From Bradyrhizobium ottawaense (GTDB taxonomy: Bacteria > Pseudomonadota > Alphaproteobacteria > Rhizobiales > Xanthobacteraceae): a stretch of 64,000 bases of DNA. Below the pieces are notes generated by a model. That model had not been told where the DNA came from. It searched no databases and saw only the letters and a list, made by a program, of their open reading frames with translations. Positions 1 to 64,000 of the stretch are shown in pieces (the first letter of the stretch is position 1; each line of letters starts with the position of its first letter). The translations under genes were made by a program, and so were the position numbers. The stretch is taken from assembly GCF_002278135.3 (NCBI RefSeq), contig NZ_CP029425.2, forward strand, positions 7,168,001 through 7,232,000, written 5' to 3'.

Positions 1-42
1 GCCAGCTCTGTCACTATTCGGGTCAACTGATCTCAGACTTAA

Positions 43-72
43 AAGGCCTCCGGCGGGCATGCCGAAGGCCTT
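43..72 (-). terminator. Intrinsic terminator of the porin gene
   Basis: A strong hairpin is visible: outer arms AAGGCCT and AGGCCTT enclose a second CCGGC/GCCG pairing. Read on the minus strand the stem is followed by a short T run. It lies about 65 bases beyond the porin stop codon, where a rho-independent terminator is expected. Confidence 0.8.
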
Positions 73-136
73 CTTGGAGGTTCACACTTAAAGTAATGGA
101 GCCGCTTCTTTTCTCCTTTTGATAGTTTACGGAAAC

Positions 137-1660
137 TCAGAAGACGCGCACTGCACGCAACAGGAGCACGAGACTGCCCTGGTCTTTAAGGTCATAAGCA
201 GCGGCCGGCTTGGCGACACCCGACTGCAGCGGCAGGGTGACCGTGCTTCCGCTCGCATGTTTCTGGTCAAGCATGGCGTAGGCAAGATCGGCCGAGAATG
301 TCAGATTCTTGACCGGGCTCCACCGTGTGACCATGCCGACAACCGAGTAGTTGAAATCAGGATTACATCCAGCAAGACCGCTCGAAAGAGCGAGGGTTGC
401 GACGAACGCCCCACAAATGTAGCCCTTGGCTGTACTGTTATAACGCACAGCACCCCACCCACCGTAGACGGCGGTGTTCCACTGCGGATTCCAGTTGTGG
501 GTGTAGGCCCCTTGGAAGCCGTAGGTCGTAGTCAGCTGTTGGCCGGAGCCAGTCACGAATACTGAGTCAGAGACGCCACCTAGGCCGACGCTCTGGTAAG
601 CGCCCACCCGACCGGTACCACCGTACATCGCAAAGGCGGTCGTGATATAGTCCTGGAAGTTATAGCGGCTTGCGCCATCAGTATACACGCCGGTCATATT
701 GATCGTGTCACCAGCACCCGTCGGGATGTTTTTGATCGACAACGCCAGCTGGCCAGCCCAACCCCACTTATCGTTCGGATGGCCTGTCGTTTCATCCGCA
801 CCATAGTATCCGGCGTGATTGTCATGCGCGGCGACCGACGCCTGGAAGAGACCCCATGCTTGGTCGACGCGAACCATGGCGACCAAGTCAGGTGACCTCG
901 TTCCCCCGATATTGTTTGTGCCGTACGCACCGGTCGCGAGTCCTGCGGCCGTCGCACCGCTCACGTTCCAGATACTGGACTGGTATAGGGCAACCTGATC
1001 CTGGGCCGAGAAGGAGGCGGTAATACCCTGGCCGAAGTCAGCAGTATAGGTGAATTGGTTCACGGGGTCCCAGCCGCCGCCGCCCGGCAGAGTGTCGAGG
1101 CTGTTTCCCGGATAGTTGGCCCAAGGCGCAGAAAACTGCGACTGCGCCTTACCCAATGTGAAGCCCGCGAACTGGATGAAAGCATAGTAGACGCCGAGCG
1201 AACCACCAGCGACCTGTGAACTTGTTGATGTGGTGTAGGCGGTGGCGCCATTGACTGCAGTCGTGCCAGCACCGCTATAGCCGCCGGAGGTCCAGGTGAA
1301 AACAGCATCGAAGAATGTGCGGACGACGCCATACTCAGTCGCGGTGCGCGTGTCGATGTTCAGATCCATACGAGACTGAGCGGTGTAGTTGTTGCTGAGG
1401 CGATTGTGCGCCCCCGCCACACCGCTATCGGCGGCGTAATAGAGTGTATTCGTGGCCAAGCCCGTTTGGGCACGGAGATAACCACCGAACTTGATGCAAG
1501 TATCAGTGCCGGGGATGTAGTAGAAGCCTGCGCCATACAGCGAGCAGATCTTGACGTATTCCACCGCCTTCGCCTTCAACGGCAGGTCGGCAGCCTGCGC
1601 TCCGGCTCCAGCGATCAGACACGTCGCCGAACCGAGCAAAAGGCTCTTCAACATGTTCAT
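137..1660 (-). CDS. Outer-membrane porin (Bradyrhizobium Omp/porin family)
   Basis: This is a 507-residue protein with a clear Sec signal peptide (about residues 1-23, hydrophobic core ending in AQA before ADLPLKAKAVEYVKIC). The N-terminus then has the pattern shared by alphaproteobacterial porins (CSLYGAGFYYIPGTDTCIKFGG). The body is rich in Gly, Ser, Thr and aromatic residues with alternating hydrophobic patches, as in a 16-strand beta-barrel, and ends in phenylalanine, the usual C-terminal signal for barrel assembly. Two early cysteines probably form the conserved disulfide. Such trimeric porins provide general diffusion of small solutes across the outer membrane. It is transcribed alone and followed by a terminator. 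Length and ends look intact. Confidence 0.93.
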   Translation of the reverse strand: MNMLKSLLLGSATCLIAGAGAQAADLPLKAKAVEYVKICSLYGAGFYYIPGTDTCIKFGGYLRAQTGLATNTLYYAADSGVAGAHNRLSNNYTAQSRMDLNIDTRTATEYGVVRTFFDAVFTWTSGGYSGAGTTAVNGATAYTTSTSSQVAGGSLGVYYAFIQFAGFTLGKAQSQFSAPWANYPGNSLDTLPGGGGWDPVNQFTYTADFGQGITASFSAQDQVALYQSSIWNVSGATAAGLATGAYGTNNIGGTRSPDLVAMVRVDQAWGLFQASVAAHDNHAGYYGADETTGHPNDKWGWAGQLALSIKNIPTGAGDTINMTGVYTDGASRYNFQDYITTAFAMYGGTGRVGAYQSVGLGGVSDSVFVTGSGQQLTTTYGFQGAYTHNWNPQWNTAVYGGWGAVRYNSTAKGYICGAFVATLALSSGLAGCNPDFNYSVVGMVTRWSPVKNLTFSADLAYAMLDQKHASGSTVTLPLQSGVAKPAAAYDLKDQGSLVLLLRAVRVF

Positions 1661-2294
1661 AAATGTCCTCCAAAGTGTTTCGGCTTAAAAGCGGCGGCTC
1701 GGCCATTCCGGAAGAGCCAATCGACTTTCGCCACGCCCCCAATCATTCTCGACCTGCAGGGCCTTCTTCAACGCTACCGACCGATCGAACCGGTGACGTC
1801 GCGGTGCGGATCATCCCGCCGCTCGCGTAGTTACGTTGACAGATTGCACTTGTTATCGGCGCCCAAACTTCGTACGGAACGGACCAATGCACACGCGCTC
1901 TCTGCAGCCGTGCTGTAATCGCGTCATAAGGGTACGGTCCGAACCATCGTTGAATAGGAACGTACGATCCGTACGAAGAACTTCGATTTCGGGCCGTAGC
2001 AATGATGACGAGCAATTCACTTGGAGGGAACGTACACAGTAGTTCGGCCGAGAAGTATGGCACGCACAAAGACCGATGTTGGAGTTCGACCGGCCGATGA
2101 ACCGCGGGCGACACGGACCCGCGATTAGCGCCTTCGCCGACACGCCTCTTGCTTTGAGCGCAGCATCTTGAGGTTGAGCAGGCTTGTACCCGCGGCTTCG
2201 ATGATCTTGCGGACGCTTGTCCCTTGTGGCGGGAAGCTGCCTATGACGACGATGGCGCACGGCGAAGTCGAGAATCGAGAATGAGACTCTCTCT
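1661..2294. other. Intergenic, porin upstream region
   Basis: No convincing gene is seen. The stretch should carry the porin promoter. It also holds a cluster of CGTACG-type palindromes listed separately. Confidence 0.5.
1871..2036. repeat. Cluster of CGTACG-like palindromic hexamers
   Basis: Exact CGTACG occurs at 1871, 1961 and 1970, the last two separated by only three bases. Near matches (GGTACG, CGTACA) lie at 1931 and 2031. Five related sites in 166 bases, upstream of the porin, could be a multi-site regulator-binding region. Function is unknown. Confidence 0.35.
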
Positions 2295-3835
2295 AGTCCT
2301 CCGTGAAGAACGCGGACGACCGCTGATTTAAGCGATCTTTTGAGCCGGGACAGTTTCGGCGAAGGCCCGGATGATGGCACGCAAGAGTTCTGCGAGCCAC
2401 CGCAGGAGCAGGCCGAAGTTGTAGCCGGCCGCGGCGAGGACGGCGTTGATGCTGTCGCCGATGCGGCCTTTGAGATAGTTGCGGTCCATGCGGTGCTCGG
2501 CCTTGACGTGGCCGATGACGGGCTCGACGGCCGCACGACGCTTCATCTCGCGCCTGATGGAAGCCGTGACGCGGCGGACCTGCCCCGAGATCCAGACCCT
2601 GAGCCGGTGCGGGTGGTTGTGGCCGCGGTACCCTTTGTCGACATGGATGCGGCGAGCCTCCACGCCGGTGAGCTTCTCCATGTCGGCGACCACGGGGCCG
2701 AGCGTGTGCCCGTCGAACGGATTGCCGTGCAGCGCCTTGGCATGGAGCACGGACTGTCCGCCCTTCGGGGACGTCACGGGGGTGGCGATACTGACCTTGC
2801 AGCCGAACTCGTAAGGCGCACGGGCTTTCCCCTTGCCGATGCACTCGACCTCCGGGGCATGTAACGCATAGACCTTGGGGCCGCGCTGATGCTGATCCTG
2901 GGTGCGCACCCGCTGCGCCAGAGCGAGCAGCGGGCCGAAGCGAGCTTCCAGCGCCGCATCGCCATCAATCTTGCGGCGGATGTCGCGGATGATCCGGCCA
3001 AGCCGCGTCCGCAGGAACTTGAGTTGGCGCCGGGCGCGCTTGAACTGATGAGCGTGGGTATAGCGGCCGACCATGATGGCGGCGCGCTTCGCCAGGCGCA
3101 GATAGCTCTGGCGCAGCGGCACACGGTTGCGCTTGGCGAGCCCGACGAGCTTGGTGATGGCCCGATGCATCAGCCGCGCGTCGGTCGGATGCGCAACGGC
3201 CTTTGGCTGCACCGTGGTATCGACTGCCACTCGCTCCAGGTCCTTGGGACCAATGGCGCCAGTCTTGTGCGCCACCGACAGACTTTCCTGGATCAACGCG
3301 ACGAGCTGCTCCTCGCCGAGCCGCTGGCGCCAGCGCGTCATCGACGATCGATCGAACGGCAGCCGGTGGCAGAAGCTCAACTCGCCGCAGAAGTATTGGT
3401 AATAGGGGTTCTCGATCCAGCGGGCGCACAGCACCTCATCCGAGAGATTGTGCATGTGCTTCAGGATGAACAGGCCGGCGACAAGCCGCGTCGGCAGGCC
3501 AGGCTGCCCCGGACCGGTTTGGCACACCGAACCAAAGCGGTCATCCAGAAACTTCCAGTCGATCAGCGCCGCCAACCGCACCAGCGGGTGGCCCATGTCG
3601 ATGATTTGATCGAGGGCCGGAAGCAACAGGTCTTTCTGGCGATCATCCCGCGGTTTGCTCATCGCCTTCCCTAATGCCGATGACCCGTCGTCAGGGAATC
3701 ACGAATCGCTCGAAACCAAAATCCCAAAACGCAAGAAAGCGCGGCCCAACACCCAGCTTTCCTGCAAAATCGAATACTTTATCGAGACAACTTCTGCCTA
3801 TCTCTCAGGTCGATCTGCATTCTTCACGGACGACT
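2295..3835 (-). mobile_element. IS5-family insertion sequence, 1541 bp
   Basis: Terminal inverted repeats of 19 bp are readable. The left end starts AGTCCTCCGTGAAGAACGC (2295-2313) and the complement at 3817-3835 differs at two positions. A 4-bp direct repeat CTCT flanks the element (2291-2294 and 3836-3839), consistent with target duplication. One transposase gene fills the element, so it appears structurally complete. Confidence 0.85.
2328..3662 (-). CDS. IS5-family transposase
   Basis: The 444-residue protein has the InsH-type N-terminal domain (DUF772, about residues 15-120, including LPFDRSSMTRWRQRLGEE) followed by a DDE catalytic domain. The first catalytic Asp is in VAVDTTVQ (about D148), the second in HVDKGYRGH, and the Glu in the C-terminal AAVEPVIGHVK segment. 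All three acidic residues are present and no frameshift is seen. Inverted repeats lie directly outside both ends. Length matches IS5-group enzymes. It catalyses cut-and-paste transposition of its own element. Confidence 0.92.
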   Translation of the reverse strand: MSKPRDDRQKDLLLPALDQIIDMGHPLVRLAALIDWKFLDDRFGSVCQTGPGQPGLPTRLVAGLFILKHMHNLSDEVLCARWIENPYYQYFCGELSFCHRLPFDRSSMTRWRQRLGEEQLVALIQESLSVAHKTGAIGPKDLERVAVDTTVQPKAVAHPTDARLMHRAITKLVGLAKRNRVPLRQSYLRLAKRAAIMVGRYTHAHQFKRARRQLKFLRTRLGRIIRDIRRKIDGDAALEARFGPLLALAQRVRTQDQHQRGPKVYALHAPEVECIGKGKARAPYEFGCKVSIATPVTSPKGGQSVLHAKALHGNPFDGHTLGPVVADMEKLTGVEARRIHVDKGYRGHNHPHRLRVWISGQVRRVTASIRREMKRRAAVEPVIGHVKAEHRMDRNYLKGRIGDSINAVLAAAGYNFGLLLRWLAELLRAIIRAFAETVPAQKIA

Positions 3836-4450
3836 CTCTACATAGATTTCTAGGCCGTCGCGATGGGTCGGTCCACCAAGACCTCGGGGCAATGGAGCTG
3901 ATTCCGGCTACGAAGATCCCGGACTGCCAATCCGACCTCAGCAGTTCTCCACGAGGCAATCGCGTAGCCTGGCCGTCGCGCCGGTCCTAGCTGGCGCTGC
4001 TTTACGACGACTAGGCGGCCCTAATCGCTGGCCTCCGCTGTTTTTTGCCCTTGATGTTATACCAGACCATTAATTGACGGAGTGCATCTTCGCCGAGCAT
4101 CAGGCCTTTGGGTCGGCTCCGGCGTTAGCTACTCGATCGAAACACGTGGTGTCGCCTTCAGCATCGCTGGGATCGTCTTACTTCTGCGCCTCGATGCGGC
4201 CCCACCTGCGGTCTCTATAGAGCGCCATCGCACGTGCCTACGCTGCTGGCGCTCACGCATTCCGCAGCGCCCCACTACCACGCTCAGCAAACCGTTCGCC
4301 TGCCCGCGGCGCGAAGCTCGCCTTCAGCTCGCCAGAAGCCTAACGGAAGATCGAACGAGAGATCCTGCCGCCCTCCTGCCCCCGGCAGGAAGTTTGAATC
4401 TAACAGCTGATTTGACGCTTCTGTTCGATCCGTTCAGGCCGGAGGATGCT
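3836..4450. other. No recognisable gene
   Basis: Short open frames exist on both strands, but none shows a start site, domain or composition that would support a real gene. Confidence 0.4.
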
Positions 4451-5371
4451 CTAGCCGGCCGACTCACTTGCAGCAATCAGAGATTCAGCCGAGGCATAAG
4501 CGCCTGAAACAAGCTTGTAACATCCGCACGCCTTTTGTTCGAGGCACCTGCGTTCATCGATCTGCAAAACGCCGCGCATCTTACGAATCAATTTTTGCTC
4601 TTCAAACCGAATTAGCGTCTCCGTTACGCCAGCCCGGCGCAATCCCAAGACCGACGACAGGTAGTCATGGGTAATTGGAAGCACATGAGCATCAAGAGCA
4701 TCGCTGGCTAAGCAAAGCCAGCTCGCCAGCCGCTTTTCGCGGTCGTGCCGAACGCCGCAGAATCCCGCTTGGGCGCTGTGCAACGTCAGCGCCTGAACGT
4801 ATCGAGAGAGCTGTTCTCTGATTTCGGGGTGCTCATTTGCGATCCGGCGCAGGTCCGTGATCCGAATCCTGTGTGCGCGTCCGGGAAAGAGCACGACACA
4901 TTGATGTGTCGGAAGATGCCCTCCTACTACGACCGAAGCGCCGACGGCCCCCCGCCGGCCTATCAGCGCTGTTTCGAGAATACTTCCCGCCGCGACAATC
5001 CTGAGTGAGATGAGGCCGGATTCGATAAAGTAAACGTGCTCCAGAGGCTTTTTGGGCTCTTGCAGAACCATGCGTTCTCTGAGAGCGATCGGCTCGAGGA
5101 ACTCGCCGAGCGCCCCAAGAGCTTGAAGTGATATTCGAGCCAGAATTGCATTTTTGACGAAGGGCCGCACAGGACAACGCACCGGCCTGTGAACGATCGG
5201 CTGTGCGACGGATAAGCGCTTGAGAGCTGGTTCATCGCAGCCGTCAGGCCCTTCGAGGAAGGCAGGCGCGTGGTCACGCATAGTGCGGTCCGTTTCCTGG
5301 GATGCGAATTCCTGCTGGTCAACTCCGCTGACCGTCACGAAACCTTGATCTTCCGAGGATACGTGATCCAA
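4451..5371 (-). CDS. Crp/Fnr-family transcriptional regulator
   Basis: Two domains are visible: a cyclic-nucleotide-binding-type sensor (about residues 70-190; LEHVYFIESGLISLRIVAAG and an IGRRGAVGAS segment) and a C-terminal winged helix (about residues 205-275; LSSVLGLRRAGVTETL as recognition helix). It lacks the clustered N-terminal cysteines of oxygen-sensing Fnr, so the signal is unknown. The family is common in Bradyrhizobium and is normally about 230-250 residues. Here the frame is open for 306, so the true start may be the internal Met near position 5281. No operon partner is apparent. Confidence 0.85.
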   Translation of the reverse strand: MDHVSSEDQGFVTVSGVDQQEFASQETDRTMRDHAPAFLEGPDGCDEPALKRLSVAQPIVHRPVRCPVRPFVKNAILARISLQALGALGEFLEPIALRERMVLQEPKKPLEHVYFIESGLISLRIVAAGSILETALIGRRGAVGASVVVGGHLPTHQCVVLFPGRAHRIRITDLRRIANEHPEIREQLSRYVQALTLHSAQAGFCGVRHDREKRLASWLCLASDALDAHVLPITHDYLSSVLGLRRAGVTETLIRFEEQKLIRKMRGVLQIDERRCLEQKACGCYKLVSGAYASAESLIAASESAG

Positions 5372-5997
5372 CTTTCGATAAACGCAATGATGCAGGCCTC
5401 TACCGATTAAATCCAGCGCGACCTGCCCCCTCTTCGACGAATTTCGGCGAAGTACTGAGGATTGCGCATACCAGTACTCAAAAAATCAGCGACACTTTGT
5501 CCGGTCGCGCACTTAGTCGGTTTTTTGGTCGGGAGCACTTCCTCCGCGGTGCTCGATGTCCAGGCAGACGTTGCGCTCACCTGTCTCACGCGAACTCACC
5601 GCTCACGACGTCTTTGCGAGGGGAGCACGGGAGATGAGCGACTCTAGCGGATCCAATTTCTTGGCGCGGCCAAGCTTCAGGGGCCTTTAGGTTGCGCAAA
5701 CCGGGAGCAGGCGCACGCTCGATCAACACGGCCGTCCGGGCGGGGTTGTCGCTGCCCGGAGAGACGCTGGTAAGAGATCCGGCGGGCCCAACAAGATCGC
5801 CCCGATATCGCCCGTAAGCGGGCACGCTGGAAGGCACAGATGGCAATACGCTGTGGTCGTTTGAAGCCCAGCTAGGGTTAACAGCGGCGCCTGCCAAAAG
5901 ATTGCGCCTGATGCATTGCCACCGAGGAGAAGCGCGAAGCCCGGGATGATGGACTACATCGCATTCATATGCAGCGCCATCGATCTGGCAAACTACC
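5372..5997. other. No recognisable gene
   Basis: Only short, unconvincing open frames are present. The stretch separates the Crp/Fnr gene from a decayed amidohydrolase and may be degraded DNA. Confidence 0.4.
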
Positions 5998-6719
5998 TCA
6001 TGCGGCGAGCACCGTTTCGACGAGGCTTACCCAATAGCCAATGCCATAGGGCAATGCTTCGTCGTTAAAATCATATGCGGGGTGATGCACGCCAGCTGAG
6101 GGTCCATTGCCAATGAAAATGAAAGCGCCAGGCCGCGCCTCGAGCATGTAGGCAAAGTCCTCCGCCCCCATAATCACGTCAAGCTTGTCGTTCACGGAAG
6201 CCGTGCCCACGAGTTTGCGTGCTGCCGCAAGCGCCAGATCGGTCTCCTGCGCATGATTGACGGTGACGGGCACGTATCGGCGGTACTTGAATTCAATTTC
6301 CGCGCCATACGCTCCAGCAATACCTTGCGCAGTTGCCGACATCTGCCGTTCCGCGAAGTCGCACAGACAGGTTACGAGAGTCCTCAGGCAAGATATTTGG
6401 CGGCCCCCAGCAACATAGCCGTATGGCCATCATGGCCGCACGCATGCATTTGACCCGGCGCTGTTGATGACCACGGCTTGTCGGACGCTTCGACAATCGG
6501 CAAAGCGTCCATGTCAGCCCTCAACCCGATGGTAGGGCCTTCGCCGCCCTCGCCCTGGATAATGGCGACAATGCCAGTTTCCGCTATCCCGGTCTCGACG
6601 CGATTGATACCGAACGAGGCCAATTTCTCGGCCACAAACCGCGCCGTATTATGCAGGCGATAGTCGAGCTCAGGATATTGATGCAGATAGCGGCGCCATG
6701 CCGTTACCTCATCTTGCAA
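5998..6719 (-). pseudogene. M20-family amidohydrolase (hippurate-hydrolase type), internally deleted
   Basis: The 5' part (6719-6384) encodes the start of an M20 peptidase/amidohydrolase: HQYPELDYRLHNTARFVAEKL, GLRADMDALPI and the metal-binding ACGHDGHTAML. The 3' part (6342-5998), in another frame, encodes the family's C-terminus: MGAEDFAYMLEARPGAFIFIGNG and HHPAYDFNDEALPYGIGYW. Together they span about 240 codons against about 390 in the family, so roughly 150 residues from the middle, including the dimerisation domain, are missing. The upstream in-frame stop and lack of an ATG suggest the start is also damaged. It cannot make an active enzyme. Confidence 0.88.
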
Positions 6720-7113
6720 CTCACCGAATCTTTCAACGCTGCGCGTGACTCGTCACCTTATTTGAAATCGGTCAGAGAAGCTACACCTGATCGCAAGAAC
6801 GAATGATGCTGCGCGCATTCATTCTCGGCCCACATCAGTCGGTGGCGCAATTCTCTTCATTGCAAGGCAATGAGATTCTCCTGTGGCTGCCCGAATTCGC
6901 GGTCCACTAAGGCAAGTTTTTCCGGTTCTTACCAATACCAGCTGCCACTTCGACAACTGTCAATGAGTGGTGGTCTTGTCTGCGGCTAGTACCCAAATCG
7001 TAGCGCCGCGAGCCGACTGAAGCAGTCGCATTTGCTTTCAGTAGCGCCTGGCACTGAGAACGGATTGAGACCTTCAATACTCGAATCTAGCGTAGGTGAC
7101 GCGCAGCTGCCCC
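6720..7113. other. No recognisable gene
   Basis: Nothing beyond short random frames is visible between the amidohydrolase remnant and the racemase-family gene. Confidence 0.4.
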
Positions 7114-7809
7114 CTAGGCGATGGACGCCATGGTCATCCGACAGAGCGTTGTGATATCATAGACGGGCACTTTCGCGATGTGACGGATGACGGGCGAAAC
7201 GATCGGGAATCCGGCGCATTCGAAAAGGATCGCAGCAATTTCCGGATGCGCTGTGCGGAGCGACGCGACACAGGCTACGACATCGGTCTCAATATCGGCG
7301 GGGTCGGTCGGGAGGGGCGGACGCTTCATCTCGTTTTGCCACAATTTGCCGCCTTCGATGCCGCCGATAACGACCCTCGCCCGCTCGCGCCGATCATCAA
7401 CCCCCAGCAACTCTTCTCTCAGGTGAGTTGAGTCGGCCGTCACGACAGCGACTTTGGCGAACTTCGGAAGTTGTCGGAGCAATGCGGGCAGCAGAAGCAG
7501 ACTGGACGTTACTACTGGCACTTTCACCGAAGCGGCGACCGCAGCCTGATATCGAACGGAGAAGCCGCAGTTTGCGCTTATCGCGACCGCGCCTCGTGCG
7601 ATGAGCTTTGTGGCCGCTGCGACATAGGCCGACTCCAGCGCTGGATTACCGCGGATGACGTCATCCGCCCAAGCTCCGTTCGCGGTTTCATAGATGACCG
7701 GGAACTCAAAGGTATTGGGATCAGACATCGAGCTAGGCGGAGGTTTTGGCGCTGGCACTCCGCGTTCGAGACACATGACTCCGAGAGATCGTGACGGTTG
7801 TGACATCAT
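7114..7809 (-). CDS. Aspartate/glutamate racemase-superfamily protein
   Basis: The 231-residue protein has the two cysteines expected of the Asp/Glu/hydantoin racemase fold: ISANCGFS near residue 85 and LFECAGFP near residue 203. A Gly-rich N-terminus (LGVMCLERGVPAPKPPP) and the spacing fit family members that start with LGV-L-x5-P. Family members interconvert amino-acid enantiomers or act on related substrates; the substrate cannot be read here. It is the last gene of a minus-strand cluster with a polyamine-type ABC importer, 79 bases after the permease stop. This suggests, but does not prove, that it acts on the imported compound. Confidence 0.8.
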   Translation of the reverse strand: MMSQPSRSLGVMCLERGVPAPKPPPSSMSDPNTFEFPVIYETANGAWADDVIRGNPALESAYVAAATKLIARGAVAISANCGFSVRYQAAVAASVKVPVVTSSLLLLPALLRQLPKFAKVAVVTADSTHLREELLGVDDRRERARVVIGGIEGGKLWQNEMKRPPLPTDPADIETDVVACVASLRTAHPEIAAILFECAGFPIVSPVIRHIAKVPVYDITTLCRMTMASIA

Positions 7810-7888
7810 TCAGGACTCTGAAAGAGCTTGGGATGGGTGCGCCTTTTTGCGCAGAGCACATTCGAATGCGGCCGCTCGGCGATTGAGA

Positions 7889-9703
7889 CTACGAGGTCGA
7901 TGCCTCTGAAAGCGCCGGCTTAGGTTGCAGCGCCAGTGAGCCCGGATTGCCGCCCGGCCTCTTCCGCCACCACATGATGTAGAGTGCAATCAGCCAAAGC
8001 ACGGGAAGAAGCGTTAGCAGCGCGCCCACCGCAGCTATAGTAGGCTCGATCTGTTGGCTTATGTTTTCCAACATTTTTACCGGTAGGGTGCGGATCGAGA
8101 ACCCACTGACAAGCGATGTTATGACGACCTCGTCGAACGAGTGGATAAACGCGAAGACGGCGCCTCCGATAATACCTGGTTGGATCAGCGGCAGCGTAAC
8201 CCTCATGAAAGTCTGCAGAGGGCCGGCTCGAAGGCTTTGTGCCGCCTGCTCCAACCGCCGGTCGAATTGAGCCAGCGTCGCCGAAACGATGACGACGACC
8301 GTGCCGATGGCGCCAACGCTCTGGGCAAGGATGATACCGGTCATTGTTCCAATTAGGCCGAGTTTGACCAGACCGAAATAGGTCGCGACACCGACGACAA
8401 CCACCGGAAAGGTGATCGGTGTCAGAATAAGCATGGTGAGAAAGGCGCGTAACCGAGGGAGTGTGCGGCTCAGACCGTACGCTGCAAGTGTTCCGACGAT
8501 GGTCGACAGCGCAGCAACCGGCAAAGCAAGCCGAGCACTATTCCATACGGAGGTAGTCCACGACGGATCGTCGAAGAAGGCGCGGTACCACTGCAGCGAA
8601 AAGCCAGACGGAGGAAATTCCAGAAAGGCACCGGCGCTAAACGACATCATGATAACAATCAAGCCCGGCGACAGCAGGTACACCATCACAAGCACGACAA
8701 AGATCCCGCCGAAGATGTCGGACCAGCGGCTGTCGCCACCAGGTTTATAGAGCTGACTCGTCCAGCGCTTAGCCCGATAGGGAGTGGCAACGTCATTGAA
8801 GAATCGTGTCAATGCGACTAATGGGCATCGCCTGCTCGATGAGAGCATGCGCGCTGACTGCACTGCCCGAGGCTGCGTACCGGAAAGATCAAGCCCAACC
8901 ATGGAGAGCACGATCACTGTGATTGCCAGGAGTATGAAGGCCGACGCAGCGACAGGTGCCATATTGAATGAAGTCTGAATCTGAGTGACAATGAAATTCG
9001 ATAACATGGCGTCGCTCAATCCGCCGAGGACTTGGGGCGTGATGTAGAACCCAAGGCAGAACACAAATACCAGCAGCGAGCCGCCGCGGACACCGGGCAG
9101 GCTCAGCGGAAAGAATACGCGCCAGAAGGCTGCAAAGGGCCGAGCTCCCATACTGCGGGCCGCAGGCATCAACGATCTGTCAATGCCATGCATAACGCTG
9201 AGCAGCGGCAGGATCATCATGGGCAGCATGATATGCACCATGCCAATGTAGACGCCCACGCGATTGTAAATGAGCTGTATCGGCTTAGAGATCCACCCAA
9301 GATAGACAAGCAAATTATTGATCAGACCGTGGTCGCCAAGAATCACCGCCCATGCATAGGTGCGCACCAGCCCACTTGTCAGCCACGGGACGAAAACGAG
9401 CACGATGAGCGCGACGCGCACCCGCTTGGAGGCGATCACGATGAGATAGGCTGTTGGATAGCCGATGACGAGACACACAGCCGTAGCGACCGCGCTTATT
9501 TCGATTGTCTGAAGGAGGACACGAATATAGGCCGGTTGCTGGAAGAACGCGACGTAGTGCGTGAGCGAAAAGGCCGGCGCGTTAAGGCTCGCCAAGAAGA
9601 GCTGGACGACGGGTATGCCGAAGACGACCAGCAGGATTGCGAATGCCGGCACAGAAAGGGCAATGGGCATTCGGCTCAGGTTTTTAAACGTTTCCACCCG
9701 CAT
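7889..9703 (-). CDS. ABC transporter permease, PotB-PotC type fused in one polypeptide
   Basis: Two complete binding-protein-dependent permease domains sit in one frame. The N-terminal half ends near residue 300 and contains the EAA-type loop SMGARPFAAFWRVFFPLSLPG. The second half begins near residue 340 and contains SLRAGPLQTFMRVTLPLIQPG. Each half has about six hydrophobic helices. The linker is Arg/Ser-rich. In polyamine importers these are normally two genes (potB, potC), so this may be a genuine fusion or a frameshift that joined them. I chose the ATG at 9703 (MRVETFKNL), 13 bases after the ATPase stop; the open frame extends further upstream only by overlapping the ATPase gene. Confidence 0.88.
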   Translation of the reverse strand: MRVETFKNLSRMPIALSVPAFAILLVVFGIPVVQLFLASLNAPAFSLTHYVAFFQQPAYIRVLLQTIEISAVATAVCLVIGYPTAYLIVIASKRVRVALIVLVFVPWLTSGLVRTYAWAVILGDHGLINNLLVYLGWISKPIQLIYNRVGVYIGMVHIMLPMMILPLLSVMHGIDRSLMPAARSMGARPFAAFWRVFFPLSLPGVRGGSLLVFVFCLGFYITPQVLGGLSDAMLSNFIVTQIQTSFNMAPVAASAFILLAITVIVLSMVGLDLSGTQPRAVQSARMLSSSRRCPLVALTRFFNDVATPYRAKRWTSQLYKPGGDSRWSDIFGGIFVVLVMVYLLSPGLIVIMMSFSAGAFLEFPPSGFSLQWYRAFFDDPSWTTSVWNSARLALPVAALSTIVGTLAAYGLSRTLPRLRAFLTMLILTPITFPVVVVGVATYFGLVKLGLIGTMTGIILAQSVGAIGTVVVIVSATLAQFDRRLEQAAQSLRAGPLQTFMRVTLPLIQPGIIGGAVFAFIHSFDEVVITSLVSGFSIRTLPVKMLENISQQIEPTIAAVGALLTLLPVLWLIALYIMWWRKRPGGNPGSLALQPKPALSEASTS

Positions 9704-9716
9704 TTGCTCTCGTGCC

Positions 9717-10769
9717 TCACACTGCGACGAAGCGGACGTCCGACCGCAACCAGTCGAGCCGCACTGCATCGCCAGGCTGGAAGATCTGTTGTCCCGATGC
9801 GACATGCTCTCGTACTGCGATCAGGCAGTCGCCGACGCGTACCTGGTATTTGCGCAAAGGACCGGCGTAGATCATGTCACTCACTGCTCCGGTGATGGAC
9901 TGGCACAGGTCCGCATCGTCACGTTTTGGAGCCCCAGGTGCGGCGATACAAATACGTTCGGGCCGGATCATCATCACGGCGCCGGAAGGCTGCGGTGCAG
10001 CAGTTTCGATCCTGAACGCAGGGCTTTCGAAGATGTTGGCCTCGCCCAGAAAATTGGCCACGAAACGTGTCGCCGGCCGATCATAGAGGGCTTCTGGCGT
10101 GTCGGTCTGCTCGATCCGCCCCGCCCGCATGACGACGATGCGATCCGAAAGGGTGAGCGCCTCTTCCTGATCGTGCGTGACGCATATGGTGGTCTTGCCG
10201 AATTCCTTGTGCAGGCTCTTGATCTCGACCTGCATTTGCTCGCGAAGATTGCGATCGAGCGCTCCGAGCGGTTCGTCGAGCAGGAGGATCGGCGGGTCGG
10301 CGATCAGCGCGCGAGCAAGCGCCACGCGCTGCTGCTGCCCGCCGCTTAGTTGCGATGGCATGCGGTCACCGTAGTCATTGAGATGCACGCGCTGAAGCAT
10401 GCGGTTGACACGCATCGCCTTCTCGGCCGCCTTTATGCCGCGCATTTCGAGCGGGAACTCGAGATTACGCCGCACAGTGAGGTGCGGAAACAGCGCATAA
10501 CTCTGGAATACAATGCCTTGGTCGCGCCGATAGGAGGGCACCGCCGCGACCGACTTCCCGGAAATGAGGATGTCTCCCTTGGTGGGAGCCACGAATCCGG
10601 CAAGCAGCATGAGCGCTGTGGTCTTGCCCGAGCCGCTCGGACCGAGAATGGTCAGAAACTCCCCGCCACGAACCGCGAGCGAGACATCCTCGATCGCCGC
10701 AATCGCTCCATATGTCTTCGTGACGCGCCGGAATTCGATTTCCGCGGAATCAGGACCGTTCTCCAGCAC
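9717..10769 (-). CDS. ABC transporter ATP-binding protein (PotA-like)
   Basis: Walker A is GPSGSGKTT (about residues 43-51), the signature LSGGQQQRVALARAL, Walker B ILLLDEPLGALD, and the switch His lies in ICVTHDQEEAL. The C-terminal 100 residues form a TOBE-type domain, so length (350) and layout match PotA/FbpC-like subunits of importers for polyamines or related cations. The start used is the GTG at 10769. An IS427-group element is inserted 21 bases upstream, separating this gene from the binding-protein gene it would normally follow, so its expression probably now depends on a promoter near the insertion. Confidence 0.9.
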   Translation of the reverse strand: MLENGPDSAEIEFRRVTKTYGAIAAIEDVSLAVRGGEFLTILGPSGSGKTTALMLLAGFVAPTKGDILISGKSVAAVPSYRRDQGIVFQSYALFPHLTVRRNLEFPLEMRGIKAAEKAMRVNRMLQRVHLNDYGDRMPSQLSGGQQQRVALARALIADPPILLLDEPLGALDRNLREQMQVEIKSLHKEFGKTTICVTHDQEEALTLSDRIVVMRAGRIEQTDTPEALYDRPATRFVANFLGEANIFESPAFRIETAAPQPSGAVMMIRPERICIAAPGAPKRDDADLCQSITGAVSDMIYAGPLRKYQVRVGDCLIAVREHVASGQQIFQPGDAVRLDWLRSDVRFVAV

Positions 10770-10852
10770 TTCATCCTCAACATGTACTAGGGTCTGTACC
10801 TAAATAGCGCCACGTGATTCTCTTGCCTACGTGTTGATTCGGGGGCGAGAGA

Positions 10853-11245
10853 ATGCGCGCTGGTTTGTTTTGGCTGAACGACAGGCAATGGGCGCGTATC
10901 GAACCGCATCTGCCGAGGGGACTGACGGGGCCGGATCGGGACGACGACCGACGCATCGTCAGCGGCATCATTCACATGCTGCAATCGGGTGCACGATGGC
11001 GTGATTGTCCACGTGAATACGGCCCTTACACGACGATCTACAATCGCTTCAATCGCTGGGCCAAGCGAGGACGATGGTGCGCAATCTTCGAAGCGCTGGC
11101 CAAGCCTGGCGAAGACGGCGTCGTACTGTCGCTCGACTCGACCTCGATTAAAGCTCACCGGTGTGCCTCCGGCGGAAAAGGGGGGAGCACAATCAAGCAA
11201 TCGGCCGCTCGCGCGGAGGCCGCACGACAAAAATCCATGCGCTGA
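10853..11245 (+). CDS. IS427-group transposase, N-terminal frame (OrfA)
   Basis: The 130-residue frame carries the N-terminal domain typical of these small IS5 relatives: LNDRQWARIEPHLPRG, GIIHMLQSGARWRDCP and YTTIYNRFNRWAKRG. The first catalytic Asp follows in LSLDSTSIKAHR. The frame then runs into an A4G6 stretch (around 11175), where ribosomes are expected to slip into the second frame. Alone it lacks the remaining catalytic residues. Confidence 0.85.
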   Translation: MRAGLFWLNDRQWARIEPHLPRGLTGPDRDDDRRIVSGIIHMLQSGARWRDCPREYGPYTTIYNRFNRWAKRGRWCAIFEALAKPGEDGVVLSLDSTSIKAHRCASGGKGGSTIKQSAARAEAARQKSMR

Positions 11246-11613
11246 GCGATCCGCTCTGCCGGCCGGTCGTCCTGCATCTGACTCCAGGCCAGGATGCCGA
11301 TATCGCTGCGGCTCCCGATGTCCTGGCGCTCGCGCCACCCATGAGCGTGCTCCTCGCCGACAAAGGGTATGATGGCGACAAGCTTCGCGGCGAAATCATT
11401 CGTCGTGGCGCCAAGCCCGTAATCCCCAATAAATCTAACCGTGTCGTCATCCATCGCTTCAACAAACGCGCCTACAAAGGACGAAATGTCATCGAACGCT
11501 GCTTTTGCAGGCTCAAGGACTTCCGGCGCATCGCCACGCGATATGACAAGCTCGCCCGTAATTTTTTGGCCGCTGTTCATCTCGCCGCTCTCGTCGCATA
11601 TTGGCTCAATTGA
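11161..11613 (+). CDS. IS427-group transposase, C-terminal frame (OrfB)
   Basis: The frame supplies the rest of the DDE domain: GGRTTKIHALSD, LADKGYDGDKLR (second catalytic Asp) and RNVIERCFCRLKDFRRIATRYDK (catalytic Glu with the Y-R-K signature). It overlaps the first frame, and the AAAAGGGGGG run in the overlap is a plausible programmed frameshift site. Together the two frames give a full-length transposase of about 250 residues, so the element may still be active. Confidence 0.85.
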   Translation: MCLRRKRGEHNQAIGRSRGGRTTKIHALSDPLCRPVVLHLTPGQDADIAAAPDVLALAPPMSVLLADKGYDGDKLRGEIIRRGAKPVIPNKSNRVVIHRFNKRAYKGRNVIERCFCRLKDFRRIATRYDKLARNFLAAVHLAALVAYWLN

Positions 11614-11734
11614 GTCTGGACCCTAGGGCAGTCATAGGATACGGATTCAGCATTTATACTCCAGACAGGCAATTGCGCTAAGAAGTGCGGAGCGGCGCGA
11701 TGGACCGGCCGTTCACGCGAAGGACAGCCACGAT

Positions 11735-12844
11735 CTAACGCAGACTCCATTCATTCCAGCGCTGGATTAGCCGCTCCATGTTCGACAAGCCGTCCGGTCC
11801 GGACTCCAAGTACCACTTCGGATTTATGGCGAAGCTGCTCGCCATGTACTCGGGGTAGGTCGCAAGTTTGCGGGCTACATTTTCGGGTAGCTGCTTGTAG
11901 GCACTGTGATTGCTCGGAGCGAGGGTGAACAATTGCGCGAACGCTGCCTGGCGGTCGGCGCGAGACGTGAGCTCAATGAACTTCTGCGCGCTCTGGACGT
12001 TCGGACTGCCTTTCGGAATGATCCAGTTATCCCAAGCCAGCTTGGCCTGACTCCTACTGATTTCGATCGGCGCGCCTTCATCGATCAATGCTTGCGCCCG
12101 CCCGTCATAGCCTTGCGCGACGTCAGCCACGTTATCACGCATCATTTGCAGGATCTCGGATCCGGTCGACCACCACTTGCGGATGTGCGGCTTGATTTTA
12201 TCGAGGCTCGCGAAAACACGGTCGATATCCATTGGGTAGAGCGCATCCACAGGAACGCCGTCCGCCAGCAGAGCTTCCTCGAAGGGACCCAGTGCGCCGT
12301 ACTGCCCGGTCCTGAGGGTACGTGCTCCAGGAAACTTCTTAACATCCCAGAATTCGGCCCACGTGGAGGGCCGCGGCTTGTCACCCGGGAACTTCCCCGT
12401 ATTGTAAATCATGTTCATGGAATATACGAAACTACCGAAACCAAAGGGCTGTTTGCAGTAATGTTGCGTCGCCTCTAATTCCACCTGCCTGTAGATCGAG
12501 TAGTCGATTTTTTCAAGATTTCCTTTCGCGGCCAAGGTAAACGCCGAGACTTGATTCATAAGAAGTACGTCGACCGTGATGTTGCTCGCATGCACCATCG
12601 TCGCGATCTGGGCCGCGTCTATATCCTGCGTAATCTGAATTACCTTAACTCCGGTCTCGGTCTGGAAAGGCTTCACATAAGCTTCGGCGATGGCCTTGCC
12701 AAAATTGCCCCCGCTAAATGCCACGCGCAACTCGCGTGAGGATTGCGCCGATACCGGGCCATCGACAGAAGACAGCGTGCCGACCGCGATAACGGACGAC
12801 ATTCCTCTCATGAAGCGCCTGCGATTTACCCAAAGATGCCTCAT
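11735..12844 (-). CDS. Periplasmic solute-binding protein of polyamine-type ABC importer
   Basis: The ATG at 12844 is preceded by an excellent ribosome binding site (GGAGGAAAC). The N-terminus MRHLWVNRRRFMRG has an RRRFM twin-arginine-like motif followed by a hydrophobic stretch and a cleavage region ending in SAQ, so export may be by Tat. The body (ELRVAFSGGNFGKAIAEAY, VDVLLMNQ, PSTWAEFWDVKKFPG, GSEILQMMRDNVADVAQGYDGRAQ) fits PotD/PotF-like class F binding proteins for spermidine, putrescine or amino-acid-like ligands. It should deliver ligand to the permease and ATPase downstream, but an IS element now lies between them. Confidence 0.9.
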   Translation of the reverse strand: MRHLWVNRRRFMRGMSSVIAVGTLSSVDGPVSAQSSRELRVAFSGGNFGKAIAEAYVKPFQTETGVKVIQITQDIDAAQIATMVHASNITVDVLLMNQVSAFTLAAKGNLEKIDYSIYRQVELEATQHYCKQPFGFGSFVYSMNMIYNTGKFPGDKPRPSTWAEFWDVKKFPGARTLRTGQYGALGPFEEALLADGVPVDALYPMDIDRVFASLDKIKPHIRKWWSTGSEILQMMRDNVADVAQGYDGRAQALIDEGAPIEISRSQAKLAWDNWIIPKGSPNVQSAQKFIELTSRADRQAAFAQLFTLAPSNHSAYKQLPENVARKLATYPEYMASSFAINPKWYLESGPDGLSNMERLIQRWNEWSLR

Positions 12845-13492
12845 TGTTTCCTCCACGCCCCGCGGGAATTTTCCCCGCTCTGGCCATATTAGCGGGAGCA
12901 AGGTCAGAATTTCCACATTTTTGGCGTTAGGGAGCCGAAATTCCGCGCTTCATGGGGGCGACGCGAAGGTTTAAAGCCATTCAGGGATTGGGCTGCTACA
13001 TGCACAAGCGCGCCTAGTAAAAATACACCTGCTCTCCGGCGCGCTCAGACTCGAGCGGAAGGAGAGACTGCCTTTTCCTCGGTCTCATAGGCCGAAAAGG
13101 CGGATACGCTCCAGTGTCTTGGCAAAGTGCTCGTCTGGCGGTCAACTCGGCGCGGCCGCTTACACGATGAAGCCGATCGAGTCCCATATTTAGACCGTGG
13201 GTGTTCTGCCGGGACGTCGACGGAACGTGCCGCCAGTGTAGACTGCGGGCGCGCCGGAATTGCTGTGCATCGGTACGAGCAAGAGTTCACCGTCACGGTA
13301 CTCGGCTTGACGCAACGAACGCCAGTCCTGCGCGGCAGCCGCAGTTCCAACCACACGCATAAAGCCGTCTGCCGAGATGCCCATGAGCGATGGAGCTCCT
13401 CGACGGAAGGATATGCAGGCTACAATGCTGGCCAGAAGGGGAACGGGACAAGTGCGGATAAATAACCTTGGGCCGAGTAGCTCTTTGCGCCC
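12845..13492. other. No recognisable gene
   Basis: A minus-strand frame around 13190-13384 has a protein-like composition but no start site or recognised family. Otherwise nothing is seen between the binding-protein promoter region and the serine hydrolase stop. Confidence 0.35.
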
Positions 13493-14680
13493 TCACCAAG
13501 CATTGCGCGCGGGGCCTTCAGGCTGCGCCACAGCCGCTGCATGGAGGGCCTCGACGAAGGCAGCCTGGGCCTGGCCATACTCGGGCAGGTTGGGTTCAGG
13601 CCACGCAGAGTTGATCGCGATGACGATCTTGTCCTTCGGATAGACAAAGATCGCCTGGCCGGCGTGGCCCAGCGCCGCGTAGGCGTCCTTGTAAATCCAC
13701 CAGTGATAACCATAACCCGTCGCTCCCGTACTCGTGGGTGAGAAGGTCAAATGAGCGCGGGTTGCCTCCGCCAACCAACCGGGCGACAGCACCTGGATGG
13801 CGCCGGCCCTACCACCGTCCAGCATGAATTGCCCGATGCGAGCGTAATCGCGCAGCGTCGTGATGAAACCGCCGCCGCCGTACTCTTGGCCTGCTGGATC
13901 TACCACCCAGAATGCGTCCTGTTCCATCCCAAAGGGCCGCCAGAGCTTGTCTGAGAGGTACTCTGACATCGACTTCCCGGCCGCCTTGGAAACTAAGACC
14001 CCGGCCAGATGGGAATCGCCGGTCTTGTAGTCGAACTTGGCCCCGGGCCGGTGGATTCTGGGCAGACGGCGCATGTAAGCGACGCCGGGGTTGACGCCGT
14101 CTATGAAAGGGGCCGTCATCAGCAGGGCGTCGTCCGAGTTCGGGTCCGTGTAATCCTCACTCCACTTGACCCCCGAAGTCATGGTCAAGAGTTGTCGGAC
14201 GGTTACGCCGTCGTAGGCGCTGCCTTTTAGCTCATGGATATAGTCGATGAGGGGCGCATCCATGCCGTTGATGTAACCATCCTGGATAGCCGCGCCAATC
14301 AGGATAGAAGTTACTGATTTCCCAACGGAGTAGGAGGTCCAACGGTCCTTCGCTGTACGCCCGAGACCATAGCGCTCGAGAAGCACCTGTCGGTTCTTCA
14401 GCACAATGACGCCAGAGACGCGCTCCGCCTTAATGTGGCGATCGACATCCAGGTCTTGTCCCCTCCAAGTCCAGCGTGGCGAGATCTGATGGAGGGCTGT
14501 AGGCAGGACGTAAACGTGCGGGCCGCGGCTTATCCCACGGACCGGATCGATCTTCTCTCTACTACGGCAGCCGACGATCTGTTGATCTCGGGTCCATCGC
14601 AGCATAGCCGCGCCGCCCGGCGGAAGCGACGCGTCCTCGGATGTGCATGCCGCTGTATTCACAGTCTCCATCCCATTCAT
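13493..14680 (-). CDS. Class C beta-lactamase-fold serine hydrolase
   Basis: The protein (about 395 residues) has the nucleophile motif SxxK in SYSVGKS (about residue 117), a second motif beginning with Tyr in FDYKTGDSHLAG, and the C-terminal Gly-rich region GHAGQAIFVYP of the beta-lactamase/DD-peptidase fold (PF00144). Overall arrangement resembles esterases and 6-aminohexanoate-dimer hydrolases rather than true beta-lactamases. No signal peptide is seen, suggesting a cytoplasmic enzyme. The ATG at 14680 is used because AAGGAG lies at the right distance upstream. The substrate is unknown. Confidence 0.85.
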   Translation of the reverse strand: MNGMETVNTAACTSEDASLPPGGAAMLRWTRDQQIVGCRSREKIDPVRGISRGPHVYVLPTALHQISPRWTWRGQDLDVDRHIKAERVSGVIVLKNRQVLLERYGLGRTAKDRWTSYSVGKSVTSILIGAAIQDGYINGMDAPLIDYIHELKGSAYDGVTVRQLLTMTSGVKWSEDYTDPNSDDALLMTAPFIDGVNPGVAYMRRLPRIHRPGAKFDYKTGDSHLAGVLVSKAAGKSMSEYLSDKLWRPFGMEQDAFWVVDPAGQEYGGGGFITTLRDYARIGQFMLDGGRAGAIQVLSPGWLAEATRAHLTFSPTSTGATGYGYHWWIYKDAYAALGHAGQAIFVYPKDKIVIAINSAWPEPNLPEYGQAQAAFVEALHAAAVAQPEGPARNAW

Positions 14681-15379
14681 CGTCACTCCTTGCGGACTTC
14701 TCTTGCCTGTTGTTTTCCATCTAAAGTTTCAAGAATTTATCTTACCACAAAGCCGCATTTCCGTAATGTAGCTCCGTTCGCGCCGAAATCCTGCGCTGGA
14801 TCCGGCGATGTGCTAAGTTTTCCGCGCCTTGGAATTGACGAGCAAGTGACCGAACTTTGGTGATCGAGTGGGCACAACTTGCCAATAATACAGAAGATGG
14901 ACGGTCGTTCGCGCGCGCTCAGATTGCGCGGGATGATCATGTGCGCCAGTTAGCGTCCTGAGCCAACCAGTGCGCGCCCGAGCCAACGAGCGGCCAGTCG
15001 CACGGACTATCAACTCGGGTCTTCGCGCATGTGTGGCGACCCGCGTATCCGATGTCGATCTTGCCCGCTGCGTCGAAATTGAAGGTGACCCTCGAGTTTC
15101 CAGGCTTGGTCGGGGTCGCGAACTGCCACCGATTGGCTCTCGCTCCTCCTAAGATCGCGATTGGTAGCGATGCACAGCAGACCGAATTTGATCGCTACCT
15201 TAAGGCCAGCCCCTTCCCGACGGCTGTTGAAATAGGAGGAGCGGCGTTGCCCCCGTTGAGCTGTTAGGCTCGGTTCGCCAAAACCAGGAAAGAAAGCATC
15301 GCCATGAAGAAGACTATCACGACAAGGGCCGGCGATGCGACCAGGATGGTGGAAGCAGCGTGGCAAAAGGTTGGGAAGC
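14681..15379. other. No recognisable gene
   Basis: No domain is recognised. The end near 15300 (MKKTITTRAGDATRMVEAAW frame) may be the start of the IS256-type transposase remnant that follows. Confidence 0.35.
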
Positions 15380-16265
15380 TTAGACCTTTTCTGCCTGACG
15401 GCCGGGATCGCGAGACTTACGCAGATGATCGAAGAGGATAGCGAGCGGCTGTGCGGGCCACGCCTTGGGCGATTGGACCAGAGGGCCGGCCAACACTGGG
15501 GGCGGAGCACTGGGCGGCAGCGCTTCCACGGCGGGAGGATCGAGGTAGAGCGGCCGCGCGCATCGACGCGTTCGTCGTCCAGCCCCGGCGCGCGCGCAGA
15601 GCATGGCTCGGCAAATGAGCGATGAACCTGATGTTGCTGAACGTCTCGACCGCGGGTTCGGCCGCGGTCCGCCTGCCGGAGGGCGACATTCCCGCAAAAA
15701 ATGGGCGACGGGCGATCCAAGTCGGCCGTCTCGCGCCGGTCGTCGAGTTGTGGGCGGAGCGGATGGCCGCATGGACGTGGTCGGATCGATCTGCTCGCCA
15801 TCCAGATCGATGGGTTGCATATCCGCGATGAGCTGACGCTGGTCGCCGCCGTTGCTATCGACAGCGAAGGCAACAACCATCCGCTGGCGGTTGTCGAAGA
15901 CGCCACCGAGAATACTGCGATTGTGTAGGCGGTGGTGGACAACCTGACTGGCCTTGGGCTCGATCCTGGAATCTGCCGCCTCTTCATTATCGATGGTGCG
16001 AAGGCGCTGCCGAAGGCGATCCGCCAAACCTTCGGCGGTCACACGGCGATCCAACGGTGTCAGATCCACAAGAGCCGCATCGTCGAGCGCCTGTCGGGAC
16101 ATCTGCATGCGACGATCCGCAAGGCTGCGTGAAGCCTGGGAGATCGACGATGCGGCAAGGTCGGAGGAGCTGATGAAGAATCTGGCGCGCGGCTGGAGCG
16201 AGACGCCCGGCGTATCCGATCACTTGCGAAGCAATCGCCCGGCGCCCGAAGATACCTATCCTGGC
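15380..16265 (+). pseudogene. IS256/mutator-family transposase remnant
   Basis: Segments in different frames match successive parts of a mutator-type transposase. These are TAGIARLTQMIEEDSERLCG, then IQIDGLHIRDELTLVAAVAI with DSEGNNHPLAVVEDATENTA, then LFIIDGAKALPKAIRQTFGG with IQRCQIHKSRIVERL. At least three frameshifts or stops separate them, and the conserved C-terminus (the ENxNG region) is absent. The two visible Asp-containing segments are where catalytic residues lie in the family. It is inactive, and no clear terminal repeats are found. Confidence 0.75.
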
Positions 16266-16271
16266 CGACAA

Positions 16272-16708
16272 CGACACAGCCTGTAGCAACGCGATCGATG
16301 TCATGATTGGAATTGGCGAGTACTAAAGGGCCAGCGCCAGCGCCCTTGTCATCGACGACAAGACATTCCCTAAGGTTACGAGCCTTGCTGCGGACGCCGC
16401 CAGCAACTGCTGAGCGAAGGAATTCCAGGGCTGGATCGAGGCTGCTCTCGGGATCCAAATTTTCTTGTGATCGCGAGAACCAAAGCGCTCATCGCTGGCT
16501 TGGCGAAGCTGAAGCCTTAGCCCCGCCGCAAGCGCATGTGAAAGGCTGGTGCCGACATGATCCTGATCCATTTCAAAGAAGAAGGATCCTGGCGAGATCG
16601 AAAGCTATTCCCGAGCAAGAACGTCCCCAAGGATATTGTACCGGGAGAGGAAATCTTCAGACCAGAGAATGGACGAGATTACGGCAGCTGAAACGCGCTT
16701 TCTGCACT
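16272..16708 (+). pseudogene. PEP mutase/isocitrate lyase-superfamily remnant, copy A
   Basis: Fragments in several frames, broken by stops, match the PEP phosphonomutase family: a damaged ADIDTGYGNA-like start, DDKTFPKVTSLAAD, AKEFQGWIEAAL, a VIARTKALIAGL segment, AGADMILIH and a C-terminal KDIVPGEEIFR region. The same gene, with different deletions, is at 32703-33026. This copy keeps central parts missing from the other but has several stops. Confidence 0.72.
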
Positions 16709-16730
16709 GATCCACGGCTGAAGGCCAACT

Positions 16731-17434
16731 CTAACCTGCGTGAACGGCTGTCGCTGTAATCTCGATGCTTTGCGCCGGCTCATTTGATCGGGGCTGCAAC
16801 TCCATTTCATGGAGGACCATCGGCTCCCTCTCAGTCAACATCTTGCCTTTGGCTTGAGGCAGTTGGCGCAAATTGGGCAGCGGAATCGAACGGCTGCCGT
16901 GCCAGCAGAACGGCTGAGCTCCGGATTGCAGCCGTTCAAACAGTCTTTGGCTGGGATAGCGCTGCAGGCCGACGAAGTTGTTCACGGAACGACCGAGCGA
17001 TAGCATGCGTTCGCCGGTCTCGGGATGAAGACGAACAATCGGATGTGTCGTTTCGTAGATCGTTCCACTGGATACGCCGCACCAAGGCCGCTTGTTGGCT
17101 TCGGTGGCCCTCTCTGTCGCAGTGAGATCAGATGCGACGAAGCTCACAGCCCAGAGGTTATCTGCGAGCATCCGCAGGGGATCGGGAACCCATTGTGTTT
17201 GTGGGATTCGGTAGGCCGGAGCACAAAACGCTGCTGCTGTGCATCGTCGAGATGTCCCTGATCGCGGAAGAAGATGACCTTATGCTCTAGCAGAAGCCGG
17301 TTGAACGCTACGATGATATCGTCAGGCAAATCGTCCGACAGCGCAATGTTCTTGATTTCGGCACCAAGCCGGTCCGTGTGCTTGACGATGTCGGCTCGCG
17401 GAATGACATTTTCAACAGCCATTGTTTCACTCAT
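16731..17434 (-). pseudogene. TauD-family dioxygenase remnant, copy A
   Basis: The N-terminal 72 or so residues (IPRADIVKHTDRLGAEIKNI, LLLEHKVIFFRDQGHLDDAQ) are followed after a deletion and frameshift by MLADNLWAV, TGTIYETTHPIVR-like and GERMLSLGRSVNNFVGLQRY. The parallel copy at 38058-38921 shows that about 75 central residues carrying the iron-binding HxD motif are missing here. The C-terminus also diverges after LQRYPSQRLFERLQ. It cannot be a working 2-oxoglutarate-dependent dioxygenase. Confidence 0.85.
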
Positions 17435-18321
17435 GACGGCGCCTCTTTCTGTGGATGTCTAAACAAGCTCAGTGGTCTCGCGTCTGGCGACAAACCCGGC
17501 ACAACAATCTTGATGTTACACACCCGAATTGTCTGAGCGTGGATCACCGCGTCGCTCAATTAAGCGGCTGAGTTCCGATACACACACCACCAGCATCTTA
17601 GAATCCGATCTCCCTCTACGCATCGACACGGCTAGCGCCGTTCTCATCGAACGACACTCGCATATGAGGCCCCCAGATCGATTTGCAGCCTGATCAGCAG
17701 TGCAGATCATAGACGCAATCCATGTCCAGTCTATGAAACGAAAACAGCTTTCTTTTCGAGCTCGCGCAACGTTCTCCTCGTCTCAGAACTCATGCTTGGA
17801 AAATCCTCGAACAACGACTGCGTCGTACCTCATTCATTCCACAAGGCCTCATGCGCACGACCTCAAGATGTATACTACGCTATAAACTACTTTAACGGGT
17901 CAATTATCATATTTTTGCGACTTTTGGAGTTGTTCTATGCGCGACTTTTTTCATCAGCTGATCACTTCCTGTCTGCCTTGGACGAGCGGGAGAAGCGCAA
18001 AATAAGGAGGCTGCAACTTCCGATGCAGCTTAACAACGGACTTAATCCCTCGATTTTCGAAATTTGCACTCGGGACGAATGCAGCGCTCGTGCCTGTGAT
18101 GCCGTGTCTTTCGTTTCACCCGGAGAGACGTAGATTTTCCTTACGGCGTGCATGCCGCTTGGCTTCGCGGTAGTTGACCACACACAATCGAAACAGAGCG
18201 GCCATGGCCGGAATATCGCTCCGAAGGCGTCTTTGCGTTCTCAGACTGCAAGCCTGCCGCGCGGCGAACAGGATGGAAGTGGAGCGTCGACCATGATGAG
18301 AGGGCTACGCCGGGCTCGTGA

Positions 18322-20771
<2,450 letters not shown>

Positions 20772-21209
20772 TTGACGCTCCGCGACAATCAAAGCAAACA
20801 AAACTCTTGCGCGCGACAATCATCGCGGCGATCATCATCGCGCCGCGACACTGACTCGCCATCCTGATCGCCGCGCTCTTCCGACCCAGATCGTCGCGCT
20901 ATAGCAAGCCGCAAATTCCGGCTGGCTATCTTGCCTCAGTATGAGCAACACGACACCGAAGGGCGGTCGGATTTCAGATCACAAGCCACGGATGTAGCTT
21001 CCTCATGATCGCTCTCTCTGATTCCTTAGCTTGAGATCGAGTGCTCGCCAAGACCAGGCGCGACGTCGACCTCGCCGCGCTGCGCCACCCGCGCACATCG
21101 TTCGCCAAGAACTGGCCAGCCGACTCCGCTGCAGCAAGTGCGCCGCCGCCCTTCGGCGACCCTGCTACAGCTTGCGCAGCGGTCACGTCACGCTGCTCGA
21201 GAAAGGTGA

Positions 21210-21640
21210 AGATGTGCCTCATCACCGAAACGAGGCGGCGATCAGTGCCTTTAATCCGCGTGGTCAACCGCTAGGCCGGCAATCTCGTACCGATGCCCGG
21301 AGTCTTTCCGGACTACAAAGCGCCGATTGTCCGGACCGGCGCCGACGGTCGCGAGCTCGCAACCGCGCGCTGGGTATGCCGTTCTCGCAGCATGCGCAAA
21401 TGGAGGCGACCAAAAAGCGCGCTGCGAAGCTGGAAGCCAAGGTACGTCGGTCGACTTCAAGGAACTTCTCCAGATAGAGCCGGATGGCGACACGACGAAT
21501 ATCCGTAACTTGAAAAGCAAACATTGGGCGCGTTGGCTGGGTCCGGCACATCGGTGCGTGGTGCCGTTCAACTCGTTCAGCGAGCTGCGCAGCTTTTCTG
21601 GGATGCTGTCGCGTGAAATGCCGCTGCGGCTACCGCCTTG
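21210..21640 (+). pseudogene. SOS response-associated peptidase (SRAP/YedK) remnant
   Basis: The start ATGTGC gives Met-Cys, the hallmark of SRAP proteins whose Cys2 traps abasic sites in single-stranded DNA. Family segments then appear in three frames: VPMPGVFPDYKAPIVRTGAD with GRELATARW, then GMPFSQHAQMEATKKRAAKL, then SVDFKELLQIEPDGDTTNIR with KSKHWARWLGPAHRCVVPFN. At least three frameshifts are needed, and the C-terminal half with the catalytic His is missing. It is a decayed fragment. Confidence 0.8.
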
Positions 21641-21779
21641 ATGCAAGCGTACGTAAGTGACTACGAATGCTGTCGTAAGCATCTCAAGTTCGAGGAAAGC
21701 CTCCATTTGCAATTCGAATACACGACCTACGCTGGGGCGGTGGGCATCGGAGCTCGATAGACTGCTGGCGGCGAACGCG

Positions 21780-22527
21780 GCCAAACCGGCGGCACCTGCA
21801 GCCGCGCCATCTACGACAACATGAAGACCGCGGTGGAGACGATCTTTGTCGGCAAGGATCGTCGCTGCAATCGCCACTTTCTGCAGATGTGCAGCCACTA
21901 TCTGTTCGACCCGGTTGCCTGCACGCCGGCGTCGGGCTGGGAGAAGGGCCAGGTCGAGAACCAGGTCGGGCTGGTCCGAGAACGCTTCTTCACGCCGCGG
22001 CTGCGGTTCAAAAACCTGCACGAGCTAAACGCCTGGCTGCTGGACAAATGCATCGTCTACGCCAAAGCTCATCGCCATGCGGTGACGGCATCGGTCTCGA
22101 AGACCAGCCTGGTGCGCTTCGACAACAACAAGTACTCAGTCGCAGGCAGCGCAGTCGGACGCCCGGTCGAGGTCCAGGCTATACCGATCGCATCGTGATC
22201 CGCCAGGATGGAAGGATCCTTGCGGAGCGTCCACGATCCTTCGGACGCGGCGAGAGGATCTCCGATCCCTGGCACTATGTGCCGGTGCTGGCTCGCAAAC
22301 CCGGCGCTTTGCGCAATGGCGCTCCCTTCAAGGACTGGGAGCTGCCGGCCGTACTTGAGCGGATCCGGCGCAGGCTTGCCGGCACTGACGACGGCAATCG
22401 GCAGATGGTCGACATCCTCAACGCCGTGCTGACTGACGGTCTGCCCGCGGGTCCGATCGTCATGCGTCAGGGATGGCTCGAGTTCGAAGCCATGAAGCGC
22501 GGCACCAACCTCATGATGCATCACTGA
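21780..22527 (+). pseudogene. IS21-type istA C-terminal fragment, unrelated to the intact copies
   Basis: The frame from 21821 encodes YDNMKTAVETIFVGKDR with RFLQMCSHYLFDPVACTPAS-like and GWEKGQVENQVGLVRERFF, a catalytic part of IstA. After a deletion it shifts frame to DRIVIRQDGRILAERPRSFG with DPWHYVPVLARKPGALRNGA and DDGNRQMVDILNAVLTDGLP. The N-terminus, part of the core and any istB are missing. The sequence differs from the IstA of the intact 18-21 kb element, so it derives from another IS21 subgroup. Confidence 0.82.
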
Positions 22528-22621
22528 AAGACCGAAGCGATGCGTGAATCGAGTAAACCACAACAGAGAGGGAGCGCAGCGTGCCGTGTGTTAGCGAAGA
22601 GCGCTATCGCTACTCGGCAGT

Positions 22622-23986
22622 TCAGTTCGACTTCGGCGCCGTGGCCGCCGGTTGCGCGGCGGCCTGCGGGGCGCGGCCGACGACGACCGTCAGCAGGCCC
22701 TGGCCCCAGAGCCGCTTGGCGGCGACCTTGGCATCATCCAGCGTCACCGCATCGACGAGGGCATTGCGCTTCTCGATATAGTCGATCGGCAGCTTGTCCT
22801 GCTGGTACTGCAGCAGCGCCTGGGCGAGCTTGGAGGAGGTGTCGAGCGCCAGCATCTGCGAGCCCTTGAGGTAGGACTTGGCTTCGCCGAGCTCCTTCTG
22901 CGTCGGGCCCTCCTCGGCGATGCGGCGCACTTCCTTGTCGATGGCGTCGATGGTGTCGCCGGCCCGGTCGGCGCGGGTGCCGGTGTTGCCGATGAAGACC
23001 GCCGAATGCTCCATCCAGAGCAGCGATTCGAACACGGAATAAGCCAGCCCGCGCTTCTCGCGCACCTCGTGATAGAGCCGCGAGGACAACCCGCCGCCGC
23101 CCAGGATGTGGTTGACGACATAGGCGGCCATGAAGTTCGGATCGCTGCGCTTCACGCCGGGTCCGCCGAAGGTGATGACGGTCTGCGGCACGTCGAGCGG
23201 CACGAAGGCGCGCTGCGGCGGTTTTGCCGCCTCGACGTCGGCGACTGGCGTGAGATTGGCCTTCGCGGGCAGGCTACCAAAAGTGTGGTCGAGCAGCTTG
23301 CCAAGCGTCGCCGGATCGACGTCGCCGACCACCGCGATCTTCAGCCCGTCCTTCGCAATCACGCGGCCGACATAATCCTTCATGTCGGCGACCGTGATGG
23401 TCGGCACGCTGTCCAGCGTGCCATTGGTCTGCCGGCCATAGGGATGGTCGCCGAACGCGACCTCCAGGAATTTTCGGCTCGCCAGCGAGGACGGATTGGT
23501 GGTTTCGCGGCGCAGGCCCGAGATGACCTGTGAGCGGATGCGCTCGACGTCGGCGGTGTCGAAATGCGGCGAGGTCAGCGCGCTCCTGAGCAGGTCGAAG
23601 GCCTCGTCCTTGTTGTCGCGCAGCATGCGCAGGCTGCCGCGGAACGTATCGCGGGTGGCGCTGAAGGAGAGCTCGATGGCGCGGCGGTCGAGCCGCTCAT
23701 GGAAGGTCTTGGAGTCGAGATCGCCGGAGCCTTCGTCGAGGAGGTCGCCGACCAGATTGGCGACGCCGGACTTGTCCTTGGGATCCTGCGCCGAGCCGCC
23801 GGCAAAGGAATATTCCATCGCGATCAGCGGCACCGTCGCGTCCTGTACGAACCAGGCTTCGATTCCGCCCGGCGAAGTCAGGTGCTGGATTTTTGCGGCC
23901 GCCTGTGACGGCGAGACCGTAGCCAGCGCGAGCGCCGCGCCGGTGGCAAGCGAGAATGCAACGCGTCGAAGGAAGGGATAGGTCAC
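22622..23986 (-). CDS. M16-family peptidase subunit, non-catalytic type
   Basis: A protein of about 454 residues with a signal peptide (PFLRRVAFSLATGAALALAT, cleavage near SQAAA) and two M16 half-domains. Where the catalytic subunit has the zinc motif HxxEH, this protein has VANLVGDLLDEG, so it cannot bind zinc. The substrate-gripping segment GGGLSSRLYHEVREKRGLAY is present in the C-terminal half. This is the pattern of heterodimeric M16B enzymes, in which this subunit helps hold substrate. The GTG start at 23986 overlaps the stop of the upstream gene (GTGA), so the pair is translationally coupled. It probably acts in the periplasm. Confidence 0.92.
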   Translation of the reverse strand: MTYPFLRRVAFSLATGAALALATVSPSQAAAKIQHLTSPGGIEAWFVQDATVPLIAMEYSFAGGSAQDPKDKSGVANLVGDLLDEGSGDLDSKTFHERLDRRAIELSFSATRDTFRGSLRMLRDNKDEAFDLLRSALTSPHFDTADVERIRSQVISGLRRETTNPSSLASRKFLEVAFGDHPYGRQTNGTLDSVPTITVADMKDYVGRVIAKDGLKIAVVGDVDPATLGKLLDHTFGSLPAKANLTPVADVEAAKPPQRAFVPLDVPQTVITFGGPGVKRSDPNFMAAYVVNHILGGGGLSSRLYHEVREKRGLAYSVFESLLWMEHSAVFIGNTGTRADRAGDTIDAIDKEVRRIAEEGPTQKELGEAKSYLKGSQMLALDTSSKLAQALLQYQQDKLPIDYIEKRNALVDAVTLDDAKVAAKRLWGQGLLTVVVGRAPQAAAQPAATAPKSN

Positions 23987-25545
23987 GAACGCTTCTCCTC
24001 GCGCTTGGCGGCACTGGTGTCCTTGATCAGATAGCCCGTCACCGAACGCTTCTTCTCGAGCCATTTCTGCGCGACGGCGCGCACCTGTTCGGCGGTGACC
24101 GCGCGGATGCGGTCCGGCCAACTCCTGATGTCCTCGATCGACAGGCCTGTGGTCAGGGCGCCGCCATACCAGCTCGCCAGCACGGCCTGATCGTCCTGGG
24201 CGTAGATCGCTTCCGCAATGAGCTGGGTCTTCACCCGCTCCAGGTCCTCGGCGCGGATCGGGTTCTGCGCGATGTCTGCGATGACGCCGTCGATCACCTG
24301 CTCCACCTCGGCAAAGCTGACGCCGGGCTTCGGCGCGGCCGAGATCGAGAACTGGGTCGGGTCGAGCGAGATGCTCGAATAGCTGGCGCTGGCGGAGACC
24401 GCGAGCGGCTTGTCGACCACGAGGGCGCGGTAGAGATAGGAATTGCTGCCGCTGCCCATCAGCTGCGCCAGCACGTCGAGGGCTGCGCTCTCGCCGGCTG
24501 CGGCCGTCGTTGCGGAAGGTGCCAGATAGTAGCGGCGCAGGCTCGGCTGCTCCACGAGCGGGTCGGCCAGCGTGACGGTGCGCGGGGCGGCGGGCTCGGG
24601 CTCCTGCGGGCGCACGCGGCGCGCCGGTATCGCGGGCTGGGCCGGAATGGCGCCGAAATTGCGCTCGACCAGCGGACGGATGTCGGCGGCTTCCACGTCG
24701 CCGGCGATCACCAGGATCGCGTTGTTCGGCGCGTAGAAGCGGCGGTAGAAGGCCAGCGCGTCCTCGCGATCGAGCTTCTCGATCTCTTGCCGCCAACCGA
24801 TGATCGGCCGTCCATAGGGGTGATTGAGATAGAGCGCTCTCTCGATCTGTTCGTTCAACCGCGCTCCGGGGCTGTTGGCGACCCGCATGTTGTACTCTTC
24901 GAGCACGACGTCGCGTTCCGGCAGCACGTCCTCATTCTTGAGGATCAGGCCGGTCATGCGATCGGCCTCGAACTCCATCATGGTCGGCAACTGCTCCTTC
25001 GGCACGCGCTGGTAGTAGTTGGTGCCGTCGACCGAGGTCGAGGCGTTATCGTTGCCGCCGACCCGAAACACGTTTTGGGAGAATTCGCCGCGCGGGTGCT
25101 TCTCCGTGCCCTTAAACATCAGGTGTTCGAGAAAATGGGCGAGCCCGGATTTGCCCGGCTCCTCATCTGCGGACCCCACTTTGTACCAGATCATCTGCGT
25201 CACCACCGGTGTCCGATGGTCAGGGATTACGACCACCTGCAGGCCGTTGCCAAGCGTAAAGCTGGTGAGGGGCATGGACTTCGCAAGAGTCTCGGCTGAG
25301 GCGCCATCTATTAAGAAGGCGCGCATCAGCACCAGTGCTAGAACGCAAACGACCGTTCGAGGTGAGGACGTCGGCAGCATTGACAGCAGTCGCTGTCGAA
25401 TTTTCGAAGCGAAAGACCGGTCGTGCGGCCGATTGGACGCGGCATCATTATCGATATCGTTCGTCAGCTGCGGGATCGGGACGGCTTTTTGCAAGCTACA
25501 TTGCAGTTGGGTCTGGATGAGGAATGAGGTCATCATCGAAGTCAT
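23983..25545 (-). CDS. M16-family zinc peptidase, catalytic subunit
   Basis: The inverted zinc motif HFLEH is present in SGLAHFLEHLMFKGTEKHPR, with the third ligand Glu about 76 residues later in VVLEEYNMRV. Two homologous halves of about 220 residues follow a hydrophobic export signal (VVCVLALVLMRAFLIDGASA). The open frame starts at 25545, which puts about 70 residues before the signal; an internal start near 25380 (MLPTSSPRT) would give a normal signal peptide. It forms a two-gene operon with the non-catalytic partner. M16B peptidases degrade or mature peptides; the substrate here is unknown. Confidence 0.92.
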   Translation of the reverse strand: MTSMMTSFLIQTQLQCSLQKAVPIPQLTNDIDNDAASNRPHDRSFASKIRQRLLSMLPTSSPRTVVCVLALVLMRAFLIDGASAETLAKSMPLTSFTLGNGLQVVVIPDHRTPVVTQMIWYKVGSADEEPGKSGLAHFLEHLMFKGTEKHPRGEFSQNVFRVGGNDNASTSVDGTNYYQRVPKEQLPTMMEFEADRMTGLILKNEDVLPERDVVLEEYNMRVANSPGARLNEQIERALYLNHPYGRPIIGWRQEIEKLDREDALAFYRRFYAPNNAILVIAGDVEAADIRPLVERNFGAIPAQPAIPARRVRPQEPEPAAPRTVTLADPLVEQPSLRRYYLAPSATTAAAGESAALDVLAQLMGSGSNSYLYRALVVDKPLAVSASASYSSISLDPTQFSISAAPKPGVSFAEVEQVIDGVIADIAQNPIRAEDLERVKTQLIAEAIYAQDDQAVLASWYGGALTTGLSIEDIRSWPDRIRAVTAEQVRAVAQKWLEKKRSVTGYLIKDTSAAKREEKRS

Positions 25546-26312
25546 CTACAGGATGCTCCATGCTTTTGGCTATCAATCGACAGATCGCGCTTGCTCCAGG
25601 GGAATACCATCGGCCGGCCCGTCGGCGGCTAACCCAAAAGCATCAGTCGTGCCAAAGAAGAAACTGTTTAAATTACAGCGTGGTCACCCGAAGCACTCTG
25701 TCCGTATCTTTACACATCGTCGTACATCAGACACGGTGTGGCTATCTAGGGACCCCTCTTTTGCTAACCCGCTTGGCGTTACTGGTGCCGACCACCATGT
25801 GTAGCAGGAGACTCTGGAATGGCATGATCGAGTGCATGGGTGGCCGCGATCAGCGCCAGTCCGAGAGCTTGTGCAAGGTCCCCGTGCAGTGCCACAAGCG
25901 CGCGAGTTTTCATGCGCTAGACTAAACATGCGATGGCAATTCCTCGTGACGTCGAGGGGACAGTTTTGCACCGCGCGCGACATCAAGCATTCACGTGTCG
26001 AAAATCGTCGCGATGTTTCTTTTTCTGTTAAAAGCGGCGGCATTTGTGAATGCGGTCGGTCAGGCGCCCATGCTCTCGCGTAATTCTGGATTTAATCCCG
26101 CTGAGACAATCGATTGGCGCCGGCGCTTCGAGATTCTTGGTGTGCGATCGTTCTTAGTCCGCCTGCCGAAGAGGATGCAGCTGTCCCCACCAGATGTTCG
26201 ACATGGATTTGAAAACTCACTCGAATGAGCAAAGCGCGTAAGGCTTTCCTCCGGCCGCGGCGGTTCTCTGCCATAGACAAAACCCGCCGACGTTCGACTT
26301 CTAGCGCCCCCC
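25546..26312. other. No recognisable gene
   Basis: Only short unconvincing frames are seen. The stretch separates the M16 operon from an NRPS remnant lying upstream on the same strand. Confidence 0.35.
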
Positions 26313-26826
26313 TTACCTGTTCTGACCACGTTGGGCGGAAGTCGTTAGGGTCCTCTGCGCCTCGGCAGAAATCAGATGCGAACTTGACTGAAGAACTCCT
26401 AGTGCCAGTGAGGCATGCTCATGCGCGACCAGCTCGGGCAGGCGAGTATGTCTGATCTGCAGGCTTGCCTCGACGGCGGTGCGGTCAAGATCGAGCCGCA
26501 GCGGCATAATGTTGATGAACAGGCCCATCGTGCGGCGGCACCGGCGCCGCCATGCATGCGGCCGAACAGCACCGTGCGAACACCACCTGCTCACGGCCGC
26601 TGCTGCCCGCCACCACCTCCCCCACACCAGGTGGCAGAGGCTAGCCAGGGTTACATCAAGCCGCCGCGCCTGGCCGCGCACCCGCGCATCCTGCGGCAGC
26701 GTCCGCCGTCCCTCCGTGGTCCCGCTGCCGTCGCCGTCGGACCTCGCTTAAGCCGAACAGCCTGCCCGGCTCAACCATATCTGCGAGCCACGTCCGGAAG
26801 AACTCCTCATGGGCCTTTGCATCAAC
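26313..26826 (-). pseudogene. NRPS condensation-domain remnant, 3' part
   Basis: On the minus strand, frames continue AHEEFFRTWLADMVEPGRLF, then RGQARRLDVTLASLCHLVW, TVLFGRMHGGAGA, GLFINIMPLRLDLD and LPELVAHEHASLAL. These are successive conserved stretches of a nonribosomal-peptide-synthetase condensation domain, downstream of the HHxxxDG core. Two or more frameshifts separate them. The 5' continuation lies beyond the IS3 element, at 28095-28190. No adenylation or carrier domain remains. Confidence 0.78.
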
Positions 26827-26889
26827 TGACCTGCCACTGCGTATTTCCTCCAGAAGGAGTTAGAGTCCGGCCCGAAGAAGGACGGACAG

Positions 26890-27156
26890 ATGAAGCGAGC
26901 AAGGTTCACGGAAGAGCAGATTATCGCGGTATTGAAGGAGCATGAGGCTGGGGCGAAGACAGCCGACCTGGCTCGCAAGCACGGTGTTTCCGAGGCGACG
27001 ATCTACAATTGGAAGGCCAAATTCGGCGGCATGGACGTTTCCGAGGCGAAGCGGCTGAGGGCCCTGGAGGAGGAGAACGGGAAGCTGAAGAAGCTTCTGG
27101 CCGAGCAGATGCTCGATGCGGCCGCACTTCGCGAGCTCCTTTCAAAAAAATGGTAG
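26890..27156 (+). CDS. IS3-family OrfA
   Basis: This 88-residue protein has a helix-turn-helix ([20 protein letters not shown], then [17 protein letters not shown]) and a C-terminal leucine-zipper-like coiled coil ([20 protein letters not shown]). It binds the element ends and regulates or forms part of the transposase. Its end overlaps an A7 run (27144-27150), a typical slippery site for fusion to OrfB. Confidence 0.92.
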
Positions 27157-28076
27157 GGCCCGCCGCCAAGCGCGCTGCGATCGCGCATCTGCAGGCCGTC
27201 ATGAGCCTGTCGGAACGGCGGGCCTGCTCGATTGTGGGGGCGGATCGGAAGATGATCCGCTATCGCTCCAGCCGCCCGCCGGAGGCAGTTCTGCGTGGCC
27301 GATTGCGCGATCTCGCCAACGAGCGGCGGCGTTTCGGCTATCGCCGGTTGTTCGTCTTGCTGCGGCGGGAGGGCGAGCCATCGGGGATCAACCGGATCTA
27401 CCGGCTTTACCGCGAGGAAGGGCTCACCGTCCGCAAGCGGCGGGCTCGCCGCAAGGCGGTGGGGACCCGGGCCCCGATCCTGGTCGAGGCGAGGCCGAAC
27501 GCGCGCTGGTCGCTGGATTTCGTCCACGACCAGTTCGCCAATGGCCGACGCTTCCGCATCCTCAACATCGTCGACGACGTCACCAAGGAATGCCTGGGCG
27601 CCATTCCGGAGACGTCGATCTCGGGGCGGCGCGTGGCCCGCGAACTGACGGCAATCGTCCAGCGACGCGGCAAGCCAGGAATGATCGTGTCCGACCATGG
27701 CACCGAATTCACCTGCAACGCCATGCTCGCTTGGTGCAAGGACGCAGCCATCGATTGGCACTTCATTGCGCCGGGAAAGCCGATGCAGAACGGCTTCGTC
27801 GAGAGCTTCAATGGCCGGATGCGCGATGAGCTACTCAACGAGACCCTGTTCTTCGATCTCGATGACGCCCGCACCAAGATCGCCAACTGGGTCGCCGACT
27901 ACAATCTCCAGCGTCCCCACTCGTCGCTGAAATACCTGCCCCCCGCGGCCTACGCCGCCCACCTCACCGCAACGGACGATCGGCTGCGCAACCCCGACCA
28001 GCTCCGCCGATCGTCCGTTGCTCCATCCGCGCCACTTGGCGTACAAAACCTCAAGACTCTAACTGCCGCTGGATGA
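27150..28076 (+). CDS. IS3-family OrfB (DDE transposase)
   Basis: The protein of about 308 residues has the HTH_21 region ([38 protein letters not shown]) and an integrase core. Catalytic residues are in [11 protein letters not shown] (Asp), [11 protein letters not shown] (Asp) and [19 protein letters not shown] (Glu). The C-terminal [19 protein letters not shown] is typical of the IS407 group. The start given is the ATG inside the slippery A run; in vivo it is probably made as an OrfAB fusion by -1 frameshifting. Confidence 0.93.
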
Positions 28077-28094
28077 AAATGCAGTGGCAGGTCA

Positions 28095-28190
28095 CAACGC
28101 TCACGCGCGCCTCCGTCACCACATCGCAAAAGGGATGTGGGATTATCAGGCTATGCTCATGTCCCTCCAGCACGGCCAAATAGCACTAGG
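28095..28190 (-). pseudogene. NRPS condensation-domain remnant, 5' part
   Basis: Beyond the IS3 element the minus strand reads LIIPHPFCDVVTEARVSVDA and, if the element and one CAAC copy are removed, runs in frame into KAHEEFFRTWLADM. This fits the segment after the HHxxxDG core of a condensation domain. It ends one base before the stop of the ABC exporter gene. Confidence 0.68.
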
Positions 28191-28191
28191 C

Positions 28192-30024
28192 CTACGGAGA
28201 TGCGGCCAGCGGTGTATTAGGCTCCCCTTCCGCCGAGAGCGGACCGAACTCGATGGCCTGCCGCTCGAACAAACTGCGATAGATGCCACCGGGTTGCACG
28301 ATGAGTGCCGGATGCGTGCCCTGCTCGACGATCTCGCCGCGATCGAACACCAGGATGCGGTCGAGGCCGCGCACAGTCGACAGGCGGTGCGCGATTACGA
28401 TCGAGGTGCGGTCCTTCATCAGCCGTTCCATCGCCTCTTGGATCAGCGCTTCCGATTCCGAATCCAGGCTCGACGTCGCCTCGTCCAGGATCAACACTGG
28501 CGCATCGGCAAGGAACGCGCGCGCCAGCGCAACGCGCTGCCGCTCGCCGCCCGACAGATTTACGCCGCGCTCACCCACCAGTGTGCCGTAGCCCTTCGGC
28601 GATCGTATGATGAAGTCATGCGCATTGGCGAGCCTCGCCGCCTGTTTGATCGCCGCCATGCTGGCGCCGGGTCGGCCATAGGCGATGTTTTCAGCCAGCG
28701 AGCGGTGAAACAGGATCGGCTCCTGCTCCACGATCGCGATCTGGCTGCGCAACGATCGTTGCGTGGCCAGCGCGATGTCCTGCCCGTCGATCAGGATCCG
28801 GCCGCCGGAGACGTCGTAGAGCCGCTGAAGCAGCTTGACGAACGTGGTCTTGCCGGAGCCGGAGCGGCCGACCAGACCGATCCGCTCGCCGGCGCAGATG
28901 TTGATCGACAATCCGTCGTAGAGCGGCACGCGATCGCTGTCATAACGGAAGGTGACGTCCTCGAACGTGATCATCCCACCGTGAATGTCGATCGGCTTGG
29001 CGTCGGGGGCATCGACAATTCCGATCGGCTCGCCATAGATGGCAACCAGTTCCTCCATATCGTTCACCGAGCGCTGCAGATTGTTGATGTGCATCCCTAC
29101 TTCGCGCAAATAGGCGTGGATGATGTAATAGCTTGTCAACACATAGGTGACGTCGCCCGGAGAGGCGCGCCCCGCTATCCACAGCAGGATGGCGCCGCCG
29201 ATCACCGAAGCACGAAAGCACAAGAGCATCACGAGCTGCACCGTACTCGTGCCGTTGGACCGCAGCCAGGTGCGCTGCACCCTCGCCCGCCAGCGTCTGA
29301 CGACACCGTCAAGCCGCGCATCCTCACGCGCCTCAGCACCGAAAGATTTCGCCACAGTATTGCAAGTGAGCGCGTCCGCTAGCGTGCCGCTGAGTTTGCT
29401 GTCCCAGGCGTTGGAGACCCGCGCCGCCGGCGCGATGTAGCCGATCGTCAATGCCGTCGTGATGGCAACATAGATCGCTGCGCCGAGGCCGATCACGGCG
29501 CCGAGCTCGGGCCAATGCAGGCCGAGCAGGATCGTCGAGCCCACGAGCACCGCGAGCGACGGCAACAACGCCATCAGGATCGAATTGTTAAGCAGGTCGA
29601 GCGCCCACATGCCGCGGGTGATCTTGCGCACGGTCGAGCCGGCGAACGAGTTAGCGTGCCAGTCGGTTGAGAAGCGCTGCACGCGCATGAAGGCCCCACG
29701 GGCCACATCCGACATTGTCTTCAGCGTGAACGGCACGATCGCCTGCAAGCCCGTAAACCGCAACATAATCGAGAGCAGACCAAGGGCGAGGATACCAGCG
29801 AACGCAATCAGTGCCGCATGTCGCGCCGCTTGGTCGGAGGGGCCCGACGTCAATGCATCCACCAGACGGCCGGAATAGACCGGCATGAACAGGTCAGCGA
29901 CCGTCGCCCCTAAGAAGCCAACGAGGATGATCGCGGCACGGACTGGCTGCTTCAGCCAGTGCTCCAACGCAAACGGGAGAACCAAGCCGATTGCGGCGGG
30001 TCGTTTGTCATCTTGACTGGTCAT
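28192..30024 (-). CDS. ABC exporter, fused membrane and ATPase domains (MsbA-like)
   Basis: A half-transporter of about 610 residues. Six membrane helices occupy roughly residues 30-330, then an ATPase domain with Walker A GRSGSGKTT, signature LSGGERQRVALARAF, Walker B VLILDEATSSLD and H-loop IVIAHRLSTV. All nucleotide-binding motifs are intact. Such homodimers export lipids, peptides or drugs. I prefer the ATG at 30024 (MTSQDDKRP); the frame stays open to a GTG at 30165. It lies downstream of a TlpA-like gene and a coupled small ORF on the same strand, and upstream of an NRPS remnant, so a peptide substrate is plausible but unproven. Confidence 0.9.
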   Translation of the reverse strand: MTSQDDKRPAAIGLVLPFALEHWLKQPVRAAIILVGFLGATVADLFMPVYSGRLVDALTSGPSDQAARHAALIAFAGILALGLLSIMLRFTGLQAIVPFTLKTMSDVARGAFMRVQRFSTDWHANSFAGSTVRKITRGMWALDLLNNSILMALLPSLAVLVGSTILLGLHWPELGAVIGLGAAIYVAITTALTIGYIAPAARVSNAWDSKLSGTLADALTCNTVAKSFGAEAREDARLDGVVRRWRARVQRTWLRSNGTSTVQLVMLLCFRASVIGGAILLWIAGRASPGDVTYVLTSYYIIHAYLREVGMHINNLQRSVNDMEELVAIYGEPIGIVDAPDAKPIDIHGGMITFEDVTFRYDSDRVPLYDGLSINICAGERIGLVGRSGSGKTTFVKLLQRLYDVSGGRILIDGQDIALATQRSLRSQIAIVEQEPILFHRSLAENIAYGRPGASMAAIKQAARLANAHDFIIRSPKGYGTLVGERGVNLSGGERQRVALARAFLADAPVLILDEATSSLDSESEALIQEAMERLMKDRTSIVIAHRLSTVRGLDRILVFDRGEIVEQGTHPALIVQPGGIYRSLFERQAIEFGPLSAEGEPNTPLAASP

Positions 30025-30443
30025 GGCGCTAGGGGTTTGTGGCGCACGCGGTGTAAAAAACGGTCGATCCAGACCCGATGTGCCCAATGCTTGGCGCGCC
30101 GTACGCGGGATGCGATAAATGCCCGGAGTCTGGGGGCTGCGGCCGAAAGCTTCTACCCATTTCACCCACTCTTCGCGTGAGCGCTTAGCCGAAGCGCCTC
30201 ACGCTTTGCGAGCTCCTCGGGATGAGAGCATCGATCTGAGACATCGGCCAGCCTTGTGCGATCCGAGCTCGTGTGAGCCACGTAGGCGGGGTCGGCGTCA
30301 CGCTTTGCCCATCTGCAGAAGCGTGGGGATGTCCAGCTAGCTCCGGCCTCGGCCATGGCTGTACGCAAAGGTGCATTTTGATGAAGGAAGTGTTCAGCAT
30401 AACTTCACCTGGAAGATCACCTCCGCGTCGATCCGGATGGAGG
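30025..30443. other. Gap; possible IS66 C-terminal remnant
   Basis: No complete gene is seen. On the minus strand around 30190-30290, TWLTRARIAQGWPMSQIDAL resembles the extreme C-terminus of IS66-type transposases. The match is short and uncertain. Confidence 0.25.
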
Positions 30444-30575
30444 TCATAGCAATCCGAACCTCCAACGCGCCACAAACGATCCACCGCCCTGCTCGCTGAT
30501 CGTTAATTGCCGATGGCCCACCGGATAAATGGACGAATTAACCAGTGAGCAGCTCAGATCGTCACCCTTTTTCAT
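30444..30575 (-). CDS. Small ORF, 43 residues, coupled to TlpA-like gene
   Basis: The ATG at 30575 overlaps the stop codon of the TlpA-like gene as ATGA, and GAGGAGAG lies just upstream, so translation is very plausible. The product begins MKKGDDLSCSLVNSSIYP and ends ARWRFGLL; it has one Cys, a GGG turn and no hydrophobic helix. I do not recognise a family. Position between a thioredoxin-like protein and a peptide-type ABC exporter makes a precursor peptide conceivable. It could also be a degraded or non-functional reading frame. There is no independent support beyond the start context. Confidence 0.5.
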   Translation of the reverse strand: MKKGDDLSCSLVNSSIYPVGHRQLTISEQGGGSFVARWRFGLL

Positions 30576-31939
30576 CTTCTCTCCTCGGGCGCTTGCGCTT
30601 TGGTACTTTGCGAGACTCCGGGTTGCGGAGTCGCACAAACAGACCCATAGCAAGCCTTCTGACCCTTGTAGTTGGCGAGCGTTTGGACCGATTCCGACAT
30701 AACCTCCTGTTTCAGGTTGTCCGGGATAGGTGCGGGGCCGTCCAGCGACTTCAGCGTCACCTCGATCAACTCGCTCGCGCGATCCTTGTTGCCGCTCTCG
30801 TAATAGTACTGAGCGACCGCCGGATAGGACAGGAACTTAGGGGCGTCGCCGCGTTGCGGAGCATTTATTGCCAGAATGTGTCCGGATAACTCATTGCCCA
30901 TCGCAAAGCGCTCGGCCTGCGGCAAATGAGAGTTGTCATTCGCCGGATCAAAGAGTTGGCGCCTCGCCCCGGCCATCCACAGCGCGGATTTTTTGTTGAT
31001 CGCGTCACGAACCAATTGGCGCATCACCGGCAGGCCGGCCTGCAAGTCGCGCATTTTGTGAAGCAACAGATCCGCCTGGAGCACGCGGAAGTTCACGTCA
31101 TCCGGCAGAACAGCGACGGCTTCTTCGACCACCGAAAGCGCCTTCGCCCAATCCTGCGCCTTCATCGCCGGCGTCAGTTTGACGAAGATCGGCATTGTGC
31201 GTTCGCCCTTGGCGATCCGCTCAGCATCGGCGGCTTTCGCTTCATCGCTGATGCGCCAGCTGCCAGTCAGAATCTTCGGCAAAACCTCTTCGAGTTGCGT
31301 CGGGGAACCGATAAAGGCGATGTGGCCATCACGGTCGACGACGAACGAAGTGGGAATCCCGATAGAAAAGCTGGAATCCATCCAAAGCTCGTCCATTTCG
31401 CGTGTGTAGTCGAGCCCGACCCGATAGTTGAGATTCGGCAACTTTTCGGTCAACCATGCGTCCAACTTGCTTCGGGCCTTTTCCGCTGTTTGAGCGCGCT
31501 CACCAGCTGCTATTCCGAGGACCTCAACTCCGCTATCTCTGTATTTCTCTTGCAGCTGTACCAGATCGGACAGCGCCGCCACACACGGTGCGCACCAAGT
31601 TGCCCAAAATTCGACGATGTACACTTTCCCGGGCTGGAAGCTCGTGAGGGGTTGACCACGCAGCCAGTTCTCCACCTTGATCGGGGGAGCTGGGGATTCT
31701 AAGCCCAGCGTCATGTTACGCTCCAAAGTTATTGTCAGGGACTGCGCGACGTTTTGTGCTCGCTGATCTCCGATCGCGACCGCGACCGAGAAGTGGGGTG
31801 CCGTGGTGTAGACGGGCTGCCGAACGAGAGCCGTAGCGAATGTCGGTGTCGCAGCGCTAAGCACGCCGACACACAAAGTTACAAGGAACAAGCTCGTCCT
31901 CTCACGAGCAGGCCACGTCGATTCAAGGAAGGAGAGCAT
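30572..31939 (-). CDS. TlpA/ResA-like thioredoxin-fold protein with helical C-terminal region
   Basis: The 455-residue protein starts with a membrane-targeting signal (LFLVTLCVGVLSAATPTFAT). A TlpA-type thioredoxin domain spans about residues 100-235 and includes the redox motif WCAPC in VEFWATWCAPCVAAL and the cis-Pro segment IGIPTSFVVDRDG. The remaining 200 residues look helical and TPR-like (EEAVAVLPDDVNFRVLQADL, YYYESGNKDRASELIEVTL). It should act in the periplasm as a thiol-disulfide reductase or chaperone-like partner. It heads a minus-strand cluster with a coupled small ORF and an ABC exporter. Confidence 0.88.
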   Translation of the reverse strand: MLSFLESTWPARERTSLFLVTLCVGVLSAATPTFATALVRQPVYTTAPHFSVAVAIGDQRAQNVAQSLTITLERNMTLGLESPAPPIKVENWLRGQPLTSFQPGKVYIVEFWATWCAPCVAALSDLVQLQEKYRDSGVEVLGIAAGERAQTAEKARSKLDAWLTEKLPNLNYRVGLDYTREMDELWMDSSFSIGIPTSFVVDRDGHIAFIGSPTQLEEVLPKILTGSWRISDEAKAADAERIAKGERTMPIFVKLTPAMKAQDWAKALSVVEEAVAVLPDDVNFRVLQADLLLHKMRDLQAGLPVMRQLVRDAINKKSALWMAGARRQLFDPANDNSHLPQAERFAMGNELSGHILAINAPQRGDAPKFLSYPAVAQYYYESGNKDRASELIEVTLKSLDGPAPIPDNLKQEVMSESVQTLANYKGQKACYGSVCATPQPGVSQSTKAQAPEERR

Positions 31940-32702
31940 CGCTCGACTCGCATCTGGGTGGGCTCAGCACTTTCAGTACTGCTGCACCCTTAGTAGCAAC
32001 GTCCGTGCCAGCATCGTCTGCGCGCATTAAGCGCCTAATTGCGCATGAACAGCTCAACGGCAGTTCACGGCGACCAGTGTTTTGAACCCGACGGGCTTTG
32101 TGCCGGTGTCGGAATTTGGACAAGAATTGCGCACTTCGCGCCGCCAGATAACTGATTTGATGTTGTGAGCCGCCGAACGGAAACTTGGTAATCCCTGTCC
32201 CCTAGCAAACAGGATTAGAGGCGAGCGACGATTTAGATTCGACTCGAACGAGCCGAAGCCCGTTGACCGGGACACGTGTTCTGGGCGATGACGATGGAAC
32301 CATTCGCCTGAACCTGCGGACGGTGCCGCGGATCAGGGAGGCTCTGAAACTGTGAGTGCTCGCCATCGCTCCAAGCGGTTCCTGCACCAAAAACTGGTAC
32401 TTCGATTAGTTTGCTGTCCAGCCGCGTGTACCAGGCGTCCATGATGCCCCCTTCAATTCGAAAACCGTTTCCCTCGTATCGAAACAGACGCCGCCGATCG
32501 CCTCGATGGAGCTAAGGCTTATACAGGCGTTCACCTCCAGGTTGCTGACCGGGAGGCCGGCTGGCACCACCCGCTGGCGGCACGCATCACTTCCTTGCCG
32601 GCTTGAAAATCTTTGGCAAGCTGCGGGCCTTCAAGACCCATCGTGTCACAGCCGGATGACAGGTATCGAAATAAGTAGACGGAAAACCCTGCACTATGCG
32701 AT
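31940..32702. other. No recognisable gene
   Basis: The stretch must carry the promoter of the TlpA-like gene. No other coding or structural feature is convincing. Confidence 0.35.
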
Positions 32703-33026
32703 GTGGCCGACATCGACACAGGCTATGGCAATGCGATCAATGTCATCCATGCCATTGGCGAGTATGAAAGGACCGGCGCCAGCTCCGTTGTCATCGAGGA
32801 CAAGACATTTCCCAAGGTTACGAGCCTTGCTGCGGAACGTCCAGATGATGAGTTATGGCAATTTCGGATCCGGGCCTCAAGCACAGCCTTGAGGGACACC
32901 TTCCGCCGTATCATCGCTGATGGCGGCGTCCAGAACGTCCACAAGGATATTGTAACGATAGAGGAACTCTTCAGACTGCAGAGAATGGACGAGATTGAGG
33001 CAGCTGAAACGCGATTCCTGCGCTGA
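32703..33026 (+). pseudogene. PEP mutase/isocitrate lyase-superfamily remnant, copy B
   Basis: The open frame reads ADIDTGYGNAINVIHAIGEY and VVIEDKTFPKVTSLAAE, which is the metal-binding centre and loop of PEP phosphonomutase-type enzymes. It then jumps to the family C-terminus (RDTFRRIIADGGVQNVHKDI, EELFRLQRMDEIEAAETRFL). About 100 central residues and the N-terminal barrel strands are missing, so the 107 residues cannot fold as the normal enzyme. A more scrambled copy is at 16272-16708. Confidence 0.82.
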
Positions 33027-33287
33027 TGCAGTGCTGCAGGCCGACTCTAATCTCGCCTGAACGGCTGTCGCTGCAATCTCGACGGGTTGGGGCGGCACGT
33101 TCGTCGGGCTACGACTCCATTTCGTTGAATGGAAGACTATCGTGCCCTGTCAGTCAGCATCTTTTGCGTTTGGCTCGAGGCTGTTAGCGCAAATGGGCAG
33201 CGGAATCGAACGGCTGTCGAGCCAGCGGAACGACGGCGCTCGGGTCAGCGCCGGCAAAACCCGCGCAGTTTTGTGATGTTTTTATGT

Positions 33288-33300
33288 CGGTTATAGCCAG
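33288..33300. promoter_or_regulatory. Operator-like site upstream of XRE gene 1
   Basis: CGGTTATAGCCAG is a near palindrome (TGGYTATARCCA type). It ends 36 bases before the ATG of the XRE gene. The same site at the same spacing precedes the paralogous XRE gene at 36803. Confidence 0.55.
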
Positions 33301-33335
33301 TGGTTTGATGACCATCGAAATGGCTGCCTTCGCGC

Positions 33336-33617
33336 ATGAAAGCTCGTGCGCTTGTGGCATACAATGTGCGCCGGATCCGCGTCGAGCGCGGTATTCCGCA
33401 AGAGCAATTGGCCTACGATGCAGGTATTGATCGCTCCTATATGAGCGGACTTGAGCGCCAACAGGCAAACCCCACAATTGATCTTCTCGATCGCCTTGCC
33501 AGGACGCTCGGCGTTGCTGTCTCCGAGCTGTTTGTTCGGCCATCCAAGGGGGCGCTGCCACCTGCTACCTTACGTAAAGGTCGCAAGCCGAAGCCGGCAC
33601 GCCGCAAAAGGACCTAG
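33336..33617 (+). CDS. XRE-family transcriptional regulator 1
   Basis: A 93-residue protein with a single Cro/CI-type helix-turn-helix: VRRIRVERGIPQEQLAYDAG then IDRSYMSGLERQQANPTIDL. A short basic tail follows (GRKPKPARRKRT-like), with no ligand domain. Such proteins act as small repressors and commonly autoregulate. A paralogue about 70% identical lies at 36803-37084, and the upstream 50 bases are also conserved. The copy probably arose by duplication of the gene with its control region. Confidence 0.9.
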   Translation: MKARALVAYNVRRIRVERGIPQEQLAYDAGIDRSYMSGLERQQANPTIDLLDRLARTLGVAVSELFVRPSKGALPPATLRKGRKPKPARRKRT

Positions 33618-33781
33618 CCCCCCTGACAACACCGAGCCATTGACGCCGATCTTGTGCGGTGGCCAAGCATCAATGCGCTCGGAGGCGGATTTTGTGCGCG
33701 GCCGCCCCCTGATTCGCGGCAATCCCGCGATGGACATCGAATAATGTGATGAAACGTTCAATCTGGCGCCGGAGCGGGCAA

Positions 33782-34690
33782 ATGGCGGCTCAAGACGACG
33801 AAGTTCCTTTAAATGCCATCCGCGCTTTTGTGACCGTCGCACGCGAAGGCAGCGTCACGCGCGCCGCCAGCAGCTTGGGAACGACGCAGAGCTCGGTCAG
33901 CCGCTATTTATCCGTCCTGCGGGACTATCTCGGTGCGGACCTCATCGCGCGGCGCGGCCGGCGCAGTGATTTGACTGAGTTCGGAAGACTATTTGCTAAC
34001 GCAGTCTCTGAGCCGCTCGAGACAGTGGGCTTCACCGCCAAGAGAATGCGGCGGCGGACGGCCGCCGGCACCAATCGGATCGTCGTCCGCACATCACTAT
34101 CGACTTTTGCTTCCTCGCTTCTGATTCCAAATCTGCAAGCGTTCTCTGCTGAAGCTGGCGGCGTTATCGTGGACGTCATCAGCTCGCTATCGCTGCCTTC
34201 ATCTTCGGATGACTTCGACATATTGATTACACGTGACCTTTCCGTCATCGAACCCGCTGACAGTTGGGAGATCTACAATGAGGAGCTGGTATGCGTCGGA
34301 CCGCCAAACCTGGTCGCGGGCAGAGAGCTCTCGATCGTTCGCTCAATCCCGATACTGAACATCACATCACGACCCGACATCCTGCCAACATGGCTGAGGG
34401 CCATGAACCTGTCCTCAAACGACATACGAGCGGGCGCGCGGTACGATCATAATTATCTTGCTCTGCCGGCAGTCATGACAGGAAAATGCCTTCTTGTCGC
34501 ACCGGAAATCATCGTCAGTGATCTAGTGCGAGGGGGCGCCTTGCAAATCATCCCCGGCTCACGCGCTCCAAGTGGCATGCAATATCGCGCCTTTGCGGTG
34601 GATCGCAGCGAGCACCCCGAAATCGCTCGTTCTTTTTGCCGGTGGGTCGCTCGTCTTTGCAAGAGGGCGACGCTAGCGCAGGCTACCTGA
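33782..34690 (+). CDS. LysR-family transcriptional regulator
   Basis: A protein of about 302 residues with the N-terminal winged helix (NAIRAFVTVAREGSVTRAAS, TTQSSVSRYLSVLRDYLGAD) and a C-terminal periplasmic-binding-like effector domain, close to the GcvA subgroup. The ATG at 33782 is chosen because GGAGCGGG lies at a good distance; the open frame begins at 33746. The effector and target genes are not evident. No divergent partner gene is adjacent: upstream is the XRE gene on the same strand. Confidence 0.9.
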   Translation: MAAQDDEVPLNAIRAFVTVAREGSVTRAASSLGTTQSSVSRYLSVLRDYLGADLIARRGRRSDLTEFGRLFANAVSEPLETVGFTAKRMRRRTAAGTNRIVVRTSLSTFASSLLIPNLQAFSAEAGGVIVDVISSLSLPSSSDDFDILITRDLSVIEPADSWEIYNEELVCVGPPNLVAGRELSIVRSIPILNITSRPDILPTWLRAMNLSSNDIRAGARYDHNYLALPAVMTGKCLLVAPEIIVSDLVRGGALQIIPGSRAPSGMQYRAFAVDRSEHPEIARSFCRWVARLCKRATLAQAT

Positions 34691-34958
34691 AATGCCTCTC
34701 GCGGTCTCTTCAATGACTCTGCGGGAGATCGATGTACCGCCCCATTCACGTCCAGGGCACTCAACTTCAGAGACAATCCGAACAAGATCGCCGGTGTCTT
34801 CGTCCGACGAAGATTACGTTTCTTTTGCAGCAGTCCTGAAAACAAAGGACGGCGCGAGAGATCGGAACGCAAAGACCTCATCTTATCGCCGATCGAGCGA
34901 CGCCAGCAAATGAATTGGTTGCACGGAATCGAGGCCATGCCATTTAACGCCCGAGAGC

Positions 34959-35733
34959 TCATGAATTGTCATCCTTGCCTTTGTCGAGCAATGCGCGGCA
35001 GCGAAGGCGCATCAGACGCCGCCCCAGCTTAACAAGCCGAATGGTTCGGCTGCGCAAGTCGTCTGTTTTCCAGCCCCGCTCGTCAATACGATGGCTTCCA
35101 AACAGACCTTGCGCGATTTGGTGATAGCTATTTCCTTGCTGCCATCCATCCAGTGCGCGCAGCGCGAGGATAAGCCGACGCCGCTTCAAAGCTGGCAAAG
35201 CAAGAGGAGGCGTTCCGAGCGGCCGATGCTCAAGGGCGAGCCAAAATCGACGTGCGGCCTGCAAGCGAAGCTCGAAATTAGCGTCGAGCGGCAGGTCGAG
35301 CACGACAGTAGACCCGCTCGCCGGAAGGCTCTTCAGCCAAAGGCGATGCTTCGCGCCTCCGAGCGGCACGATGGCATGCCAGCCATCCGGCGCGCGACGA
35401 ACCTCGCTGCCAGGCAGATTGGTGAAATCGAGCTGGTAGCTTTTGGGCGCCACGCAATTGGCCGCCCGCATAGGCAGTACGGTCGACAGCACTTCGGGTG
35501 CCCAGAAGACTGCTTGCTTGTCGAATGTCTTTTGCGGATCAGCTGGAAAACGAAAGCCCCCACTTCCGTCGCAAGTGGCTCGTTGTTGCGCTGGATCGTT
35601 GGCGGCGAGACAACCGCCTATAATCCTCTTGGTAATCGGGATCCCGGCGCAGCCACTCCCAGGCCACGTCGGCAGCTTCTGCCTTCTTCAGGTCGCTGTA
35701 TGCTTCCTCAGATCTCCAGTCAGTACCCGGCAT
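34959..35733 (-). CDS. FseA-like DUF6499/DUF2285 protein in two frames (+1 shift)
   Basis: The first frame (35733-35539) encodes a DUF6499 domain: GTDWRSEEAYSDLKKAEAAD, WEWLRRDPDYQEDYRRL, ending WGLSFSS-stop. The +1 frame continues without a break: FPADPQKTFDKQAVFWAPEV, then a DUF2285 region to 34959 (RRRLILALRALDGWQQGNSY, GWKTDDLRSRTIRLVKLGRR). Together they give one protein of about 257 residues. In the symbiosis ICE of Mesorhizobium loti R7A, FseA is exactly such a DUF6499-DUF2285 fusion made by programmed +1 ribosomal frameshifting, and it activates excision. The shift here would occur at TTT TCC just before TGA (35539-35550). A mutational frameshift is the alternative. Confidence 0.72.
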
Positions 35734-35898
35734 CGCACCATTTTCCCGCGGGATTTCACACGCGGCGCAATGCAGCTGAAGATTGTGGCTCTTTCCGGTT
35801 ACGTGCGTTCCGCGTGAGAGCCCCGCGCGCACTTAATCGATGGAATAATCATCTTTTGCGATTGCTAGGAATTCCGCGGATCCTGACATCCGCCGCGT

Positions 35899-36171
35899 TC
35901 ATTGCTTTGGCCAACCGCCCCGCAGCAGATCACGATAGCCGCGGCCCGCTAGCCACTTGGCCCGCGTCAGATGACTTTCGAACGTGCGTCGCGCACGATC
36001 GGGTTCAACTGTCGGGTCAAGCCCAAGCACAACGCGTGCGATTTCGCGCCAATCTGCCTTGTCAGCGTCGGCATCGAGAAGTCGCATGTAGGTGACGGCG
36101 TGCTCCTTGTCATATGACGTGACCTCGTGCGCGCTGGGCGCCAATTCTGCGATTTTCGGGTCGGCCGGCAC
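35899..36171 (-). CDS. Small DUF2285 protein (QseM-like candidate)
   Basis: A 90-residue protein beginning at a GTG that has TAGGAG eight bases upstream. The core is a DUF2285 domain: TSYDKEHAVTYMRLLDADAD, ADWREIARVVLGLDPTVEPD and ARRTFESHLTRAKWLAGRGY. In Mesorhizobium loti the antiactivator QseM is a DUF2285 protein that binds TraR and FseA to block transfer. This gene is 165 bases upstream of the FseA-like gene on the same strand, so a role in the same circuit is reasonable inference. No traR or traI homologue is in the window. Confidence 0.7.
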   Translation of the reverse strand: MPADPKIAELAPSAHEVTSYDKEHAVTYMRLLDADADKADWREIARVVLGLDPTVEPDRARRTFESHLTRAKWLAGRGYRDLLRGGWPKQ

Positions 36172-36754
36172 TGACTGAACTCCTACCGAACTGAAAATTC
36201 TATCGAAATCCGAGCAACGATAACTAACTTGGGGGCGCTGTGGTACCGCCCGAATCGTCGCAGCGCCAAACTCATTTTCGCACCAAGACCGCGATCGCAT
36301 ATCCGCTCACAATGACCTGGTGGCTCCATCCTGCGCATTTCCTCTTTCATCGCGGTACATACCGGAACTGACCGCAGATTTCCCATGTGGCTAGGCTGTT
36401 CTTGCTCTTCCCTGCCTAAGAAGAGGGTTGCCCGTGGTGACCGGCCCGCGCGCACTGGTGAAAGGCCGCCGTGGCCGGAGCCCAGCCCCTAGAGAGAATT
36501 CTTTTCTCTTTTCGAGCTCCACTTGAACGGTTGTCCTATCTGGTCGCGGTGCCCGGAAAAGCCGCAGTACCTCTGAGCGGCCATTACTGCTCTCCGGCGA
36601 GTAGCGGGCTATCGCACCGCGAGAACACTTGCGATGATCGACGACATTCGCAGACGACAATCATTACGGCGTCTACATCTCACCGTGACCTTCTTCCTTG
36701 AAGCAATTGGACGAGGACAGCCAACGGCGTAGGTGTGAGCTTATCGTAATACTC
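36172..36754. other. No recognisable gene
   Basis: The region lies between two divergent genes (small DUF2285 and XRE 2) and contains their promoters. No coding signal is seen. Confidence 0.4.
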
Positions 36755-36767
36755 TGGCTATAACCAG
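36755..36767. promoter_or_regulatory. Operator-like site upstream of XRE gene 2
   Basis: TGGCTATAACCAG matches the site upstream of XRE gene 1 with Y/R exchanges that preserve the dyad. It ends 36 bases before the ATG, the same spacing as in copy 1. Confidence 0.55.
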
Positions 36768-36802
36768 TGGTTTCATAATCGTCGGAATGGCTGCCTTTGC
36801 GC

Positions 36803-37084
36803 ATGAACGCTCGTGCGCTTGTGGCCTGGAATGTGCGCCGTATCCGCGTAGAGCGCGGCATTCCGCAAGAGCAATTGGCCTATGATGCCGGGATCGACCG
36901 CTCGTATATGGGGCGCATTGAGCAGAAGAAAGAGAACCCGACCATTGATCTCCTGGATCGTATCGCCGCGACCCTGGGTATTCACTTGTCCGAATTGTTC
37001 GCTGAGCCGGCGAAGGGTGCGGTGCCACCCAAGCCAATGTCCAGAGGACGCAAGCCGGCACGCCCGTGTCGGAACAGGACGTAA
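36803..37084 (+). CDS. XRE-family transcriptional regulator 2
   Basis: A 93-residue protein whose helix-turn-helix is VRRIRVERGIPQEQLAYDAG then IDRSYMGRIEQKKENPTIDL, followed by a basic tail. It is the paralogue of 33336-33617. The ATG at 36803 corresponds exactly to the start of copy 1. It is divergent from the small DUF2285 gene, an arrangement that recalls the divergent qseC-qseM pair of the Mesorhizobium symbiosis ICE. Sequence alone does not establish that it is a QseC equivalent. Confidence 0.9.
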   Translation: MNARALVAWNVRRIRVERGIPQEQLAYDAGIDRSYMGRIEQKKENPTIDLLDRIAATLGIHLSELFAEPAKGAVPPKPMSRGRKPARPCRNRT

Positions 37085-37086
37085 TT

Positions 37087-37221
37087 ATGGAGAGAGCCAT
37101 GTTTGCAGCTAACCACGGGAGCGAAACGCGCCGGAGCGGCGCCCGTGCTCCCTTCGAATCTGTGGCGGCCGAATCCGATCTCCTGCTCCATCGGATGTTG
37201 CGCCAGCACGATTCGGCTTAA
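37087..37221 (+). CDS. Possible small ORF downstream of XRE gene 2
   Basis: The ATG lies two bases after the XRE stop codon, and the frame encodes 44 residues starting MERAMFAANHGSETRRSG and ending RMLRQHDSA. No domain is recognised and no ribosome binding site separate from the XRE gene's end is obvious. Copy 1 of the XRE gene has no equivalent frame after it. Its reality is uncertain. Confidence 0.3.
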   Translation: MERAMFAANHGSETRRSGARAPFESVAAESDLLLHRMLRQHDSA

Positions 37222-38057
37222 CGAACGCCCAGAGCGGCCCCGTTAAAAAAGACGAGCACCTTCGGTGATCCTCACAGGCCAGAAGAACGAACAGGCCGTC
37301 TGCCTCATCGGAGGCGCAGGCGCGCGCCTACTATTCCTGCCGCCTACAGCCCGATCTCAAGCCGATCGAGATGAATTCGCCAAGCCAAAGAACTGTTGCG
37401 GCGAGCCCCCGAACCGTCGACGCCTCTCGGATCTCATGGGACGCACACTGAACATGTTCACCCCTGAAGAATGTGCCAACTACGTCAGTCATCGTGGATA
37501 GAAACCGCTTTGATCGCGACCGGCTCCAGCGAACCGCCCAGCATGCCCAAGGTATGCGACAAGCGCGTCCACGCCTTTCTGTCCGAACAAACACGCGACC
37601 CCGCCTCCTCACAAGCGAGCGTGAGCGCCATCCCCAATTGCGAAGGACACTCTTGAAAGGCCTTCATCGATGATCAGGACCCTGACGTGCCTGGGCCCAC
37701 ATTCATGATTTATTTCTGCAGTGAGCATGCCCGCTTTTTAGGCTGGATAGCGCTTCGCCGAGCTCGATCCGCTCCAGCTTTTCAATGCCCGGCCCCGATA
37801 GCCAAGAGCCGGCTCGCATTCTACCCGGCTCTCACCCGAGAATGACACCGCCTGCTCGCGCTTCTCAGCAATTCTTATGGACAAGAAAAGATGCAGGTTG
37901 CCGGCGCCGGTTAGCCGGTCCTGGAGGGATAAGCTCGAAGGCCCGGCTCCGCTCGACATCGCAGAGCCACAACTTAGCCTTGAACCGCCAGCGTCTTACG
38001 AAAACCCGACGTGCCGACACTGCTAGGCAGCCTCAGCGGCCCGTGATTTCAGCCTCC
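37222..38057. other. No recognisable gene
   Basis: Several short frames exist on both strands; none carries a recognised domain or good start. Possibly decayed DNA. Confidence 0.35.
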
Positions 38058-38921
38058 TCATGTGCGGTACGCCGGCGTCATCGCACGCTGGTCCATGGCC
38101 AAATGAGGACTGCCAATTTTGTTCATGGGGTACGCCTCAGTCGCGCGATTGTCCCAGATTGCGACGTCGCCTGATTTCCAGTTCCAGCACAGGGTGTTCT
38201 GCGGCGCGGTGAGATAGGATTGCAGCAGTCCGAACAGTTTTTGGCTGGGATAGCGCTGCAGGCCGACAAAGTTCTGCACAGAACGGCCAAGCGAGAGCAT
38301 CCGTTCGCCAGTCTCGGGATGAACACGAACGATCGGATGTGTCGTTTCGTAGATCGTTCCAGTGGATACGTCGTCCAATGCTCTCTTGTCGGCTTCCGTG
38401 GCCCCCTCCGTCGCAATGTGATCGAATGCGGCGCAGCGCACAGCCCAGAGGTTATCGGCGAGCATGCGCAGGGGATCGGGAAGATCAAGATAAGCGGCCG
38501 CCGTGTTCGACCAAGCGATGTCCGCGCCAAAACGCGGGAGCGCCGCCTCCCGCAGCAGTGAAATTGTTGGGCGGCGGGCACTGAAGACGTCATCATCGTT
38601 CATCTGGTCGACATGGCCGCAGGCGCGATCAGGGAGCGTCTTCCGGTTTGTTAGGTCCCCCCTTGCGTCCAGCATTGTGGGATTCGGTATCAGCGAGCCG
38701 AGCCGGAGCACCAAACGCTGTTGCTGGGCATCATCGAGATGTCCCTGATCACGGAAGAGGATGACCTTACGCTCTAGCAGCAGCCGGTTAATGGCTATGA
38801 TGACCTCGTCAGACAAATCGTCCGACAGCGTAATGTTCTTGATTTCGGCACCAAGCCGGTCCGCATGTTCGACGATGTCTGCTCGTGGGATGACGTTATC
38901 AATGGTCATTGTGCCATTCAT
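38058..38921 (-). CDS. TauD-family 2-oxoglutarate-dependent dioxygenase, possibly inactive (copy B)
   Basis: A 287-residue protein of normal family length. Visible features are IPRADIVEHADRLGAEIKNI, the helix RLLLERKVILFRDQGHLDDA, a candidate iron-binding HxD in GHVDQMND, SLLREAALPRFGADIAWSNT and TIYETTHPIVRVHPETGERM. In the family the distal iron-binding His follows WDNRAT as WDNRATQHY; here it is WDNRATEAYPMN, so the His is missing, and the expected Arg-rich 2-oxoglutarate-binding segment after it is altered. The gene may thus be full length but dead, or changed in function. A deleted copy lies at 16731-17434. Confidence 0.78.
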   Translation of the reverse strand: MNGTMTIDNVIPRADIVEHADRLGAEIKNITLSDDLSDEVIIAINRLLLERKVILFRDQGHLDDAQQQRLVLRLGSLIPNPTMLDARGDLTNRKTLPDRACGHVDQMNDDDVFSARRPTISLLREAALPRFGADIAWSNTAAAYLDLPDPLRMLADNLWAVRCAAFDHIATEGATEADKRALDDVSTGTIYETTHPIVRVHPETGERMLSLGRSVQNFVGLQRYPSQKLFGLLQSYLTAPQNTLCWNWKSGDVAIWDNRATEAYPMNKIGSPHLAMDQRAMTPAYRT

Positions 38922-39745
38922 GACGGTGCCTCTCTCTGTGAATGTCTAAACAAAGCTCCGCGATTGGTGGTGACGCGTGGCAACGAACGCGACAAGGCCG
39001 TCTTGATGACACGCATCCGAATTGTCTGAGGGGTTTCCCACATCGCACAATTCGCCGGCTGATTTACCACCATCATCTTAGGATCTGCCCCCCTACGGTG
39101 CGGACACAGCCAGTGCGGTTTGAATCAACTCGCGTACAACGCGAACAGATCGATTTGCAGCCTGATCATCATTACAAATTATAGAGCCCGTCTATGTCCA
39201 GTCCATGAAACGAAACCAGCTTTCTTTTCGATCTCGAGTAACGTTCCCCTCGTCTGCGAACTCGTTCTTGGAAAATCCTCGAACAACGATTGCATCGTCA
39301 CCGCATGCGACTGGCGTGGCCTCATCCGCACGACAAGAAACGAACTCGTTAGCGGCCTGCGCTCGCGAAGCGGATGTGACAGGACGCCTCGCTTCGGTAA
39401 GCTTACTCTATCTTAAGATGTATATTATATCTAGAGCTACCTGCACGATTTGCAATCACTTCCTCGCGACTTGGAGTTGTCCAATGCGGGTCGTGTCGTC
39501 GGCTGGTTTATTGTGTTGTTCTTCTTGCCGAGCAGGAAAGCCGCGCAAAATTTGGACGCTGCAACTCGCATTGCAGCTAAACAACGGACTCAATCCCTCG
39601 ATTTGCGAATCTGCGCTCGTCGCCGAATGCAGGTCTTCAGGGCTGTGACCTACGTTCTTGGCTCTGTCCGGAGGCGTAGATTTTCCTTACGGAGCTCGGC
39701 TTGTTTTTTGCGCAGTTGACCGCAAAAATAGAGACAGAGCGCAGC
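38215..39745. repeat. Segmental duplication, copy B (TauD half)
   Basis: This matches 16915-18205 through the TauD gene and some 800 bases beyond its start. Markers include the block around 39190-39300 against 17725-17830, and TAGATTTTCCTTACGG near 39678. The other half of copy B is at 32703-33233, so about 5 kb (both XRE genes, LysR, FseA-like) lies between halves that are contiguous in copy A. No gene is seen at 38940-39745. Confidence 0.78.
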
Positions 39746-41005
39746 CCCGCAGGAATACCGTGTGACCCCGAGGCAATGCACCGACTTCGCGCTCTTGCTA
39801 GCCGAAAATTCTGGCAGGTTATTTTCGCCTCCTATTGGCAGCACGAGGCTGAAGGCAGCGTCCGATCTAAGATCATGAGCCAGGATCCATCTTCCTGAGA
39901 TCGCCCTGTTCCTTGCCTAATAACCTTAAGGCGCGTGAACATGATCACACACGCACCAAAAGTGCGGGATTTCAGAGAAGACGATGAAAGAATGCACCAG
40001 CTGCGCAACAACGCGCCCACGCGACCGAGCCATCATGTAAGATGCGCATCGCCGCAACAAAGATCCCTTTCAAAAACCTGAGATAGCGGGCGGCCCGCAA
40101 CAAATTGACGAGAGATCCCCTATCGGGTACCGCGTTGAAAATTGAGAACGTAACCTACCTCCATCCGCAACCTTGCGCACTTTTTCTTCACTCATTCGCT
40201 TAGAGCGCAATAAAGCCGTGCCCGCAGCTCGCTTTGCGACTCACGCCGGTCGAGCTCGCCGATCTGCAACCTGCTTATCCAGCCACTGGCGACATGTGAT
40301 CTCGGCTCGTCTCGTTCGTGGCGGCGCCATCAGCACACCAGCAGTGCCAGATGTCGGATATGTCTCGGCAACTGCGCGACTGAACGTTCGAGACTGTTCT
40401 TGACGTGCCGGTCGTAGGCTGCCGAGTCGTCGATCCAGCTCTCCTGCGAAACGAGATTGCGGCCGGACGAAGTCGGCTGGCCTCAGCGCACGATAGTGTC
40501 GATTCGCCCGATGCCGGGGACCACATCGCCCCGTGCTGCCATTCGGAATCCCACCGGGCCCTTCGAGCACAGCCGTTCCGCCGCGAACTTCGAGGACTGC
40601 CCCACCCAGACTAGTCGTCAGCCCTGTTTCGGGGACCGACAGGAGCTGCCCCGCAGGCTGGACCGAGCCCGTCTCACAAAGATGTCCGCCTCGACAGCCG
40701 AAGAAGCGTTCGAAGCTTCAGCCGAATGCACCCCACTCGACGCTTTGGCTGGAGGCTTCGGAGCGAGGCTCGCGCTGACTGTGAAGGGTTGACCTAAAGC
40801 AGGCGGGATTTGCGAGCCTGATGCTGATGCTATCTTTCGCGCCTTACCCCTAACTTTGTGTCCGGCATGCGGCACGAAGCCGTGTCTACCTGAGCAATTG
40901 GGCTCAGGGACTGAACGGTTAGATCTGTGAGTCCAAGAATTGGCAGCAGGCAGGCGATCGGATCAACGTCCTTGAACACCGGCCTTTTTCGCTCTTAGGC
41001 ACCGG
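39746..41005. other. No recognisable gene
   Basis: Long stretch with only weak open frames on either strand. It ends at the displaced 3' tip of the gene interrupted by IS21 copy 2. Confidence 0.35.
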
Positions 41006-41035
41006 CTAATTGCGCCATGTCTGCTTCGTAAGCCT
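41006..41035 (-). pseudogene. Displaced 3' tip of the IS21-interrupted gene
   Basis: On the minus strand these bases encode RLTKQTWRN and a stop. They continue the frame that enters the IS21 element at 43692, when the element and one copy of the 6-bp duplication are removed. Confidence 0.6.
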
Positions 41036-41174
41036 ATCGAACTATAGCGCGACGATCTGGGTCGGAAGAGCGCGGCGATCAGGATGGCGAGTCAGTGTCG
41101 CGGCGCGATGATGATCGCCGCGATGATTGTCGCGCGCAAGAGTTTTGTTTGCTTTGATTGTCGCGGAGCGTCAA

Positions 41175-43624
<2,450 letters not shown>

Positions 43625-43691
43625 TCACGAGCCCGGCGTAGCCCTCTCATCATGGTCGACGCTCCACTTCCATCCTGTTCGCCGCGCGGCA

Positions 43692-43892
43692 ATCGAACCA
43701 CATCTCTGCGACATAGCGAGCGTTCGGTACGGCCCGAAATTTCGTATACTGATGGTAGTTGTCTTGGAGCCAAGTCCAGAACGTGCCGAAGCTGTAGTGA
43801 TGCAGGCCATCGGGCGGCCACGGCTCCTTTGCCTGCTCCACCCACTTATCAACCAAGTGCGAAATGGCCGCTTCCGCTTCACCCTTCTTCAC
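43692..43892 (-). pseudogene. Unrecognised small gene interrupted near its 3' end by IS21
   Basis: The GTG at 43892 has AGGAAGG five bases upstream. The frame encodes VKKGEAEAAISHLVDKWVEQ, PWPPDGLHHYSFGTFWTWLQ and ARYVAEMWFD, then enters IS21. Removing the element and one ATCGAA copy joins it in frame to RLTKQTWRN-stop (41035-41006). The original protein therefore had about 76 residues, and only the last nine are displaced. I do not know the family. The truncated product with a few IS-encoded residues may still be made. Confidence 0.7.
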
Positions 43893-44084
43893 GATTACCT
43901 TCCTAAGGTCTGGTTGGTTTCTCACTCCACGCCCGCGCCCTGTCCACTTCCTTCAGCGTCGGCATGCTTTCCGGTCGATCGCGATGTGACAACTCCTCAC
44001 CCCGGCCCACCGGCCCTGAAAGGCGATCCCACACCATCAGGCGCCGAGCAGTTGCTCAAATTCGTGGACACATCACAAACCATC

Positions 44085-44765
44085 ATGCAGGATCTTCTCG
44101 CCCGTCCAATCGAGAGAATACCGTTAAGCTCGCACAGTCCGTTGATGAGCGCCAGTGCGCCTCGGATAGCCGACGAGCTTCGGGCGCGACGCGCCGAGCT
44201 TTCCATGATGAAGCCAGCGGAGGCTACCTCGCTGGTGACCGAAATCGAGGACGCCCTCGCCTCCCCATTGCCCAGCAAGGGACAAGAACTCGTCAAGCGC
44301 GCAGACCTGCTCATCGAGGAAGAATTCAAGGCGATGGCGGCCGAGGAGCGCAGGCGTGCGGTGCTCGAAGGTCTTGCGGGCCTGGGATACGAGGTATCGA
44401 AGGGAATGGCGATTGCCTGGGTCCAGAACGGCCAGATCGTCATTCGTAAGGCGGCCAATCCTGGCTACGGAGTAGAGCTCTTGGGCGGACCCAGATCGGA
44501 TCTCCTTCAGGTGCGTGCCGTAGGTATCGGCAGCTCGGCCGAAGCTCGCGATGCAAGTCGTGACCACGACATGGAAACGATCTGGTGCGGCGAGTTCGAT
44601 CGCCTAAAGGCGTTGGTCGCAGAAGCAGGCGGGAATGTTACTATGGAATTCGCAAGGCCGGTCGGTCGCTTCCCTTTGAAGATCGTCTCAGATCCGGGTG
44701 CAAGCCAAGAAGCAGAGATTGTTGAAAGATCACGTCGAGCACGACCAATCAGCCCCCCTCATTAG
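44085..44765 (+). CDS. Unrecognised ORF, Ala/Arg/Glu-rich helical N-terminus
   Basis: A frame of about 226 codons from the ATG at 44085; it stays open upstream, so the true start is uncertain. The first half is helical (APRIADELRARRAELSMMKP, VKRADLLIEEEFKAMAAEER). The second half looks beta-rich (GMAIAWVQNGQIVIRKAANP, GYGVELLGGPRSDLLQVRAV, NVTMEFARPVGRFPLKIVSD). No family is recognised. It has coding-like composition and no stop codons, but no clear ribosome binding site. It could be the C-terminal part of a larger gene truncated by rearrangement near IS21 copy 2. Confidence 0.55.
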   Translation: MQDLLARPIERIPLSSHSPLMSASAPRIADELRARRAELSMMKPAEATSLVTEIEDALASPLPSKGQELVKRADLLIEEEFKAMAAEERRRAVLEGLAGLGYEVSKGMAIAWVQNGQIVIRKAANPGYGVELLGGPRSDLLQVRAVGIGSSAEARDASRDHDMETIWCGEFDRLKALVAEAGGNVTMEFARPVGRFPLKIVSDPGASQEAEIVERSRRARPISPPH

Positions 44766-45392
44766 CAATTTGCAGGTACCCAGCCATTAACGGGGAAGGT
44801 GATCACGCGGATGCTGGCGAAGATCACAAAAGCTCGTAGCATCTCTTGTGCGCGGCCGAGAGCTTTTGCGGGGGTCGTTTGCTTCACATCGAACAGCGCC
44901 GCTCGGGCGACTTCATCATCCAAACTCCTATAGGCCGCGGGCGGCGCCCCTCAGGAGGATACTTCCAAAGATGGGCGGCGATCACTCATAAGCAAAATAG
45001 TAGGACACGGCGCGCCATTTTCCCGAATTTGTGAGGAGGCCGCATTTTTTCCGCACCCTTCCCTGGCAGCACGCCGAAATCCGGCGAACATTGCGACGCC
45101 GCTGCAGCTAGCTCGGCGAAAGTTCGGCGTACCTGGGAAATAATCTTCTCGGCCTCAGAGGGAAGAAAGTGGCCGATGGGCCGCCGTGCAGCTGTGTCAC
45201 CGCATTAGGGATGTCTGGATTGCAGAGAATGTAACCCATCGGCAGTGGGGTTGGTCTGCATTTTCGGCACGTGGAGCCATCCGGTACGCGGCGACCACTC
45301 CTGTCCAGGTGAGATCGGATGATGGGCTGTGCGGCGGTCTTCCTAACCCTAGAGAGTTGCGCCAATTTTCGAAAGACGATTGCGTCGTTCCA
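44766..45392. other. No recognisable gene
   Basis: No convincing reading frame. This is the upstream region of the large NTPase gene. Confidence 0.4.
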
Positions 45393-45411
45393 GTTGATTG
45401 AACCAATCAAC
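45393..45411. promoter_or_regulatory. Perfect 19-bp dyad upstream of the large NTPase gene
   Basis: GTTGATTG-AAC-CAATCAAC is a perfect inverted repeat with a 3-base centre, 61 bases before the GTG start and 112 before the ATG alternative. It has the size of a dimeric repressor operator. The binding protein is unknown. Confidence 0.5.
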
Positions 45412-45472
45412 ACACGTAAGCTCTCAAGCTGCAAATAGTCATCGCCAATAGTTTTCAATACTCATAGCCGAG

Positions 45473-48400
45473 GTGGCGCCTTCAATCGGCGATCCCCTGC
45501 CCAATTTCCCGTCGAGACCTTTCATGACTTCACCAGAAGCCCTAGACGTACTGATTCTAATCGCGCTGACGGAAGAAGCAGAGACGTTTCACGATTTGCC
45601 GTTTCATAAGCTGAAGGAGGCGCCTCGACTGGGCATTTTTCAGTATCACTCCTTTGAATACGAAGACGCGAACGGCACCTCCCGGCGGGGCGCGTTGGTG
45701 AGCGTGGGCGAAATCGGCCTGCGAATCCGGGATGCGGCGCTTCGCTTTTCGGAGAAATTCTCACCCAAGCTGGTGTTGAACGTCGGCATTTCGGGCCGAA
45801 TAAAGGACGCTCGGGTTGGTGACGTCGTCGTCCCCACTCACATCAATGTCATTGATTACCGAGCGGCTGCGCAGGACGACGAAAAGAATGGGTATGAAAT
45901 ACTTCCCGGCGGCAAACCGGCTCCCGTGAGCATCAGTGCCGGATACGTCGTAAATTCTGTCCCATTCAAGAAGAAGAACAAGCTTCCCAGCATTGACAAT
46001 TTCGCCAAACGAATGGGTTACACCCTCACCCCAAATGAGCGACGGAAGCTGAAAGAATGGGAGGGTGTCAAGGACCTCGCCAAGACGCCGACCGTGGTGA
46101 GCGGGCCTTTTGCAGTCAGCAATCTGCTGATCAAATCAGCGCGCTTCAAAGAACACGTATTGAAGAACGCGGATCGCAACTATGTTGCCGCCGATATGGA
46201 AAGCGGGCTTATTGCGGATGGGCTACTTACATTGACACCGGCGCCGCCATTTTATGCAGTCAGAGCTATCAGTGACCCGGCCACAACACAGAAGCCGGAA
46301 TACGATGCGATCGGCAACGGACTTATCCGCCGCTGGGCGATGTCGAATGCACTGGATACGGTCAAATTACTCATCGCTGAGCCTAGTCTCTTTGGAGACG
46401 AGCGAAAGCTGAGCGGAGTTAGTGGCGTCCCGGAAGACTACAGTCCAGAGTATCCAGGACAGCGAATACTAGGCGCCCCCTCCACTTCAGATTTCGACGA
46501 TCGTTTTTCGAATATGCGCATTACCGTCTCGAAAAGAGATCATGGTGAGACCGTTCTTCCAATTCGGTTTTCGAAGCTCTTGAGCGAAATATTGGAAAAG
46601 CCCAGAGCCGGGTCGTTCCTGGTCCAGGGGCGCGGCGGCGGCGGAAAGACGGCACTCCTGCGAGCCCTCCAGCTTTCAGTTAATGATGCGCACGAAGCAC
46701 CCAAAACAGTGTTCCTCGACGCCCGCAAAATAATCAAGGAAGCCGGATCGGCCGATGCCGTTTCGGTTCTTCGAAGACGTGTCGATCGGGATGCTCCCGG
46801 CCTGATCGACACGAAGGACAACGTTATCGTTTTTCTGGATGGGTTGATCGGAACGGACAGCGAGCGCCCGATCATCGAGGCGCTTTCCCAGCTGCTCGCG
46901 CGCAACGAGCCAACGCTGGTGATCGCGTTCGGAATTGATCATTATGAACTCCAAGCGGACTCAAATGATTACCCTCCGACGCCTTACCTTCACAACAGAA
47001 AGCACGACCGTACGGTCGACTTGAAAGCGATCTCAGTAAACGATGACGCTTTAGCAACGGCGGTTATTGGCGGTATCGTCCGAACGAGCGGAACGAGCAC
47101 GAGCGAGTCACCCGAGGCGATCATTGCTGCGCTTCGAACGCTCGGGTTTCTTTATCTCAATCATTTCGTGGTATCCATATATCTACACAATGCCGGGAAG
47201 ATGGCGTTCGAAGGCAAGAACAGCTCGGCCTTTGTGATCCAATCGATGCAAAACCTCTACGGCGACCTCTACGGCCGCTTCACGAGCCGGCAGTTCAATC
47301 TGCTTTGCGTAGCAGCTCTGCGGTCTTACTGCCGGATCCTGGTGAAAAGTGCCGGATCTCCAGAGCTTGCGACCGCGCATGACCGATACGAGAGCGACTT
47401 CGCGCTTTTTCCACGCATTGTCCAAACCGCACTGATCGCCAAGGCTGTCGTCTATATCCTCGGTGAATTCAACAATCCCAAGAGTAGCAGCGCGATCTTC
47501 AAGTCTACGGGTATTAACGAGGAGCTTTTTCTATCATTGGTGTTTGGCAACGACGTCAACAGCGCTGTCAAGGATCTCATGGCCGACCAGCGCGTCGAGG
47601 ACGCAGTGCTCTCCGCAGCGCACAAGATCTCGGACACCCTTGAGCCCGCTTCACTTTCCTATGCTTTGTATCTTTTCGGACGTGCGCGCTCCGAACGGGG
47701 CAGGCTTCGGGCCGAAAAAGCTTTCGACACAGCCGCTCAAGTGTTGCTGGATCCAGGCACAATATCGCCGAGCGAACAGACCAAATTCTGGCGGCTCGCA
47801 AGACGCTCGCTCTATATCAGCCGCTCGCTAAATGGCGACAAGAAAGCAACCGACTCTTACATCGCCGCCGTCATCAGCGATCCCTATGAAGATCGCTTGA
47901 ACCGGAGCTTTCATCTCGAATACTACCGTGATCACAATGCCACAGGCGTCACAGTGGCGCTCGACCATGAAGACAGAGGAGGTAATTGGCGTCGTACTCG
48001 CCAGTTGCTTGGACGACGGATAGAGGCCGCGATAAGCAGCGGAACGACGGGCGAATACGATCGAATCTGCATTCTGACGTATTTTTCGCTGGTTCGGTAT
48101 CGTCATGAACTCGCGAAATTATCAACAGAACAACGTGAACAAGAGGCGGGTCTCATAAAGAGGCTCATGGCCAGCAACGTGACGTTGGGCCCAGAGCTTT
48201 CAGCCTTTCTAATCATGGTTGAACACGCACTTTCGCGAGAACTCTACTCAAGCCTTGATGCGGTGGTTGAGCTATTTGCCACGAAAGCAATACCGCGGAT
48301 CGGGTGGGTTGATCGCCAGATGACGGCCGAAAAGCAGGTTGTGGAAAGTGTCGCTTCGCATGCCTATGGTGCGATGCTTCTCGTCGACCTTCTGAGCGAA

Positions 48401-48841
48401 CGACTGACGCCGAAACTCGATCCAAAAGAAACAACCCAGATCATCCGAATCCTTTTGTATCACGATATCGCAGAGGCCTACATCGGCGACTACCGCCCTA
48501 CCGACGGCGAGACGAAGTCAAAGGAGATACCAACGATGCATCGCATCGCCGCGCTAGCTACCTATCAGCATTTACCTGGCCTAGCCGCCTCGTTCAGTCA
48601 CTTTCAAAGGTTTGAGACAGGGGCCGATCGGTGCGCGAGCTTGGCTCGCGATTTTGACAAGTTGGACGCCGTTTTCCAGGCGCTAGTCTATGCCAACCAT
48701 TTTCCAACGCTCGATAATCGACGACAGTTCGTCACTGGCAATAAGGAGCGGATCTCAGATCCAGTCCTTCGCGAGATCGCGGATGAGATCTGGCGCCGCA
48801 TTGAAAAAATGCCATTGAAGTCCACAACCGCCGCCTCCTGA
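45473..48841 (+). CDS. Nucleoside phosphorylase - P-loop NTPase - HD nucleotidase fusion protein (candidate antiviral STAND-type)
   Basis: A 1122-residue protein with three parts. Residues about 20-310 are a PNP/MTAN-like nucleoside phosphorylase domain: LILIALTEEAETF, LVLNVGISGRIKDARVGDVV, YVAADMESG with the ribose-binding Met-Glu, and AVRAISDPA with the base-binding Asp. Residues about 350-560 hold a P-loop NTPase (Walker A QGRGGGGKTALL near 385, Walker B NVIVFLDG near 451). A helical, TPR-like stretch follows (about 560-930). Residues about 955-1075 are a YfbR-like HD domain: ESVASHAYG, LLYHDIAEAYIGDY and DFDKLDAVF, with all metal ligands. The GTG at 45473 is the longest start; ATG at 45524 is also possible. 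PNP domains act as ATP nucleosidases in some phage-defence proteins, so an NTPase that senses infection and destroys nucleotides is a reasonable inference. Confidence 0.85.
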   Translation: MAPSIGDPLPNFPSRPFMTSPEALDVLILIALTEEAETFHDLPFHKLKEAPRLGIFQYHSFEYEDANGTSRRGALVSVGEIGLRIRDAALRFSEKFSPKLVLNVGISGRIKDARVGDVVVPTHINVIDYRAAAQDDEKNGYEILPGGKPAPVSISAGYVVNSVPFKKKNKLPSIDNFAKRMGYTLTPNERRKLKEWEGVKDLAKTPTVVSGPFAVSNLLIKSARFKEHVLKNADRNYVAADMESGLIADGLLTLTPAPPFYAVRAISDPATTQKPEYDAIGNGLIRRWAMSNALDTVKLLIAEPSLFGDERKLSGVSGVPEDYSPEYPGQRILGAPSTSDFDDRFSNMRITVSKRDHGETVLPIRFSKLLSEILEKPRAGSFLVQGRGGGGKTALLRALQLSVNDAHEAPKTVFLDARKIIKEAGSADAVSVLRRRVDRDAPGLIDTKDNVIVFLDGLIGTDSERPIIEALSQLLARNEPTLVIAFGIDHYELQADSNDYPPTPYLHNRKHDRTVDLKAISVNDDALATAVIGGIVRTSGTSTSESPEAIIAALRTLGFLYLNHFVVSIYLHNAGKMAFEGKNSSAFVIQSMQNLYGDLYGRFTSRQFNLLCVAALRSYCRILVKSAGSPELATAHDRYESDFALFPRIVQTALIAKAVVYILGEFNNPKSSSAIFKSTGINEELFLSLVFGNDVNSAVKDLMADQRVEDAVLSAAHKISDTLEPASLSYALYLFGRARSERGRLRAEKAFDTAAQVLLDPGTISPSEQTKFWRLARRSLYISRSLNGDKKATDSYIAAVISDPYEDRLNRSFHLEYYRDHNATGVTVALDHEDRGGNWRRTRQLLGRRIEAAISSGTTGEYDRICILTYFSLVRYRHELAKLSTEQREQEAGLIKRLMASNVTLGPELSAFLIMVEHALSRELYSSLDAVVELFATKAIPRIGWVDRQMTAEKQVVESVASHAYGAMLLVDLLSERLTPKLDPKETTQIIRILLYHDIAEAYIGDYRPTDGETKSKEIPTMHRIAALATYQHLPGLAASFSHFQRFETGADRCASLARDFDKLDAVFQALVYANHFPTLDNRRQFVTGNKERISDPVLREIADEIWRRIEKMPLKSTTAAS

Positions 48842-49078
48842 TGAACCTTGCATGATCCAACGGCATCGCTGTGCCCTTCGAACCCAGGAAGAGGGACTAG
48901 CGGCGGCCGGCCAACAACTCTCGCGGATCCGACACCTGATCGCTCCGCCTCCCTTTTTCAGTCCGATTGGCTGCAGAACGCGTGAACTCGTTCGATACCG
49001 CCCGCGACGTCATCCATGCCAAGCAAGCTCTTTACCTAATTCAACTCAACGTCTAGCTGAAGTATTGGGGGCTGATAC

Positions 49079-49900
49079 ATGCATTGCGATAAAGTCTTTT
49101 CGCTATTGCTAGCATTTTCACTTGCGGCCTGCGGAACTCAACTGCCTGACTTGACCGGCCAGCAGGCACTTCCTCGGGACCGATTGATCGGCGCAATACA
49201 CTGCGAACTCGCCGACGCCATCCGGGAACAGCTTCTTCACAGGACCGATCGCCGTTTCCTGATCGACTGGCAAGCTGCTTACACAATTACACTCAAAGGC
49301 AACGAGACCGGCACACTCGCAGCAGATGCCAACAAAATTCCGATTCCCTTCGATAGGGTCGATTCAGCCTGAACGTCTCCGACATCGATTTTCGTGCTGC
49401 CCCTTGCGCCGAGACTTATGCAACTGCAACTCATCCTTTTCTGCGCGGCAACATCGGCTTTGGTCAATGGCTGAACGAGGCGCTCGGTACGAGCATCTCG
49501 GATGGCTTGATCGCAAACCATCCGGACCGCCTCACCAGTGTCGGAAATACGTTCCAATTTGTCGTGCTCGCGACGGCAGCAATTTTCGCGATCGTGACGT
49601 CGAGGCCAGGCTCGACCACTGCTGGCTTGCCAGGATAAGGCGAAGGCGTCCGTCCTGGACATGGAAGCAATTGACCGACGAATCCCTGAAACAGAAGCAG
49701 CTGAAGCTGAGGGTCAGCTATCGCAAGGCGTACGAGCGCTACCTCAGGCTTGATGAATTCGGACCGATCAACAACAAGATGGTGCGCGACATCGAACTCC
49801 GCGACCTGGAAAAGGTCCGGAACCAAAACCGCGCCCGGCGAAGGTCAGGCCGAACCTGTTCGAGCGCTTTGGAATTCGTCCCTGGAGCCCGCACGATTGC
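49079..49900 (+). pseudogene. Bradyrhizobium-type lipoprotein, frameshifted
   Basis: The start encodes a lipoprotein signal (VFSLLLAFSLAACGTQLPDL, lipobox LAAC) followed by TGQQALPRDRLIGAIHCELA and FLIDWQAAYTITLKGNETGT. The frame stops at 49372 and continues in another with SLNVSDIDFRAAPCAETYAT, GNIGFGQWLNEALGTSISDG and VGNTFQFVVLATA, then again shifts. The combined order resembles hypothetical lipoproteins common in Bradyrhizobium (about 350-400 residues). At least two frameshifts make it non-functional. The cellular role of the family is unknown. Confidence 0.7.
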
Positions 49901-50314
49901 AGGACAACGATGACGACGTTCCTGGATGACCGCAGACTGGGCGGCGCCGCCAGCGCGATACTTGCCCACAAGCAACCGAACTCGGATTCCAGCCGGGAGG
50001 CGCGCGAGAGGCTCGCTCCAGTCATCGAGCAGCACTACAATCTTTCGCAACGCATTCGATTGAAGGCTGATGGCCTGGCTCTTTGGGTCAAGGCCGTCCT
50101 GAGTGCCACAATCGGGAGCAGAGGCGTTTCCAGGCCGCCTCGCAACGTCGCGCGGCCGCGTGACCGGGAGGACCTACGTAAAAAGCGCGGAGGAGATCGA
50201 GGCATACGCGAGAGTTTCTTCGTGCGTCCGCGCTTTGTCAGCCGGCATTTTTTGTCCGCCATCGAAAGCCTAAGCGGCGCATTGGCCATTCGGATCGCTC
50301 TGCCCGGTGCCCGC
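49901..50314. other. No recognisable gene
   Basis: A plus-strand frame (49910-50332) is open but Arg-rich and without a domain. It may be degraded 3' sequence of the lipoprotein gene. Confidence 0.3.
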
Positions 50315-51940
50315 TTAGGGCCGCATGCGTGAAGCGAAACGGTGCAGCTCCACCCGGTCCTGATCGTTGAGATAGAAGCCTCGGGCCGGATATTCGTTCG
50401 TGCCGCCCTTTAGGACGCGTCGCTCCTCAATCTGCGAAATGAGATAGGCGAAAGCCGGATTGAAGCGCCGGAGCGGCCAGCCCGTTTCCTTGTGCAGTTC
50501 CTCAACGCCGACGGTTCCCTTCTTGGCCAGAACCGTATCGACGAGAGTCACGACGTCGACGGCAGGATCGCCCCCCAAGGCGTAGGGATCGAACGTGATG
50601 TAGAGGCTGGCATTGCTGGTCATGCGCGGCAGCCGTTTGGCGACGAACGAGGTTGTATTGATAAAGTCATCCGTCGACAATTCAGCGACGGCGAAAGCCA
50701 GCTCATCAAGCGAGGCATCAGGAAACGCGGCAATCAACTCGTCCTCTGGTATGAAATCGCTATAGCCGTGGGTCGATTCCTTGGCGATCCACAGACCGAT
50801 CTTGACCGCGAGCGGTCCTAGCTCGCCAATTTTCACTGCAGCAGTCTCCCTTGTAGGCGGCGCGACGATGGCTTTCGTCGTCGAATTTTCCACCGGTGGC
50901 GGCGAGCCATTGGCCAGCCAGGCGTCCAGACCATTGACGACCATCTGACCAATTTCAGCGAATTGCAGGATTTCGTCGCCGACGAGCGGCACGGTCTCGC
51001 CGAGCCGGGAATCAGCGGCGTGCTCGGCGAAAGCTGCATCCGCAACGCCAAGGTTGTGCCCGATGACATGGCGCTTTTGAATATTCAGTGTCAAAACCGC
51101 AAGCGCGGCCGGCGAGAGCACGGCATAGGGATCGAAATCGAACTCCGCGAAGCGTTGTTGCCCGCGGCCAATATTCTGAAACGCGTTGCCGACCGTTTTT
51201 GCGTCCGGCGAACCAGCTGGTCGAATTGCCACTTTGTGAAGATAGACCGTCTTGAGCGTCGCTTCGAAGGCGGTCAGCACGTCCTCGTGGGCGTTGCCCA
51301 GGAGCCGATAGGCCAACTCGCTCTGGTCCTCGCCAAGGCCGTGGGCCAGTTTGACCTGATCCCGCACCAGCATCACTTCGCGGGCGAAATGGAGATGGAT
51401 GTTCGGGGCGCCGCAATCGGGACAGAACAGCGAAATGGCGAAAACGCCGTAGTCACGGCCGCACTCGTCGCAGATCAATTCACGTAGCAAATCGCTGCGC
51501 ACGAAGCGGGGCACCGGCTTGTGTACGGGCCGGGGACCAGCCTTGATCTTGATCGATTTGCTTCCCGAAAACTTCCGCCCGAGATCTTCAAACATCCCGT
51601 GGATCGCTTCCTGCATGTCTGCGCGCGCCGCATGTTCCACGATCTTTCTCGCGGCAGCGAGATCGTCAGGATGCGTGAAGTCGTTGTCGGGCGCGACGAC
51701 GCCGCTGTAGGGGCAAACCGTTTCGGGAACGCCCGGTTGATGCGACATGCGGGGTGTCATCGCCTCCGGCAACGAGAAGCCCTCGACTCGACTGCCCATG
51801 ACGAAATGGCGCGGGTGCGCGTGTTCGTTGGGCGAGTATCGATACACCCGGCCGTCCGGCGTTTGCGGCAAGGGAATTCCGAGCTGCATGGTGCTACCCG
51901 ATTTGCCCCGCTGGTACTTTTCAAGATTCCGAAATCTCAC
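50315..51940 (-). CDS. Unrecognised 541-residue protein with a zinc-ribbon motif
   Basis: A four-cysteine zinc ribbon is clear near residues 155-180: CDECGRDYGVFAIS then LFCPDCGAPN. The N-terminal part is polar. The middle is helical (RDQVKLAHGLGEDQSELAYR, AHEDVLTAFEATLKTVYLHK). The C-terminal 150 residues contain winged-helix-like stretches (VGVEELHKETGWPLRRFNPA, AYLISQIEERRVLKGG). The start is the GTG at 51940 with GAGGGA ten bases upstream; ATG at 51889 is the alternative. No family is recognised. Single gene, between defence-type genes on both sides. DNA or RNA binding is plausible from the ribbon, but no function can be assigned. Confidence 0.75.
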   Translation of the reverse strand: MRFRNLEKYQRGKSGSTMQLGIPLPQTPDGRVYRYSPNEHAHPRHFVMGSRVEGFSLPEAMTPRMSHQPGVPETVCPYSGVVAPDNDFTHPDDLAAARKIVEHAARADMQEAIHGMFEDLGRKFSGSKSIKIKAGPRPVHKPVPRFVRSDLLRELICDECGRDYGVFAISLFCPDCGAPNIHLHFAREVMLVRDQVKLAHGLGEDQSELAYRLLGNAHEDVLTAFEATLKTVYLHKVAIRPAGSPDAKTVGNAFQNIGRGQQRFAEFDFDPYAVLSPAALAVLTLNIQKRHVIGHNLGVADAAFAEHAADSRLGETVPLVGDEILQFAEIGQMVVNGLDAWLANGSPPPVENSTTKAIVAPPTRETAAVKIGELGPLAVKIGLWIAKESTHGYSDFIPEDELIAAFPDASLDELAFAVAELSTDDFINTTSFVAKRLPRMTSNASLYITFDPYALGGDPAVDVVTLVDTVLAKKGTVGVEELHKETGWPLRRFNPAFAYLISQIEERRVLKGGTNEYPARGFYLNDQDRVELHRFASRMRP

Positions 51941-52115
51941 AGTCAGGCATCCCTCGAGATATTAGGGTTACGGCGAATCTGTTCTCGATATCCAGCCTAC
52001 CAGGCTCGTTGGCCGTTTTGGCTATCCGAATTACGGTGTGGATATCGCGATCAGGCGGTTGCGGAGCCGGTAGTTCAGCACGCGATTGGCAGCGGTTTTT
52101 TAACCGGCTGGCGTG
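51941..52115. other. Intergenic
   Basis: Contains the promoter of the zinc-ribbon gene. Nothing else is recognised. Confidence 0.4.
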
Positions 52116-52292
52116 ATGCCGATGATCGGCATGGGCATGATCATCCAGCAGGTGCTGCTGGCGATCAAGGTGATCACGGTAATCACGGGAACGGCAATGC
52201 TCACGCTGCTGGTGCTGCTGGTGCTGCTAGTGTCGATGACGATGATCGGCGTCATTAGCAGCACCATGGTCGACCCAGCTAGGTCTCCCTAG
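52116..52292 (+). CDS. Possible small hydrophobic membrane peptide
   Basis: The frame encodes 58 residues with one long hydrophobic stretch (IIQQVLLAIKVITVITGTAM then LTLLVLLVLLVSMTMIGVIS). Third positions are strongly GC-rich, as in real genes here. The +1 frame of the same DNA instead gives a Gly/His/Asp/Ala repeat (GDQGDHGNHGNGNAHAAGAA), and the DNA itself is repetitive (CTGCTGGTG units), so the hydrophobic frame may be an accident. No ribosome binding site is obvious. Such peptides can be toxins of small toxin-antitoxin systems, but this is speculation. Confidence 0.3.
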   Translation: MPMIGMGMIIQQVLLAIKVITVITGTAMLTLLVLLVLLVSMTMIGVISSTMVDPARSP

Positions 52293-52364
52293 CCCCGTCC
52301 TTCAGGGTGCGAGCTTCCTCTGCGCGCGACATCAGAAACTCCGCGAGCGTCTTTGCCACATCCT

Positions 52365-53161
52365 TCAGCGGGCCGGGTCGACCGCGACCTGCTTAGTGAA
52401 CGCCGCCCACTGATCCTTTTTGCCGGCGTCCTCGGTGAAGGCCGCGGTGAACGCGTCCGGCAATGCGGTCGGAATCTCGGTCTTGCGGCAAGTGAACGTC
52501 GCCTTGATGGCGCGGGCTAGGGCGTCGTCGTCGAACTTGTAGGAGCGGATCAACACCCAGACGTCGTAGAAGTCCTTTAGTCGGCTATTCGCGAGGCCAA
52601 GCGCGACCATCGCCTGGAACTTCTCGGCAATGACGGTCTCGCGCGGATAGGAACGCAGCTTCGGCGCCGGGAAATCCAGCAGGACCGGCAGGTCGGTCTC
52701 CTGCACGCCGGGCTCGATGGCGTCGCCGAACGCGATGTCGATCACGACGCGAACGCGGGCGTTATCGACCGCTGCATTGCTCTTGATCCGGACGCCGCCG
52801 TATTCGTTTTCGTCGCGGATGCGGTCGACGGTGAAGCTGGCCGGTCGAAGATGACGCCGTCGGCTGTGTCGACGGCGGCGATCTCCTTGAAGATTGCCAA
52901 CAGCGCGTCGGGGTCGGGATTGCCCGAGCCGAGAAGATCGAGGTCGGGCGTTGGCCGGAACTGGTTGTCGACCCAGGTCGCAAGCAGCATCGCGCCCTTA
53001 AGGACGAAGCGGTTACGGTAATCCGTCGAGCCAAGGCGATATAGCAGCCGTTCAAGCACATAGCGGGTAAGGAGAAGGTCGAACGGCTGGTTACGCTCCT
53101 TGGAAAGCGTGAGCAGCCGCGCACGAACCGAGGCCGCGACATGCTTGGGTGGGTTAGCCAT
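52365..53161 (-). pseudogene. abiEii: AbiEii nucleotidyltransferase toxin, frameshifted (module 1)
   Basis: The 5' frame has the nucleotidyltransferase core FVLKGAMLLATW and PTPDLDLLGSG. At about 52845 a single base appears to be missing (the DNA GACCGGCCAGC for an expected F-D-P-A-S-F). The reading then continues in the next frame as SFTVDRIRDENEYGGVRIKS, VVIDIAFGDAIEPG, SYPRETVIAEKFQAMVALGL and LKDFYDVWVLI, all conserved in type IV AbiEii toxins. Its ATG overlaps the antitoxin stop by 8 bases. Loss of the toxin by frameshift next to an intact antitoxin is a common fate of such modules. A sequencing error could also explain one missing base. Confidence 0.85.
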
Positions 53162-53798
53162 TGGCGATCATCGCGTCCATATAAGGCTGCATGGCCTTCC
53201 AGACCCCGGCCTTGCGCGCGAAATCCGCTATCTCCGAAGGCTTCGCCTTGGGGGTTCGCAGGGCCTCACGCATGCCTTCAAGCGCGAGGTTGAGGCCGGT
53301 ACTATGACGATAGCGTGTCCCGGCGCTGCGTCGGTAGCGAAAAAGATCGACGACGGTCTTGGCGGGGCTGAAGATCTTCACCGGGCAACCTTCGATCGTA
53401 TGGGTCTCGACACCCTCCTGAAGGCGTTCCGAGCTGAAGCGAACGAACTGCATGGGCGGATTGGTTGGACGGGGCTGGCGGTCTTTGGGACCGATGGCGA
53501 GCCAGACCATCGAAGGAATGGTGTCGGTCAGCTCATGGAAGGCGAGGGCCGAGGTTAGCGCGACGACCCCTTTGGGCACGCGCTTGGCGGCTTCTGCGAG
53601 GGAATGATGCGTGTCGATGGGCGCATCGGGCAGTTGGTAGAGGCCGCGTCCGAGCTGGACAACGAGGCCCTTTTCCTTCATGCGCGCGATAGTCGCGGCG
53701 GTGACGCCAGCCGTGGCAAGCTCGGAGGGGCGCGCGATGCCGCGCGCCTTGAGGAGTTCGATGGCACGGGCCTGTTGTGTCGAAATTGACTTGGCCAC
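53154..53798 (-). CDS. abiEi: AbiEi-type antitoxin/transcriptional regulator (module 1)
   Basis: The 214-residue protein has the N-terminal winged helix of AbiEi antitoxins (AIELLKARGIARPSELATAG, TAATIARMKEKGLVVQLGRG) and the C-terminal antitoxin domain (SSERLQEGVETHTIEGCPVK, IFSPAKTVVDLFRYR). It normally represses its own promoter and neutralises the AbiEii nucleotidyltransferase. It overlaps the toxin gene by 8 bases. The protein is intact although the toxin gene is broken. The DNA directly upstream (53815-53870) is unusually AT-rich, consistent with a promoter. Confidence 0.92.
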   Translation of the reverse strand: MAKSISTQQARAIELLKARGIARPSELATAGVTAATIARMKEKGLVVQLGRGLYQLPDAPIDTHHSLAEAAKRVPKGVVALTSALAFHELTDTIPSMVWLAIGPKDRQPRPTNPPMQFVRFSSERLQEGVETHTIEGCPVKIFSPAKTVVDLFRYRRSAGTRYRHSTGLNLALEGMREALRTPKAKPSEIADFARKAGVWKAMQPYMDAMIANG

Positions 53799-54408
53799 GG
53801 CTTTGATCTTATTTGTCGGATATACTTACTATATATCATACATTCCATATCATTCCCGCCCCTCGCTAGCAACAGGTAAACAACCCAGTTCCCAGGTATG
53901 TATTCAATTCGACCTCGCATCCCAACAACTGCGGCATCGAGGAAATCATCGTCGGTCCCGCCCTCGGGCCACAGCAGGTTTGGGCGGTGGAGGCAATTTT
54001 GGCGACCCATCTAGATGCGCCTTGCCATTAAACGATCGGCGATACCGTATGTCGCGGACTGAATGCCCCGCGCGCCTGATATGCTTCACCAACTTAGAGC
54101 CCGAAGGCGGGCAGAGTCTGCGACCGGAACGCAACAATCGTTACAATTTATGATTGTCTCAGCTCTAAAGCTTGCGCCTGCGATCGGCCCGGTCGAGGCA
54201 CGGCTGAGTCGGTAACCTGCCGAGCATGCTCCACATCTTTCCCAACTAACCGGCGGCGATCCGATAGGGCACCGATCGTGGCGTCGTCTCGTCGGAGACT
54301 ATTCGGCAGGCGCATTTGATTGACATCGATCACATTCGCACTCGGCGGAGCCAATTAGGTGATCTGCACGATAACTGATCGAGCTCAGCGCATGAACTCC
54401 GACCATCT
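53799..54408. other. Intergenic; AT-rich promoter region of module 1
   Basis: The first 70 bases are AT-rich with partly symmetric TATA-containing words, likely promoter and operator of the AbiE module 1. The rest contains no recognised gene. Confidence 0.4.
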
Positions 54409-55434
54409 CTAGATTTTCAAGGCTGGTCTGTTCGCGCGGCTTTCGATGTCCGCACACCGTTGCATTAGCGTATCAAAGATCTCTGGCTCATCCAGCAAGA
54501 GGCCGTCGTCGACCATGTGTTGATAGTCCTGTTCCAAAACGGCTCGCGCTTCCCCTTCAGGGACGAGCTTCAATGCACCATTGACTACCTTGTGATAGTC
54601 AATCATCGCACCGGCAAGGTCCTTTTCAGAGAAGAACCATGTTTTATGCTCTGCCACCGTGTTAGCCAGTTCTCGGTCTTTTAATGCGGCGTCCGCGATC
54701 CCCGCGTCATCCAGCCTCACCAGATCGTACCAGTGGCGAGCAAAACGCTCGCCTCGCAGTTTGCCCTGGACACAAAAAACATGGATGGCGGTCGCCTTCT
54801 CCCAGAAGGTGCGCTCCGCTTTCATGGTTTTCGGCCGGGCAGTGGGAAACTCGAGAGTTTCAAGATACTGGGCCGCGTCGCAAACCACGTCGTGAAGCTC
54901 GCTCGGCTCGCCGGTGGATCTTGCGCCGAATTCAAGCATGACGGCGGGGCTCACATAGCCATTGCCCGTCTCCAAGGGAGCGTATCGGACGAAGATTTTG
55001 TCATCATCGGCTTCCGCCTTTGCACTCAGCTTGTCGTTTTCCAGACACTGATTGATAACGGGAAGCGCCTTTTCTTTCACCCAAATTGGAAGTCGCTCTC
55101 GGACCTGGTCGCTCCATTTTTTGCCCTGGCTTCGGGTCTGAGGGACAGGATTGCTCTCGCTTGTTTTCACGAGATCAGGGGCTATTGCCCGAATATCGTA
55201 GGTAAGGTCGACGTCCTCTGAGAAGCGGCGGATCGCGCCGTACGCCTTGGAAAGGGACGTTCCGCCCTTGAAAACGAGGTGCTCTCCCAGTGGAGAGGAA
55301 AAGAGTGCGTTCAAGCACCAAACAACCCAGACATCTTTCTCAAGGAGATGTGCCGGACGTCCTGAATTGGAAGCAGCAACGCCGAGCGCCTCTCGGCGCT
55401 CGGCGTCAGACAGGTTTAGGAACCTGTCAGACAT
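54409..55434 (-). CDS. abiEii: AbiEii-family nucleotidyltransferase toxin (module 2, intact)
   Basis: The 341-residue protein carries the nucleotidyltransferase motifs HLVFKGGTSLSKAYGAIRRF and SEDVDLTYD, a conserved central region (FVRYAPLETGNGYVSPAVML, EFGARSTGEPSE) and the C-terminal RFARHWYDLVRLDD element. No frameshift is seen. The catalytic Gly-Gly/Ser and Asp-Val-Asp are intact, so the toxin is probably active in transferring nucleotides to an RNA target such as tRNA. The ATG overlaps the antitoxin stop by 8 bases (ATGTCTGA), so the pair is translationally coupled. Confidence 0.92.
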   Translation of the reverse strand: MSDRFLNLSDAERREALGVAASNSGRPAHLLEKDVWVVWCLNALFSSPLGEHLVFKGGTSLSKAYGAIRRFSEDVDLTYDIRAIAPDLVKTSESNPVPQTRSQGKKWSDQVRERLPIWVKEKALPVINQCLENDKLSAKAEADDDKIFVRYAPLETGNGYVSPAVMLEFGARSTGEPSELHDVVCDAAQYLETLEFPTARPKTMKAERTFWEKATAIHVFCVQGKLRGERFARHWYDLVRLDDAGIADAALKDRELANTVAEHKTWFFSEKDLAGAMIDYHKVVNGALKLVPEGEARAVLEQDYQHMVDDGLLLDEPEIFDTLMQRCADIESRANRPALKI

Positions 55435-56017
55435 GCAGTTCGCTTACCGGCCTGGCAAGCCAAGTCGGCAATGAAGACGCCGCGGACTTAAGTTCCCTCA
55501 CTTCGGTCGGTGTCAGTTTCTGACTGACCGACCGCAATGCTCGTTCTGCCGTCTTGGGACCAAGCCAGGCAAGCGCACGCACCACCTCACCAGCACGACG
55601 GTTCGCCAGCGTAAGCTGCCAAAGCGGCGCATGCTTGAGCTGGACAACTTGCTTGCCAAGGTGGAGCTCGCGGGAAGGACCAGAGGTAAGGTAAACCTGA
55701 CGGACAGGTACCTGCGTTGTCAAACCAAGATGGTTGGCCGCCGCCGCGCCGCTAGAAACAATGGTCTCACCGCTGCGAGCCTTGGTTTCCTCAACGACTT
55801 TTTCGACCGACGGAGCTCTAACCCCGAAACGGCTTTCGACCGGACGCAGATACACCCCTCGCCTCGCGCGCAGGAGCTTTCCTCGCTCGGCAAGACGCGA
55901 AAGGGCCTGATCGACAGCAGCACGCTTTCCAAGGTGCAAAAGCGCCTTGGCAGCAATCGGTGCGCCTTCGGGCAGTTCTTTGGTGACTTCCAAAATCCGG
56001 GTGCTAAGGGCGATCAT
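55427..56017 (-). CDS. abiEi: AbiEi/DUF6088-type antitoxin (module 2, intact)
   Basis: A protein of about 196 residues with a winged-helix N-terminus (LSTRILEVTKELPEGAPIAA, AVDQALSRLAERGKLLRARR, GVYLRPVE) and a C-terminal part typical of DUF6088 antitoxins (SSGAAAANHLGLTTQVP, VYLTSGPSRELHLGKQVVQL). The ATG at 56017 is preceded by GGAG at eight bases. A perfect inverted repeat lies 14 bases upstream of the start, fitting negative autoregulation known for AbiE. Sequence differs strongly from module 1, so the two modules are not recent duplicates. Confidence 0.9.
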   Translation of the reverse strand: MIALSTRILEVTKELPEGAPIAAKALLHLGKRAAVDQALSRLAERGKLLRARRGVYLRPVESRFGVRAPSVEKVVEETKARSGETIVSSGAAAANHLGLTTQVPVRQVYLTSGPSRELHLGKQVVQLKHAPLWQLTLANRRAGEVVRALAWLGPKTAERALRSVSQKLTPTEVRELKSAASSLPTWLARPVSELHV

Positions 56018-56030
56018 GGCTCTCACTCCA

Positions 56031-56060
56031 GTGTCAGAAACATAGGAGAACTTCTGACAC
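56031..56060. promoter_or_regulatory. Operator-like inverted repeat of AbiE module 2
   Basis: GTGTCAGAA (56031-56039) and TTCTGACAC (56052-56060) form a perfect 9-bp inverted repeat with a 12-base spacer, just upstream of the antitoxin ATG. AbiEi antitoxins are known to bind inverted repeats in their promoters. Confidence 0.72.
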
Positions 56061-56240
56061 CCCGCAAGAGCTAGATTTCAAAAAGGTTTCGACGTCAAAT
56101 CAAGGATTTACCCTAATTGAGACCGATTCGGACCTTTTTTTGGAGGCAAAAAGGCGGTTCCTGCCCTCCCCGTCCAACGTGCTGGGGCCGGGACCATTCA
56201 GAACGGCCTGGTTATCGGCGGAGCAACCGCAATCGCTTCC

Positions 56241-56705
56241 CTATGATAGGAACTGCCGACCTTCAACGAGGATTGCCCGCCTCCCACCCACGAAGATCTC
56301 CAGATCCCGGGAAAACAGGCAGACGAGATCGACACCGCGGCTCAGCGACAACGAAATTGCGCTGTTGTAAGCCGCGCCCCTGTTTGCCTCTGCCGCACCA
56401 GATGCTGTTGTCGCGACAATGCGGTAAGACCAGCCCGCGCACTTATAGGAGCTGGACTTCCTCGATCGGCCGAACGCAACCGCTCCATCGTGGGCGCTCT
56501 CGTTATCCGCCATCGCTTGCCGAACCCGGCTGCCAAAGTCCTCGCCAAAGACAAAGCCTCCACTCAGCATCGGAACGCGAAGCATCGAAACACAATCCGG
56601 CGGCTCTTCGCTTCCGGTGAAGAACACGACCAGCAAAGGGTAGCGAGGAAGACCTTCAGAATGTACTTTCCGAAGCAGCGCTTCGATATCCATTTCCTCA
56701 GACAT
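56241..56705 (-). CDS. Diadenylate-cyclase-like (DisA_N/DAC-like) small protein
   Basis: The 154-residue protein lacks transmembrane segments. Its second half follows the DAC fold order: AHDGAVAFGR (the DGA motif of diadenylate cyclases, usually LHDGAV), then a strand CAGWSYRIV, then ANRGAAYNSAISLS where DAC proteins have TRHRAAIGLS, and a final VDLVCLFSRDLEIFVGG strand pair. The RHR triad is only partly kept, so nucleotide chemistry is uncertain. Its start codon is 11 bases from that of a divergent Cap15-like gene, so the two share a regulatory region. A homologue with a different function remains possible. Confidence 0.55.
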   Translation of the reverse strand: MSEEMDIEALLRKVHSEGLPRYPLLVVFFTGSEEPPDCVSMLRVPMLSGGFVFGEDFGSRVRQAMADNESAHDGAVAFGRSRKSSSYKCAGWSYRIVATTASGAAEANRGAAYNSAISLSLSRGVDLVCLFSRDLEIFVGGRRAILVEGRQFLS

Positions 56706-56716
56706 TTGCTTCGGAC

Positions 56717-57301
56717 ATGCCTTCAGGCTTTTCGATCTCAGTGATCATCATCGTTGCGGCCGCGGTCTGGGCAATTTCACTCCTGTACTTCGGAGTAGAC
56801 CTATCCTGGGATTACGCCAAGCCATTTTCGGTCACGGTCGCGGTCGTTACCGGCCTCTTGACGGCCTTCGACCGGGTACTGTGGCGGCACTGGCCGTTCC
56901 GGCTTTTTCACAAGACACCCGACCTCTCCGGCGAGTGGGGCGCTGAATTATTGTCCTCCTACGCCGAACAGGGTGGCCGAGAGAACAAGACGATCACCGG
57001 CACCGCCACGATTACGCAAACCTACACATCGTTATCGGTTCGATTGGTGACAGGCGAAGAGCCCAACACAAACAGATCCTTTCAGCTTGCTGGACGGCTG
57101 ATCCGTCACAATGACGGTGTCTATGAAGTGATTGGCGTTTACCAGAGCGACCCCGACATTCTCGCTCGCGGCACGCAGACCGAAATCCACTATGGCGCAT
57201 TCCGCTACCGCGTCATCGGTACGCCGCCGAAGAAGATGAGCGGTCATTACTGGACCGATCGCAATACCAAGGGATCGATCCAACTCAAGAAACGCCTATG
57301 A
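56717..57301 (+). CDS. Cap15-like membrane effector (2TM plus beta-barrel)
   Basis: The 194-residue protein starts with two hydrophobic helices (SVIIIVAAAVWAISLLYFGV and PFSVTVAVVTGLLTAFDRVL). A beta-rich domain begins TPDLSGEWGAELLSSY and includes ITGTATITQTYTSLSVRLVT and MSGHYWTDRNTKGSIQL. This layout matches the CBASS effector Cap15 (S-2TMbeta), whose barrel binds a cyclic dinucleotide and whose oligomerisation disrupts the inner membrane. No CD-NTase gene is adjacent; the divergent neighbour is DAC-like instead. Assignment rests on topology and the WTDRxTKG segment. Confidence 0.75.
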   Translation: MPSGFSISVIIIVAAAVWAISLLYFGVDLSWDYAKPFSVTVAVVTGLLTAFDRVLWRHWPFRLFHKTPDLSGEWGAELLSSYAEQGGRENKTITGTATITQTYTSLSVRLVTGEEPNTNRSFQLAGRLIRHNDGVYEVIGVYQSDPDILARGTQTEIHYGAFRYRVIGTPPKKMSGHYWTDRNTKGSIQLKKRL

Positions 57302-57347
57302 GAACTTGGTCTTCCGGGTACCGACTTTAGAGCGCTCGCCGTTCAAT

Positions 57348-57930
57348 CTAAGCCGAGGTCACGCCGGGAAAGTCGGGCGGATCGGGCTTGTGAGTCAGAA
57401 ATTTTTGAAGTGCATTATCAGCAGAAACCTTCTGGAAGCTACCTTCCGCCAGGCCAAGCAACGTGCCTTGAGCGTTCGCGCCGAGCAACATCCAGGGCCA
57501 AATCTGCCTGCTGCTCTTCCGATTGGGTGGCATCGATTCGCAGATAGCGTTCGCCCAGTTGTGGCGCAGCATGTAATCGACGAGCTGCTGCTGTGAGGAA
57601 ACGATCGTTCTCAAGAGCCGGCCTCGCATCATCCATTTCGCGCTGCCGAGATCGCGACCGAGGGATCGCTTGAGGGAAAATCCGGTCGAAGTGGTGCCGA
57701 TGCTGAGGATCGAGATCTGACACACATCTTGCTCAGAAAGTGCGTTGCCTCGTGCAGGGCACATTGGTCAGGGGCATTGGCGACGAGACCGCCGTCGGCA
57801 TAGTGCGCAGCGCCAACCTCCGCCAGTGGGAAGTGGGGATTATGTACTTCGCACACCCATTTTGGTGGATACACGCGGTTTGACTGAGGAACCCGGGCAG
57901 GAATCGGGTAAGTTGCATTCGGGGGTTTGA
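57348..57930 (-). pseudogene. Patatin-like phospholipase remnant (CapV-like)
   Basis: Three frames on the minus strand hold consecutive C-terminal parts of a patatin-like phospholipase: AAHYADGGLVANAPDQCALH with the catalytic Asp-Gly, then SILSIGTTSTGFSLKRSLGR, LRTIVSSQQQLVDYMLRH, LGERYLRIDATQSEEQQADL, LLGLAEGSFQKVSADNALQK and FLTHKPDPPDFPG. The N-terminal part with the nucleophile GxSxG is missing, cut off near the KilA-N gene start. At least three frameshifts are present. Phospholipases of this type are CBASS effectors, which suits the neighbouring Cap15-like gene. Confidence 0.75.
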
Positions 57931-57946
57931 GTGCAACTGGAGATTC

Positions 57947-58729
57947 GTGGTGAATCAGTCTCGTTCTATCGTGATCAGGGGCAGCAAGATTTTCGAGGAC
58001 GAATACGGGCTTATTTGTCTCGATGATCTCTGGCGAGCCGCCAAAGCTCCCGACAGTAAGGTTCCGGCCAAATGGCGGCGTGGCCGCATGGCCAGCGCTC
58101 TGATCATTGAGCTTGAGAAAAAGATCAGAATTTCTTCTTTGAAAGAAAATAAGACAATAATTCCAGCTATTTACTCCAAGCGTGGGAGAGGCAGTACCGG
58201 CACCTACGCCCATCCGATCATTGCCGCCGCATACGCTGGCTACCTGAGCCCAAAGCTGGAACTTGAGGTTCGGGAAGTTTGGCTTCGCTACCGTGCTGGC
58301 GATGCCACGCTTGCTGACGAGATTCTGGAACGGGCGACGGCGGAGGAAAACCGTTGGGCTGGTGCGCGGGCGCTATCCCGCTCCCAGCGGGTAACCTACA
58401 CGGACACCCTCAAGGCCCATTACGTGACCGGGCGCGGTTATATGGACTGTACGGAAGCGGTCTACCTCAAGCTTCTGGGCGGCAAGTCCTACCAGCTCCG
58501 CGAGTTACGCGGCCTTGCTCCGAAGGTGAACGTGCGGGACAACCTTTCGGTCGCCGAGCTTTCGTTCGTCATGGCCGCCGAAGCCCTCGCTGCCGAGCGC
58601 ATCGAAGAGGAGCTTAGGCTTGGAAACGATGAATGCGTCGAGGCGAGCGGCCGAAGCGCCTCAGCGATCCGCGAAGCCATTGAAGCCGACCGGAAGGCGC
58701 GAAAGGCTCCCCGACTCACAAATACCTAG
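57947..58729 (+). CDS. KilA-N domain protein
   Basis: The 260-residue protein has a KilA-N-type N-terminal domain (GLICLDDLWRAAKA, PAKWRRGRMASALIIELEK, TYAHPIIAAAYAGYLSPKLE) typical of phage and mobile-element DNA-binding proteins. A helical C-terminal part follows with a segment resembling phage antirepressor-associated domains (TLKAHYVTGRGYMDCTEAVY). The GTG start has TGGAG upstream. It overlaps the 3' end of a 49-residue gene on the other strand by 3 bases. A role in phage-type regulation is possible; the target is not known. Confidence 0.85.
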   Translation: MVNQSRSIVIRGSKIFEDEYGLICLDDLWRAAKAPDSKVPAKWRRGRMASALIIELEKKIRISSLKENKTIIPAIYSKRGRGSTGTYAHPIIAAAYAGYLSPKLELEVREVWLRYRAGDATLADEILERATAEENRWAGARALSRSQRVTYTDTLKAHYVTGRGYMDCTEAVYLKLLGGKSYQLRELRGLAPKVNVRDNLSVAELSFVMAAEALAAERIEEELRLGNDECVEASGRSASAIREAIEADRKARKAPRLTNT

Positions 58730-58875
58730 TCGCCGTTCTTATCGGTCGGCTTAGGGCGCTCGGCGGGCTTCTGCCGAGCGATTTTGCCGAGTCGCTCGTC
58801 GAACCGCTTTTCATCATCGTCCGTCTCTAACTCGCGGGCGGCTTGCTTGAACTTTTCCAGTTGCTTCTTGGTCAC
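58726..58875 (-). CDS. Small charged protein, 49 residues
   Basis: The GTG at 58875 is preceded by GGTGGATCTC. The product is highly charged and helical: MTKKQLEKFKQAARELETDD, EKRFDERLGKIARQKPAERP and PKPTDKNGD. Short proteins of this composition are seen next to mobile genes in Rhizobiales, but no function is known. It lies between KilA-N and DUF3800 on the opposite strand, its promoter facing that of the DUF3800 gene. Confidence 0.6.
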   Translation of the reverse strand: MTKKQLEKFKQAARELETDDDEKRFDERLGKIARQKPAERPKPTDKNGD

Positions 58876-58886
58876 GAGATCCACCG

Positions 58887-59747
58887 ATGCCTAAGGTAAT
58901 GTGCCTATATATGGATGATTCCGGAACGCGGAATCCTGACAAGAAGATTGCCGACGATCTTACGTACAAAGACTGGTTCGCATTGGGCGGCATTCTCATG
59001 AAGGAAGAGGATGACGGCCAAATTGTCACCCAGCACGCAAAGTTCTGCGAAACCTGGGGCATTACATACCCGCTCAGATCATACGACATTCGGCTGTGGG
59101 ACAAGCGGTTCTCCTGGCTTCGGACGCTTTCCGCCGAGGAGCGCGGGAAGTTCATGCGCGGGTTGGGCGACTTGCTAACTGGCATTCCTGTTATCGGGTA
59201 TGCCGCTGTGATCGATCGGCCCGGGTATAATGCACGGTATCGAGAGAAGTACGGAAGGCAGACATGGCAGCTTTGCCAGACTGCCTTTAGCGTTATCTGC
59301 GAGAGAGCCGCGAAACGGGCCCGCTCCGAGGGCTGTAAATTGCGCGTCTTTGTCGAGGAGGGCGATAAGACTGCCGACGGCCACGTTCGGCAGTACTATT
59401 CCGACCTCAGAACCAAAGGGATGCCATTCGACACCGGCAACATGAAGAAGTACGCGCCGATGACACAGGAAGAGTTGGCCGACACCCTCTACGATTTGAG
59501 ATTCCGGACGAAAAAGTCACCGCTGATGCAGATCGCCGACGTGTATCTCTATCCCATGGCTCGGGGCGGGTACGACCCGAACTACACGCCCTACCAAATG
59601 CTCAGAACAAGCAAGAAGCTCATCGATGACTTGTTGTCCGAAGAAGAAACCCCACACCTCGGCATTAAATACAGCTGCTTTGAAATGGTCGAAAAAGCGC
59701 GCGAGAGGGCAAAAAGCAAAAAAGCCAGTCGCAAGACTGGCTCTTAA
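58887..59747 (+). CDS. DUF3800-family protein
   Basis: The 286-residue protein starts MCLYMDDSGTRN, the Asp-Asp-Ser-Gly that opens DUF3800 proteins, which have an RNase-H-like fold. It ends its core with QIADVYLYPMARGG, the second acidic motif of the family. Intermediate acidic residues lie in RVFVEEGDKTADGHV. DUF3800 proteins occur in phages and defence islands; a nuclease role is likely but unproven. The ATG at 58887 has CTAAGG upstream. Its last codons form a hairpin that can terminate transcription coming from the opposite side. Confidence 0.88.
   Translation: MPKVMCLYMDDSGTRNPDKKIADDLTYKDWFALGGILMKEEDDGQIVTQHAKFCETWGITYPLRSYDIRLWDKRFSWLRTLSAEERGKFMRGLGDLLTGIPVIGYAAVIDRPGYNARYREKYGRQTWQLCQTAFSVICERAAKRARSEGCKLRVFVEEGDKTADGHVRQYYSDLRTKGMPFDTGNMKKYAPMTQEELADTLYDLRFRTKKSPLMQIADVYLYPMARGGYDPNYTPYQMLRTSKKLIDDLLSEEETPHLGIKYSCFEMVEKARERAKSKKASRKTGS
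59718..59742 (-). terminator. Hairpin terminator for minus-strand transcripts, inside the DUF3800 3' end
   Basis: AGCCAGTC-GCAA-GACTGGCT is a perfect 8-bp stem with a tetraloop (59723-59742). On the minus strand it is followed by a run of T (complement of the AAAAA before 59723), so it should stop transcripts arriving from the IS1595 side. On the plus strand it lacks a T run. Confidence 0.65.
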
Positions 59748-59808
59748 GCAGCCGCCGTAACGGCGACCTCCCGGGCTATGCCCCACAAACCATATAAGGC
59801 TATCTCAT

Positions 59809-59837
59809 TGATTCGTCAAGAAGATTTTTACGAATCA
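59809..59837. repeat. Inverted repeat within the IS1595 left end
   Basis: TGATTCGT and ACGAATCA form a perfect 8-bp inverted repeat with a 13-base spacer, and a third GATTCG follows at 59841. It could be a transposase-binding site or a terminator-like hairpin. Confidence 0.4.
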
Positions 59838-59943
59838 TTTGATTCGCAACTTCAAATACTTACGACCCAATACCGGCTTCACTAGGCCACCTATAGGTGA
59901 GGCGTTTACCGGCTGCACCTTTGATTGCCAGTTCCGCTCGCTC

Positions 59944-60813
59944 CTAATCGTCCACACCCAGCGCGACACGATTGCTGTAGCGGAAGTCAAATTCAGCGAG
60001 ATAGCGGTGCAATTGCTTCTCTGAGCAGTGCTGATAGACGCACTTCATGCCCCGTTTGAAGATGCTGTAGTAGCCCTCGACGGTGTTGGTGGTGATCGTG
60101 TCACCGGCGCTGTAGCGCACGTATTCCTCTCGGCTGTGGTTCACAGCGTCATGGCTCATGAAGTGGGCGCCAATCTGATTGTACCAACGGCCTTCATCGG
60201 TGTTGATGACGGTTTCGCGGTTGACATTCTCGCGAACGATCTTGGTCACTTCGTTGAGAGCGGTGGCATCGATATGGAAGCTGCGGGCCGAGCCGCCACG
60301 CTCCACAAGCGTCATGACGATGTTCTTATGCGCGCCGCCGCCGCGAGGCTTCGCAACGCCCTGCAAACGGCCGATGTAGGTCTCATCGACTTCCACGGTC
60401 TTGCCATTGCCGCCCATGGGCGAAAGCTTCCCGTCACGCATCGCCTCGCGGATGCGGTGAGCCAAAAACCACGCCGACTTGTAGGTGATCTCCAGAGTGC
60501 GGTGGAGCTGATGGGCCGAAATGCCCTTCTTGCTGGACGCCATCAGGTGAACCGCCTGTAGCCACTTGTGCAGCGGGATATGGGCGGACTCGAAGACCGT
60601 ACCGACCCGCACGGTGAACTGCTTACGGCACTCGTAGCACTTCCACAGACCGAGCCGGACCTTGCCGTTTTTGCCCTTTACACCCTTAAGGCGACCAGCC
60701 TTATCGACCACGCCACAGTGCGGGCAAACCACCCCGTTGATCCACAACAGCTTTTCGAGATGAGCGAAGGCCGCTTTCTCGTGGTGGAAGTAAGGGTTGC
60801 TGAGCACAGACAT
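59944..60813 (-). CDS. IS1595-family (ISXO2-like) transposase
   Basis: A protein of about 289 residues with an N-terminal zinc ribbon (CPHCGVVD then WKCYECRKQFTV) and a DDE/ISXO2 core: VEVDETYIGRLQG (Asp), VINTDEGRWYNQIGAHF (Asp), TNTVEGYYSIFKRGMKCVYQ (the Asn-x-x-Glu of this family) and RYLAEFDFRYSNR. The ATG at 60813 (MSVLSNPYF) is preferred; the frame extends to 60834. All catalytic residues are present, so it may be active. Members of this family sometimes carry passenger genes, and the DUF3800 gene is next to it. Confidence 0.9.
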   Translation of the reverse strand: MSVLSNPYFHHEKAAFAHLEKLLWINGVVCPHCGVVDKAGRLKGVKGKNGKVRLGLWKCYECRKQFTVRVGTVFESAHIPLHKWLQAVHLMASSKKGISAHQLHRTLEITYKSAWFLAHRIREAMRDGKLSPMGGNGKTVEVDETYIGRLQGVAKPRGGGAHKNIVMTLVERGGSARSFHIDATALNEVTKIVRENVNRETVINTDEGRWYNQIGAHFMSHDAVNHSREEYVRYSAGDTITTNTVEGYYSIFKRGMKCVYQHCSEKQLHRYLAEFDFRYSNRVALGVDD

Positions 60814-60870
60814 GGGAAAATCAAATAACTTCAACCTTTCAGTTGAAGGTATCAGGTTTCATGGGTTTGT

Positions 60871-61153
60871 AAAGTACATAATCCCCACCATCTTGGGCGG
60901 CCTTTTCGAGCGTGTGACCACCGTCATGGGCCGACTTCTCGACCGTCTTGCCCGTGTCGTCCACCGCCTTGACAGTGGTGGCGGCGGCATCCTGCACGAC
61001 CTTCGCCGTCTGTTTCGCGACGTTGTCTGACTGAGGCCGCCATGGGCGGTGTTGCAGGCTGCATCAAAGATTCCTCCGCAGGCGAACGCCGAAGGGCTGT
61101 TGAGCACCAACCCAAAGATCGCTGCCGAGGTTAGATAGAGCTATGCAATGCGC
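60871..61153 (-). pseudogene. Small secreted Cys-containing protein, broken
   Basis: On the minus strand the ATG at 61153 is followed by MNKRIA, an in-frame TAG, then LTSAAIFGLVLNSPSAFACG with GIFDAACNTAHGGLS. After one missing base the frame continues DNVAKQTAKVVQDAAATTVK and DTGKTVEKSAHDGGHTLEKA. Signal peptide, two cysteines and an 11-residue-periodic helical tail recall secreted hypothetical proteins of Bradyrhizobium. It carries a stop, a frameshift and a truncated 3' end at the IS1595 element. Confidence 0.6.
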
Positions 61154-61305
61154 TTGTTCATAGTTTCATCCCGTTGCTTGCTGAGGCCCACGACATGGTC
61201 GGGACATCAGGTCCTCCGGTTCGGACGGAGCCGCGGAGTATTCGGGAACATTTCTGAACGGCGAGCGCTTCAGTCGTTCAGACTCCATTCATTGCAAAGA
61301 CAAAA

Positions 61306-61698
61306 TTGTGGTTGCCAACGAAGACACGACCGATTTATGAGCAACTTCAACGATCGGTGGCCGGCGGCCTGCCGCCGTCATTACGAAGAATTCATCGAGT
61401 CCTTCTCCCTGATCCGACTCCGCTAGGCTCAATTGGCGTCGCAGATGCTGTGAACAGGGTGTACCGCGAGGGCCGAAACAAGCTTGCTCACGGCGAGATG
61501 GCGGGCCTTTTCGAGAATCTTTCCGAGATTCGGATGATAGGCGATGCGCTTCTCGCCAACTTGTTCGATGCCGTCACATTCGAGCTCGCGGCAATCATCG
61601 ATCAGCGGCCCGCAATCTTGACCGTGCCGGAAGATCACGCTTATCGCGCCCTCAAAGAGAGGTCGAAAAAACGGGTCGTCAACCCTTCGAGTTCTTAG
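61306..61698 (+). pseudogene. HEPN-like domain remnant
   Basis: The C-terminal part reads VNRVYREGRNKLAHGEMAGL with LFENLSEIRMIGDALLANLF. RNKLAH matches the Rx4H motif of HEPN ribonucleases and ApeA-like domains. The N-terminal part seems out of frame (a neighbouring frame reads CRRHYEEFIESFSLI up to a stop), so the gene is probably broken. It converges on the two-TM protein and overlaps its end by 20 bases. The call is tentative because only about 80 residues are informative. Confidence 0.4.
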
Positions 61699-62782
61699 AG
61701 GCTGGTTTGGGTTGAAAAAGGATCCTGTTGTTCTCTCGCTTGATATCGAGGAAGTCGAAGGGAGATGCGGAGCTTTCGTTCAGTATCCGCTCTGGATAGC
61801 CGTCGACGGCGAGCTTCATGACGTACGAAACGGTATTATCCGGAAGCACGACAAGTTCGTCTGCATTCCACGACAAATCGCGCGTGACCGGACTGGCTTC
61901 GTCCTGGCGTTCGATCGTCCTAATGAGCGGCACGGCGTTGAGATTGCAGTACTGATCGGCGTCCCACTCGTGAAACATGTCCTTGTTGCGTCCAAGCTGA
62001 ATATTGAATGTGAACTCGGTGTCCTTGATCGTGTTGCGGTCGACACCCGTGCAACTGCTACCCCCCTCGCCCCTGTCTTGTGTCCACCAATCGCGATTGG
62101 CCACCAGTTTCTCGACATCGATCTTCCATCCCTGTTTGGCCAGGTCGGGAGCGATGGCGAAGTGCGCGGGATAAGTCGAATTCTGACCCTTGCCGCTCAC
62201 CTGAACGCGGGGGTGGGTCGAGGTCTCCTGGGACTTCGCCAGGATTTTTGGGGTGATAGTGACCGTTCCGAGGTGCTGCAATTTGGGGCTGGGTGACGGC
62301 GACGGCCCCGAACCTCCGCCCTTACCGGAAATGAACTCCCTGATCGCGGTGGCAATCTCCGGGTTGGAATAGGCGCCGTAGGTAACAGTGCTCAATGCGA
62401 TCAGGAAGAAGAACGGCGCTGCACTGACGGTCAGACGCCGAATATGTGTGAAACGTTGCTTTTCGAGCTCGGTAACGCTGATCTGGCTCTTGATCTTGCT
62501 GTAAACCCGCGACGCGCCGTCGGCCGAGTGCTTCTGGACTTTGGCGAGTTCTTTGAGCGCAGCGAGCCTTGCGCTATCGCTACCGAACGTCTGGAGGATC
62601 TCGATCACCTGGTCGGCGTTGAAGATGCCGTCGCCTTCCACGACCTGTCGGACAGACCTGAATTCCGACCCCTCTAGCGCACGCACCTTCTGATAAAGAT
62701 AAAAATACGCAACGAGCGCGAGCACTCCCAACACAGACGTCGCGCCGGCAATGACCGTAACCACTTCGACTGTCAATTGCAT
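61679..62782 (-). CDS. Unrecognised two-TM protein with large extracytoplasmic or C-terminal domain
   Basis: The ATG at 62782 has an excellent ribosome binding site (GGAGGGGAATA). A 367-residue product has one hydrophobic helix near the N-terminus (VEVVTVIAGATSVLGVLALV) and a second near residue 125 (LTVSAAPFFFLIALSTVTYG), separated by a helical region. A Gly/Ser/Pro linker follows (GKGGGSGPSPSPSPK) before a C-terminal domain of about 190 residues with two cysteines (SSCTGVDRN, QYCNLNAVP). No family is recognised. Its position at the edge of a defence-gene cluster hints at a role there, but this is only context. Confidence 0.75.
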   Translation of the reverse strand: MQLTVEVVTVIAGATSVLGVLALVAYFYLYQKVRALEGSEFRSVRQVVEGDGIFNADQVIEILQTFGSDSARLAALKELAKVQKHSADGASRVYSKIKSQISVTELEKQRFTHIRRLTVSAAPFFFLIALSTVTYGAYSNPEIATAIREFISGKGGGSGPSPSPSPKLQHLGTVTITPKILAKSQETSTHPRVQVSGKGQNSTYPAHFAIAPDLAKQGWKIDVEKLVANRDWWTQDRGEGGSSCTGVDRNTIKDTEFTFNIQLGRNKDMFHEWDADQYCNLNAVPLIRTIERQDEASPVTRDLSWNADELVVLPDNTVSYVMKLAVDGYPERILNESSASPFDFLDIKRENNRILFQPKPASKNSKG

Positions 62783-62968
62783 TATTCCCCTCCGACATCT
62801 GCACTCTGGCAAATTGCCGGATTGTTGTCACCGTCACATTTGGCGACGCGACTCCTTGAGGGCCAGGCCACGCGACGGCCTGACGCCATCTGCGGGACGC
62901 CCAGACCAGAATGCGCAGCGCAGGTCGGTTTCGTCAAAAACGCCGTACTGCTCTCTATCCCGGTTAGA

Positions 62969-63314
62969 TCAATCTCGCGACTTGATGAGCCGAGCAACGA
63001 GTGGCAGGACGGCACCGAGGGCGATCAAGCTGAAGATCGGCCGCAACGTTATCGCGTTCGCGTATTGCAACGCAACGATGCCGGGAGGATGAGTACTGCG
63101 AGAAGCGCCTCATAGGCCCCGAGCGCGCCCGCCATTTCACTAATGCGCTCCAAGATACCCTTGACCAGCTGAGCCAATGGTCCAGTTGGGAAATGTTGCG
63201 CGGGGCCAGCGTGGCGATGGAGGGCTCGATGGAGGCAAGCCACTGTCGGCGCCGTTTTGCAGAAGGGCGCGAAGAACCTTTATCCGCCTTCTTGGGTCTC
63301 GTTTTTGCAGACAT
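62969..63314 (-). pseudogene. Small membrane protein, frameshifted
   Basis: Three frames in order read MSAKTRPKKADKGSSRPSAK with SIEPSIATLAPRNISQLD, then LVKGILERISEMAGALGAYE with ALLAVLILPASLR, then YANAITLRPIFSLIALGAVL with PLVARLIKSRD-stop. The joined protein would be about 110 residues with two hydrophobic helices. Two frameshifts are required. The family is unknown. Confidence 0.4.
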
Positions 63315-63687
63315 GTCTTCAGCTACGGCGAGCCACCAGAGTTCTGCGTTGAGAGGAGTGTCCAGCTGTCAACGGCGAAATCGGCGACTAACCGCGGGGG
63401 TTAATCTTGGCTTTGATGGTCCGCGCCGGCGTTGGACTACCGGGTAGAGACCAAAAAAGCCCGATCCGCCCAGCCAGGATTGGCGCGCGGAGCGCCGCGT
63501 CACGCCCCCCATATACCGGCGCGCCAAGGATTCGACTGCGTCGGATCGCCATCGACGCGGCAAGGACTCGATTACAGTAATCGGCCGATTTGGGCTCGGT
63601 TGTACGGTGGTTGTATGAAAATCGAGAGCGAGCAACAAAATCCGCCCAAAAAGCGTATGCAACAGCCTGCTTTCATTGAATTGCTTT
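63315..63687. other. No recognisable gene
   Basis: Only random frames are seen between the broken membrane protein and the tRNA remnant. Confidence 0.35.
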
Positions 63688-63740
63688 AGAGCGTATGAAC
63701 GGAATCGAACCCTCGTATTCAGCTTGGAAGGCTGATGCTG
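63688..63740 (-). tRNA. tRNA-Gly(TCC) 3' part, likely attachment-site remnant
   Basis: On the minus strand the bases CAGCCTTCCAAGCTGAAT continue into ACGAGGGTTCGATTCC. This gives the anticodon stem-loop with TCC, the variable loop and the T arm (GGTTCGATTCC) of glycine tRNA. The acceptor 3' strand is partly degraded (GTTCATACGCTC), and no D arm or 5' acceptor strand is found. A 3'-end tRNA fragment is what integrative elements leave at the far boundary. Confidence 0.65.
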
Positions 63741-63838
63741 CCTCGAACTCAAGCAATATCGGTCCCGGTCACAGCTGAATCCTGAGGTGGTCCATATGAC
63801 GATCGGGTGGCCTTCTGCAGCGCGATAAGGGCATTGTC

Positions 63839-64000
63839 TTAACAAGCGACAACGCGAAGATTGTTTGTCGCGCCTCTAAGTCCAAACGGCACTCCCGAGA
63901 CAATCAAAGCCAAGTCGCCCAATCGAATATAGCCTTCGTGGTGCACGGCCGCCGAGGCGATCCGCGTCATCTCCTCATAACCAGAAGGACCGCTAGACAC
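63839..64000 (-). CDS. Pyruvate kinase-like C-terminal end (partial, runs off the window)
   Basis: The 53 visible residues include YEEMTRIASAAVHHEGYIRL, GDLALIVSGVPFGLRGATNN and LRVVAC before the stop. GDxxxIVxGxPxGxxGxTNxLR is the characteristic end of the C-terminal domain of pyruvate kinase. The rest of the gene lies beyond position 64000, so completeness cannot be judged. It borders the tRNA-Gly remnant, possibly the chromosomal or neighbouring-island side of an integration boundary. Confidence 0.72.
   Translation of the reverse strand: MSSGPSGYEEMTRIASAAVHHEGYIRLGDLALIVSGVPFGLRGATNNLRVVAC

Follow-up and report, generated by a model that had tools for sequence, protein, structure and literature searches.

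STAND proteins carry an effector at the N-terminus, an NTPase in the centre and a sensor at the C-terminus (PMC12931631), and PNP effectors have already been described on NLR-like systems (Rousset et al. 2023, according to a table in PMC10952713). The PNP effector of Detocs cleaves ATP (PMC11249213), and in Clover the HD dGTPase CloA answers to dTTP (PMC12265719, preprint). Metal ligands of YfbR are H33, H68, D69 and D137, its residues R18, W19 and D77 confer deoxyribose specificity, and the ligands reported for YGK1 are H61, H89, D90 and D159 (PMC8177086). In a 64,000-nucleotide stretch of Bradyrhizobium ottawaense DNA (the window), the initial annotation had described a gene joining PNP, NTPase and HD domains on one chain, and had read it as two nucleotide-destroying effectors flanking a sensor NTPase. 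The present analysis supports the fusion and favours a different role for the HD domain.

The open reading frame at 45473-48841 (+ strand) comprises 1122 codons with zero internal stops, on a genome assembled as a single contig of 8.59 Mb. The frame was thus correctly given, except for its start: since the protein begins at residue 18 both in the nearest relatives and in Bradyrhizobium sp. CCBAU 43298 (locus L002), whose copy is almost identical, the true start is probably ATG 45524 (1105 aa) and not GTG 45473, which would add 17 residues absent from the nearest relatives. All motifs quoted in the initial annotation were present (GISGRIKDARVGD, AADMESG, ISDPA, GRGGGGKT, ESVASH, YHDIAEAYIGD and DFDKLD). 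Residue numbers below refer to the 1122-codon frame, in which the following features were delimited.

45524..48841, + strand, gene for the PNP-NTPase-helical-HD protein, 1105 aa when read from the ATG (starts of relatives)
45536..46399, + strand, PNP/MTAN-fold nucleosidase domain, residues 22-309 (Pfam, predicted structure, alignment to MtnN)
46484..47092, + strand, P-loop NTPase of AAA+/STAND class, residues 338-540 (Walker A GRGGGGKT, Walker B VIVFLDG)
46628..46651, + strand, Walker A codons, residues 386-393 (motif)
47093..48262, + strand, all-helical region, residues 541-930 (predicted structure, conservation)
48263..48802, + strand, HD_3 domain of YGK1/HDDC2/YfbR type, residues 931-1110 (Pfam, profile match, invariant residues)

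PNP_UDP_1 (residues 26-273, E=4e-8) and HD_3 (residues 938-1094, E=3.4e-14) both exceeded the curated Pfam cut-offs. Matches under the cut-off were AAA_16 (E=0.004) and nSTAND_NTPase5 (E=0.009) in the NTPase part, and YfbR-like (E=0.007), a narrower model than HD_3. The N-terminal part of the structure model has the MTAN fold and the C-terminal part matched the solved HD protein 5yox (profile match, E=1.8e-15), so that the fold comparison proposed in the initial annotation recovered both enzymes. Its P-loop, Walker B and long helical region were likewise found. The structure-search lists were filled by the NTPase part and say nothing on the fold of the helical region. A chance reading frame or misread motifs can be ruled out by the open frame, the Pfam matches, the relatives, the 5yox match and the MTAN fold. 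Sequence and model together thus assign to a single intact gene a predicted PNP/MTAN-fold nucleosidase, an AAA+/STAND-class P-loop NTPase, a helical region and an HD domain. With an effector-like N-terminus, the NTPase in the middle and a long stretch C-terminal to it, the order of parts is that of STAND/NLR-like proteins; the modelled NTPase is likely of STAND type rather than another AAA+ protein, and by analogy with the STAND plan the C-terminal part would be the sensor.

Both predicted active sites appear complete. In the HD domain, the counterparts of the YfbR metal ligands are H963, H997, D998 and D1062 and those of its sugar site are R942, W945 and D1006. Direct comparison with YfbR gives a weak profile alignment (hhalign Prob 14.9, E=0.0018 with a one-row template; hmmsearch 12.8 bits) that spans YfbR residues 10-102, which include all counterparts except D1062. 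The latter was assigned via YGK1, whose H61/H89/D90/D159 align with H963/H997/D998/D1062. E1001 lies opposite YfbR E72. All eight residues (R942, W945, H963, H997, D998, E1001, D1006, D1062) were invariant in 16/16 rows, the rows being the window protein and P0002-P0016, with P0001, of the window's own type, omitted; the complete YfbR-like site of the initial annotation is therefore borne out for both metal and sugar residues. On these grounds the domain carries the H...HD...D ligands and the R/W/D sugar site of the YGK1/HDDC2/YfbR group, and is of predicted dNMP-phosphatase type. In the PNP domain, E243 and D268 align with E174 and D197 of E. coli MtnN, and E35 with E12 by eye; these MtnN residues we take to be the catalytic Glu/Glu/Asp. 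The three were kept in 14/14 rows having a complete PNP, the rows dropped being P0012 (a record lacking the N-terminus, with E243 and D268 present) and P0014 (see below), and with the modelled fold they qualify the domain as a putative PNP/MTAN nucleosidase. Hypergeometric figures, which ignore the kinship of the rows, were 7e-8 for the eight HD sites, as a guide only, and 0.006 for the three PNP sites.

Comparison with described systems places the protein close to PNP-bearing NLR-like/STAND proteins, in which, as here, an N-terminal PNP is followed by a P-loop NTPase and then by a long C-terminal part. Two such proteins, at loci L011 and L021, combine PNP with nSTAND_NTPase4 (just under the cut-off in L011, above it in L021) and are devoid of HD in Pfam, whereas the C-terminus here is a complete HD_3 domain with a predicted dNMP-phosphatase site. 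With Detocs the protein shares an MTAN-type PNP domain, but here a single gene includes its own NTPase, and Pfam found neither a histidine kinase domain nor a response regulator domain, as expected of a Detocs gene set, among 30 neighbour ORFs. The plasmid record behind one PNP match contains a Detocs-like set. The effector - NTPase - C-terminal plan is also that of Avs/AVAST proteins such as Avs5 (PMC12931631), and EfAvs5 (9jap) was among the Foldseek matches; they differ in that the chain here ends in an enzyme domain. Clover CloA is likewise an HD-fold nucleotide enzyme, and a link to nucleotide pools altered by phage is drawn by analogy; the site here is instead of HD_3/monophosphatase type, fused to NTPase and PNP. 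No dGTPase-type HD was found, the HD-type Pfam matches being HD_3, HD and YfbR-like and the best PDB profiles YGK1 and HDDC2, along with two similar small HD chains. The domain shares the reported metal and sugar-site residues with YGK1/HDDC2/YfbR, but 5yox, 4dmb, 2cqz, 1xx7 and E. coli YfbR are stand-alone proteins of 177-215 aa and the HD here is fused. Among PADLOC models there was no whole-protein match, only PtuA (E=0.02, 45 residues); the PNP part of two relatives, P0013 and P0016, matches PDC-M60C.

The initial annotation named no precedent for both effectors on one STAND-type chain. In the open-access literature, none of the matches listed described a PNP- or TIR-STAND protein bearing an HD deoxynucleotidase (titles and abstract starts, subscription journals being mostly outside); in the passages of PMC13236601 that were examined 'PNP' is a plasmid name, and a term search of PMC7159879 returned no 'HD domain'. 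PNP on NLR-like proteins, on the other hand, was already known (PMC10952713), and it is for this reason that the HD domain is the new element.

A first search of 5.8 billion proteins returned 14 proteins, one of them of the window's own type and 13 others, at 40-90% identity, and a second, seeded with the body of P0014, returned 16, two of them new; each scored roughly 8,000 candidates sharing most words. The family thus counts 16 database proteins (1005-1167 aa), among which P0001 is of the window's own type; source-given names include Bradyrhizobium, Oryzifoliimicrobium and Novosphingobium. HD_3 was present in 16/16 and PNP by Pfam in 15/16 (that of P0008 through the Pfam scan run here, as it was absent from the precomputed list). 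In P0014, TIR_2 at 7-103 stands where PNP otherwise does, and the NTPase, helical and HD parts are retained at 32%, 42% and 47% identity, respectively. This exchange over a kept NTPase-helical-HD body fits an effector at the N-terminus that can be exchanged and a C-terminal recognition part that is fixed, with the HD domain in the kept core. Searching with the HD part (residues 905-1122) returned nine proteins, all of the PNP/TIR-NTPase-HD family, at a sensitivity (9/16 known members recovered) that leaves room for other HD fusions.

The NTPase was the least conserved part, and the helical and HD parts were about as conserved as PNP. Invariant columns numbered 20/203 (NTPase), 59/390 (helical) and 26/180 (HD) over 16 rows, and 53/288 for PNP over 14. 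Compared with the second open frame of the B. altum copy, dN/dS was 0.12 over 971 codons, with 0.07 for the helical part, 0.10 for HD, 0.19 for the NTPase and 0.25 for a PNP piece of 158 codons; dS of the L010 copy was saturated against the window gene. Since PNP is about as conserved as the supposed sensor, conservation alone cannot separate sensor from effector.

The distribution of the gene among genomes was also analysed. An initial single-protein search found it in 1/100 genomes, its own. Full-length matches were found in 4/265 Bradyrhizobium species, the window's own genome counted, and in the own genome only for the order (1/397), the class (1/385) and the phylum (1/398), with E limits of 1e-10 (order, genus) and 1e-8 (class, phylum) and at most two candidates per genome scored among the matches listed. 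Of these four Bradyrhizobium genomes, one (G460) has the gene split over two frames. PNP-only or HD-only pieces occurred in further genomes (one in the order, none in the genus, four in the class, two in the phylum). A viral-contig scan with two short peptide patterns yielded 0 relatives among 78 stretches, so that carriage by phages was not seen at the sensitivity of those patterns.

The surroundings of the gene were also considered, and the following neighbours were identified in the window.

41175..43531, - strand, IS21-type transposase pair, upstream of the part shared with L002 (named by eye)
52365..53798, - strand, AbiEi/AbiEii type pair, AbiEii part in two open frames (Pfam)
54409..56026, - strand, second pair, AbiEi-like (DUF6088)/AbiEii (Pfam)
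56717..57301, + strand, Cap15-type 2TM effector, sole PF18153 match in the genome (Pfam, genome search)

Three of the six AbiEii match pieces in the genome, the two best included, are these neighbours. Upstream of the L002 copy lies a 2134-aa kinase-helicase-nuclease matching PADLOC PDC-S37 (E=1e-151) and Hhe models, its kinase domain being of protein-kinase type inside the helicase-nuclease protein. Locus L010, which carries the gene of P0007 (identical protein), encodes an HNH-DEAD protein with a match to DpdF and an MrcB_N-HNH protein that type IV restriction models match; in locus L003, one ORF is a BrnA-type antitoxin and another an S1/P1 nuclease. The survey of homologue neighbourhoods suggested by the initial annotation thus found defence genes near the gene in the window, L002 and L010. 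The Pfam scan covered 30 neighbour ORFs (14 in the window, 3 in L002, 11 in L010, 2 in L003), many of them with either no Pfam match or a match that has no link to defence. Several neighbours are, by their sequence matches, defence genes, the genome-wide comparison covering single families only (PF18153, AbiEii).

By BLASTN, the window matched L002 over 44167-58839 (99.6%) and L003 over 45295-49577 in two pieces, with zero matches to L010. ORFs of at least 90 aa from window positions 34001-64000, L002 and L003 were compared with those of L010. A small ORF just downstream (49079-49372) and its L002 copy weakly match a 309-aa L010 ORF (30% over 86 aa, E=1e-5), which sits 3.9 kb from the gene in the other relative orientation; the only other matches were the gene itself and antisense frames inside it. 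For L003 against the window or L002, what matched apart from the gene and its inner ORFs was an antisense ORF within the downstream flank that they share, plus two L002-ORF matches of just 38 and 33 aa. No clear partner gene was seen among the ORFs of the four loci. The small downstream ORF, a possible exception, has no Pfam match and reads like a lipoprotein by eye.

Our preferred reading, held tentatively and at somewhat less than even confidence, is a single-protein NLR-like (STAND-type) abortive-infection receptor whose HD domain would sense dNMPs or gate on them. The protein is very probably an NLR-like defence protein, and its PNP is probably the killing enzyme. A part of the HD domain in sensing or gating comes close to an even chance, and a dNMP as its ligand is doubtful. 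The fullest version, a STAND receptor sensing dNMPs (the debris of phage-degraded host DNA) through a C-terminal HD that reads and destroys its ligand, with an interchangeable PNP/TIR killer, is a shade more doubtful still. Beyond the domain and site assignments, we infer the following steps. At rest, the NTPase would keep the protein inactive. Upon infection, the helical-HD part would recognise a change in the cell, most likely dNMPs freed when the phage degrades host DNA; the HD domain would bind them and may hydrolyse them, acting as a built-in timer. The NTPase would then drive assembly and PNP would cleave the base from ATP or related nucleotides, TIR acting instead in P0014, so that the infected cell would be stopped. 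The HD domain is placed on the sensing side because it stands where the STAND plan locates the sensor. Sensing of dNMPs is favoured because the HD site is of dNMP-phosphatase type, levels of NMPs and dNMPs may rise, as has been suggested, when phage nucleases degrade the nucleic acids of the host (PMC8136825), and the HD enzyme of Clover answers to a phage-raised nucleotide (PMC12265719, preprint). Against the receptor reading, the swap occurs in just 1/16 database proteins, and AAA+ and NLR structures (Orc, p97, plant NLR resistosome, NOD2) match the NTPase within about 1.5 Z of each other; against the HD domain as sensor, its complete catalytic site exceeds the needs of a pure sensor.

That same completeness keeps in play the main rival, the HD domain as a second effector: the helical region would read the signal and activate both PNP on ATP-type nucleotides and HD on dNMPs, phage DNA precursors being lost two ways. 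Both active sites are intact and invariant, Clover uses an HD dNTPase as a defence effector (PMC12265719, preprint), and Kaur et al. 2021 name HD and PNPase as possible C-terminal effectors of NCOA6-clade TRADD-N proteins (PMC8195603). We nevertheless consider it less likely than the preferred reading, since the HD domain is retained when TIR replaces PNP and so behaves as a core part, and removal of dNMPs alone would presumably be a mild weapon. The two effectors of the initial annotation thus stand as two complete predicted sites, but the persistence of HD in P0014, at the STAND sensor position, speaks against its effector role. The catalytic residues conserved in 16/16 rows, and the nucleotide-set thresholds on the HD enzyme of Clover (PMC12265719, preprint), would also suit a brake or damper, in which a phage protein would be sensed by the helical region, and HD would set the threshold by breaking down an endogenous nucleotide that activates the receptor; this is improbable, as Pfam recognised no nucleotide-making gene in the 30 neighbour ORFs bar the AbiEii-type nucleotidyltransferases in the window's two AbiE pairs, which lie at least 3.5 kb downstream. 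Least probable is a housekeeping or salvage enzyme, in which HD would convert dNMP to deoxynucleoside and PNP then remove the base. The two chemistries do run in succession, and the genome has no HD_3 match besides this HD domain, but four other PNP_UDP_1 matches; but the gene is present in 4/265 species of the genus, the NTPase and about 390 helical residues would have no clear purpose there, and P0014 has TIR instead of PNP.

STAND defence proteins with solved triggers mostly recognise phage proteins. Under the preferred receptor reading, a STAND protein with a conserved deoxynucleotidase at its C-terminus would carry the idea of nucleotide-pool sensing, recently reported for Clover (PMC12265719, preprint), over to NLR-like receptors, and it raises the question of whether a dNMP switches on an ATP-cleaving receptor. 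Should the HD domain be a second effector, a single chain would combine a receptor with two weapons. Under both readings the system appears to consist of one gene, which makes it transferable to laboratory E. coli.

Upstream of the near-identical copy of the PNP-NTPase-helical-HD gene in Bradyrhizobium sp. CCBAU 43298 (locus L002) lies a kinase-helicase-nuclease gene, which falls outside the part of the window matching this locus because the match starts only at window position 44167, next to an IS21-type element. The following features flank the gene or its relatives:

L002 1535-7939: protein of 2134 aa that combines kinase, helicase and MTES_1575 nuclease domains and matches the PADLOC models PDC-S37 and Hhe
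Window 49079-49372 (+): small lipoprotein-like ORF directly downstream of the PNP-NTPase-helical-HD gene
L010 5692-6621 (+): weak relative of this ORF, near the gene for the related database protein P0007
Window 50315-51940 (-): 541-aa protein, residues 70-178 matching PADLOC PDC-M14A (E=1e-10)
Window 52365-53161 (-): AbiEii-type gene, split over two overlapping open frames

The window ORF and its L010 relative were weakly alike (30% over 86 aa) and differed in orientation relative to their PNP neighbors; this likeness may reflect either chance or the remnant of a linked gene. A Pfam scan of the 541-aa protein gave no match. Being spread over two overlapping frames, the AbiEii-type gene is possibly decayed; in L002 (16893-17689) it was split likewise, both frame lengths being equal to those of the window. 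The B. altum Pear77 copy of the PNP-NTPase-helical-HD gene (L003 3505-6806) was also split over two overlapping frames, owing either to an assembly error or to decay.

Further along the window, a Cap15-type gene provided the only PF18153 match of the whole genome, and no CD-NTase to accompany it was found among the window ORFs scanned:

Window 56241-56705 (-): divergent 154-aa ORF adjoining the Cap15-type gene
Window 56717-57301 (+): Cap15-type 2TM effector gene (PF18153)
Window 57947-58729 (+): KilA-N protein, downstream
Window 58887-59747 (+): DUF3800 protein, downstream

Other PNP proteins were met elsewhere:

L013 6040-12954: Detocs-like plasmid set, Klebsiella quasipneumoniae
L011 1748-4888 and L021 3122-6187: two PNP proteins, 1021-1046 aa long, each matching nSTAND_NTPase4 (just below cut-off in L011)

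The Detocs-like effector combines PNP and a C-terminal TIR domain on a single chain, and an insertion sequence separates its gene from the kinase gene. Of the two genomes that encode the L011 and L021 proteins, one belongs to the order of the window host and the other to its class; the PNP part of these proteins matched PADLOC CBASS effector and PDC-M60C models.
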